NCBI GenBank assembly: GCA_002010665.1
Contig: MTON01000003.1
Location: forward strand, 115,991-153,165
DNA from: Candidatus Aminicenantes bacterium JdFR-78
GTDB taxonomy: Bacteria; Acidobacteriota; Aminicenantia; JdFR-78
DNA: 37,175 nt
Direction: 5' to 3'
Shown: one piece after another, positions 1 through 37,175 of the stretch
How the letters are laid out: each line of letters starts with the position of its first letter
Position numbering within the stretch: position 1 is the first letter of the stretch
Position numbers and translations under genes: made by a program
Notes under the pieces: model-generated
Databases searched by the model: none
What the model was told of the DNA's origin: nothing
Seen by the model: the letters and a program-made list of their open reading frames with translations, nothing else

Positions 1-812
1 GCGATGGAACCTCTAATGTATATGCTGGAATGAAATTTAATATTCCAACCTATGGAACTATGGCTCATTCATGGATTGAATCCTTTGATGAAGAAAAAGC
101 AGCTTTTGAAAATTACTTTAAGCTTTTTCCTCATCTTACTGTTCTTCTTGTTGATACTTATGACACAATTAAGGGAATTGAGAAAGCTTTAAAAATAAGC
201 CCAAAAATAAAGGCAATTAGACTTGACAGTGGAAATTTACTTTCGTTAAGTATAAAAGCAAGGGAAATGCTTGATAAAGCTGGTTTTTCTGAGGTTAAAA
301 TTATGGCGAGCGGGAATCTAAATGAATATAAAATTGAAGAATTAGTTAAAAATAAAGCTCCTATTGATAGTTTTGGAGTTGGGACAGAGCTTGTTACCTC
401 TTATGATTTACCAGCAGTTGATCTTATTTATAAATTAGTTCAGGTGGAAAGAAATAATTCAATTCGTTACATTGCAAAATTCAGTCCGAACAAAGAGACT
501 CTTCCAGGAAAAAAACAGGTTTTTCGATTTCTAGATGAAAATGGAAAATATTGTTACGATTTAATTGAATTAAAAGAAAATTCAGAGGAAAAGAAAAATG
601 CAATTCCTCTGCTTGAGAAGATAATAGAAAGGGGAGAACTTGTAAAATCTCTTCCCTCACTGGATCAAATTCAGAAAAATACATTTAATAATTTAGAGTC
701 TTTGCCGAATAAATATAAAAAATTTGAAAATCCTGAGAAATATCCTGTTAAGGTAAGTCCGGAAATTTATAAAATAATTAATAAATTAAAAAGGAGGACT
801 AATGGAAGATAA
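1..812 (+). CDS. pncB: Nicotinate phosphoribosyltransferase, 3' part (5' end outside the window)
   Basis: The reading frame is open from base 3 and encodes about 269 residues of the C-terminal part of NAPRTase, which makes nicotinate mononucleotide from nicotinate and PRPP in the NAD salvage pathway. Visible family motifs are DGTSNVYAG just before the first in-window ATG (base 30), then GTMAHSW, a phosphate-binding RLDSGN segment, IMASGN and DSFGVGTEL. These match the conserved C-terminal half of the barrel in the NAPRTase family. ATG 30 is therefore internal, not the start. The stop at 810-812 overlaps the next gene by 11 bases, so the two are translationally coupled. The C-terminal extension is short. 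Confidence 0.93.
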   Translation, partial: DGTSNVYAGMKFNIPTYGTMAHSWIESFDEEKAAFENYFKLFPHLTVLLVDTYDTIKGIEKALKISPKIKAIRLDSGNLLSLSIKAREMLDKAGFSEVKIMASGNLNEYKIEELVKNKAPIDSFGVGTELVTSYDLPAVDLIYKLVQVERNNSIRYIAKFSPNKETLPGKKQVFRFLDENGKYCYDLIELKENSEEKKNAIPLLEKIIERGELVKSLPSLDQIQKNTFNNLESLPNKYKKFENPEKYPVKVSPEIYKIINKLKRRTNGR

Positions 813-1836
813 AATTAAGGTAATAATTTATGGGCTTGGTGTTATTGGGGGAAACATTGCAAAGGCTATTCTTGAGAAAAAGGGAATAGAGATTACAGGA
901 GTAATTGACATAGATCCTCAGAAAGTTGGGAAGGATATGGGAGAAATACTTGGTTTGCCTGAAAAAACAGGTGTTATTGTTTCTAACAATTCAAAGGAAG
1001 TTTTTGAAAATTCAAGTGCAATCGCAGTTATACATACAACCTCTTCCTATCTTCCCCAAGTTTTTGAGCAGATAAAAGAATGCATTGAAGCAAGGCGTAA
1101 TGTAATTTCTACTTGCGAAGAATTATCCTTCCCATATAAAAGACATACTGAATTAGCTGATAAAATTGACACATTAGCAAGAAATTATGGGGTAACAGTT
1201 GTTGGAACAGGTATAAATCCTGGGTATTTAATGGACACTCTACCTCTTGTGCTAACAGCTCCTTGCCTTGATGTCAAATCTATAAAAGTTACGAGAATGA
1301 TGAATTCCGCTAAGAGGAGAATTCCCTTTCAGAAAAAGGTCGGGACAGGCTTGACTCCAGAAGAATTCAGAAAATGTATTGAAGAAAAGAGAATAACAGG
1401 ACATGTTGGGCTTTTGGAATCGATAAATATGATAGCAAGTGGCCTGGGATGGGAACTTGATGAAACAAAGGAATTACCTCCAGAGCCAGTTATAGCTGAG
1501 AAGGAAATTGAGACACCTTTGTGCAAGGTAGAACCTGGAAAGGTTCTTGGTCTAAAAAGCATAGCTTTTGCAAAGATGAATGGGAAGGAAGTGATAAGCT
1601 TGAATTTTATTGCTCATGCTGGCGTAGAAGAGGAATACGATGAGATAATAATTGAAGGTAACCCAAATATTCATCAAAAGATTTTAGGCGGAGTCCATGG
1701 GGATATTGGAACAGTTGCTGTTACAATTAACACAATTCCAAAAGTAATTAATGCCTCACCTGGACTTTTCACTATGAAGGATCTGCCTGTCCCATCAGCC
1801 ACACCAATGGATATGAGAGTTTATATCAAAAAATAA
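802..1836 (+). CDS. 2,4-diaminopentanoate dehydrogenase-like NAD(P)-dependent oxidoreductase (DapB-type fold)
   Basis: A 344-residue protein with an N-terminal Rossmann domain (GLGVIGG at residues 11-17, acidic VIDIDP end of beta-2) followed by a catalytic region with GTGINPGYLMD and a C-terminal half of the kind found in 2,4-diaminopentanoate dehydrogenase and related dihydrodipicolinate-reductase-like enzymes, ending in a PGLFTMKDLPVP stretch. That enzyme belongs to anaerobic ornithine degradation, but the other pathway genes (ornithine aminomutase, AKP thiolase) are not in view, so the substrate is uncertain. AAGGAGG at 790-796 lies a few bases before the ATG, supporting this start, and the gene overlaps the NAPRTase gene. 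Cytoplasmic. An amino-acid or amine dehydrogenase of another specificity is possible. Confidence 0.72.
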   Translation: MEDKIKVIIYGLGVIGGNIAKAILEKKGIEITGVIDIDPQKVGKDMGEILGLPEKTGVIVSNNSKEVFENSSAIAVIHTTSSYLPQVFEQIKECIEARRNVISTCEELSFPYKRHTELADKIDTLARNYGVTVVGTGINPGYLMDTLPLVLTAPCLDVKSIKVTRMMNSAKRRIPFQKKVGTGLTPEEFRKCIEEKRITGHVGLLESINMIASGLGWELDETKELPPEPVIAEKEIETPLCKVEPGKVLGLKSIAFAKMNGKEVISLNFIAHAGVEEEYDEIIIEGNPNIHQKILGGVHGDIGTVAVTINTIPKVINASPGLFTMKDLPVPSATPMDMRVYIKK

Positions 1837-1843
1837 GAAATAA

Positions 1844-3007
1844 TTGGAAAAAGAATTAATTGAAAATTTTATAAAGATATATGGAAATTATCCAGAAATA
1901 ATTTCTTGCGCACCTGGAAGGATTAATATAATCGGCGAACATACTGATTATACACTTGGATATGTTCTCCCTGCATCTATAAATAAAAATATCTATTTTT
2001 TGGCATCGAAAAGAAAAGATTTGAGGGTTAAAATATTCTCTATTCAATTTAAAGAGGGAGATTCTTTTAAAATAGGAGAAATTGAATCTTTCTCTATAAA
2101 AACATGGAAAAATTATGTCAGGGGAATTTTCAATCTGTTTTTCGAAAGAGATTTTTCTATTTCTGGAGTAAATGGTTTAATATATGGAAACATTCCAATT
2201 GGAGCAGGCTTAAGTTCATCAGCTGCACTTGAAGTGAGCATAATTAATGGTCTAAATGTCCTTTTTGATATGGAATTAGAAAAAATTGAGATAGCATGTG
2301 TGGCTCAAAAGGTTGAACAGGATTTTGCAGGTGTGAGATGTGGTATCATGGACCAGTTTATCTCAGTATTTGGGAAAAAGAGTACAGCAATTTTTCTTGA
2401 TTGTGAGACACTTAGTTTTGAAGAGATTCCATTGAGATTGGATAAATATAACTTATCTATTTTGATCTGCAATACAGGAATAAAAAGAGATTTAGCTGAA
2501 ACCGAGTATAATAAAAGACGTGAAGAAGCAGAGAATGCATTGAATATTTTTAAAAATAAATACGGAATTAAATCCTTCAAAGATGTGAACTCTCAAATAT
2601 TGGAAAATGAGAAATTCATTTTAGGCGATAAATTATATAAGAGGGCAAGACATATCATAAATGAGAATATAAGAGTTAAAAGGGCAGTTAATGCTCTTAA
2701 AAATGACGATTTTCATACCCTTCGAGAACTTATCTTTCAATCTCATAAGAGTCTGAGAGATGATTATGAGGTTAGTTGCCAAGAACTTGACTTTCTTTAT
2801 GAAATAGGACTAAAATTTCAAGGTTGTTATGGCGCACGCCTTATGGGAGCAGGATTTGGAGGCTCTGTAATTATTTTAATTGAGGAAAACAAAATTGAGG
2901 ATTTCAAAAAAGAGGTGTTTAAAGACTTTGAAAAAAAGGGTTTTAAAAAGCCTCATTTTTATAAAGTTTGCATAAGTAAAGGCGCTAATGTTAAGATATT
3001 GAATTAA
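1844..3007 (+). CDS. galK: Galactokinase
   Basis: A 387-residue GHMP-superfamily kinase that phosphorylates galactose at C1 as the first step of the Leloir pathway. The galactokinase signature GRINIIGEHTDYTLG is at residues 25-39, the GHMP ATP-binding loop PIGAGLSSSAALE at 118-130, a CGIMDQF segment carries the catalytic Asp, and a C-terminal GARLMGAGFGGS motif is present. Length is normal for the family. The only plausible start is TTG at 1844, directly after an in-frame TAA; there is no clear Shine-Dalgarno, so expression probably relies on coupling to the gene 7 bases upstream. The symporter gene begins immediately after the stop codon, which fits a galactose uptake and phosphorylation unit. 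Confidence 0.93.
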   Translation: MEKELIENFIKIYGNYPEIISCAPGRINIIGEHTDYTLGYVLPASINKNIYFLASKRKDLRVKIFSIQFKEGDSFKIGEIESFSIKTWKNYVRGIFNLFFERDFSISGVNGLIYGNIPIGAGLSSSAALEVSIINGLNVLFDMELEKIEIACVAQKVEQDFAGVRCGIMDQFISVFGKKSTAIFLDCETLSFEEIPLRLDKYNLSILICNTGIKRDLAETEYNKRREEAENALNIFKNKYGIKSFKDVNSQILENEKFILGDKLYKRARHIINENIRVKRAVNALKNDDFHTLRELIFQSHKSLRDDYEVSCQELDFLYEIGLKFQGCYGARLMGAGFGGSVIILIEENKIEDFKKEVFKDFEKKGFKKPHFYKVCISKGANVKILN

Positions 3008-4528
3008 ATGGGTGGTATTCACGGAATAGATCTATTTATTATTATTTCTTATCTTTTGGCCATTTTGTTTTTTGGAACAATCTTCAGAAAATACATCCGA
3101 ACAACAGAAGATTTTTTTCTCGCAGGCAAAATGCTCCCATGGTGGGTAATAAGTATGTCCATTATTGGAACGAATATAGGAGCCTATGATTATATAGGAG
3201 CAGCTGGAGGAGCTTATCGTTTCGGAATTGCTCAGGCAAATTATGAATGGATAGGAGCTATTCCTGCAATGGTAGTTTCTGCTTTTCTCTTTGTTCCATA
3301 TTACTGGAAAGCGGGTGTATATACGGTGCCCGAGTATTTAGGAAAAAGATATAATGTTTATGTAAGATTAATCGAAGCTATTTTATGGGGTTTATTTCTC
3401 GTCTGCCTTCTTGGTATTTTCTTTTGGGCAAGTGGTATAATGCTCAACACATATCTTGGATGGCCCATAAATGTTGGAATATTAATAACAGCAATAGTGG
3501 TTGGTATTTATACAGTTACTGGTGGATTAACAGCAGTTGCAATTACTGATGTTGTCCAGTTAATGGTCATGTTTGTTGGAGGAATTGCGGTTGCAATACT
3601 TGGATTCTGGCGAGTCGGGGGCTGGAGTGGATTAGTCTCTAAAATAACAGCTACACATCCAGAACATTTCAAACTTTTTCTTCCCCTCGATAATCCGGTT
3701 TATCCATGGCTTGGTATGATTTTTGGTTTAGCCTTTGTGCTTTCGCCTGCTTGGTGGTGTTGTAATCAATCAATAATACAGAGAACCCTTGGAGCCAAGA
3801 GTGAATGGGATGCAAAGGCAGGTATGCTTTTTGCAACTTTTCCAAAGACATTAATCCCCCTTTTGGTAGTTCTTCCAGGATTTTTTGCCCTTGCTCTTGC
3901 AGGAAACTCCTCACAGATTCAAAACCCTGACCAGGCTCTTCCATGGGTGATAAAAAACATTTTACCTCCAGGACTTGCTGGTTTAGTATTTGTTGCATTT
4001 ATAGCTGCTCTCCATTCAAGTGTAGATTCCACTCTAAATTCTGCAGCAACTGTATGGACAAAAGATATTTATCAGAGATTTATTAAAAGGGATGCATCTG
4101 ATAAGCACTATCTGATAGTAGGTCGAATTTTAACCATAGCCTTTGTTATTTGGGGAGTGATATTTGCACCTGTTACTAATAAATTTCCAGGCATTTACGT
4201 TGCAATGCAAAACCTTCTATCGTTTTTTCAGGGACCTACTCTTGCAACTGTTCTTTTAGGAGTATCTTGGAGAAGGGCAACTCAATGGGGAGGATTAGCA
4301 GGACTTGTTGGTGGAGTTGGAATTTCAGCCGTACTTTTTGCTTCAAAAGTAAATTTCCTATATGTTGCATGGTGGTCTTTTGCAGGCTCATTAATTATAA
4401 ATATTATTGTGAGCTTATTTACAAAACCAGAACCTTTGGAGAAAATTCAGGGACTCGTTTATGGATTAGTAATGAAAGATGAAAATATTCAAAATATAAT
4501 CAATAAAAGAGTGAATGGAAATGAATAA
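3008..4528 (+). CDS. Sodium:solute symporter (SSS/SGLT family), probable galactose/sugar importer
   Basis: A 506-residue polytopic inner-membrane protein with about 13-14 hydrophobic segments. The N-terminal half carries SSS-family hallmarks: TEDFFLAGKMLPWWVISMS, then an IGTNIGAYDYIGAAGGAY stretch in the first inverted-repeat helix, a VTGGLTAVAITDVVQ motif, and LHSSVDSTLNSAATVWTKDIY in the helix that carries sodium-site Ser/Thr residues in this family. The start ATG abuts the galK stop, strongly implying one operon and making galactose or a related hexose the best guess for substrate; other sugars or sugar acids are not excluded. Its 3' end overlaps the next small gene by 14 bases. Confidence 0.9.
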   Translation: MGGIHGIDLFIIISYLLAILFFGTIFRKYIRTTEDFFLAGKMLPWWVISMSIIGTNIGAYDYIGAAGGAYRFGIAQANYEWIGAIPAMVVSAFLFVPYYWKAGVYTVPEYLGKRYNVYVRLIEAILWGLFLVCLLGIFFWASGIMLNTYLGWPINVGILITAIVVGIYTVTGGLTAVAITDVVQLMVMFVGGIAVAILGFWRVGGWSGLVSKITATHPEHFKLFLPLDNPVYPWLGMIFGLAFVLSPAWWCCNQSIIQRTLGAKSEWDAKAGMLFATFPKTLIPLLVVLPGFFALALAGNSSQIQNPDQALPWVIKNILPPGLAGLVFVAFIAALHSSVDSTLNSAATVWTKDIYQRFIKRDASDKHYLIVGRILTIAFVIWGVIFAPVTNKFPGIYVAMQNLLSFFQGPTLATVLLGVSWRRATQWGGLAGLVGGVGISAVLFASKVNFLYVAWWSFAGSLIINIIVSLFTKPEPLEKIQGLVYGLVMKDENIQNIINKRVNGNE

Positions 4529-4724
4529 TTTCTGGGCAAATATTCCTCTTTTCTGGGGAAAGATTGTAGCAACTCTTTTCTTCGGAGGCGTGATAATCTG
4601 GGCATGGTTCAGACCAAAGTCCTATATATTTAAGGGTGCTCCTGATAATAAGGTTTGGAGAGATTTAAGAATCTGGGCAACTCTTATATTAATTGTCCAA
4701 ATTATTCTTTATTTAGTTTTTTAA
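4515..4724 (+). CDS. Small two-helix membrane protein overlapping the symporter
   Basis: A 69-residue protein with two hydrophobic segments (about residues 14-32 and 52-69) separated by a polar loop containing FRPK and a WRDLRIWA motif. I do not recognise a named family. It overlaps the end of the symporter gene by 14 bases in another frame, and an in-frame ATG at 4521 is an alternative start two codons in. The tight coupling suggests an accessory subunit of the symporter; small partner proteins are known for some other SSS transporters, but this is not clearly the known DUF4212 type. The lack of any gap on either side and its membrane-like composition argue that it is real. Confidence 0.7.
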   Translation: MEMNNFWANIPLFWGKIVATLFFGGVIIWAWFRPKSYIFKGAPDNKVWRDLRIWATLILIVQIILYLVF

Positions 4725-4928
4725 ATGAAAGAAGATAAACAGAAATTAGAAGTTCTTGAGGTTATTGGACTTTTCTGGATTTTCCTCGGAGCACTGGTTT
4801 TATTTGCAGTAATTTTCCCTCCAACCTTGGTAGGCAAAATCACCAATTTAATTTCAGGTTCCATTTTATTAATTGTAGGAATTTTTGCTTTTGTTAAAGG
4901 CAGGGCAAATAGGAAAAAGAGTCGTTAA
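4725..4928 (+). CDS. Small two-helix membrane protein, unknown function
   Basis: A 67-residue protein whose ATG directly follows the stop of the preceding gene. There are two hydrophobic stretches (about residues 12-30 and 38-58), a charged N-terminus (KEDKQK) and a basic C-terminus (KGRANRKKSR), predicting a hairpin with both ends in the cytoplasm. I do not recognise the family. Its position in an unbroken string of overlapping genes after the galactokinase and symporter genes suggests co-transcription and possibly a role in the same membrane complex. The downstream gene starts 4 bases after the stop. Confidence 0.62.
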   Translation: MKEDKQKLEVLEVIGLFWIFLGALVLFAVIFPPTLVGKITNLISGSILLIVGIFAFVKGRANRKKSR

Positions 4929-4932
4929 AATC

Positions 4933-5463
4933 ATGAAATTTGTAAATCCTTTTATCTCAGGAAAAAAGGCAAAAGAAATATTTTTAAAGAAAAAAAGCAT
5001 TTTTTCCAGAAAAAGAAAAATAGAAAAGATAGAATTAGTCTATATTCCTTATTATCTCTTCAGATTAATGATTTCTCTTCCAGAAGGAAACAAGGAGATT
5101 TATGCTGTGAGTGATGGCATTGAAGGAAGTTTTTCTTACTGGAATGGTGAAAATATGGAATTTTCCACGAGGGGTGAAGGGGCTGTTTTCAATTTCACAA
5201 TAAATTCGCATCAGGCAAAAGAGAAAATAAAGGATGAATATAGAAGCGGTCTTCTTTTTTATAATTTAAAAAAGAGAAAGACTGCTCAGCTTAGTGAAAT
5301 AAAAGAAATAGATAAATTTTATTATCCGTACTGGATAATCTATTTTCGAAAAAAAGATTTATATGATTTCAAAATAATTGATGCTATTTCTGGTGAGATT
5401 CAGGGAATTAGGATGAGAAGAGTTTTTCTCTCTGCATTAAGAAATGAAATGCAAAATATATAA
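4933..5463 (+). CDS. Conserved-looking protein of unknown function
   Basis: A 176-residue soluble-looking protein when started at ATG 4933; a longer reading from 4885 would begin inside the preceding gene and is less likely. The N-terminus is basic (KKAKEIFLKKK, SRKRK). It contains repeated aromatic-rich strands (IPYYLFR near residue 42, YYPYWIIYFRKKD near 138) and ends in a DAISGEIQG-like strand resembling the final strands of PepSY-type domains, but I cannot assign a family. No signal peptide or membrane helix is evident. It lies 4 bases after the small membrane protein gene and 22 bases before the tricorn start, so it may be the last gene of the galK operon. Confidence 0.6.
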   Translation: MKFVNPFISGKKAKEIFLKKKSIFSRKRKIEKIELVYIPYYLFRLMISLPEGNKEIYAVSDGIEGSFSYWNGENMEFSTRGEGAVFNFTINSHQAKEKIKDEYRSGLLFYNLKKRKTAQLSEIKEIDKFYYPYWIIYFRKKDLYDFKIIDAISGEIQGIRMRRVFLSALRNEMQNI

Positions 5464-5485
5464 AAGACTCCCTAAGGAGGGAAAT

Positions 5486-8400
5486 ATGAAAAAGTTAATT
5501 TTATTTATTTGGTTAATGGTTTTTCTTTTATTTCCTCTTTTCGCTTTTCAGGAAACGAAGTTGCTTCGCCAGCCATCAACAAACGGAAAGGAGATCGTTT
5601 TCGTTTATGGAGGAGATTTATGGGTAGTTTCAATAAATGGAGGAACAGCACGTCGATTAACAGCTCATCAAGGAATGGAGACCTCACCCAAATATTCTCC
5701 TGATGGAAGATATATAGCATTTTCGGGTCATTATGATGGGAATGTAGATGTTTATATTATTCCAGCAGAGGGTGGTGCTCCAAAAAGATTAACATATCAT
5801 CCTGAAAGTGATTTAGTCGAAGGGTGGACTCCTGATAGTAAAAGAGTGCTCTTTAGATCAGGTCGTTATAGTTTCAGTCGTTTTAATCGTCTTTTTACAG
5901 TAAATGTTTCAGGAGGATTTCCAAAGCCTTTGCCAATGCCTATGGCTGAAATGGGTGCTTTTTCTCCGGATTCAAAATTTATTGCTTATACCCCTTTAAG
6001 GAATGCATTTGATACCTGGAAAAAATACAGGGGAGGAAGAACAACCCCTATATGGATATTTAATTTATCGGATTACTCCTATAAGGAAATTCCACATGTA
6101 AATGCAAGTGATACTTTTCCTATGTGGATTGACGAAACTGTTTATTTTCTTTCAGATAGAAATGGAACCATGAATCTATTTTCTTACAATTTAAAATCAA
6201 AAAAGGTTATTCAACTTACCCATCATAAAGAGTTTGACATAAAATGGGCATCTGCTGGTGGAGGAATTATTGTTTATGAGTGCGAGGGTAGTATTTATGT
6301 TTTTGATCCAAAGACTAAGAAATCGAGAAAAGTAAGCATTTTCGTTCCAAGCGATTTAATAAATGTTCGTCCCCGCTATATTAAAGTTTCTGGTCAAATT
6401 CAAAATTTTGATCTTTCTCCAACAGGAAAAAGAGCTGTTTTTGAAGCTCATGGAGAAATTTTAACTGTTCCTGCTAAAAAAGGAGACATTCGAAATCTTA
6501 CCCAAAGTCCAGGTGCATGTGACCGCTATCCAGCATGGTCTCCGGATGGTCGATCGATTGCGTATTTATCTGATATTTCAGGAGAATATGAATTATATAT
6601 TATTGACCAGAAAGGGGAGAAAAAGCTTGCGCAAATTAAACTTGGAAAACCCGCCTTTTATTACACTCCTGTTTGGTCTCCTGATGGGAAAAAGATTGCT
6701 TACACAGATAACCATCTGAATCTTTACTATATGGATTTAACAGAGAGAAAACCAATTTTAATTGATACTGATACATACTCTCATCCTGAAAGAGCAATGA
6801 AACCTGTATGGTCACCTGATAGCAAATGGATTGCATATGATAAACGCCTCGATAATCATTTTAGAGCAATTTTTCTCTATTCAGTTGAGACTGAAAAGAA
6901 ATATCAAATTACTGATGGAATGAGTGATGCCACTTATCCAGCTTTTGACCGTAATAACAAATATCTCTATTTTGCTGCAAGCACTGATATTGGACCACGC
7001 AATTGCTGGCTTGACCTTTCCTCTTACAATCAGAGATTTACTCGAAATCTCTATGTAGTGGTTTTAAGAAAGGACTTACCTTCGCCCTTTGCTCCAGAGA
7101 GTGATGAGGAGAAAGGAGTGGAAAAAGAGAAAAAGAAAACAGAAGAGAGAGTTCAATTCCGAATAGATTTAGAAAATATTGACCAGCGAATTTTAGCTCT
7201 GCCCGTACCTGCAGGACAGTATTATAATTTACAAACTGCTACAGAGGGAGTCCTTTTCTATCTTGAATATAATCCTGGAAGTAGAAATTACACTCTTCAT
7301 CGATTTGATATGAAAGAAAGAAAAGCAAAGCCTTTTCTAAAAGGAATAAATGGATATGATATTTCCTCTGATGGTAAAAAATTACTCTATGTAGCAAAGA
7401 AGACATGGGGAATTGTTAATACTTCAGGAAGAGCAAAAATTGGAGACGGAAAGATTAATACAGAGGCAATGGAGGTTAAAATAGATCCTAAAGCAGAATG
7501 GAAGCAGATGTTTATTGAAGCATGGAGAATAAATCGCGATTTCTTTTATGACCCTGGAATGCATGGTGTTAATTGGCCAAAAATGAGAGAAAAATACGAG
7601 AAATTCCTTCCCTTTGTTGCTCACCGAAGTGATTTGACCTTTCTTATAGGAGAAATGATAGGTGAGCTACATGTAGGACATGCCTATGTTGGTGGCGGAG
7701 ACTATCCAAAAGTGGAAAGAATTCCAGGAGGTCTTCTCGGAGCAGATTTTGAGATTGTAAATGATCGTTATCGTATCAAGAAAATTTATAGTGGACTTAA
7801 CTGGAATCCTGATTTGAGAGCTCCCCTTACTGAACCTGGGGTAAATGTAAAAGTTGGGGATTATATATTGAGGGTCAATGGTAAAGAACTTAAAGCTCCA
7901 ACCAATATCTATAGTTTATTTGAAAAGACCGCCGGAAAAATGGTAACTCTAACAGTGAATTCAAAGCCAACAGAGGAGGGAAGCAGAACAGTAACTGTTA
8001 TTCCAATTGCGAGCGAAAGGGCTCTACGTAATAGAGACTGGATTGAAAGCAATCTTAGAAAAGTTCATGAGCTTTCAAATGGAAGAGTTGGGTATGTTTA
8101 TCTACCAAATACAGCTGGTGCAGGATACACTTATTTTAATCGTTATTTCTATGCCCAGCTTGGGAAAGAAGCACTTGTTATAGATGAGAGATTTAATGCA
8201 GGAGGCTATGCAGCGGATTATATTGTTGACATGCTTGATAGACCTCTCCTTAGTTACTGGGCAACAAGAGATGGAAAAGATTTTACTACACCTGTTGCAT
8301 CAATCTTTGGACCAAAAGTTATGATTATTAATGAATATGCAGGTTCTGGAGGAGATGCTCTACCTCTTTATTTCAAAAGACGAAGACTTGGTAAATTAGT

Positions 8401-8683
8401 TGGAAAGAGAACATGGGGAGGACTTATTGGAATTTATGATTATCCTCGATTAATGGATGGCGGATACGTAACAGCTCCAAGAGTTGCTATCTGGAGTCCA
8501 GATGGAAAATGGGAAGTTGAAAATATTGGAGTTTACCCAGATATTGAAGTTGAATATACTCCTGCTGAAGTAATAGCAGGTCATGACCCGCAACTTGAGA
8601 AGGCAGTTGAAATAGTTCTTAAGGAACTTGAGAAAAATCCTCTAAAAAAGCCTAAACGTCCTCCTTATCCGATAAAAAGATAA
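5486..8683 (+). CDS. Tricorn-type protease (S41 family), exported
   Basis: A 1065-residue protein close to the length of Thermoplasma tricorn. The start ATG 5486 is chosen because AAGGAGG (5474-5480) lies 5 bases upstream and it gives a clean signal peptide (MKKLILFIWLMVFLLFPLFA) ending near residue 21; a longer frame from 5444 lacks these. Residues about 30-570 form beta-propellers with repeated SPDG/SPDSK WD40-like blades. These are followed by a helical C1 region containing GELHVGHAY (putative catalytic His about 732), a PDZ-like domain (about 745-840) and an S41 core with NEYAGSGGD (nucleophile Ser about 954) and VENIGVYPDIEVEYTP supplying the conserved Glu. All expected catalytic motifs are present. 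Probably degrades peptides in the periplasm. Transcribed on its own or at the end of the galK operon. Confidence 0.92.
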   Translation: MKKLILFIWLMVFLLFPLFAFQETKLLRQPSTNGKEIVFVYGGDLWVVSINGGTARRLTAHQGMETSPKYSPDGRYIAFSGHYDGNVDVYIIPAEGGAPKRLTYHPESDLVEGWTPDSKRVLFRSGRYSFSRFNRLFTVNVSGGFPKPLPMPMAEMGAFSPDSKFIAYTPLRNAFDTWKKYRGGRTTPIWIFNLSDYSYKEIPHVNASDTFPMWIDETVYFLSDRNGTMNLFSYNLKSKKVIQLTHHKEFDIKWASAGGGIIVYECEGSIYVFDPKTKKSRKVSIFVPSDLINVRPRYIKVSGQIQNFDLSPTGKRAVFEAHGEILTVPAKKGDIRNLTQSPGACDRYPAWSPDGRSIAYLSDISGEYELYIIDQKGEKKLAQIKLGKPAFYYTPVWSPDGKKIAYTDNHLNLYYMDLTERKPILIDTDTYSHPERAMKPVWSPDSKWIAYDKRLDNHFRAIFLYSVETEKKYQITDGMSDATYPAFDRNNKYLYFAASTDIGPRNCWLDLSSYNQRFTRNLYVVVLRKDLPSPFAPESDEEKGVEKEKKKTEERVQFRIDLENIDQRILALPVPAGQYYNLQTATEGVLFYLEYNPGSRNYTLHRFDMKERKAKPFLKGINGYDISSDGKKLLYVAKKTWGIVNTSGRAKIGDGKINTEAMEVKIDPKAEWKQMFIEAWRINRDFFYDPGMHGVNWPKMREKYEKFLPFVAHRSDLTFLIGEMIGELHVGHAYVGGGDYPKVERIPGGLLGADFEIVNDRYRIKKIYSGLNWNPDLRAPLTEPGVNVKVGDYILRVNGKELKAPTNIYSLFEKTAGKMVTLTVNSKPTEEGSRTVTVIPIASERALRNRDWIESNLRKVHELSNGRVGYVYLPNTAGAGYTYFNRYFYAQLGKEALVIDERFNAGGYAADYIVDMLDRPLLSYWATRDGKDFTTPVASIFGPKVMIINEYAGSGGDALPLYFKRRRLGKLVGKRTWGGLIGIYDYPRLMDGGYVTAPRVAIWSPDGKWEVENIGVYPDIEVEYTPAEVIAGHDPQLEKAVEIVLKELEKNPLKKPKRPPYPIKR

Positions 8684-8709
8684 AGTAACTTAAATTTATA
8701 ATTAAATTT

Positions 8710-9636
8710 CTAAAGACCTAAAACGCCTGGAAGTTTAGCAAATAATCTACTTTCCTCGAGATTTTTGAGACCACAGATGTATCTTGTTAATCGTTCAATT
8801 CCAATTCCAAATCCTGCTGATGGATAGAGACCTTTTTTGGCAAATTGAAGATAAATATCATAAACTTCTAATTCAATCCCTTTAAGCTCTATCCTCCTTT
8901 TTATCCTATCATACTCAAATTCCCTTTCTCCTCCTGAAAGAGCCTCTCCAAAACCTTCAGGATAAATTAAATCCATATCAACTAGATAACCTGGTCTATC
9001 AGGATATTCTCTGTCATAAAATTCTCTATTATCAATTGGAAAGTCTATAAGCCAGATAGGTTCTGAAATATCTGATGACAGTTTAATTTCGTAGTCCTGA
9101 CCGTAGGCTGAGATCGCTTCCTCATAAGAAATTTTTTCAAAAGGAGTATGCGGGATTTTGAGTTCTCGTCCGAAAAATTCAAGGTCATCCGAAAATTCTG
9201 ATTTTATTTTCTTAAAAACATGAATAAGTAACTCTTCACATAATTTCATCACCTCTTCTCTTTTCGCTTCTCTCACTTCTATATCCAATTGCACAAATTC
9301 AATCAAATGTCTTCCACTTCTCTGCCTTTCTACTGGTTCAATTCTAACATTTGGCGAAAAAGAGAAAATTTTAGGGATTGAAAGCAGAGAAATTTGTTTA
9401 TGGAAAATCATACTTTTAGTGAGCTGATATTTGAATCCATAACATTCAATTTCACCTCTGACTCTGTGGTCTGTTAAGGGGTCTGTTATAGGTGAAATCA
9501 CAACAGGAAGAATTTCAACAAATCCTTTTGAACCAAGAAAATCCCTTGAAAGTTTAATAATCTCGCTCTGAATTTTAACAGCCCTTTTTAATCTTTCTGA
9601 TTTTAATAAGGTTAAATATTTATCAGTGTCAAACAT
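8710..9636 (-). CDS. Archaeal-type asparagine synthetase A (AsnRS paralogue lacking the anticodon-binding domain)
   Basis: A 308-residue class IIb aminoacyl-tRNA synthetase catalytic core with no N-terminal OB-fold anticodon domain. Motif 2 is visible as VRIEPVERQRSGRHLIEFVQLD (split here: VRIEPVE, then RHLIEF), and motif 3 as AGFGIGIERLTRYICGL near the C-terminus. This arrangement matches the Pyrococcus abyssi asparagine synthetase-related protein, which makes asparagine from aspartate, ATP and ammonia. A truncated AsnRS used for something else cannot be excluded. The start is ATG 9636, with AAAGGAGG 6 bases upstream on the minus strand. It converges with tricorn, with a 26-base gap. Bacteria normally use the unrelated AsnA or AsnB, so horizontal transfer is plausible. 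Confidence 0.75.
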   Translation of the reverse strand: MFDTDKYLTLLKSERLKRAVKIQSEIIKLSRDFLGSKGFVEILPVVISPITDPLTDHRVRGEIECYGFKYQLTKSMIFHKQISLLSIPKIFSFSPNVRIEPVERQRSGRHLIEFVQLDIEVREAKREEVMKLCEELLIHVFKKIKSEFSDDLEFFGRELKIPHTPFEKISYEEAISAYGQDYEIKLSSDISEPIWLIDFPIDNREFYDREYPDRPGYLVDMDLIYPEGFGEALSGGEREFEYDRIKRRIELKGIELEVYDIYLQFAKKGLYPSAGFGIGIERLTRYICGLKNLEESRLFAKLPGVLGL

Positions 9637-9940
9637 CTTAAACCTCCTTTAATTAGATTTTTTGTTTTTAGGAAGGTATAGAACTATATTATCTTAGGCA
9701 GGTGTCCCCCTACAGAAGGGGGACATTATTATTGTTATTATTATTGAAGTTAGAGATAATAGAAATCAGGGAGGTAATTATCTTGACCTTTCCGTGATAT
9801 TCTTCGAATCTATCTTCAAATTTCATTTAGATTTTTCTTATAACACTAATTGAAATTAAAGTCAATATTTATAAAAAACTCTTTAAATTTTTGAAGGATT
9901 AAATTAATATTATTTTTTGATTAATATGGAGGAGGGTTAT
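9637..9940. other. Intergenic region between divergent genes (about 300 bases)
   Basis: This stretch separates the divergently transcribed asparagine synthetase and amidohydrolase genes. It has no convincing reading frame. It holds the two Shine-Dalgarno sequences at its ends, a perfect inverted repeat at 9703-9725 and an adjoining ATT-rich tract. A weak promoter candidate for the amidohydrolase operon is TTGAAA at 9850-9855 with TAAAAA 16 bases on. No good -35/-10 pair was found for the minus-strand gene. Confidence 0.6.
9703..9725. other. GC-rich hairpin (9-bp stem, 5-base loop)
   Basis: TGTCCCCCT (9703-9711) is the exact reverse complement of AGGGGGACA (9717-9725), with loop ACAGA. It stands out sharply from the AT-rich surroundings. 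On the plus strand it is followed by a TTATTATTGTTATTATT-type tract, somewhat like an intrinsic terminator, but no plus-strand gene ends upstream of it. It could act in the leader of either divergent gene or be an operator. Confidence 0.7.
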
Positions 9941-11575
9941 ATGAGGGCTAAAAAGTTTCTCAAGGTAGTTTATGTGTGTTTTTTTATTCTGTGTGGAGGG
10001 CTTTATACATATTCTAACAGTGGACTTCATGAAGTGTGGGCAATAAAAAATTGTAAAATTTACACACTGAATGGAGCTCCAATTGAAAAAGGAACAATAG
10101 TAATAAGAAAGGGATTAATTGAGGCAGTTGGTACGGATATTAAGATCCCTCCTGATGCTGAGATAATTGATGCTTCTAATTTGATTGCTTATCCAGGTTT
10201 AATTGATGGTCTCGGTAAGTCATTTCTAAAATTGCCGAAGAAAAAAATAGATATGCAGAGATTAGCTTCAGGTGAATTCACTGATGAGGATAGAGGCATA
10301 ACACCTGGTCGAGAAGCCTTTGAGTTAGTGGAATTCAGTAAAGCCACACTCGATAAGTTCCATAGATATGGATTTACCACAGTACAGATAATTCCAGAGA
10401 GAGGAATTTTAACTGGTCAGGCATCAATATTTAATCTAATAGGAAATGAGAAAAATAAAGCTCTTCTCTTAAAAGATACTCTATTAGGCATTGGATTTTC
10501 TCCAGGAATGTTTGGCGTTTACCCAAGTTCTCTGATGGGTGTTGTTGCTTTTTTGAGGCAGACCTTTTCAGATGTGATTTATTACAATATGCATTTCAAT
10601 CGCTGGAAAAAAGAAATGAATGGACTGATTCGACCAGTTTATAATTTAAATTTTGAAATTTTGGATGATTTCATAACTGGGAAAAAACCAGTAGTATTTT
10701 TCTGTAGAAATCAGCATGATATAAAAAGAGCATTGAAATTAAGTAAAGAGTTTAATTTAAATTATTTTATTTGTGATTTGGGGAGTGAGGCATTCAGAGT
10801 TATTCCTGAATTAAAAAAAGCGAGAGCACGTCTTTTTCTCACAGTTGAATTCAAAGTACCATCTACAAGCATTTATGCACGCAAAGGAAAATCAATAAAA
10901 GAAAAAGCAGAGAAAGAAATCTATCCAAAGAATCCTGCAAAGATTGCAGAAGCTGGTATTCCTTTTGCGTTTTCTTCCCTTGGGACAAATTCTCCCGAGA
11001 AAATGATAGAAGGGATAAGAAAAGCAATTGAAAATGGCTTATCAAAAGAAGACGTTTTAAAAGCTTTAACAATAGTGCCCTCATCTTTTATGGGACTTTC
11101 TAAAGCTCTTGGAACAATTGAGCCTGGTAAAATAGCTAATCTAATATTAATGGAGGGCGAGATATTTTCTAAAGATGCAAAGGTTCGTTATGTATTCGTA
11201 GATGGAAAGAAATTTGAGATAAAGAAAAAAGAAGTTAAAAAAGGAAAAGAAGCAAAAGTGAATGTAACTGGAAAATGGGGGTTCGAAGTTCAAACAGAAA
11301 TGGGGACAATGACATTTACAGTGGAATTCAAACAGGAGGAATCAAGTCTTTCTGGAAAATTAATAAGTCAATTTGGAACTTTTGAATTCTCAGATGGCAC
11401 GGTCTCTGGAAATGAAATTTCCTTTGATGTAACCATATTTTTTGGAGGTCAAGAGATGGAGCTTGCCTTCTCAGGAGTCGTGGAGGAGGACACCATGACA
11501 GGAACTGTGGTTCAGGGAAGCATGGGTTCTGCTGAGTTTACTGCAAAACGAATACCAGAAGGAGGAGAAAGATGA
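9941..11575 (+). CDS. Exported amidohydrolase-like protein with degenerate metal site (pseudoenzyme)
   Basis: A 544-residue protein. ATG 9941 is preferred because GGAGGAGG lies just upstream and it opens a signal peptide (hydrophobic residues 7-24). Residues about 30-430 follow the imidazolonepropionase-like amidohydrolase pattern: small beta-sandwich, ASNLIAYPGLID, barrel, and the C-terminal ALTIVPSSFMGLSKALGTIEPGKIANLILMEG segment (ending about 410). The metal-binding HxH that should follow PGLID is replaced by L91-G-K93, and the distal Asp region reads FSSLGTN, so hydrolysis is unlikely. After a Lys-rich linker a beta-rich domain (about 440-540) begins GKWGFEVQTEMGTMTF. First of three overlapping amidohydrolase genes; it may scaffold or stabilise its active neighbour. 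Confidence 0.85.
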   Translation: MRAKKFLKVVYVCFFILCGGLYTYSNSGLHEVWAIKNCKIYTLNGAPIEKGTIVIRKGLIEAVGTDIKIPPDAEIIDASNLIAYPGLIDGLGKSFLKLPKKKIDMQRLASGEFTDEDRGITPGREAFELVEFSKATLDKFHRYGFTTVQIIPERGILTGQASIFNLIGNEKNKALLLKDTLLGIGFSPGMFGVYPSSLMGVVAFLRQTFSDVIYYNMHFNRWKKEMNGLIRPVYNLNFEILDDFITGKKPVVFFCRNQHDIKRALKLSKEFNLNYFICDLGSEAFRVIPELKKARARLFLTVEFKVPSTSIYARKGKSIKEKAEKEIYPKNPAKIAEAGIPFAFSSLGTNSPEKMIEGIRKAIENGLSKEDVLKALTIVPSSFMGLSKALGTIEPGKIANLILMEGEIFSKDAKVRYVFVDGKKFEIKKKEVKKGKEAKVNVTGKWGFEVQTEMGTMTFTVEFKQEESSLSGKLISQFGTFEFSDGTVSGNEISFDVTIFFGGQEMELAFSGVVEEDTMTGTVVQGSMGSAEFTAKRIPEGGER

Positions 11576-12888
11576 GGAGAAAGATTCTATTATTTTTTAT
11601 ATTTTTAATTTCTTTGAATCTTACAAGTCTATATGCTCAGGATATTCTCCTCCTTAAAAATGGTAATATTATTACAATCAGTGGTGAAAACATTATGGGA
11701 GGAGATATCCTTATAAAAAATGGTAAAATTGCGAGAATAGGGAAGAATTTGAAAGCTCCTTCAAAGGCAAAAGTAATTGATCTAAAGGGCAAATGGGTTA
11801 TGCCGGGAATAATTGATTCCCATTCTCACATAGCAATAGAAGGTGGTGTAAACGAAATGGGGGATTTGATAATTGCAGAAGTAGATGTAAAGGATGTTAT
11901 AAATCCAGAAGATATTAATATATGGTATGCCCTCACAGGGGGCGTGACAACAATACATACCATGCATGGTTCTGGAAATCCAATAGGTGGAAGAGGAATA
12001 GTTCTGAAACTGAGATGGGGCAAGAGTGCAGAGGAGATGATTTTCAAGGGAGCACCAAGAACAATAAAATGGGCTCTTGGTGAAAATCCAAAACAAACGA
12101 ATTTTTCAAGGCAAGGAAAACCTCGCTATCCGAGAACAAGGATGGGAGTTGAGGCATCTATACGGAAAATTTTTGAGGAAGCAAAAGATTATATGAAGAA
12201 GTGGGAGGAGTATAAGAAGGCATTAAAAAAGAGAAAAAAAGGACCTTTACCTCTTCCTCCGAGGAAAGATTATCGCCTTGAAGTAATTGCTGATATTCTC
12301 AAAGGAAAATACTGGGTTCACTGTCACGGCTATCAATCAGAGGAAATGGTTTCAATTATGAAATTATGTCATGAATATGGTGTAAAACTTGTGAGTTTCG
12401 AACATGGTTTAGAAGGATATAGAATAACGAACGAACTTGTTAAATATGGAGTAGCTGTATCTACTTTTGCTGATAGCTGGGCATATAAGTGGGAAGCCTA
12501 TCATACAATGCCTCATAGTACTGCTTTAATGGTGAAAAGGGGCGTTCTTGTAGCTCTTAATTCAGATAGCGCAGAACGAATGAGAAGACTTTATCATGAA
12601 GCAGCTAAGACAATTAGATTTGGGGACTTATCAGAAATTGAAGCACTAAAGACAATTACAATTAATCCTGCAAAAATATTAGGAATAGATAAATGGGTTG
12701 GGACCATTGAAGTTGGTAAGGATGCTGACCTTGCAATATTTAGTAAACATCCTCTCGATCCATACACAATATGTGAAATGACAATAATAGATGGTCAAAT
12801 TTATTTTGATCGTGCAAAATATCTTGAGGAGATGAAGAAAAAAGAAAAAGAAGCAAAGAAGAAAGAAGAGAAGGGAAAGAAAATTTAA
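11572..12888 (+). CDS. Exported metal-dependent amidohydrolase (catalytically intact member of the triplet)
   Basis: A 438-residue imidazolonepropionase-like amidohydrolase with signal peptide (residues 1-22, LYA-QD). Metal ligands are intact: D82-S-H84-S-H86 after MPGI, H250-C-H252, H279 and D332 in ALNSDSAE. The C-terminal INPAKILGIDKWVGTIEVGKDADLAIF segment is typical. The substrate is unknown; related secreted enzymes include dipeptidases/prolidases and other amide or lactam hydrolases. The protein ends in a Lys/Glu-rich tail. The ATG overlaps the stop of the preceding gene (ATGA), with GGAGGAG upstream. With the two degenerate flanking paralogues it probably forms one operon and perhaps one periplasmic complex. 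Confidence 0.88.
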   Translation: MRRKILLFFIFLISLNLTSLYAQDILLLKNGNIITISGENIMGGDILIKNGKIARIGKNLKAPSKAKVIDLKGKWVMPGIIDSHSHIAIEGGVNEMGDLIIAEVDVKDVINPEDINIWYALTGGVTTIHTMHGSGNPIGGRGIVLKLRWGKSAEEMIFKGAPRTIKWALGENPKQTNFSRQGKPRYPRTRMGVEASIRKIFEEAKDYMKKWEEYKKALKKRKKGPLPLPPRKDYRLEVIADILKGKYWVHCHGYQSEEMVSIMKLCHEYGVKLVSFEHGLEGYRITNELVKYGVAVSTFADSWAYKWEAYHTMPHSTALMVKRGVLVALNSDSAERMRRLYHEAAKTIRFGDLSEIEALKTITINPAKILGIDKWVGTIEVGKDADLAIFSKHPLDPYTICEMTIIDGQIYFDRAKYLEEMKKKEKEAKKKEEKGKKI

Positions 12889-12900
12889 GGAGGAAAAGCC

Positions 12901-14190
12901 ATGAAAAAATTATCATATATAATACCTATTGTCCTCACATTTATATTCCTTGCCTTAGCAAAAACGCCTTCTATTATACTAATAAAAAATGCGACAATAA
13001 TTCCTGTTACCTCTCCTGAGATTAAGAATGGTTGTTTATTAATAAAAAATGGGAAAATCGAAGCTATTGGTAAGAAGATCGAGGCTCCTCCAGGCGCTAA
13101 GATAATAGACGCCTCAGGTAAATATGTTTATCCTGGTTTTATAGATGGATTCACCCATCTTGGTTTAATTGAAATAAGTGCTATACCAAGCACTGTTGAT
13201 GTTCAGGAGCTTGGGAAATTTAATCCGGAATTGAAAGTCGCATGGGCAATTAATCCCCATTCAGTCCATTTTGCAACAAGCAGGGTGAATGGCACCACTA
13301 CTGCACTGGTTGCTCCTAGAGGAGGTTTATTCCCTGGGTTATCAGCTTTAGTCAAAATGAATGGCTGGACTTTTGAAGAAATGGTCTTAAAAGAAGTTGC
13401 TACTTCTGTAATTAATTTTCCTGTTATTCCAAGTAGACGCAGAGGAAGAGCACCTGAGTCTGAAAAGGAAAGGGAAAAAGAGGTCTCAAAATTAATGAAA
13501 GAATTAAAAAATTATTTAAAAGAAGCAAGAAGGTATATGGAGCTTAAAGAAATTGCTGAATCAAATCCAGAGATTTCTCCTCCAGAAACAAATTTAAAGT
13601 ACGAAGCTTTGATTCCTGTTTTAAAAGGAGAATTACCGGTTATTATTACAGTAAACAAGGCTAAGGATATTGAGAGGGCAATTGAATTTGTCAAAAAAGA
13701 AAAATTAAAGGCAATTTTTAGAGGCTGTCTCCAAGGTTTTAAAATCGCAAATAAAATAAAGGAAGCAAATATTCCTGTTATTATAGGTAGTCTCTATACC
13801 AATCCTGCAGAACCTGAAGATGGATATGATGCTCCTTTCCGAAATGTTGTAAAACTTGCTGAAGCAGGAATAATTTTCTGTTTTTCTTCAGGAGGAAATC
13901 CAGCTATTGCAAAGGATTTGACATATCATGCAGCTCGAGCAGTAGCCTTTGGATTACCTCATGAGAAAGCTATTAAAGCTCTGACCATTAATCCTGCAAA
14001 AATTTTTGGAGTGGATAATCGCATCGGGAGTTTGGAGACGGGAAAGGATGCTGATCTTTTCATATGCACAGGAGACCCTCTTGACATAAGGACTGAAATA
14101 ACAAATCTCTTTATCAATGGTAAAGAAATTGATCTTTCCAACTGGTGGACAGATTTAGAGAAAAAATGGAAAAAACGCCCTATTAAATAG
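12901..14190 (+). CDS. Exported amidohydrolase-like protein with partly lost metal site
   Basis: A 429-residue paralogue with signal peptide (residues 1-20) and the same overall fold: ASGKYVYPGFID at the first barrel strand and a C-terminal INPAKIFGVDNRIGSLETGKDADLFI segment. Of the first HxH only H86 remains (D82-G-F84-T-H86). The position equivalent to HCH of the upstream enzyme reads ITVNK, and the distal Asp is replaced (FSSGGN). It is therefore likely inactive or uses a different chemistry. A charged insert (about 185-220) is rich in Lys/Glu/Arg. AAGGAGG lies 8 bases before the ATG, and the gap to the previous gene is 12 bases. Last gene of the amidohydrolase operon. Confidence 0.85.
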   Translation: MKKLSYIIPIVLTFIFLALAKTPSIILIKNATIIPVTSPEIKNGCLLIKNGKIEAIGKKIEAPPGAKIIDASGKYVYPGFIDGFTHLGLIEISAIPSTVDVQELGKFNPELKVAWAINPHSVHFATSRVNGTTTALVAPRGGLFPGLSALVKMNGWTFEEMVLKEVATSVINFPVIPSRRRGRAPESEKEREKEVSKLMKELKNYLKEARRYMELKEIAESNPEISPPETNLKYEALIPVLKGELPVIITVNKAKDIERAIEFVKKEKLKAIFRGCLQGFKIANKIKEANIPVIIGSLYTNPAEPEDGYDAPFRNVVKLAEAGIIFCFSSGGNPAIAKDLTYHAARAVAFGLPHEKAIKALTINPAKIFGVDNRIGSLETGKDADLFICTGDPLDIRTEITNLFINGKEIDLSNWWTDLEKKWKKRPIK

Positions 14191-14222
14191 AAATTTTATG
14201 AGTTATAAAAAAGTTCAATAGC

Positions 14223-14251
14223 TTGACAAAGAAAGGGGTTTCATTTAACTT
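14223..14251 (+). promoter_or_regulatory. Promoter of tRNA-Val
   Basis: TTGACA (14223-14228), a 17-base spacer and TAACTT (14246-14251). The expected start near 14258 is about 10 bases before the mature tRNA. The -10 box is only a moderate match, the -35 is perfect. Confidence 0.6.
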
Positions 14252-14267
14252 AGTTAGTAGCCCTTAA

Positions 14268-14342
14268 GGGCGGTTAGCTCAGGGGTAGAGTACCGGTCTT
14301 ACAAACCGGGGGTCACTGGTTCGAATCCAGTACCGCCCACCA
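14268..14342 (+). tRNA. tRNA-Val (anticodon UAC), CCA encoded
   Basis: A complete cloverleaf can be drawn. The acceptor stem GGGCGGT/ACCGCCC spans 14268-14274 and 14332-14338. The D arm GCTC...GAGT closes with one G-T pair. The anticodon stem CCGGT/ACCGG flanks loop CTTACAA with anticodon TAC at 14300-14302. The T arm ACTGG-TTCGAAT-CCAGT spans 14315-14331. Discriminator A is followed by an encoded CCA at 14340-14342. UAC reads GUA and other valine codons. Confidence 0.97.
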
Positions 14343-14386
14343 CTATATTAAGTGTTTTGTTCTGAGATGCAAAATATTTTAAAATT

Positions 14387-15172
14387 TTATTTCCTGTAAG
14401 CCAATCTCCAAAACAAAATAACTGCGAAAAAATTTAAAAGTAGACCTAATAATCCAATCTCGGGATCAAAAATTTTGCGAGAAGCTATATTTAAAACTCC
14501 AGCTTTTTCCCCTATTCCAAAAAGAGTATAAGAAAGGGCATTCCATAATGCATGGGCAATAGAAGGTGCAAGGAGTGACCCTGACATTTGTCGGAGAAAA
14601 CCAAAAACAAATCCTATAAACAGAATATTAATCAAATAAACAGGAATATGTATTCCAGTAAGGTGAAAAACCATTTTTGTAACAGCATAATGCCACAGAC
14701 AGAAAATAACACTCGTCCAGACTAATCCTATCCATGATTTAAAACCACTCTTTTCTATAATTCCCCATAACCAGCCACGAAAAAATCCTTCCTCAGTTAG
14801 GAAAACTCCAATTAAGCCTACTAGAAATAAAATCAAAATATTTTTTATGGTGTCTAATACAAAAATATTATTTGCCTGAATATTTCCAGTTGTCCATGCA
14901 ATTAAACCTGTTATCCCAATAACTATTATTGGATAAAATAAAGCCAAAATTATAGGGGAAGACTTTCCAATTCTAATTCCTATATTTCTTATGCCCAGCC
15001 CAGTTAAGACCCATAGCAGTAGATTAAGGGGAAGCAAAACCAATGCATATGCATTTTCTTTTCCTGTGAGAGCAGTAATAGCTGGAGATAAAATAAGCAC
15101 AAGAATGCTACCAATAATAGTCCAAATAAAATAATTTTTAATAAAACTTCTATGAAACTTTTGTTTCTGCAT
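14387..15172 (-). CDS. CPBP family intramembrane metalloprotease (CAAX protease-like)
   Basis: A 261-residue membrane protein with about eight hydrophobic segments. The three CPBP/ABI motifs are all present: E127-E128-GFFR132, F157-CLW-H161, and H207-ALW-N211. These form the zinc-coordinating site in Rce1-like proteases. Its substrate is unknown; members cleave prenylated proteins, bacteriocin-related peptides or anti-sigma factors. The start is ATG 15172 with AAGGAG upstream on the minus strand, behind a strong promoter (15217-15245). It converges with the tRNA gene and is divergent from the frameshifted gene pair beginning at 15397. Confidence 0.88.
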   Translation of the reverse strand: MQKQKFHRSFIKNYFIWTIIGSILVLILSPAITALTGKENAYALVLLPLNLLLWVLTGLGIRNIGIRIGKSSPIILALFYPIIVIGITGLIAWTTGNIQANNIFVLDTIKNILILFLVGLIGVFLTEEGFFRGWLWGIIEKSGFKSWIGLVWTSVIFCLWHYAVTKMVFHLTGIHIPVYLINILFIGFVFGFLRQMSGSLLAPSIAHALWNALSYTLFGIGEKAGVLNIASRKIFDPEIGLLGLLLNFFAVILFWRLAYRK

Positions 15173-15216
15173 TTAATTAGGCTCCTTTTTAAAGATTTTC
15201 ATTTTTTGTTATTTGT

Positions 15217-15245
15217 AATCTATCCTAGAAAAAAATCAGTGTCAA
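15217..15245 (-). promoter_or_regulatory. Promoter of the CPBP protease gene
   Basis: On the minus strand: TTGACA (15245-15240), 17 bases, TAGATT (15222-15217), a 5/6 match to TATAAT. The expected start near 15210 gives a leader of about 38 bases that contains the Shine-Dalgarno of the gene starting at 15172. Confidence 0.72.
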
Positions 15246-15347
15246 TTATGTTAATTTTGATTTATATAGAGATTATTTAAAAATTTAAAATTAAATTTAT
15301 TGATAATTATCTCCAAATATTTCAAAGTATTCTATTTGTACATTATC

Positions 15348-15375
15348 TTGACAGGATTTCTCTGTGTATTATATT
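15348..15375 (+). promoter_or_regulatory. Promoter in front of the frameshifted gene pair
   Basis: TTGACA (15348-15353), 16 bases, TATATT (15370-15375). It lies 21 bases before the ATG at 15397, so the promoter appears intact although the genes downstream are broken. Confidence 0.65.
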
Positions 15376-15396
15376 TTGGGATAAATAAGATAAAAA

Positions 15397-15879
15397 ATGA
15401 ATTCAGACATAATCCGAACAGCATTAGGATTAATAGCTGGACTTATAGGATATTTAACTATAATTTTTATAAATACTTATTGGGAGGAATTAATTGTTGC
15501 GGCTTTTATTGGTTAGGTGGCTGGAATTGTTGATAAGTCTAAGGAGAAAACTATAATAGGAATATTATTCTGTTCAGGGGGATTGTATTTAGGTTTGCTT
15601 TTATCAATTGTTTTAGGTGATATTTATCTCTTCCTGGAGGTTCTTGGACTATAGCTGGAGCTTCAATAGGATTAGTCTTTGGAATTTATGACCACTCTAT
15701 TTTAAGAGCTATCAGTGGTTTTATTTTAGGATCTTTTGGAGTATTATTAGGCGAAGCTTCTCCATATTTTACCCCTTTTTATAGAGAGTATAAAATTTAC
15801 GGATAGGCAGCTAATAATCTTTATTTCATCAGGACTTTCTATTAATTTATTTACAGCTTTTACTCAGAAATTGAGATAA
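15397..15879 (+). pseudogene. Broken gene for a small Gly-rich membrane protein
   Basis: From ATG 15397 the frame reads MNSDIIRTALGLIAGLIGYL and on to an in-frame TAG at 15514-15516, then continues in the same frame (VAGIVDKSKEKTIIGILF) to about 15630. There the coherent reading shifts by one base: LPGGSWTIAGASIGLVFGIY continues to a TAG at 15804. It then returns to the original frame (QLIIFISSGLSINLFTAF) and ends at TAA 15877-15879. All segments are hydrophobic and Gly-rich and look like one protein of about 160 residues with four to five helices. One nonsense codon and two compensating shifts imply decay or local sequence error. I do not recognise the family. The next gene starts one base after the stop. 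Confidence 0.72.
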
Positions 15880-15880
15880 A

Positions 15881-16897
15881 ATGAAGAATAACAAAATTTC
15901 TCGAAGAGATTTTTTAGATTATGCTTTAAAAGGTTCAATTGCATTATCAAGTACTATTTTATCCAGCGCATGCATTAGAGAAGGAAATCCACGAAGAGTT
16001 TCCATGAATCACTTTATGTCTGAAGGAAAACCTCTTTTAATTATGGTTGAAGGAGAAAATATTAAAAATATGCTTTCAAAAGGAATTCAAGCACTAAAAG
16101 TAAGAAAATATTAAAAGGGAAGAATCTTGTTATAAAACCAAATGTTACTTGGTCACAGCCTTATCCAGTAACTACAGATCCTCTTCTTTTAGAAGGAATT
16201 ATAACTCTGGCTAAATCTGCTCAGTGTAAGGAAATTATAATTTGTGATGGTCCTTCATCTACTGGATTTCATGCCTATTATATTTTTTCATCCCTTAGAA
16301 TACCTTAGATTAAAAGAAAATAATAGAGTCAAAGTAAAATGCATAGATCCCATTAGAAGAACAGAATTTGTGAAAATTAAAAATGTAAGATGGAAAGTAA
16401 ATCCTTCCCTTTTAATAAGTAAAAATATTCAAAATGCTGATATAGTGATTAATACTGCTATTCCAAAAAGACATCATTCTGCAGATTTTAGTTGTGCATT
16501 AAAAAATTGTTTTGAGTGTATATATGACACTTTTCGAATGTATGCCCATAAAAAACATTTAACGGAGAAGGAAAAAGGTGAGATTTACTTCGACAAGGCT
16601 TTAGCTGAATTTGCAGATGCAGTTAGACCAGAACTAACTATAGTTGATGCTCGATCAATTCTTATTAAAGGAGGTCTAATCCTTGAAGGGAAAGCAGAAG
16701 TAAAAAAGGGATTAAATAAGCTTATTATTTCTAGGGATGTAGTAGCAGTGGACAGTTATTGTGCCCAATTAATGGAGGAATACGACAATACTTTTGAATC
16801 AATGAAAAGAGTTGCTCGCCAAATTAGATATGCAGAAAATTTAGGACTTGGCACAGGAGATTTAAGTAAAGTTGAAATCATAGAATTAAAAGAATAA
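15881..16897 (+). pseudogene. Frameshifted DUF362-type protein with Tat lipoprotein signal
   Basis: ATG 15881 begins a twin-arginine signal (SRRDFL at residues 7-12, then a hydrophobic stretch and LSSAC lipobox). The frame stops at 16112-16114, but the homologous reading shifts near 16098 in an A-run to frame 1 (KKILKGKNLVIKPNVTWSQP, then IIICDGPSSTGF). It shifts back near 16290 in a T-run, and runs on to 16897 through VINTAIPKRHHSADFSCALKN, the DUF362 core. The product would be about 335 residues, typical of Tat-exported DUF362 proteins found near Fe-S or redox genes. Two compensating single-base shifts in homopolymers suggest recent inactivation, sequencing error, or slippage. The remainder is well preserved. 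Confidence 0.8.
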
Positions 16898-16921
16898 CAG
16901 AATTAAATAAGCATTATTCTC

Positions 16922-18856
16922 TCAGAATTTTAATCTTTTAAGGACTTCTTTTTTAAATTCAGGATGAACCTTTAATCCTAAATTTTCCGCCTTTTTTATA
17001 TATTCCCATGCTAAATCGTATTTTTCCTGGTAAAAATACACTACAGCTACATTGTTGTATGCCTGAGCAAAATTAGGATTAATTTCTATTGTTTTTTTAT
17101 AATGAATGATTGATTTATTTAGCAAATTTTTTTTAAAATACAAATTACCGAGATTAAAATGAGCTTCAAAATAATCTGATTTTAATTTAATTGCTTTTTG
17201 ATATTCCTTTATAGCTTCCTTCTCTTTTCCTTTATTTTCTAATAAAATACCTAAAAGATTATGAGCTTCGGGTAAAGAGGGGTCAATTGAAATTGCTTTT
17301 TGACAAGAGATTAATGCTTTATCTATCATTTTCTTTTTAAAATAAATATATGAAAGAACAGAATATGCAAAACCATAATCTGGTTTTATTTTAATAGCTT
17401 TTTCGCACTCTTTAATAGCTTTTTCGATTAACCCCTTTTCAAGGTAAGCCCTTGCTAAGTTCGAATGAGCCTGATAATAATCTGATTTAAGTCTGATTGC
17501 TTTTTTAAATTCAGAAATTGACTTATCAATTAATCCTTGTAATAAAAATGCTCGTCCAAGATTGTAATGAGCCTTGGGATAATTTGGATTTAATTCTAAT
17601 GCTATTTTATATTCTTGTATTGCCTGCTTCAACATTTTTTTATTTAGATAAATATTACCTAGATTATTATGAGCTTCAGGGAGATTTGGGTTAATTTCTA
17701 ATGCTTTTTTAATAAGATTTTCTGCTTCAATTAATTCATTTTTTAAAATAAGAGCTCCACCTAAGGTGGAGAGTGCTTCTGCTAATTCAGGATAAATTTC
17801 TAAGGCTTTCTGACATTCTTTAATCGCTTCATCAATCATGTTTTTTTGGAAATAGGCAAATCCAAGATTTGAATAGGATTTAGCAAAATTTGGGTTAAGT
17901 TTAATTGCTTTTTTATATTCTTCAATTGCTTCATTTATCATTCCCTTTTTCATGTAAGCAATTCCCAAATTATAATGAATATCTGGAAAATCTCTTTGAA
18001 GACTTAAAGCTTTATGATAAGCTTTTATTGCCTGCTCAACTTCTCCTTTTCTTCGAAAGGCAATACCTAAAAGATTATAAATTTCGGGTAAATTTGGTTT
18101 TATCTTAATTACTTCAAGACATTCATTTATGGTAGAATCATAATCTCCTTTTTCTAAATAAAATTGGGCTAATAAAACATTAATATCTAATTCTTTTCTA
18201 TTTAATTTTTTCCTCTGCTTATATAAAGAAATTGCGGAATTTAATTTATTCTTTGGAAGAGGAAATAGATTGGGATTGAAATTTCGATATTTATTGAGCA
18301 AAATAATCTTACAAGTAAAATCGTCAAATTTATTAATAGGTTTATCTACATTCATTATTGATTCTTCTCCTTTAAGATCTGCAGCTCCAAATAGATGACA
18401 AATCTCGTGGGTTAAGAATAAAGTCATTTCAGTTTCTGATTTTAATTCCTTTAACAATATATAATTATGCAAATAAAGTGATATCCCTAATAATTTTTTT
18501 TCTAAATTCGGTTGAGCAGTAAATCCTACAACAACATCGAATTTGTCATGAGGGATTTTTTTTCGTAAGTCATTTAATAATTCAAGCATAGTATTTTTTG
18601 AATTATCTGACAGCCAGCGAGCAAATCCTTTTATTTCAAATTTTATGCCAAAGGAATTCTCAAAAATTTTAGATACATTTGAAATTATCCGATTTATTTT
18701 TGGACGCCAAAATTCTTTTTTTCTGAATTCCTCATCTACTGCTATTTTTAAATTAACGGTTCTAATAGATTTATTTAGGGTAGAACTTATTTTGATAGGT
18801 AAAAGTATAATAAGTAAAATAATTAAAATTCTGGAAAACTTTGAAATTTTTCCCAC
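16922..18856 (-). CDS. Metzincin-like zinc protease domain fused to an array of TPRs
   Basis: A 644-residue protein with a hydrophobic N-terminus (residues 8-25; signal peptide or anchor). Residues about 30-190 hold a protease domain with H150-EIC-H154-LF-G157-AA-D160, the HExxHxxGxxD metzincin zinc motif with Asp as third ligand. It is followed by SIMN (Met-turn, M168). From about residue 215 to the end there are around 12 canonical TPRs with repeated LxxAIxxYxKAIxLxPNxxxAHxNLG patterns. The start codon is GTG at 18856, just after an in-frame stop and behind a good promoter; Shine-Dalgarno support is weak. No family name fits the whole fusion. The TPR array presumably recruits substrates or partners to an extracytoplasmic protease. 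Confidence 0.82.
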   Translation of the reverse strand: MGKISKFSRILIILLIILLPIKISSTLNKSIRTVNLKIAVDEEFRKKEFWRPKINRIISNVSKIFENSFGIKFEIKGFARWLSDNSKNTMLELLNDLRKKIPHDKFDVVVGFTAQPNLEKKLLGISLYLHNYILLKELKSETEMTLFLTHEICHLFGAADLKGEESIMNVDKPINKFDDFTCKIILLNKYRNFNPNLFPLPKNKLNSAISLYKQRKKLNRKELDINVLLAQFYLEKGDYDSTINECLEVIKIKPNLPEIYNLLGIAFRRKGEVEQAIKAYHKALSLQRDFPDIHYNLGIAYMKKGMINEAIEEYKKAIKLNPNFAKSYSNLGFAYFQKNMIDEAIKECQKALEIYPELAEALSTLGGALILKNELIEAENLIKKALEINPNLPEAHNNLGNIYLNKKMLKQAIQEYKIALELNPNYPKAHYNLGRAFLLQGLIDKSISEFKKAIRLKSDYYQAHSNLARAYLEKGLIEKAIKECEKAIKIKPDYGFAYSVLSYIYFKKKMIDKALISCQKAISIDPSLPEAHNLLGILLENKGKEKEAIKEYQKAIKLKSDYFEAHFNLGNLYFKKNLLNKSIIHYKKTIEINPNFAQAYNNVAVVYFYQEKYDLAWEYIKKAENLGLKVHPEFKKEVLKRLKF

Positions 18857-18880
18857 TCCCTTGTTTTAGAATCCTTTTAA

Positions 18881-18909
18881 AATATAAGGTCTAATTATTA
18901 AATAGTCAA
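18881..18909 (-). promoter_or_regulatory. Promoter of the metzincin-TPR gene
   Basis: On the minus strand: TTGACT (18909-18904), 17 bases, TATATT (18886-18881). The expected start near 18874 leaves a leader of about 18 bases before the GTG at 18856. Confidence 0.68.
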
Positions 18910-18988
18910 ATCAATCAATAAAGCTTATCAGAACTTTTTCTCTCCTACTGGCGTATAAATATGTGAAAAAGGGATTTGAAAGAATAAA

Positions 18989-19675
18989 ATGAGAACAATT
19001 AAGAAATTTCTTTCTGTATTTAATGCAATTATTCTATCCTCTTCTTTTTTCTGGTCGATTGTAATCCTAGATATAATAATGAGAAATCGAATTCCCCTTT
19101 ATACCCGTGATGCTGTAAGTCATTTTGTACTTATTTCAATAGTTATTGCTGTTATGTTTCTATTGCCTGGAGGACCATTAAAATGGGGATTAAATTTAAA
19201 TAATTGGCAGATTGGTTTATTTCTAGGTATTATTTCAGGATTTACCTTTGGAGTACTTTTTTCCCTGTTTTCCCATGGGATGAACACTCTCGCATGGAGT
19301 TTTGCTAAGTTGATAACACAGATAAAAAATAAGGAAATTATCATTCATTTAATAGCCCAGCTTTTTTTGATAGGATTGAGTGAAGAATTATTTTTTAGAG
19401 GAATATTGGTCACCTATTTTATGAGGCATTTTTATATGAAGATTATTGGTATTCATATTGGTGTTGTAATTGTTTCAATTATAGGCGCTTCTCTTCAGTT
19501 TTATAAATTGTTTTTTGGTACAACTTTCACAGTTGTTCTTCCGCTATTTATCGGAGCATTTATATATTTTGTTTTCTTAGGATGGCTATATCAAAAGACA
19601 GGAAGTATTTTGGGATCAATTATTACCCATAACTTTGGAAACTCCCTATTGTTTTTAATTAGCTTAGGAATATGA
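18989..19675 (+). CDS. CPBP-family membrane protein with an incomplete metal site
   Basis: A 228-residue protein with about seven hydrophobic segments. Motif 1 of CPBP proteases is present (E132-E133-LFFR137-G) and motif 3 is present (H214-NFG-N218). The second motif, which should supply a zinc-binding His in an FxxxH context, reads SLQFYKLF (168-175) without His. It may be inactive or use another ligand. The ATG is preceded by an in-frame TGA 9 bases upstream, which fixes the start; the Shine-Dalgarno is weak (AAAGAAT). It lies between two minus-strand TPR genes, and it ends 16 bases from the convergent TPR lipoprotein gene. Confidence 0.8.
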   Translation: MRTIKKFLSVFNAIILSSSFFWSIVILDIIMRNRIPLYTRDAVSHFVLISIVIAVMFLLPGGPLKWGLNLNNWQIGLFLGIISGFTFGVLFSLFSHGMNTLAWSFAKLITQIKNKEIIIHLIAQLFLIGLSEELFFRGILVTYFMRHFYMKIIGIHIGVVIVSIIGASLQFYKLFFGTTFTVVLPLFIGAFIYFVFLGWLYQKTGSILGSIITHNFGNSLLFLISLGI

Positions 19676-19691
19676 AATTAAATCTTGTTTT

Positions 19692-21230
19692 TTATTTTTT
19701 GATCTTTGAAATTATATTTTTAGCTTTCTCAATAAATGCAGGATGTTTCATGGCCCTTTTAGCAAGGATTAAGGCTTTATCCTTTTTTCCAGCATTAAAA
19801 AATCCTGCGGATGCATTATAAAACGAAGTAGCTTTAAGAAATGAGAATTTTCTTAATTTTTTCTCCAGTTTGTGCAGGATTTTATTTTTTCTTTCCTCTG
19901 AAATGGAAGAATTTCTAATTCTCTCGATTCTCCTTTTTACAAAATTTTCGAGCGTCTCATAAGTTTCACCTGCTTTTTCAAAATATTGTCCTGAATTTTC
20001 CCATTCTCCTTTTTTAGCATAAACATTTCCGAGATTAAACAAAGCCTCTGAATTGGAAGGTTCAAATATTAAAGCCTTTTTTAAATCTTTCTCAGCCTTA
20101 TCTAAGTCATTATTCTCAAAGGCAAGTATACCTGAAAGAGTGAATACCTCACTACTTGTCGGGAGATATCTTTTAGCTTCTTGTATATTAAATTTTGCTT
20201 CATCGAGTAATCTTAATTTATGTTTATTCCATGCTAACCAATAATTTGTTTCTCCAAGATACCATTTTCCGAGAGATATTAATTCCTTAAGAACAAGAAT
20301 AGCTTCTTCATGTTTTTCAAGATAACTTAGAGAAATTGCTTTTCCAAGAAGAGCATCTCTGTATCTTGGAGCAAGTTGAAGACATTTATTATAATAGTCT
20401 ATACTTTTTTCAAATTCTTCAAAGTAAAAATAAATGCTTGCGAGAGAAATATTTATTAAAACAGAATCTGGGAATTTATCCAAAGCTTTTAAAAAATTCT
20501 GTTCAGCCTCAAAGAATTTTTTTCTCATCAAATAAAATTTTCCAAGAAATAAATAGATTTCATAAAAACATGGCTCAGTTTCAATTAATTCTTTCAATGT
20601 CTTTGCATCCTCTAATCCACATATAGCTAATTTATATTTCAATGAAAGTGAATCCGGATGGTATTTCAATAAAATGGAAAGCTCCTTTGTTTCTTTCAGA
20701 AAAAAACGGGAACAGGCAAGCTCTATCAAAAAATAAGCATAAAATTCATCAATTCTTGACATTTTATTAATTTCTTTTTTAACCTTTTCCAATATTTCAT
20801 TAAACTTTCTCCACGAGATAATCCTTCTATCTATATCTTCTAAAACACCTTCTACCTTTACATTGAGAAAACTAGTAATCTCCGCATAGGGAAGAAAGTT
20901 TCTTAAAAAAGAATTCTCTTTTATTAATCTAAAACTCTGATTTATATACTCTGTATTTATTATTCCGAGTTCCTTTTCTCTAAGACTCAATAAAAGAGTG
21001 ATTTTTAATAGCTTTTCGGCAATTGTTTTCTTCAGTGATGGTATTGAGTATAAATCTCTGTAAATTTTATGAGCTTTTTGGAGATGAAAATAGCATCCTT
21101 TATAGGAAAAATTTTCTGCTTTTTTTATTTGCTCTTGGTATTTTAATAAAATTTTGGGTTTTTGTGGTGGAATACAGGAAGAAAATAAAATCAGAACCAC
21201 AATTAAGAATTTTTTCAATTTAAAATCCAT
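19692..21230 (-). CDS. TPR-containing lipoprotein
   Basis: A 512-residue protein with a basic N-terminus, hydrophobic core and lipobox LFSSC (Cys19), so it is predicted to be lipidated and membrane-attached. From about residue 215 to 410 there are TPRs (for example FEAEQNFLKALDKFPDS, FEKSIDYYNKCLQLAPRYRD, LDKAEKDLKKALIFEPSN), with a less regular helical N-terminal half and a final helical repeat region. It probably scaffolds an envelope complex; no enzymatic motif is visible. Its ATG overlaps the stop of the gene upstream (TAATG at 21230), so the two are coupled and may form the tail of the B12 uptake operon, which would be an unusual pairing. Confidence 0.8.
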   Translation of the reverse strand: MDFKLKKFLIVVLILFSSCIPPQKPKILLKYQEQIKKAENFSYKGCYFHLQKAHKIYRDLYSIPSLKKTIAEKLLKITLLLSLREKELGIINTEYINQSFRLIKENSFLRNFLPYAEITSFLNVKVEGVLEDIDRRIISWRKFNEILEKVKKEINKMSRIDEFYAYFLIELACSRFFLKETKELSILLKYHPDSLSLKYKLAICGLEDAKTLKELIETEPCFYEIYLFLGKFYLMRKKFFEAEQNFLKALDKFPDSVLINISLASIYFYFEEFEKSIDYYNKCLQLAPRYRDALLGKAISLSYLEKHEEAILVLKELISLGKWYLGETNYWLAWNKHKLRLLDEAKFNIQEAKRYLPTSSEVFTLSGILAFENNDLDKAEKDLKKALIFEPSNSEALFNLGNVYAKKGEWENSGQYFEKAGETYETLENFVKRRIERIRNSSISEERKNKILHKLEKKLRKFSFLKATSFYNASAGFFNAGKKDKALILAKRAMKHPAFIEKAKNIISKIKK

Positions 21231-21802
21231 TATAATAGAACTTTATTCAAATTTTTAAGCCCATAATTATTTTCGATTTCTTTGAGAATAATGTTTAGTT
21301 CATCTTCAGATTTTTGTTTTATTGCTATATACCATTTATTTAAAGAAGCATCTGGAATCAATTTGTAATTTTTTTTAAGTAATTTATTAATTCCTCTTAA
21401 GGCTTGCCAGTGAAGTATAATAAAAAATATAAGAGCATAAAATATAATATTTGGGCCTGGAATAGGTGTGACAAATCCACTTAATGGTAATAGAATACAT
21501 TCTGCTACAAGTAAAATAATATGTTTGGTTCTTTCCTTATAAAGGAAATGTTTAAATTTCGATTTTATTTTCTTATTACTTATGCTTTCTGGATAAAGAA
21601 TTTCAATATTATTTTTTAAAGATATTAATTGAGTAAATGCCTTTTCCTGAGTCGTGAATTTTGCTGGAATGGGTTTTGTTAAAGCATTTTTAGCTTTATT
21701 CCATAATTTTTGCCATTTTTTTGATTTAATTTTTATTTCTGATACTTCCTCAGAAAGAAACTTAAAATTATTTTTTTTGTCAGGAAGAAAGAAAAATTTC
21801 AT
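21230..21802 (-). CDS. Membrane protein, possibly related to mitochondrial K+/H+-exchange-associated (Mit_KHE1-like) proteins
   Basis: A 190-residue protein with a soluble, Lys-rich N-terminal half, one or two hydrophobic segments (about 93-136) centred on a PIPGPNIIFYALIFF motif followed by HWQALRG, and a charged helical C-terminus. The PGPN-plus-aromatic helix followed by a basic turn reminds me of the bacterial relatives of the yeast/plant Mit_KHE1 family; this is from memory and tentative. It lies 34 bases downstream of btuC and overlaps the TPR lipoprotein gene by one base. No strong promoter is visible in the 34-base gap, favouring read-through from the B12 operon. Confidence 0.6.
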   Translation of the reverse strand: MKFFFLPDKKNNFKFLSEEVSEIKIKSKKWQKLWNKAKNALTKPIPAKFTTQEKAFTQLISLKNNIEILYPESISNKKIKSKFKHFLYKERTKHIILLVAECILLPLSGFVTPIPGPNIIFYALIFFIILHWQALRGINKLLKKNYKLIPDASLNKWYIAIKQKSEDELNIILKEIENNYGLKNLNKVLL

Positions 21803-21836
21803 AAATATAATTTAATCTATTATTTTTCATTTGTCA

Positions 21837-22820
21837 TCAATATTCTTTTTTTCTGAGCAGATATATAAAGAAAGGAGCTCCTATTATAGCAGTAACAATT
21901 CCTATAGGAAGTTCAGTAGGTGAAAAAATAGTTCTGGATATTAAATCTGTAAATATCAAAAATATTCCACCGAGAAGAGCTGAAAATGGAAAGAGAAACC
22001 TATGATCTGGCCCAATTATAATTCTGACAAGATGAGGAACTATTAAGCCCACAAAGCCAATAATCCCACTAATTGAAACAGAGGCCGATGCTAAAAAAGT
22101 AGCCAGCACAAGAAATATTTTTCTAATTCTATTTACAGGACATCCCAAAGATTGAGCAACCTCATCACCTTGAACTAATAGATTCATTTCTCTTGAAAAA
22201 TATATAGAAACAGAGAAGCAAATTAAAAAATAAGGCAAAAAACTTATAACCTTTTCCCAATCAGCCAAAGATAAGCTTCCAAGAAGCCAAAATATTGCCT
22301 CACTCATTGATTCATTTTGCCAGAAAATTAAAAAAGAAGTTAAGGCTGAACAAAGCGCCCCCAGCGCAATACCTATTAAAAGAAGAGTTTCGATTTTAAT
22401 AGTTCCCTTACTTTGTGAGAGGAGGTAAACAAGATACACAATTAGCAGTCCGCCAGAGAAAGCAAATAATGTTTGACTTGAAAGATTCAAAAAGGTGAAT
22501 TGAAGATTAATTGTATATGTTAAGACAGCTCCTAAAGATGCACCTGAGGAAACTCCAACAACAAAAGGACCTGCCATTGGATTTTGGAAATAGCCTTGAA
22601 GGATGGCACCTGAAAGGGAAAGAGCAGAACCAACAAGAAAAGCAAGAATTACACGAGGCAATCTTATATCAAAAAAAATGGATGTATACATTCCCTCAAT
22701 TCCGAAGATAGATTTTATCAAGTCCAATAAAGTTGTTTTAACAGAACCTAATAGAAGTGAGAGAAAAATACCAATAATAAGCATTATCAGGAGTATAAGA
22801 AGAAAATATCCCTTTTTCAT
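21837..22820 (-). CDS. btuC: ABC transporter permease, FecCD/BtuC family (cobalamin uptake)
   Basis: A 327-residue inner-membrane permease with about ten helices. Family hallmarks visible include RLPRVILAFLVGSALSLSGA near residue 53, GYFQNPMAGPFVVGVSSGAS, and the ATPase-coupling SGIIGFVGLIVPHLVR segment near 257, followed by GPDHRFLFPFSALLGG. It pairs with the ATPase and binding protein just upstream. The cobalamin riboswitch controlling the operon makes B12 the substrate rather than iron-siderophore. The start is ATG 22820, 5 bases after the binding-protein stop. Confidence 0.93.
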   Translation of the reverse strand: MKKGYFLLILLIMLIIGIFLSLLLGSVKTTLLDLIKSIFGIEGMYTSIFFDIRLPRVILAFLVGSALSLSGAILQGYFQNPMAGPFVVGVSSGASLGAVLTYTINLQFTFLNLSSQTLFAFSGGLLIVYLVYLLSQSKGTIKIETLLLIGIALGALCSALTSFLIFWQNESMSEAIFWLLGSLSLADWEKVISFLPYFLICFSVSIYFSREMNLLVQGDEVAQSLGCPVNRIRKIFLVLATFLASASVSISGIIGFVGLIVPHLVRIIIGPDHRFLFPFSALLGGIFLIFTDLISRTIFSPTELPIGIVTAIIGAPFFIYLLRKKEY

Positions 22821-22825
22821 TCTAA

Positions 22826-23737
22826 TTAATTCTTATTATTGAAAATTTCAGGATGAAGAATTTCTGCCAATCTTGTAAAACCATCAATCAGCCTTGGACC
22901 CTGCCTGCTTAATAAATCTTCATTAATATAGAAAATTCTGTTATACCTGACTGCATCAATTTTTCTTAAAATTTTATCCTTTTTCCACCATTTTTCTGCC
23001 CTTTTAAAATCCTTTTCTTTTTTTGCAAGAATAATTATTATTTCTGGATTCTGATAAAGTAATTTTTCCTTGTTATATTTAATCCAGGATTTTGGGATAC
23101 CACAGGCTATATTTTGAGCCTTAGCTTCTAAAATTAATTTATTGAGGAAACTCTTCTTTCCACATGTCCATAGTTCCTTTCCATGTAAAGAGAGAAAAAC
23201 CTTAGGATAATTATTAACAGAAGAAAGTTTTTTCCTTAATTTCTTATATTTTGCTTTTAATTTTTCAATAAGTTTTTGTGCTTCTTTTTCCCTAAAGGTC
23301 ACAGCACCTATTTTTTTTATTAAAGAAAAGGTTCCTTCAATTCCCTTCTTACTATCTAAGACAAAAACTTTGATTTTAAGTTGTTTTAGTCTTAAAATAG
23401 AATCTAATCTGTTACCTCGAAAGGCAAGAACTAAATCCGGATTTAAAAATTTTATTTTCTCTATATTTATATCTACAACACCACCAACTTTCTGCTTGAA
23501 GAGTGTTTCAGGTGGATAATCGCAATACCGGGTAACTCCCACAATATTTTTATTCAACTCTAATGCAAACAAAATTTCAGTTAAATTTGGAGCAAGAGAG
23601 ATGATTCTCTCAGGCCTTGATGATATTTCAATTTTAAAGCCTAAATCATCATAAAATGTTTTACCATTTACAGTTATAAATAAGCTAATTATAAATATTA
23701 TAGAAACTGATATTTTTATCTTCATTAGAATTTTCAT
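22826..23737 (-). CDS. btuF: Cobalamin-binding periplasmic protein (BtuF-like)
   Basis: A 303-residue type-III substrate-binding protein. It has an N-terminal signal peptide (about residues 1-25) and the helical-backbone fold typical of BtuF/FhuD: RPERIISLAPNLTEILFAL near residue 42, then GVTRYCDYPPE, a KVGGVVDINIEKIKFLNPDLV stretch, and a C-terminal RQGPRLIDGFTRLAEILHPE segment. It delivers B12 from the receptor to the BtuCD permease. The ATG overlaps the ATPase stop by 4 bases. A second ATG four codons downstream is an alternative start. No lipobox is visible. Confidence 0.88.
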   Translation of the reverse strand: MKILMKIKISVSIIFIISLFITVNGKTFYDDLGFKIEISSRPERIISLAPNLTEILFALELNKNIVGVTRYCDYPPETLFKQKVGGVVDINIEKIKFLNPDLVLAFRGNRLDSILRLKQLKIKVFVLDSKKGIEGTFSLIKKIGAVTFREKEAQKLIEKLKAKYKKLRKKLSSVNNYPKVFLSLHGKELWTCGKKSFLNKLILEAKAQNIACGIPKSWIKYNKEKLLYQNPEIIIILAKKEKDFKRAEKWWKKDKILRKIDAVRYNRIFYINEDLLSRQGPRLIDGFTRLAEILHPEIFNNKN

Positions 23738-24510
23738 TTAATAAAGTAAATCTCAGGTAGTCCTGTTTCCGGATTTTTTCTTACCTTAACAGTTGTATTG
23801 TAAACCTGTTTAATATTCTCTTCATTAACAATTTCATTGGGCTTTCCTTCTTTAAAAATGCCACCATTATTGAGAAAAATTATTCTGTCACAAAAAGGAA
23901 TTACAAGATTTATGTTATGTTCTGTACAGACAATAGTCTTGCCCTTCTCTTTGCATAAGTTGAAGAGCAGCCTGTAAATTTCTATTTGAAAATTCAAGTC
24001 AAGATGAGCGCTTGGTTCATCAAGAAAAATTAATGGCGTATCTTGGGCTAAAGCACGGGCAATAAGGACTCTTTTTCTTTCACCTCCACTTAAATGAGCA
24101 ATTCTCCTCTTCTGAAATTCTTTTATCTGTGTAAATTCCATTGCCTCATTTATCTTTTTTCTATCCGATTCAGTGAGTTTGAATATTCCTCCCTGATGGA
24201 CATAACGTGCCATTTCAATTAGTTCCTTGACTGTAAATTGAAAAATAAAATCGCTTAATTGCGGAACATAAGCCACCTTTCTTGCAATTTGTTTTGGTCC
24301 CAAGCCGTTTATTTTAATACCTTCTATGTAGACTTCACCTTTTATATTAGGTATCAATTTTTGAATTCCTTTTATTAAAGTAGTCTTCCCAGAACCATTT
24401 CTTCCCAGAATGCAGAGTAATTCTCCCTTGAAAACACTAAATGATATATCATTTAAAACGTATCCATTCTCATATCCAACCGAAAAATTTTTTATTTCCA
24501 ATATTTTCAT
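23734..24510 (-). CDS. btuD: ABC transporter ATP-binding protein (cobalamin uptake)
   Basis: A 258-residue ATPase with Walker A GRNGSGKTT (about 37-45), Q-loop VPQL, signature LSGGERKR, Walker B PLIFLDEPSAHLD and the switch His in CTEHN. It powers the BtuC permease. A start at ATG 24510 is preferred over the TTG at 24516 because AGGAA lies about 6 bases upstream of that ATG; the longer form adds two residues. The gene lies 13 bases downstream of the receptor gene and overlaps btuF by four bases. Confidence 0.92.
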   Translation of the reverse strand: MKILEIKNFSVGYENGYVLNDISFSVFKGELLCILGRNGSGKTTLIKGIQKLIPNIKGEVYIEGIKINGLGPKQIARKVAYVPQLSDFIFQFTVKELIEMARYVHQGGIFKLTESDRKKINEAMEFTQIKEFQKRRIAHLSGGERKRVLIARALAQDTPLIFLDEPSAHLDLNFQIEIYRLLFNLCKEKGKTIVCTEHNINLVIPFCDRIIFLNNGGIFKEGKPNEIVNEENIKQVYNTTVKVRKNPETGLPEIYFIK

Positions 24511-24523
24511 ATTCAATTCCTAA

Positions 24524-26350
24524 TTAAAAACCATACTCAACACCAAAATAAATTCCCCTATCAGGAGATGGATAACCATAGACCTCTTCATATCTCTCGT
24601 TTAGGACATTTGTTATTTTTGAAAAGATGTGAATATTTTTCCTTATTTCATATTTTAATGAAATATCAAATTTGTTAAAGGGTGAATTTTCTATCGTTAC
24701 AAAGTGAATGTCGTCCCAATCCTTTCTTTTTCCTATATAAATGAAATTTAAAAATATATTAAATTTTTCAATAGGTCTTAAATTAAAACTGAAGTTAAAA
24801 CTATGTTTTGGTCTTCTCAATAGTTGTTTATTTTTGTCATCCTTTGCAATTAAGTGTGTATAATTAAGTTTGAGATTGAAATTTCTATGGGGAATGAGAA
24901 AAAAGGAGAGTTCTTCTCCATTAATTTTTGTTTGAGCTAAATTTTGGAATTTCAAAGTTGAAAAATCATATACTATTAAATCCTTAATGAGGGATGAGAA
25001 ATAAGTAATCCCAATTATTATTCGAGAATTTAATAATTTTTGTTCAATTCCGACTTCCAAGCTTTTGCTGATCTCGGGTTTTAAATTTCTATTACCCCAG
25101 AATGTATATAATTCAAAAGGTCTTGGCGCTCTGAAGCCAGTGCCTGCACTTGCTTTTAATTTTGTATCATTTAAAAATAGAGCTCCTGTGATTCGAGGAC
25201 TAACGTGAAATCCAAACTCTGTATGATGGTCGATTCTTATTCCAGCTGTTATAGAAAGATTATGGAGATGAGTTTGATTTTGGACGAAAAAAGCTCTTAT
25301 ATCAAATCTTTTATTATTTATTCCTGTGCCAAAATTATCTTCACTAAAAACAACAAAATTTCTCCATTCACCCCCGATTGTGAAGATTCCTTTTGAGTAA
25401 TTAATGTCAGATTGAATATCAAATCTTAAAGCTCTTGATCTTGTATGCGAATAACTCCAGAAGCTATCAGGGTCGTTAAAGATATAATTTCTTCGAAAAT
25501 ACGATAAATTTAATTTTAATTTCATAAAGGAAAAATTTCCTGTAAAAGGCAAACTAAGAATGGTTTCCTCAGTTCTCTGTCTTCTATTAGGAGATAAAAT
25601 GCTTGCAGATGAAAAGGGGATGCCGAGATTGGTTTTTGTATATCTTAAAAATGCCTCGAGCTTACTTTTATTAGTTAGAATTAACTCCCCTCTTAATGAA
25701 GCGGTCATGTTTTTATAGTCATCATTTTGGAAATTTCCTCTTGTTGAGAAATAACAAGTATTTAGATAGAGACTCCCAATTTGGTTTCCTAAGGAAAAGG
25801 AAAATGAGCCCTTATAGGTTGAATCGCTTCCACCTATAAAATTAAGGTTAAATTTTGTATCCCTTTTCCCTCTTTTAGTTATGAGATTTATTACTCCCCC
25901 AATAGCATCAGAGCCATAAAGAGTACTTTGAGGCCCGCGAACTATTTCAATTCTTTCTATGTCATCAATCATTAAAGAAGAAAAATCAAAATAGGAGGAT
26001 AAGGGGTCATTAATTGGTATTCCATTTATAAGAACAAGATTATGGTCAGATTCTGAGCCTCTTATAAAAAGTGAAGTTAAATGACCGATAGAACCAGCTT
26101 GAGCCTTAATAAAACCAGGAACATCTGTTAAAATTTCAGCAAGAGTTATTACTTGTCTTTGTTTTATCTCCTGTTCAGTAATTAAAGTAAATGAGGTTGA
26201 AACCTTATCCGCTGGTTCCTCTAATCTATTAGCCGTGACAATAATATAATGTCTTATAGGATACTTCACTTTTTCTTTCTTTTCTTCTTTACCAAAAATA
26301 AATGAAACAATTAAAATAAATGTAAATAAATAAATAATTAATTTTTTCAT
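24524..26350 (-). CDS. btuB: TonB-dependent outer-membrane receptor for cobalamin (BtuB-like)
   Basis: A 608-residue protein with a signal peptide (residues 1-20), a probable TonB box (HYIIVTANR near 35-43) and a plug domain. The plug shows LAEILTDVPGF, LFIRGSESDHNLVLINGIP, and IERIEIVRGPQSTLYGSDAIGG. A long beta-barrel ends in aromatic GVEYGF, as expected for outer-membrane assembly. The cobalamin riboswitch in its leader and the BtuDFC genes downstream identify vitamin B12 or a corrinoid as substrate. AGGAGG precedes the ATG on the minus strand. The receptor proves a diderm envelope. Confidence 0.93.
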   Translation of the reverse strand: MKKLIIYLFTFILIVSFIFGKEEKKEKVKYPIRHYIIVTANRLEEPADKVSTSFTLITEQEIKQRQVITLAEILTDVPGFIKAQAGSIGHLTSLFIRGSESDHNLVLINGIPINDPLSSYFDFSSLMIDDIERIEIVRGPQSTLYGSDAIGGVINLITKRGKRDTKFNLNFIGGSDSTYKGSFSFSLGNQIGSLYLNTCYFSTRGNFQNDDYKNMTASLRGELILTNKSKLEAFLRYTKTNLGIPFSSASILSPNRRQRTEETILSLPFTGNFSFMKLKLNLSYFRRNYIFNDPDSFWSYSHTRSRALRFDIQSDINYSKGIFTIGGEWRNFVVFSEDNFGTGINNKRFDIRAFFVQNQTHLHNLSITAGIRIDHHTEFGFHVSPRITGALFLNDTKLKASAGTGFRAPRPFELYTFWGNRNLKPEISKSLEVGIEQKLLNSRIIIGITYFSSLIKDLIVYDFSTLKFQNLAQTKINGEELSFFLIPHRNFNLKLNYTHLIAKDDKNKQLLRRPKHSFNFSFNLRPIEKFNIFLNFIYIGKRKDWDDIHFVTIENSPFNKFDISLKYEIRKNIHIFSKITNVLNERYEEVYGYPSPDRGIYFGVEYGF

Positions 26351-26442
26351 TTAAATTCCCTCCTTTCTTTTTCATTTTGCATTTCACCACTTTACATTTT
26401 ACTTCCATAAAAGGAATTCTCCGGAGGGAAGGATGAGGTAAT

Positions 26443-26476
26443 AAAAAATCGCCTCATCTTCCACCCGAAGATGGGC
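26443..26476 (-). terminator. Riboswitch-controlled intrinsic terminator
   Basis: On the minus strand GCC-CATCTTC (26476-26467), loop GGGTG, GAAGATG-A-GGC (to 26451) forms a stem with one bulge, followed by GATTTTTT (U-run 26448-26443). It lies directly after the cobalamin aptamer and 93 bases before btuB. The 3' arm GATGAGG can instead pair with CCTCATC at 26438-26432, giving a possible antiterminator. Confidence 0.88.
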
Positions 26477-26483
26477 TTTGATC

Positions 26484-26647
26484 AGAGGCAAGAAGGTATC
26501 CTGGCTCTCGGATCATCCTCCTCCCACGCCTTCCCACTCCTCGAAGGAGCAGTGGCTTTACCACCTTTCTGGTGGTTGTGAGATTCGTCCCCGATTACAG
26601 TAGCGGGGGCTGCGTCCGCTTTTCACGGACTTCCCTTCATTGCCCCT
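26484..26647 (-). promoter_or_regulatory. Cobalamin (B12) riboswitch aptamer
   Basis: Read on the minus strand, this has the conserved parts of the class in order: P1 strand AGGGGCA (26647-26641), a GGGAAGTCCGTGAAAAGC segment, GCCCCCGCTACTGTAA (26610-26595), AGCCACTG (26557-26550), GGGAAGGCG, the B12 box AGCCAGGATACC (26506-26495) and the closing P1 strand TGCCTCT (26490-26484), which pairs with AGGGGCA through one G-U. Binding of adenosyl- or aquocobalamin should favour the downstream terminator and shut off the btuB-btuD-btuF-btuC operon. Confidence 0.96.
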
Positions 26648-26681
26648 GTTCATATCACATAATATTGTTTTTTCTTTCCTT

Positions 26682-26692
26682 TCACCTCCTTA
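26682..26692 (-). other. Shine-Dalgarno-like TAAGGAGGTGA in the riboswitch leader
   Basis: TAAGGAGGTGA matches the full anti-Shine-Dalgarno complement but sits about 24 bases before the nearest ATG, which is followed at once by TGA. No leader peptide can be supported. It may be chance or a ribosome standby site. Confidence 0.3.
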
Positions 26693-26709
26693 CTTAAATT
26701 CGCTTCACT

Positions 26710-26738
26710 AATATAAAAAATTTTAGTCCCCTTGTCAA
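26710..26738 (-). promoter_or_regulatory. Promoter of the B12 uptake operon
   Basis: On the minus strand: TTGACA (26738-26733), 17 bases, TATATT (26715-26710). The expected start near 26703 lies about 56 bases before the riboswitch P1 stem and gives a leader of about 350 bases to btuB. Confidence 0.8.
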
Positions 26739-26806
26739 GAGAAAAATTCAATATATTGTGTTAGAATTTTAATTTAATACTATATATTGTTAATTCATCT
26801 TGAATT

Positions 26807-26835
26807 TTGACAATAATTTTTCCATATGATATAAG
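26807..26835 (+). promoter_or_regulatory. Promoter of the radical SAM operon
   Basis: TTGACA (26807-26812), 17 bases, TATAAG (26830-26835). The ATG of the radical SAM gene is only 10 bases after the -10 box, so transcription should start within about 2-4 bases of the start codon. The TTG at 26807 is part of this -35 box and is therefore not a start codon. Confidence 0.78.
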
Positions 26836-26845
26836 CAACCTGATT

Positions 26846-28195
26846 ATGGTAAGAAGAAAACCCCAGTTTTTATCCGAGGGAATAAGGCATGCAACCATAA
26901 ATGGACATAGATTTCATTTGAGATTAACTGACCCTACTAAGGAGAATTATTTGTGGATTGACGGAACTCAGCCACCCCTTATTCTTGATCAGGTTGCAGG
27001 AGAATTTATTGCTCATCTTATTGATGCAATGTGGAAATTTCAATCAGGAGAAGGAGATCATTCCGAAGAAGTAATCAATTATGTGGTTGAAAAAATGCAT
27101 AAAAAATATTCAAAGTGGTATGTTCTGAAAAAAATAAGCAAAGAGAGAATTCGAGCTGATCTTGACAGAATTTTTGGAACAATTATGGATATTGCAGAAG
27201 GTAAATGTCCTATGGAAGCGAATATTCCTATTAAGGAAGTAAAATCTGAGAAATGGATAGCTCCAGCAAGGATGGATTTAGCAATTACTTATCGCTGTCA
27301 GCTTAATTGTGAGAAATGCTATGCTGGTGGTTCAAATGAAATGAAAGAATTATCCACAAAAGACTGGATTAAAATTTATGATATTATCTGGAAAATTGGT
27401 GTTCCCCAAATTGTTTTTACAGGGGGTGAACCTACTTTAAGAGAGGATTTAATCGAGCTTGTCGGCGAAGCAGAGGAATTTGTAACTGGTCTTATAACAA
27501 ATGGAATTGAGCTGGAGAGACTTGCAGAACCACTGAGAAACGCAAGTCTTGATTATATTCAGGTTACGATTGAATCGCATAATCCAGAAATACATGATAA
27601 AATGGTTGGATTCAAAGGAGCTTTTGAAAGCACATTAGCAGGAATAAAAAAAGCTCTCTCTCTGGAAATGCAGGTTATAACCAATACCACATTAACAAAA
27701 GAGAATGCTCATACTTTTCCTGACCTTATTAAATATGGAAAGGAGTTGGGACTGAAATATATGGCATGCAATACAATTATATGCAGTGGAAAGGGAATCA
27801 AGTATAAGAGAGAAAAGGAGCTTCCTCCACAGGAACTGGAAGAGATTCTAATGCGCGCCCTCGAGCTTGCTGACAAGCTTGGAATTCAACTTCAGTGGTA
27901 TTCTCCAACTTGTTATCTTTTCCTCGATCCTATAAAGCTTGGTTTCGGGATGAAGCAGTGCTCAGCAGCATCACATAATATGACAATACAACCTGATGGA
28001 ACAGTCCTCCCCTGTCAATCTTGGTTTGAACCAATTGGAAATATACTAGAGGATAAATGGAAGGATATTTGGAGACATCCTGTTGCAAAGAAATTGAGAA
28101 ATCATGAATTCTTAAAGGAAGAATGCAAGAATTGCGAGTATCTATCCGCATGTAGAGGAGCTTGCCCTTTAGAGCATTTAAATAAAGAGATGTAA
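26846..28195 (+). CDS. Radical SAM/SPASM protein, probable peptide/protein maturase
   Basis: A 449-residue enzyme when started at ATG 26846. The N-terminal 140 residues include LILDQVAGEFIAHLIDAM followed by charged helices, with an arrangement reminiscent of PqqD-like peptide-recognition domains (inference). The radical SAM core has C151-QLN-C155-EK-C158 (CxxxCxxC) and FTGGEPTLR (191-199). The C-terminal SPASM region has KQCSAASHNMTIQPDGTVLPC and CKNCEYLSACRGAC, able to carry auxiliary Fe-S clusters. No Shine-Dalgarno is visible, and the promoter abuts the gene. The stop is one base from the next ATG, and that next product ends in a Cys-rich tail, so it is the likely substrate. Such SPASM enzymes typically install thioether or other crosslinks or mature metalloproteins. 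Confidence 0.88.
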   Translation: MVRRKPQFLSEGIRHATINGHRFHLRLTDPTKENYLWIDGTQPPLILDQVAGEFIAHLIDAMWKFQSGEGDHSEEVINYVVEKMHKKYSKWYVLKKISKERIRADLDRIFGTIMDIAEGKCPMEANIPIKEVKSEKWIAPARMDLAITYRCQLNCEKCYAGGSNEMKELSTKDWIKIYDIIWKIGVPQIVFTGGEPTLREDLIELVGEAEEFVTGLITNGIELERLAEPLRNASLDYIQVTIESHNPEIHDKMVGFKGAFESTLAGIKKALSLEMQVITNTTLTKENAHTFPDLIKYGKELGLKYMACNTIICSGKGIKYKREKELPPQELEEILMRALELADKLGIQLQWYSPTCYLFLDPIKLGFGMKQCSAASHNMTIQPDGTVLPCQSWFEPIGNILEDKWKDIWRHPVAKKLRNHEFLKEECKNCEYLSACRGACPLEHLNKEM

Positions 28196-28196
28196 A

Positions 28197-29135
28197 ATGA
28201 AAAAAATAAAATATTTAATATCTATCTCTGTTTTTTTTATTTTATTTGTTTATTCTTATGCTGACACAGGTAAATATCGAATTCTTAGTTATAAAGTTTA
28301 TTTAACACCACGTTCTGACGGAAGAGTTGAGATAGAATACTATCAGAAATGGCTCGTAACTGATGGTTATATTCCATGGATAACTGTTGGCACAGCAAAT
28401 AGTAATTATCAGATTTATCCTGAGAGGAATAAGGGCAATATATATCGAATTTACTCTAATAATTCGACTAATTGGTCAGGAATAAAAATTGAACTTGATA
28501 AAAATTATCTTCCAGGTGAGACATTTGAAGTTGGTTTTACAATCATTCAGAGCAGACTTTTCTATGCTGATGAGGAAAATTACAGGCTTGATTTTACACC
28601 AGGATGGTATGATAGAGCTATAACTGAGAAATTAACCATTAGTGTTCGTATTTTTGCTCCAATTGATAAAGTAAGAGCTACTCCTCCTCCAACAAAAATT
28701 GAAGATGAGAATTTAATATGGGAAGTATTTAATCTGGGTAAAGGTCAGAAGTTTAATATATCAATTTCAATCCCCAAAAATTTTATTCCAAATATAAATC
28801 CTCAGGTACTGAAAATTAAGTATACTGGAACTCAGGCTGGAGATTGGCTATCAATTTTTATATTTTTTATTATATTTTTTGTTTTTACTATCATAATAAT
28901 AATTCTTTCAAAAACCAGAAGATATGGAAGAGGTGGAATTATATATACTGGAGGATACAGAGGAGGTTCATCAGGCAGAACTACTGGAGGAGGTGGAGGT
29001 TTTGGTGGAAGGGCATCTTCGTGCGCGTGTGCTTGTGTTTCCTGTGCCTGTGCCTGCGCCTGTGCAGGAGGAGGTGGAGCTGGATGCACGAAAAAGTTAT
29101 TTTTTCCAAAAAATTTTAGAACAATAGAAAATTGA
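28197..29135 (+). CDS. DUF2207-like membrane protein with alternating-cysteine C-terminal tail
   Basis: A 312-residue protein: signal peptide (residues 1-22), an extracytoplasmic beta-rich domain (about 25-210) resembling DUF2207, and one strong transmembrane helix (about 218-241). This is followed by positive residues KTRRYGR, a Gly-rich linker (GGYRGGSSGRTTGGGGGFGG) and a tail with Cys276, 278, 280, 283, 285, 287, 289 and 297 (CACACVSCACACACA, then GGGGAGC). There is no cysteine elsewhere in the protein. The positive-inside rule places the tail in the cytoplasm, where the radical SAM/SPASM enzyme encoded one base upstream could reach it. The tail could be crosslinked or hold a metal. The stop overlaps the next TTG start. 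Confidence 0.82.
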   Translation: MKKIKYLISISVFFILFVYSYADTGKYRILSYKVYLTPRSDGRVEIEYYQKWLVTDGYIPWITVGTANSNYQIYPERNKGNIYRIYSNNSTNWSGIKIELDKNYLPGETFEVGFTIIQSRLFYADEENYRLDFTPGWYDRAITEKLTISVRIFAPIDKVRATPPPTKIEDENLIWEVFNLGKGQKFNISISIPKNFIPNINPQVLKIKYTGTQAGDWLSIFIFFIIFFVFTIIIIILSKTRRYGRGGIIYTGGYRGGSSGRTTGGGGGFGGRASSCACACVSCACACACAGGGGAGCTKKLFFPKNFRTIEN

Positions 29136-29683
29136 GTAAAATTTTAAAAGCATTATTTATTATATTTATCATTTTCCTGTCTTTAAATTGTGGGAAAGAA
29201 CAACCTTATGATAGTAATATCAATGTTCCAAAAGGAGATCCTCCTTTTCCTCAACTTGAAAATTATTGGATAATTGATAAGGTAGGAGTTCTTTCGAAAG
29301 AAACAATAATAAAAGGAGATGCAATATGTCAGGCTTTAAAAGAGGACAATATTGCTGAGATGGTGGTTTTGATACAGACAGGTATAAAACATCCTGAAAA
29401 ATATGCCACACATTATGGTAGATGGCTAAGACTTGGTAAAAAAGGCAAAAGCACAGAAGGAGGAAATAATGGGATTGTATGGCTTATTAGACCAGATGCG
29501 AAATTAAAGATGACTATTTCAGTTGGTAGAGGACTCCCAAAATTTACCTCCTCTGATTATGGAGAAATAATGGAAAAGGCAAAAGAATACCTTAATTTTA
29601 ATAATTATGACAAAGGAATAATGATAATTATAGAAGAAACAAGTAAAAAATTAAGAGAATTGTATCCAAGGAGGAAAGAATGA
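29132..29683 (+). CDS. TPM-domain (YgcG/Psb32-type) lipoprotein
   Basis: A 183-residue protein with N-terminal hydrophobic segment and lipobox-like LSLNC (Cys20; the Asn at -1 is atypical). It is followed by a TPM domain: WIIDKVGVLSKETIIKGDAI, EMVVLIQTG, GNNGIVWLIRPDAKLKMTISVGRGL and a C-terminal NFNNYDKGIMIIIEE helix. TPM domains occur in phosphatase-like and photosystem-repair proteins and very often beside LemA and DUF2207 genes. The start is TTG 29132, overlapping the upstream stop (TTGA); no ATG is available nearby, so translation is probably coupled. Confidence 0.82.
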   Translation: MSKILKALFIIFIIFLSLNCGKEQPYDSNINVPKGDPPFPQLENYWIIDKVGVLSKETIIKGDAICQALKEDNIAEMVVLIQTGIKHPEKYATHYGRWLRLGKKGKSTEGGNNGIVWLIRPDAKLKMTISVGRGLPKFTSSDYGEIMEKAKEYLNFNNYDKGIMIIIEETSKKLRELYPRRKE

Positions 29684-30321
29684 GTAAGACAACAAAGAGG
29701 GGCATAATAATCTTTATCATAGTTCTTCTGATTGGCGGGATACTCTTTGCAACAGCATTTGTCCGGATTTACAATAGACTTAATATATTAAATCAGGCTG
29801 TTTTAGGAGGAAAATCCCTTTACTCCTCTGCATTAAATTTATGTAGTCAAAAGGTTAAAGCAGTCTGGGCAATGGCTGATCAGATTTCAGATAAGGAAAC
29901 TGAGGCTCAAAAGGCAATAGCAAGAGCACGCACTGGATTTGAGCAGGCAGAAAAATTGTTTAAAACAGCACTCGAAAGCGGAAAGGGAATAGAAGAGCTC
30001 ACAAGGGCTGCAACAGGTGTCCTGCGCTCCACCCTTGCCATTCGAGTTCAGCTTGAGGCTTATCCGGTAATAACAAGTGTGAGTACATACAACCAGGCAA
30101 TGAGAGGAGTGGAAGAAGGAATTAATGAGATAAAGACAGCTCTTGATGATTGGATAATGAGCATAAGAAATTATAATACCTATAGAAAAAGTTTCTGGGT
30201 TGATTTAATTGCAAGCATTTTTTCTGGAAAATTCAGTGTTTTCCCACAAGAGTATAAATACTATGAAGGTCCTATAGAGGAACTTGATATTGATGTTTTG
30301 AATCCTGAAAAGAGAAAATAA
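29680..30321 (+). CDS. lemA: LemA family membrane protein
   Basis: A 213-residue protein with one N-terminal transmembrane helix (about 8-29), then VRIYNRLNILNQAV and a long helical domain, with the typical distal pattern NYNTYRKSFWVDLIASIFSGKFS followed by KYYEGP. This matches LemA-family proteins (N-terminus anchored, four-helix bundle outside). Function is poorly known; LemA is repeatedly encoded with TPM and DUF2207 proteins. The ATG overlaps the upstream stop (ATGA), with AAGGAGGAAAG just before it. Last gene of the radical SAM operon; a new promoter follows at 30352. Confidence 0.85.
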   Translation: MSKTTKRGIIIFIIVLLIGGILFATAFVRIYNRLNILNQAVLGGKSLYSSALNLCSQKVKAVWAMADQISDKETEAQKAIARARTGFEQAEKLFKTALESGKGIEELTRAATGVLRSTLAIRVQLEAYPVITSVSTYNQAMRGVEEGINEIKTALDDWIMSIRNYNTYRKSFWVDLIASIFSGKFSVFPQEYKYYEGPIEELDIDVLNPEKRK

Positions 30322-30351
30322 TTTTGAATTAACCATCTGTAAACTTTATAA

Positions 30352-30381
30352 TTGACAAACAGTTTTAAATCAATTTATAAT
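30352..30381 (+). promoter_or_regulatory. Promoter of the aminopropyltransferase pair
   Basis: TTGACA (30352-30357), 18 bases, TATAAT (30376-30381): both boxes are perfect. The ATG at 30394 is 12 bases after the -10 box, so the leader would be about 4-6 bases. The TTG at 30352 is part of the -35 box, not a start codon. Confidence 0.82.
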
Positions 30382-30393
30382 TCTTTTACAAAA

Positions 30394-31302
30394 ATGAAAG
30401 AAGGAATTTGGTTCATTCAGAAATATACGGATAATGCAACATTTCAATATTTGGTCAAAGAAATATATTTCAGCGGAAAAACTAAGTATCAAAAAGTGGA
30501 TATTGTTCAGGTTTTTCTTTTTGGTAAAAGTTTATTTTTGGATGATAAAATTCAGTCTGCAGAAGTTGACGAATTTGTTTATCATGAAGCTCTTGTTCAT
30601 CCAGCAATGATTGCTCATCCAAATCCTGAAAAAATTCTAATAATTGGGGGAGGAGAGGGAGCGACCCTGAGAGAAGTTTTGAAACACACAACAGTCAAGA
30701 AAGCAATTATGGTGGATATTGATGAAGAATTGGTAAAACTATGCGCAAAACATATGCCTGAATGGTCAAATGGAGCCTTTGAGGATTCCAGAACTGAGGT
30801 GATTTTCGATGATGCCAGAAAATTTATTGAAAATACGGATCAGAAATTTGATGTTATAATATCTGATCTTACTGAACCCCTTGAACAGGGGCCTTCAATT
30901 TATCTCTTCACCCGTGAATTTTACAAAAAAATTTATAATATTCTTAATGAAAATGGTGTTCTTGTTGTTCAATCAGGAAGTGCTGATCCCTATTATAATT
31001 GTTTCTTTGCATCTGTTTATAAAACCTTGGAGGAGATATTCCCTCTTGTAAAGCCCTATTGGACCTTTATTTTCTCATTTAATTTACCATGGGGTTTTAA
31101 CCTGGCATTAAAACAAAATAAAAAATCAGATATCAATGATGAAGAATTTAAAAGAAGAATAGATGAAAGTAAATTTGGAAAATTGAAATTTTATAATTTA
31201 GAATTAGATAAAGGTCTATTTTCCCTTCCCAATTATTTAAAAGAAACTCTCTCCAAAGGAAAAATTTCCACTGATTCTAAGCCCTTTGTCTGGGAAGCCT
31301 AA
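30394..31302 (+). CDS. Aminopropyltransferase (thermospermine/spermine- or agmatine-type, SpeE-like)
   Basis: A 302-residue spermidine-synthase-family enzyme that transfers aminopropyl groups from decarboxylated SAM. The SAM-binding loop is GGGEGATLRE, with VDIDEELV downstream, and the active-site loop reads SDLTEPLEQGPSIYLFTREFY. A C-terminal STDSKPF motif resembles the Thermus thermophilus triamine/agmatine aminopropyltransferase, suggesting longer or unusual polyamines. The start is ATG 30394: the upstream in-frame TTG lies in the -35 box. No Shine-Dalgarno is visible, consistent with a near-leaderless mRNA. It overlaps the second synthase gene by one base (TAATG). Confidence 0.87.
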   Translation: MKEGIWFIQKYTDNATFQYLVKEIYFSGKTKYQKVDIVQVFLFGKSLFLDDKIQSAEVDEFVYHEALVHPAMIAHPNPEKILIIGGGEGATLREVLKHTTVKKAIMVDIDEELVKLCAKHMPEWSNGAFEDSRTEVIFDDARKFIENTDQKFDVIISDLTEPLEQGPSIYLFTREFYKKIYNILNENGVLVVQSGSADPYYNCFFASVYKTLEEIFPLVKPYWTFIFSFNLPWGFNLALKQNKKSDINDEEFKRRIDESKFGKLKFYNLELDKGLFSLPNYLKETLSKGKISTDSKPFVWEA

Positions 31303-32138
31303 TGAGAAATCCCCTCTTGGAAAAGCCAAGAAGAGAGGAATATCATTCTCCTTACCATGGGTTATTTTTTAATGTTAAAAAAATCCTTTTTGAGGAGAAG
31401 ACTCAATTTCAGAAAATTGAAGTATTTGAAAACGAATTTTTTGGAAAAGTTTTGCTCATAGATGGACTGGTTCAGACAACTGAAAAGGACGAGTTTTTTT
31501 ATCATGAAATGTTAGTTCATCCAGCTTTTACTTCCCATCCCTCTCCAGAAGAAATACTGATCATTGGAGGAGGAGATGGAGGTGCACTTCGTGAAATATT
31601 ACGCTATAATGTAAGGAGAGTAAATCTCGTTGAAATTGATGAAAAAGTAATTGAAATTTCAAAAAAATTTTTTCCTAAACTGAGTTCTTCATTTGATGAT
31701 CCCCGAGTTAAAGTGATTATAGCTAATGGGGCTGAATATGTAAAAGATTTAAAGGAAAAATTTGACATATTAATTGTTGATTCATCTGACCCTATAGGCC
31801 CGTCCAAGGCCCTTTTTGAAAAAGATTTTTATATTTCATTAAAAAAAATACTCAAAGAAAATGGGGTAATAGTTTCCCAGACAGGTTCACCCTTTTATCA
31901 TCAGGACATTATTAAAAGATTGAATGAGACCCTAAGAAAAATCTATAAAGTTGTTAAATTTTATATTTCTCCTGTTCCCACATATCCAAGTGGCATATGG
32001 TCTTTTGTTTATTTGTCTGATAGTATTAATCCTCTTGAAATAAAAAGGAATGCACCTCCTAATTTAAAATATTATAATAAAGATATTCATTTTGCTTCAT
32101 TTACTCTTCCAAATTTTATGAAAAAACTGCTGGATTAA
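31302..32138 (+). CDS. speE: Spermidine synthase (polyamine aminopropyltransferase)
   Basis: A 278-residue enzyme with the canonical SpeE pattern: FGKVLLIDGLVQTTEKDEFFYHEM, GGGDGGALRE SAM loop, VEIDEKVIE, and catalytic VDSSDPIGPSKALF loop; then a YPSGIWSFVY segment. It makes spermidine from putrescine, or N1-aminopropylagmatine from agmatine in thermophile-type routes. It is coupled to the upstream paralogue through TAATG, implying sequential aminopropyl additions. It ends 1 base from the convergent DUF4097-like gene, with no terminator between. Confidence 0.92.
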   Translation: MRNPLLEKPRREEYHSPYHGLFFNVKKILFEEKTQFQKIEVFENEFFGKVLLIDGLVQTTEKDEFFYHEMLVHPAFTSHPSPEEILIIGGGDGGALREILRYNVRRVNLVEIDEKVIEISKKFFPKLSSSFDDPRVKVIIANGAEYVKDLKEKFDILIVDSSDPIGPSKALFEKDFYISLKKILKENGVIVSQTGSPFYHQDIIKRLNETLRKIYKVVKFYISPVPTYPSGIWSFVYLSDSINPLEIKRNAPPNLKYYNKDIHFASFTLPNFMKKLLD

Positions 32139-32139
32139 A

Positions 32140-32928
32140 TTATAACTTTCTTATTTCAATATTTCCATTAGGTGAAAAGAGGGATAAGACTGCGCCACCT
32201 TTACCAATTTTACCTTTTAATTCTCTTTCGAACTTTCCCTCTTTTTCAGCAAATTCGCATTTTATAGTGCCATTTGGTGCTTTTGCATCTATTGAAAAAT
32301 TTGCATCAGGTTCAAGAAAGACAATTATATTTCCATTTTTATTTGTGATTTTTATTTCGTCTTCTTCTCTTAAGTCACGCAAACTTGACTTAACAGAACC
32401 TTCATCAACAGAAATATTTAATGAGCCAGAGAAATTTTCTATTCTAATATCTCCATTTATAAGTTCGAGGTTAACTTCTCCGGATATATCAGAAATAAAG
32501 ATATCTCCCTCAATAACATTTACTTCCTTAATAATTACAAAATAAGGAACATTTAAATTATAGTCTATTAAAAATTCATCTTCTGGAATTTCCTTATACT
32601 CTGTTTCAATTTTTAAAAACTCTTCAAATTTATCCACCTTAATTTTTGGAAGATTTCCATAAAAACCGTAAAGGTAAGCTCTTCTTCTGTAGATTGGTCT
32701 TGATGAGATTGTGGCAAAGATTTCCACTTTTTCTAAATCCCATCCTTTAATTTCTATATCTCCGTAACCATTCTTTAAACTAATGAAATTCCCAGATTTA
32801 AAGGATATTTCCTTGTATATGTTTTTTTGAACTCGATAAAAAGGTGGTTTTACTGGATTCTCAATCACTATTACACATGAAAATGAGAAAATTATAATTA
32901 ATATCAGTAAAATAAGGTTCGGTTTCAT
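32140..32928 (-). CDS. DUF4097-like beta-repeat lipoprotein
   Basis: A 262-residue protein with lipobox FSFSC (Cys18) and no other membrane helix. The rest is a series of short beta-strands with GYGDIEIKGWD, EGDIFISDISGEVNLELINGDIRIENFSG and PNGNIEI turns, the right-handed solenoid pattern of DUF4097/adhesin-like proteins. Function unknown; such proteins lie on the envelope. AAGGTGAG just before the ATG supports the start. Its promoter (32958-32985) is back-to-back with that of the next plus-strand gene. Confidence 0.78.
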   Translation of the reverse strand: MKPNLILLILIIIFSFSCVIVIENPVKPPFYRVQKNIYKEISFKSGNFISLKNGYGDIEIKGWDLEKVEIFATISSRPIYRRRAYLYGFYGNLPKIKVDKFEEFLKIETEYKEIPEDEFLIDYNLNVPYFVIIKEVNVIEGDIFISDISGEVNLELINGDIRIENFSGSLNISVDEGSVKSSLRDLREEDEIKITNKNGNIIVFLEPDANFSIDAKAPNGTIKCEFAEKEGKFERELKGKIGKGGAVLSLFSPNGNIEIRKL

Positions 32929-32957
32929 ATCTCACCTTCAAAGAATTTCATTTGAGA

Positions 32958-32985
32958 TTTTTATATATTTAAATCTTATTGTCAA
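32958..32985 (-). promoter_or_regulatory. Promoter of the DUF4097-like gene
   Basis: On the minus strand: TTGACA (32985-32980), 16 bases, TAAAAA (32963-32958). The -35 is perfect, the -10 moderate. The leader to ATG 32928 is about 23 bases and contains the Shine-Dalgarno. Confidence 0.55.
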
Positions 32986-33001
32986 CTTAAATTATGTAGA
33001 A

Positions 33002-33030
33002 TTGAGTTTCCTGCAGTTTTATTGTAAAAT
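33002..33030 (+). promoter_or_regulatory. Promoter of the DUF6599-like gene and cupin
   Basis: TTGAGT (33002-33007), 17 bases, TAAAAT (33025-33030). The ATG at 33045 is 14 bases after the -10 box, giving an expected leader of about 6-8 bases. Confidence 0.7.
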
Positions 33031-33044
33031 ACTGTTTCAAGATA

Positions 33045-33941
33045 ATGAGAAATGCGAGGATATATCCATTATTCTTTATAATTTTTCTTTACTTCTTATT
33101 CAATCCTCTTTTCGGACAAAAATCCAAATTAATCAATTTATTGCCTAAAATTAAAGGATGGAAATCAGTAGAGTTACCTCAAATTTTTACACCCACAAAT
33201 CTATACGAATATATAAATGGAGGAGCAGAAATTTATTTAGCGTATGATTTTAGAGAATTAGTAGTGGCTGAATTTAAAAATCAGAAGAACGCTTCAATTG
33301 TCATTGAGATTTATGATATGGGAGACGAGAAGAATTGTTTTGGTATATATAGCATTGAACGCTCTCCAGATAGCAATTATCTGGAAATCGGAAATCATGG
33401 ATACATTGATGGAGAAAGTCTTAATTTCATAATTTCCACTTATTATATAAAAATAAATTGTTATGATTGCGGGGAAAATACTCGTGATAATCTATTAAAT
33501 TTTGCTGATGGAATTATTAATAAAATTGAAAATAGAGGCTCTTTGCCTCCTATCCTCTTTTATTTTCCTGAAAAGGGGCTTATTAAAAATAGCGAAAAAT
33601 TTTATTTAAAGAATTTTCTTGGAATGGACTTTCTCAAAAATGGTTACAAGGCTGAATATAATTTAAATAATGAAAATTTTTCTCTTTTTATAGTAGAAGG
33701 TGAAGACGAGCAAGGAGCTCAGGAAATGTTCAATAAATTAAAAAATAATTTAAAGGATAATTTAATTGGAAAAATCAGGATAAATGATGGAGAATGCTAT
33801 ATAGCTAAGGATAAATATTACAAGAAAATATTAATGATGAAATCTAAAAACTATATTTTTGGTTCTTTAAAACTGGAAGATATGGAACTGGCAAAGGATT
33901 TTTTACTATCTATTTTACTTAAAATAAGAGGGGAGAAATGA
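33045..33941 (+). CDS. DUF6599-like secreted protein
   Basis: A 298-residue protein with a signal peptide (about residues 1-24, ending LFG-Q). It contains an NLYEYINGGAEIYLAYDFREL segment (split motif NLYEYINGGAE) and GDEKNCFGIYSIERSP typical of DUF6599 proteins, which are frequent in Acidobacteriota-like genomes. Function is unknown; no catalytic motif is recognised. No Shine-Dalgarno is visible, but a promoter lies immediately upstream, consistent with near-leaderless expression. The stop overlaps the cupin start (ATGA). Confidence 0.75.
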   Translation: MRNARIYPLFFIIFLYFLFNPLFGQKSKLINLLPKIKGWKSVELPQIFTPTNLYEYINGGAEIYLAYDFRELVVAEFKNQKNASIVIEIYDMGDEKNCFGIYSIERSPDSNYLEIGNHGYIDGESLNFIISTYYIKINCYDCGENTRDNLLNFADGIINKIENRGSLPPILFYFPEKGLIKNSEKFYLKNFLGMDFLKNGYKAEYNLNNENFSLFIVEGEDEQGAQEMFNKLKNNLKDNLIGKIRINDGECYIAKDKYYKKILMMKSKNYIFGSLKLEDMELAKDFLLSILLKIRGEK

Positions 33942-34276
33942 AAATAGTGCATTATACTGATGTTGAAAATTTATCATTTAAAGAAGAGGGAGCAAATAAG
34001 GTCAGAATTAGATGGCTCATTGGCGAGAAGGATAATCCTCCAAATTTTTATCTAAGGATGATAGAAGTTGAACCAGGAGGTCATACCCCCTTTCATAGCC
34101 ATTCAAAAGAGCATGAAGTATTTATTTTGGAAGGAAATGGGAAAATTCGGGATGAAAAGGGAAAGGAATATTCCCTTAGGGAAGGGATGGTTGTTTATGT
34201 GCCTCCTAGGGAAAAGCACCAGTTTAAAAATAACGGGGAAGGAATTCTGAAATTTCTTTGTATAATACCAAAATAA
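33938..34276 (+). CDS. Single-domain cupin protein
   Basis: A 112-residue cupin. Motif 1 is GGHTPFHSHSKEHEVFILEG (residues about 47-66) with two His, a Glu-His pair and downstream Glu for metal binding. Motif 2 is PPREKHQFKNNGEGILKFL (about 88-106) with the fourth His. Small metal-binding cupins of this size act as isomerases, dioxygenases or sensors; the substrate cannot be read from the sequence. It overlaps the DUF6599-like gene by four bases, with GAGGGGAGA upstream. Cytoplasmic. Confidence 0.87.
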   Translation: MKIVHYTDVENLSFKEEGANKVRIRWLIGEKDNPPNFYLRMIEVEPGGHTPFHSHSKEHEVFILEGNGKIRDEKGKEYSLREGMVVYVPPREKHQFKNNGEGILKFLCIIPK

Positions 34277-34319
34277 ATCAAAAGAGAAATACAAATTGGA
34301 ATCATAAGGAGGAAATTAT

Positions 34320-35516
34320 ATGAAAATATCTAAGAGAGGAGAAAATATTCAGCCATCACCTATAAGAAAATTAAAGCCCTATGCTGATAAGGCAAAAGCT
34401 GAAGGAGTTCATATTTATCATTTAAATATTGGACAGCCTGATATTTCAACTCCAAAACCAGTTATTGAGGCTTTTCATAATTATGATGATGAAGTTTTGA
34501 GCTATGGTCCCTCTCAGGGATTCTTAGAATTGAGAAGGGCTATCGTTGATTATTTCAAGTTCTATAATATCAAATTAAATGAGGACAATATAATTATAAC
34601 TATTGGAGGGAGTGAAGCCATTCACTTTTCATTTTCTGTAGTAGCTGATGTCGGAGAGGAGATTATAATTCCAGAGCCTTTTTATACTAATTATAATGGA
34701 TACGCATATTTTGCTAATGTAAAAATTGTTCCTGTAACAACAAAGGCAGAGGATGGATTCAGAATTCCAAAAATAGAAGAAATAGAGAAAAAAATTACAC
34801 CCAAGACAAGAGCAATACTTATATGTTCCCCTAATAACCCAACCGGAGTGGTATATACACGAGAAGAAATAGAATCAATTATTGAGCTGGCAAAAAAATA
34901 TGATTTATTTCTAATAGGCGATGAGGTCTACAAAGAATTTGTTTATGATGGTTTAAAACATACGAGCCTTCTCGAATTTCCAGAGGTTGCGGATCGAGTA
35001 ATAGTAGTGGATAGCATATCAAAGAGATTTAGTTGCTGTGGAGCAAGAATAGGAGCAGTTATTACCAGGAATGAAAAGATTTATCAGGCAATTCTAAAAT
35101 TCGCCCAAGCAAGGCTATGTCCTCCATCTGTTGAACAAAAAGCAGCTTTAGCAGCATATAGAATGAGCATGGACTATTTCAGAGATGTAAGAAAAGAATA
35201 TCAGAGAAGAAGAGATGTTCTGTTTAATGAATTAAAAAAGATCCCGGGAGTTGTTTTAGAAAAACCCCAGGGTGCATTTTATATGATTGTAAAATTACCC
35301 ATTAAGAATGCCGAACACTTCACCATCTGGCTATTAACTGATTTTAGGCTTAATAATGAAACTGTTATGCTTGCACCTGGAGAGGGTTTTTATGCAACAC
35401 CTGGCAAAGGGAAAGATGAGATAAGAATTGCTTATGTATTAAAGGAGAATGATTTAAAAAAGGCTTCAAATATTTTGATAAAAGGGCTTGAAAAATACAA
35501 AACTCTTTATGATTAA
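34320..35516 (+). CDS. PLP-dependent class I/II aminotransferase (aspartate/aromatic type)
   Basis: A 398-residue fold-type I aminotransferase. It shows NIGQPDISTP at the N-terminus, GGSEA phosphate-binding turn, PNNPTG (171-176), D201 and Y204 for the pyridine ring, PLP lysine K235 in SISKRFS, R243, and a C-terminal RIAYVL segment with the carboxylate-binding Arg. The family uses 2-oxoglutarate or related keto acids; exact amino-acid specificity is not determinable. AAGGAGG lies 9 bases before the ATG. It heads a tight unit with the rhodanese and MauE-like genes. Confidence 0.9.
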   Translation: MKISKRGENIQPSPIRKLKPYADKAKAEGVHIYHLNIGQPDISTPKPVIEAFHNYDDEVLSYGPSQGFLELRRAIVDYFKFYNIKLNEDNIIITIGGSEAIHFSFSVVADVGEEIIIPEPFYTNYNGYAYFANVKIVPVTTKAEDGFRIPKIEEIEKKITPKTRAILICSPNNPTGVVYTREEIESIIELAKKYDLFLIGDEVYKEFVYDGLKHTSLLEFPEVADRVIVVDSISKRFSCCGARIGAVITRNEKIYQAILKFAQARLCPPSVEQKAALAAYRMSMDYFRDVRKEYQRRRDVLFNELKKIPGVVLEKPQGAFYMIVKLPIKNAEHFTIWLLTDFRLNNETVMLAPGEGFYATPGKGKDEIRIAYVLKENDLKKASNILIKGLEKYKTLYD

Positions 35517-35522
35517 TATAAT

Positions 35523-36002
35523 ATGAGGAATTTTTTAAAACTCACAAAGGAAGCTGTTTTTATTCTAATAATTGCATCAATAATAGGTGTTTTTTTTAAC
35601 ATCAATCTTATCAGAAAATATGCTGATTATGATTTTAAAGGAGATTTTTTGTTCTTGGAAGAAGATGCCCTGCCAGAACTGATAACAGTCTATGAGGCAG
35701 AGGAGTTATGGCAGAGGGGAGAGGCTATATTCATAGATTCCCGTTCAGAAGAGGAGTTCAAAAAGGGTCATATTCTTGGAGCAATAAATATCCCTTTGAA
35801 TTCTATAAATTCACCCCAGGATTTAAAAAATATGGATATATCACAAGACAAAATTATAATTGCTTATTGTAGTGGAGGAGATTGTAAATCCAGTTTTTAC
35901 CTTGCTTATTTTTTGCAGAAAGCAGGTTTTAGGAATGTAAAGGTGCTTGAGGGCGGCTGGCCAAAATGGTTTGAAAATGGTTTACCTTGGGAAAAGAACT
36001 AA
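35523..36002 (+). CDS. Membrane-anchored rhodanese-like protein
   Basis: A 159-residue protein with one N-terminal hydrophobic helix (about 11-31) followed by a single rhodanese domain: IFIDSRSEEEFKKGHILGAINIP and an active-site loop YC116SGGDC121KSS, then VKVLEGGWPKWF. C116 is the expected sulfur-carrying Cys, and C121 is an extra cysteine in the loop. The topology suggests an extracytoplasmic domain that handles sulfur or disulfides. Its stop overlaps the next gene start (TAATG), and it lies 6 bases downstream of the aminotransferase. Confidence 0.88.
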   Translation: MRNFLKLTKEAVFILIIASIIGVFFNINLIRKYADYDFKGDFLFLEEDALPELITVYEAEELWQRGEAIFIDSRSEEEFKKGHILGAINIPLNSINSPQDLKNMDISQDKIIIAYCSGGDCKSSFYLAYFLQKAGFRNVKVLEGGWPKWFENGLPWEKN

Positions 36003-36418
36003 TGAAATCTAAAAAATATTTTATACTTGCAATCAGAATCCTTGTAGGACTCATATTTATTTTTTCTGGAATAACTAAAATAATAAATCCTCTTGGATTT
36101 GCTCAGGATATCCAGAATTATCAGATAGTTCCTGAGTTTATTTCATTCTGGACCGCTCTTATTCTTCCATGGTTAGAGTTAATTTGCGGAATTTTTCTCC
36201 TAACAGGTATTCTTGTGAGAGGAAGTTCATTCTGGATCTCGTCCATGTTATTTGTTTTTATATTGCTGATTATTTCTGTGCTTGTTCGGGGGCAAGAGAT
36301 TGATTGTGGATGCTTTGGATTTATAGGACATAAGGTTGACTGGACTTTATTACTTCAGGATTTAATTCTTTTTTCATTAAGTCTTACAATTCTGGTCTCG
36401 TCACTAAAAAGAAAATAA
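36002..36418 (+). CDS. MauE/DoxX family membrane protein
   Basis: A 138-residue protein with four hydrophobic helices, starting at ATG 36002. The N-terminus has RILVGLIFIFSGITKIINP, the typical DoxX/MauE first helix, and a later DCGCFG motif found in MauE-type proteins, which support disulfide formation in periplasmic proteins. The upstream in-frame TTG at 35987 lies inside the rhodanese gene and is less likely. It is coupled with the rhodanese gene by TAATG; together they suggest a thiol or sulfur relay in the envelope. Confidence 0.83.
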   Translation: MKSKKYFILAIRILVGLIFIFSGITKIINPLGFAQDIQNYQIVPEFISFWTALILPWLELICGIFLLTGILVRGSSFWISSMLFVFILLIISVLVRGQEIDCGCFGFIGHKVDWTLLLQDLILFSLSLTILVSSLKRK

Positions 36419-36429
36419 TAGAGGCGGAG

Positions 36430-37175
36430 ATGACAAAAGATTTGATTTATTTTGAAGAGCTTTTAACAGATGAAGAAATAATGGTGCGTGATTCAGTTAG
36501 AAAATTTGTAAAGGAGAAGGTAATACCCATCATAAATGAGTATCACAGAAAAGCTGAATTTCCTTCTCATTTGATTAAAGATATGGCTGAACTTGGGCTT
36601 TTTGGCGCCTATCTAAAGGGTTATGGATGTGCTGAGATAAATAATGTTGCATATGGTCTTGCATTACAGGAACTCGAATATGGAGATAGTGCCTTGAGAA
36701 GTTTCTGTTCTGTCCAGTCTTCTCTCGTAATGTGGCCTATTCTTGAATATGGATCAGAGGAACAAAAAAAATACTGGCTACCAAAAATGGCAAAGGGAGA
36801 GAAAATAGGATGTTATGGTCTCACAGAACCTGATTATGGTTCCGATCCAGGTTCAATGATCACAAAAGCAAAAAAAGAGGGAAGAAACTGGAGAATAAAT
36901 GGGAGAAAAATGTGGATTACAAATGGTAGTATTGCTGATGTTGCACTGGTATGGGCTAAAACAGATGAAGGAATAAGAGGGTTTCTGGTTGAAAAAGGAA
37001 CCCCAGGTTATACTGTTCAAGATATAAAAGGGAAATTTTCATTAAGGGCGTCCATTACATCAGAGCTTATTTTTGAAGATTGCATTGTTCCAGAAGATAA
37101 TGTTCTACCAAAGGCAAAGGGATTAAAGGCTCCTTTAAGCTGTCTTACACAGGCAAGATACGGGATTGGCTGGGG
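36430..37175 (+). CDS. Acyl-CoA dehydrogenase, glutaryl-CoA dehydrogenase-like (3' end outside the window)
   Basis: From ATG 36430 the frame stays open to the window end (248 codons). AGGCGGAG sits directly before the ATG. The translation shows acyl-CoA dehydrogenase features: an N-terminal helical domain, then YGCAEINNVAYGLALQELE, SVQSSLVMWPILEYGSEEQ, GCYGLTEPDYGSDPGSM (FAD/substrate-binding loop), NGRKMWITNGSIADV and FSLRASITSELIFED. The YGC, SVQSSLVM and LRAS segments resemble glutaryl-CoA dehydrogenases more than short-chain enzymes. It would oxidise a dicarboxylic acyl-CoA, as in lysine degradation. The catalytic Glu and C-terminus are not in view. Confidence 0.88.
   Translation, partial: MTKDLIYFEELLTDEEIMVRDSVRKFVKEKVIPIINEYHRKAEFPSHLIKDMAELGLFGAYLKGYGCAEINNVAYGLALQELEYGDSALRSFCSVQSSLVMWPILEYGSEEQKKYWLPKMAKGEKIGCYGLTEPDYGSDPGSMITKAKKEGRNWRINGRKMWITNGSIADVALVWAKTDEGIRGFLVEKGTPGYTVQDIKGKFSLRASITSELIFEDCIVPEDNVLPKAKGLKAPLSCLTQARYGIGW

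Follow-up and report, generated by a model that had tools for sequence, protein, structure and literature searches.

A radical SAM/SPASM enzyme family paired with alternating cysteine tails of membrane proteins in bacteria and archaea

In three distant classes, genomes that encode a membrane protein ending in an alternating cysteine tail almost invariably encode a radical SAM/SPASM enzyme of a single family as well. The pair analysed here lies in a 37,175-nt stretch of Candidatus Aminicenantes bacterium JdFR-78 (contig MTON01000003.1; hereafter the window), where the enzyme gene is followed by genes for the tail-bearing carrier, a TPM-domain lipoprotein and a LemA-family protein (Table 1). We judge it highly likely that the enzyme acts on the carrier tail, which it very probably modifies chemically. 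Most known examples of radical SAM peptide chemistry concern secreted peptides, with a few enzyme cofactors besides. The target here is apparently the cytosolic terminus of membrane proteins, and the lineages involved range from Chloroflexi and Clostridia to Bathyarchaeota and Asgard archaea. Such a spread suggests that it may be a conserved way of altering a membrane protein, and the near-perfect co-occurrence, together with a short, fixed tail (a C-terminal region of ~20 residues), makes substrate and chemistry directly testable.

Table 1. Genes and sequence features of the enzyme–carrier operon, in window coordinates
Feature	Position	Strand	Basis
Radical SAM/SPASM enzyme, 449 aa	26846..28195	+	ATG start; Pfam Radical_SAM and SPASM above cut-off; AF2 pLDDT 90.9
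PqqD/RRE-like N-terminal domain of enzyme, ~residues 11-120	26876..27205	+	Model: three strands and three helices
CxxxCxxC, SAM-binding [4Fe-4S] cluster motif, residues 151-158	27296..27319	+	Invariant in 26 relatives
SPASM region, cysteines 372, 390, 427, 430, 436, 440	27959..28165	+	Pfam SPASM
Carrier membrane protein, 312 aa, DUF2207-like	28197..29135	+	ORF; homologous to other carriers whatever their tail type
Membrane helix of carrier, then KTRRYGR (positive side, cytosolic)	28839..28925	+	AF2 model; charge count, 54 carriers
Alternating cysteine tail CACACVSCACACACAGGGGAGC, presumed substrate	29022..29087	+	Sequence; conserved in relatives
TPM-domain lipoprotein, 183 aa, TTG start; local partner	29132..29683	+	Pfam TPM_phosphatase 45.8 bits
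LemA-family protein, 213 aa; local partner	29680..30321	+	Pfam LemA 37.2 bits

Co-occurrence of enzyme and tail

We scanned ~85,000 genomes for the tail pattern, accepting as genuine only matches at the C terminus of an open reading frame, which excludes chance DNA matches. At least 70 genuine C-terminal Cys-Ala tails were recovered, from Chloroflexi, Bathyarchaeota, Asgard archaea, Clostridia and others. A named isolate, Ornatilinea apprima P3M-1 (L073), is among the organisms with the system. An enzyme-family gene lies in the same 8-kb piece for 58 of 70 tails among the matches listed, a few of these loci carrying only a pseudo-SAM paralogue. The loci without an adjoining enzyme were considered as exceptions and ruled out, since whole-genome searches place the enzyme elsewhere in the genome in 12 of 12 cases (matches listed). 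The enzyme is absent from all five genomes in which the pattern matched DNA by chance.

Three classes surveyed genome by genome, 691 genomes in all, gave the same picture. In the window's own class (142 genomes), all 14 tails are accompanied by the radical SAM enzyme; one further genome has a close enzyme, and there the contig breaks off shortly after the gene. The Chloroflexi class (298 genomes) holds 36 tails, 36 of them with the enzyme, and seven enzymes without the exact tail pattern, three of which have a shorter tail nearby. In the Bathyarchaeum class (251 genomes), 66 genomes have both, two the tail only and one the enzyme only, the exceptions being a broken enzyme gene, a sequencing gap and a variant tail. 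Fisher tests that ignore the kinship of genomes give p values of 2e-18, 9e-40 and 4e-57 for the window, Chloroflexi and Bathyarchaeum classes, respectively. An earlier note on this DNA had named tail-bearing homologues that commonly lack a radical SAM neighbour as one observation that would overturn its reading, and the pairing survived: 116 of 118 Cys-Ala-tail genomes in the three surveys encode an intact family enzyme, and in the other two broken or gapped pieces of one adjoin the tail. In one family tail gene and enzyme gene lie apart in the genome and both are still present. One genome (G165) has the enzyme with no tail seen nearby.

A second tail type, (CHSA)n, occurs on homologous carriers; in two phyla it is paired with an enzyme clade of its own. 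CHSA tails map to one clade (support 100/99) spanning Aminicenantes and Chloroflexi, and CA tails to the other side of the tree; tail type thus follows enzyme clade and not species. Because the carrier body persists across this change, it is the tail, not the body, that tracks the enzyme. Chloroflexi enzymes without a CA tail (E ~1e-107 to 1e-128) were entertained as counter-examples and dropped, as four of those read adjoin CHSA tails. In one 97% complete genome (G014) a CHSA tail was seen and no family enzyme was found.

The operon and its neighbours

The four genes form the operon described in the earlier note, with a 1-base gap between enzyme (end 28195) and carrier (start 28197) and two 4-base overlaps (carrier end 29135, TPM start 29132; TPM end 29683, LemA start 29680). 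The single promoter proposed for them is less secure, the best upstream plus-strand match reaching only 9/12. An in-frame TTG lies upstream of the ATG start of the enzyme gene, at 26807.

The TPM (PF04536; 45.8 bits against a gathering score of 22.1) and LemA (PF04011; 37.2 against 26.2) assignments are clear in Pfam. Among the matches listed for 80 tail-pattern loci, only one (L080) keeps both neighbours, with the TPM ortholog in the same place as in the window, and one (L067) keeps LemA; at the remaining loci the common unit is carrier and enzyme alone. The proposal that the enzyme works with the tail of a membrane-bound LemA/TPM complex therefore stands in its first half, the enzyme–tail pairing seen in the class surveys, and is unsupported in its second, LemA/TPM as a general setting.

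The carrier and its tail

The AF2 model of the carrier has a signal helix (residues 2-20), a beta ectodomain (25-193) and a membrane helix (215-243). The signal sequence, the membrane helix and the positive charges that follow it indicate that the tail is probably cytosolic, on the same side as the enzyme. All eight cysteines of the protein fall within the tail, as first noted; most carriers have 6 to 10 tail cysteines, and the closing residues of the tails are a fixed GGGR or GGxH. The window's own genome has a single such tail, and a reversed control pattern gave zero matches. Among the matches listed, 70 of 70 tail DNA sequences from other genomes differ while the amino-acid pattern is kept, both Cys and all four Ala codons being used across them, so that selection on the protein, and not a repeat in the DNA, accounts for the tail.

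The carrier is no more than DUF2207-like. Four of 16 carriers weakly match the N-terminal domain of DUF2207 (PF09972), none above the cut-off (best relative 18.3 against a gathering score of 24.4), and the window carrier does not match the Pfam model. The family definition includes neither a cysteine tail nor an enzyme partner. Six carriers scanned against NCBIfam gave no match, and the TIGR04222 membrane domain, considered as a lead, was dropped on the same scan. Foldseek likenesses of the ectodomain to ribophorin I and the M1 peptidase N-domain had low TM-scores and were given no weight in assigning a function.

The radical SAM/SPASM enzyme

Pfam places the enzyme in the radical SAM superfamily (PF04055; 84.2 bits, cut-off 29.5) and the SPASM subfamily (PF13186; 47.7 bits, cut-off 21.5), and the CxxxCxxC motif at 151-158 and six-cysteine SPASM region reported earlier are both confirmed. 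Across 26 members, cysteines 151, 155 and 158 are invariant, as are the Aux I cysteines 372, 390 and 440; cysteines 427, 430 and 436 are lost in Clostridia members only. The six SPASM cysteines correspond to the seven-cysteine pattern without its last cysteine. Pfam PqqD matches 18 of the 26 relatives (best 7e-7) and not the window enzyme itself, the topology of whose AF2 model agrees with an RRE.

The nearest solved structures are SkfB, SuiB, CteB and PqqE, with SkfB the top PDB match in both sequence (2e-21) and fold. The enzyme falls outside the NCBIfam families: among the best 25 matches of each enzyme scanned, none reaches a cut-off, and an NCBIfam model of radical SAM enzymes with a Cys-rich partner, considered as a lead, was discarded for this reason. 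The closest curated models among the best matches are scattered over PqqE, NirJ2, AhbD and GeoRSP, all far under cut-off. The window enzyme scores 128.7 bits against 381.35 for its top match, the PqqE equivalog TIGR02109, 93.5 against 300 for SkfB and 79 against 625 for StsB; one relative scores 77.2 against 850 for AlbA, and the PapB cut-off is likewise far off.

Comparison with known systems

The SkfB, AlbA and CteB group of sactisynthases and ranthipeptide maturases shares with the enzyme the RRE, radical SAM and SPASM/Twitch architecture. Further points of likeness are a cysteine-rich partner sequence and the three invariant Aux I cysteines. In contrast to their short precursor peptides, the partner here is a membrane protein of 300-650 aa, and the neighbourhoods read hold no recurring protease, leader peptidase or exporter. 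PqqE and PqqD recur as the top NCBIfam match of the window enzyme and as the Pfam match of its relatives' N-terminal domain, but here the PqqD-like domain is fused into the enzyme and nothing like a PqqA peptide serves as partner. QhpD and QhpC provide a case in which the substrate of a radical SAM/SPASM enzyme remains a protein after modification (PMC8172795). QhpC, however, is the small subunit of the quinohemoprotein amine dehydrogenase complex, matured by thioether formation, and is neither membrane-bound nor tailed at its C terminus in the manner of the carriers; a QhpD model is absent from the best NCBIfam matches listed for the enzymes.

Among the resources searchable (NCBIfam and open-licence literature), no family model or paper describes the enzyme–tail pairing. 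Searches of open-licence papers for radical SAM enzymes with LemA/TPM, DUF2207 or Cys-rich and alternating-Cys tails found nothing relevant, a description elsewhere being possible, and matches for CACACACAG were swamped by DNA primers.

Proposed mechanism and alternatives

Taken as a whole, the reading of the enzyme as a dedicated maturase of the cysteine tail seems to us somewhat probable. The RRE would dock a carrier strand near the membrane, and the Aux I cluster, with only three conserved cysteine ligands, would bind a tail cysteine. In CteB, an open Aux I site is described as taking a peptide cysteine, and SkfB too is described with an open site (PMC6231123). A 5'-deoxyadenosyl radical would then abstract hydrogen from an adjacent small residue (Ala, Gly or Ser), and several links from Cys-S to carbon would arise along the tail. 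Putative thioether cross-links are our best guess at the product, with about an even chance of being right. The outcome would be a stiff, thioether-laddered cytosolic tail that stays permanently on a membrane protein and is not released as a peptide.

Sequence similarity is a poor predictor of reaction among SPASM enzymes (PMC6231123), and the enzyme could carry out another reaction on the tail, for example an epimerisation that leaves every other residue in the D form, or C-H chemistry of a different sort, the tail then working through its changed backbone. Enzymes of the superfamily perform several such reactions, alternating chirality would fit the Cys-small-Cys-small alternation, and the scatter of distant curated models speaks for this reading. 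We nonetheless hold this unlikely, as the solved proteins nearest in sequence and in fold are RRE-bearing RiPP maturases that form cross-links, and cysteine is the residue common to both tail types, which points to chemistry at sulfur. Less likely again is a tail that serves as a metal or iron–sulfur ligand, a tethered metallothionein-like segment or electron relay whose centre the enzyme builds or loads. CxCxC repeats are classic soft-metal ligands, and the alternation and cysteine number of most tails look as a metal-binding tail would, yet metal binding alone would leave unexplained why each genome has a radical SAM enzyme, why the residue between cysteines is strictly Ala and why CHSA tails have an enzyme clade to themselves.

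The RiPP maturase architecture and the fixed tail ends might instead suggest an unusual RiPP precursor whose tail, once modified, is cleaved from the protein and then released or exported. A RiPP precursor is a short leader plus core peptide, whereas the window carrier is a 312-aa protein with ectodomain and membrane helix, carrier bodies are conserved throughout, and the surroundings offer no recurring protease or exporter, all of which make this improbable. Slimmer still is the chance that the enzyme has another target in the same pathway and is paired with an unmodified tail through shared function alone. Direct enzyme–tail contact is a prediction and the genes are unlinked in one family; against this, tail alphabet and enzyme clade shift together across phyla while the carrier body stays.

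Returning to the maturase reading, we tentatively propose, as a possibility that falls a little short of even, a cross-domain system in which a radical SAM/RRE maturase, with a catalytically dead paralogue for a partner in some phyla, yields a putative thioether-laddered cytosolic tail, (CA)n and (CHSA)n each being read by its own clade. The product might be a protein-fixed device, such as a stiff sensor or an electron or metal relay, without known counterpart. An additional enzyme-like paralogue that lacks the SAM-cluster cysteines is found in Chloroflexi, Armatimonadetes and Planctomycetes.

The radical SAM operon and its enzyme

The radical SAM enzyme, carrier, TPM and LemA genes follow one another in the order and with the spacing that the earlier note had read from the window sequence, and the radical SAM, SPASM, TPM and LemA domains of their proteins all exceed the Pfam cut-offs. 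All eight cysteines of the carrier, a membrane protein, are indeed confined to its C-terminal tail (CACACVSCACACACAGGGGAGC), which a pattern scan finds only once in its own genome. That note had also placed the four genes behind one promoter and the modified tail within a membrane-bound LemA/TPM complex. A promoter search did not demonstrate a single promoter, and among the 80 tail-pattern loci listed the complete gene order recurs only in another Aminicenantes locus (L080), with LemA also present in L067. The general unit therefore has two components, to which LemA and TPM have been added locally.

The AlphaFold model of the enzyme (mean pLDDT 90.9) has three strands and three helices ahead of the radical SAM barrel, and 18 of 26 relatives match Pfam PqqD, which corresponds to the RRE fold. 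SkfB is the nearest solved structure both by sequence and by fold, with SuiB, CteB and PqqE also high; among the best 25 matches listed per enzyme, none of those scanned reached an NCBIfam equivalog cut-off. The SAM-cluster cysteines and SPASM Cys 372, 390 and 440 are invariant across the 26 relatives, and the known SPASM pattern suggests that the latter three are the Aux I ligands; Clostridia members of the family are without the Aux II cysteines. In CteB, a peptide cysteine occupies the open site of an auxiliary cluster, and SkfB also has an auxiliary cluster with an open site (PMC6231123).

In the carrier model a signal helix (2-20) precedes a beta ectodomain (25-193); a membrane helix (215-243) follows, and the tail is disordered. 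In 43 of 54 carriers Lys and Arg are more numerous on the C-terminal side of the last predicted membrane helix than on its N-terminal side, and in 5 the opposite holds; the tail is therefore most likely cytosolic. By hhalign (E 9e-22, 8e-10, 3e-30), carriers of the window type, of the long alternating Cys-Ala (CA) type and of the (CHSA)n type have homologous bodies; these bodies are DUF2207-like, yet below that Pfam cut-off. Foldseek finds the ectodomain model similar to ribophorin I of oligosaccharyltransferase and to the M1 aminopeptidase N-terminal domain (E ~1e-7, with low TM-scores).

Co-occurrence of tail and enzyme

The tail and the enzyme nearly always occur together. Scanning genome contigs for the tail pattern gave at least 80 loci, and 70 of the 80 matches listed are genuine C-terminal tails, encoded by 70 different DNA sequences in which both Cys codons and all four Ala codons are used. 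We looked for tails commonly standing without a radical SAM neighbour, which the earlier note had named as counter-evidence; instead, among the matches listed, an enzyme-family gene lies in the same 8-kb piece for 58 of the 70, a count that includes a few loci where only a cysteine-less paralogue adjoins the tail, and each of the remaining 12 genomes has the enzyme elsewhere (E 4e-115 or better). The enzyme is absent from all five genomes that have a chance DNA match to the pattern and no tail ORF.

Unbiased surveys covered whole genomes of three classes. In the window class, the tail is present in 14 of 142 genomes, all 14 with the enzyme; one further genome (G036) has a close enzyme on a contig that ends just past the gene. 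The Chloroflexi class has the tail in 36 of 298 genomes, each with the enzyme (E ~1e-148 or better), and the enzyme without the exact pattern in 7 more, 3 of which have a shorter tail nearby. For the Bathyarchaeum class, 66 of the 68 tail-bearing genomes (251 surveyed) have the enzyme; of the two exceptions, one has an adjacent enzyme interrupted by stops and the other an enzyme that an N gap cuts short. The sole enzyme-only genome carries a variant tail. Fisher p-values for the association (2e-18, 9e-40 and 4e-57 for the window, Chloroflexi and Bathyarchaeum classes, respectively) are descriptive only, because related genomes are non-independent. One seemingly decaying copy (L268, genome G462) has its enzyme in at least 4 pieces through stops or frameshifts, next to a tail ending CACACASGRVG, where the usual end is GGG.

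Two tail alphabets

Tail and enzyme also change together. Some lineages of Aminicenantes, and also Chloroflexi, have carriers with a (CHSA)n end such as (CHSA)7CVSGGAH. The enzymes that go with these carriers form one clade (support 100/99) spanning both phyla, on the opposite side of the tree from the CA-tail enzymes of Bacteria and Archaea. Because the tree has no root between the CA group, the CHSA group and the outgroup, it does not establish that the two groups share one exclusive origin. In family f2, the tail gene and the enzyme gene are both present but unlinked; for one f2 genome (G014) with a CHSA tail, a genome search found no recognisable family enzyme.

A second, weaker family member that has lost CxxxCxxC occurs at loci of Chloroflexi, Armatimonadetes and Planctomycetes. 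In the tree it lies within the CA-tail side, and it may be a docking or stabilising, non-catalytic partner subunit.

Separately, a conserved gene lies 3′ of the CHSA-type enzyme in Aminicenantes, with a C-terminal motif like VLVIRQxTTxxSGYxT and, in the one copy scanned, no Pfam match; the operon of the window lacks this gene.

Possible chemistry and role

We propose that the RRE would guide capture of the carrier and a tail cysteine would bind at Aux I; hydrogen would then be taken from a small residue and a thioether would form on the tail. A suggestive precedent is streptosactin, whose cysteines are joined to a Ser or Gly at i+3 (PMC8172795), since inspection of the tails shows Ala or Gly at that position for most cysteines in either alphabet. 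The rule fails in CVHDA units and at the CxxC step. QhpD shows that such chemistry is possible on a protein that stays a protein (PMC8172795). A modified tail might serve as a stiff signalling element in the cytosol, relay electrons or form a metal site. A search of open-licence papers found no description of the pairing; the kind of enzyme is already known, and as far as these searches reach, the kind of substrate, the existence of two alphabets and the spread across domains are new.

Neighbouring features

Divergent from the radical SAM operon, a cobalamin riboswitch lies upstream of a TonB-type receptor gene accompanied by BtuF/BtuC/BtuD-type ABC importer-like genes, apparently a vitamin B12 uptake operon. 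Immediately after the LemA gene are two tandem spermidine-synthase-like genes with a one-base overlap. A perfect TTGACA-18-TATAAT is found here, and the TTG listed as the start of the spermidine-synthase-like gene therefore probably belongs to its promoter, with the ATG the probable real start.

Coordinates of features in the window and at loci (L) from other genomes
Feature	Position	Strand	Remark
Apparent vitamin B12 uptake operon	21837-26693	-	
TonB-type receptor gene	24524-26350		
Cobalamin riboswitch	26474-26693	-	93.9 bits
Radical SAM/SPASM enzyme	26846-28195	+	
Carrier	28197-29135	+	
Carrier ectodomain model	28263-28775		
Tandem spermidine-synthase-like genes	30352-32138		
TTGACA-18-TATAAT	30352-30381		
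Probable ATG start, spermidine-synthase-like gene	30394		
Gene 3′ of CHSA-type enzyme	L045:6784-7716, L236:3681-4616, L237:6210-7196		
Radical SAM-like paralogues without CxxxCxxC	L052:3182-4522, L062:4275-5450, L074:3677-5041, L120:3782-5143, others		By CA-tail systems
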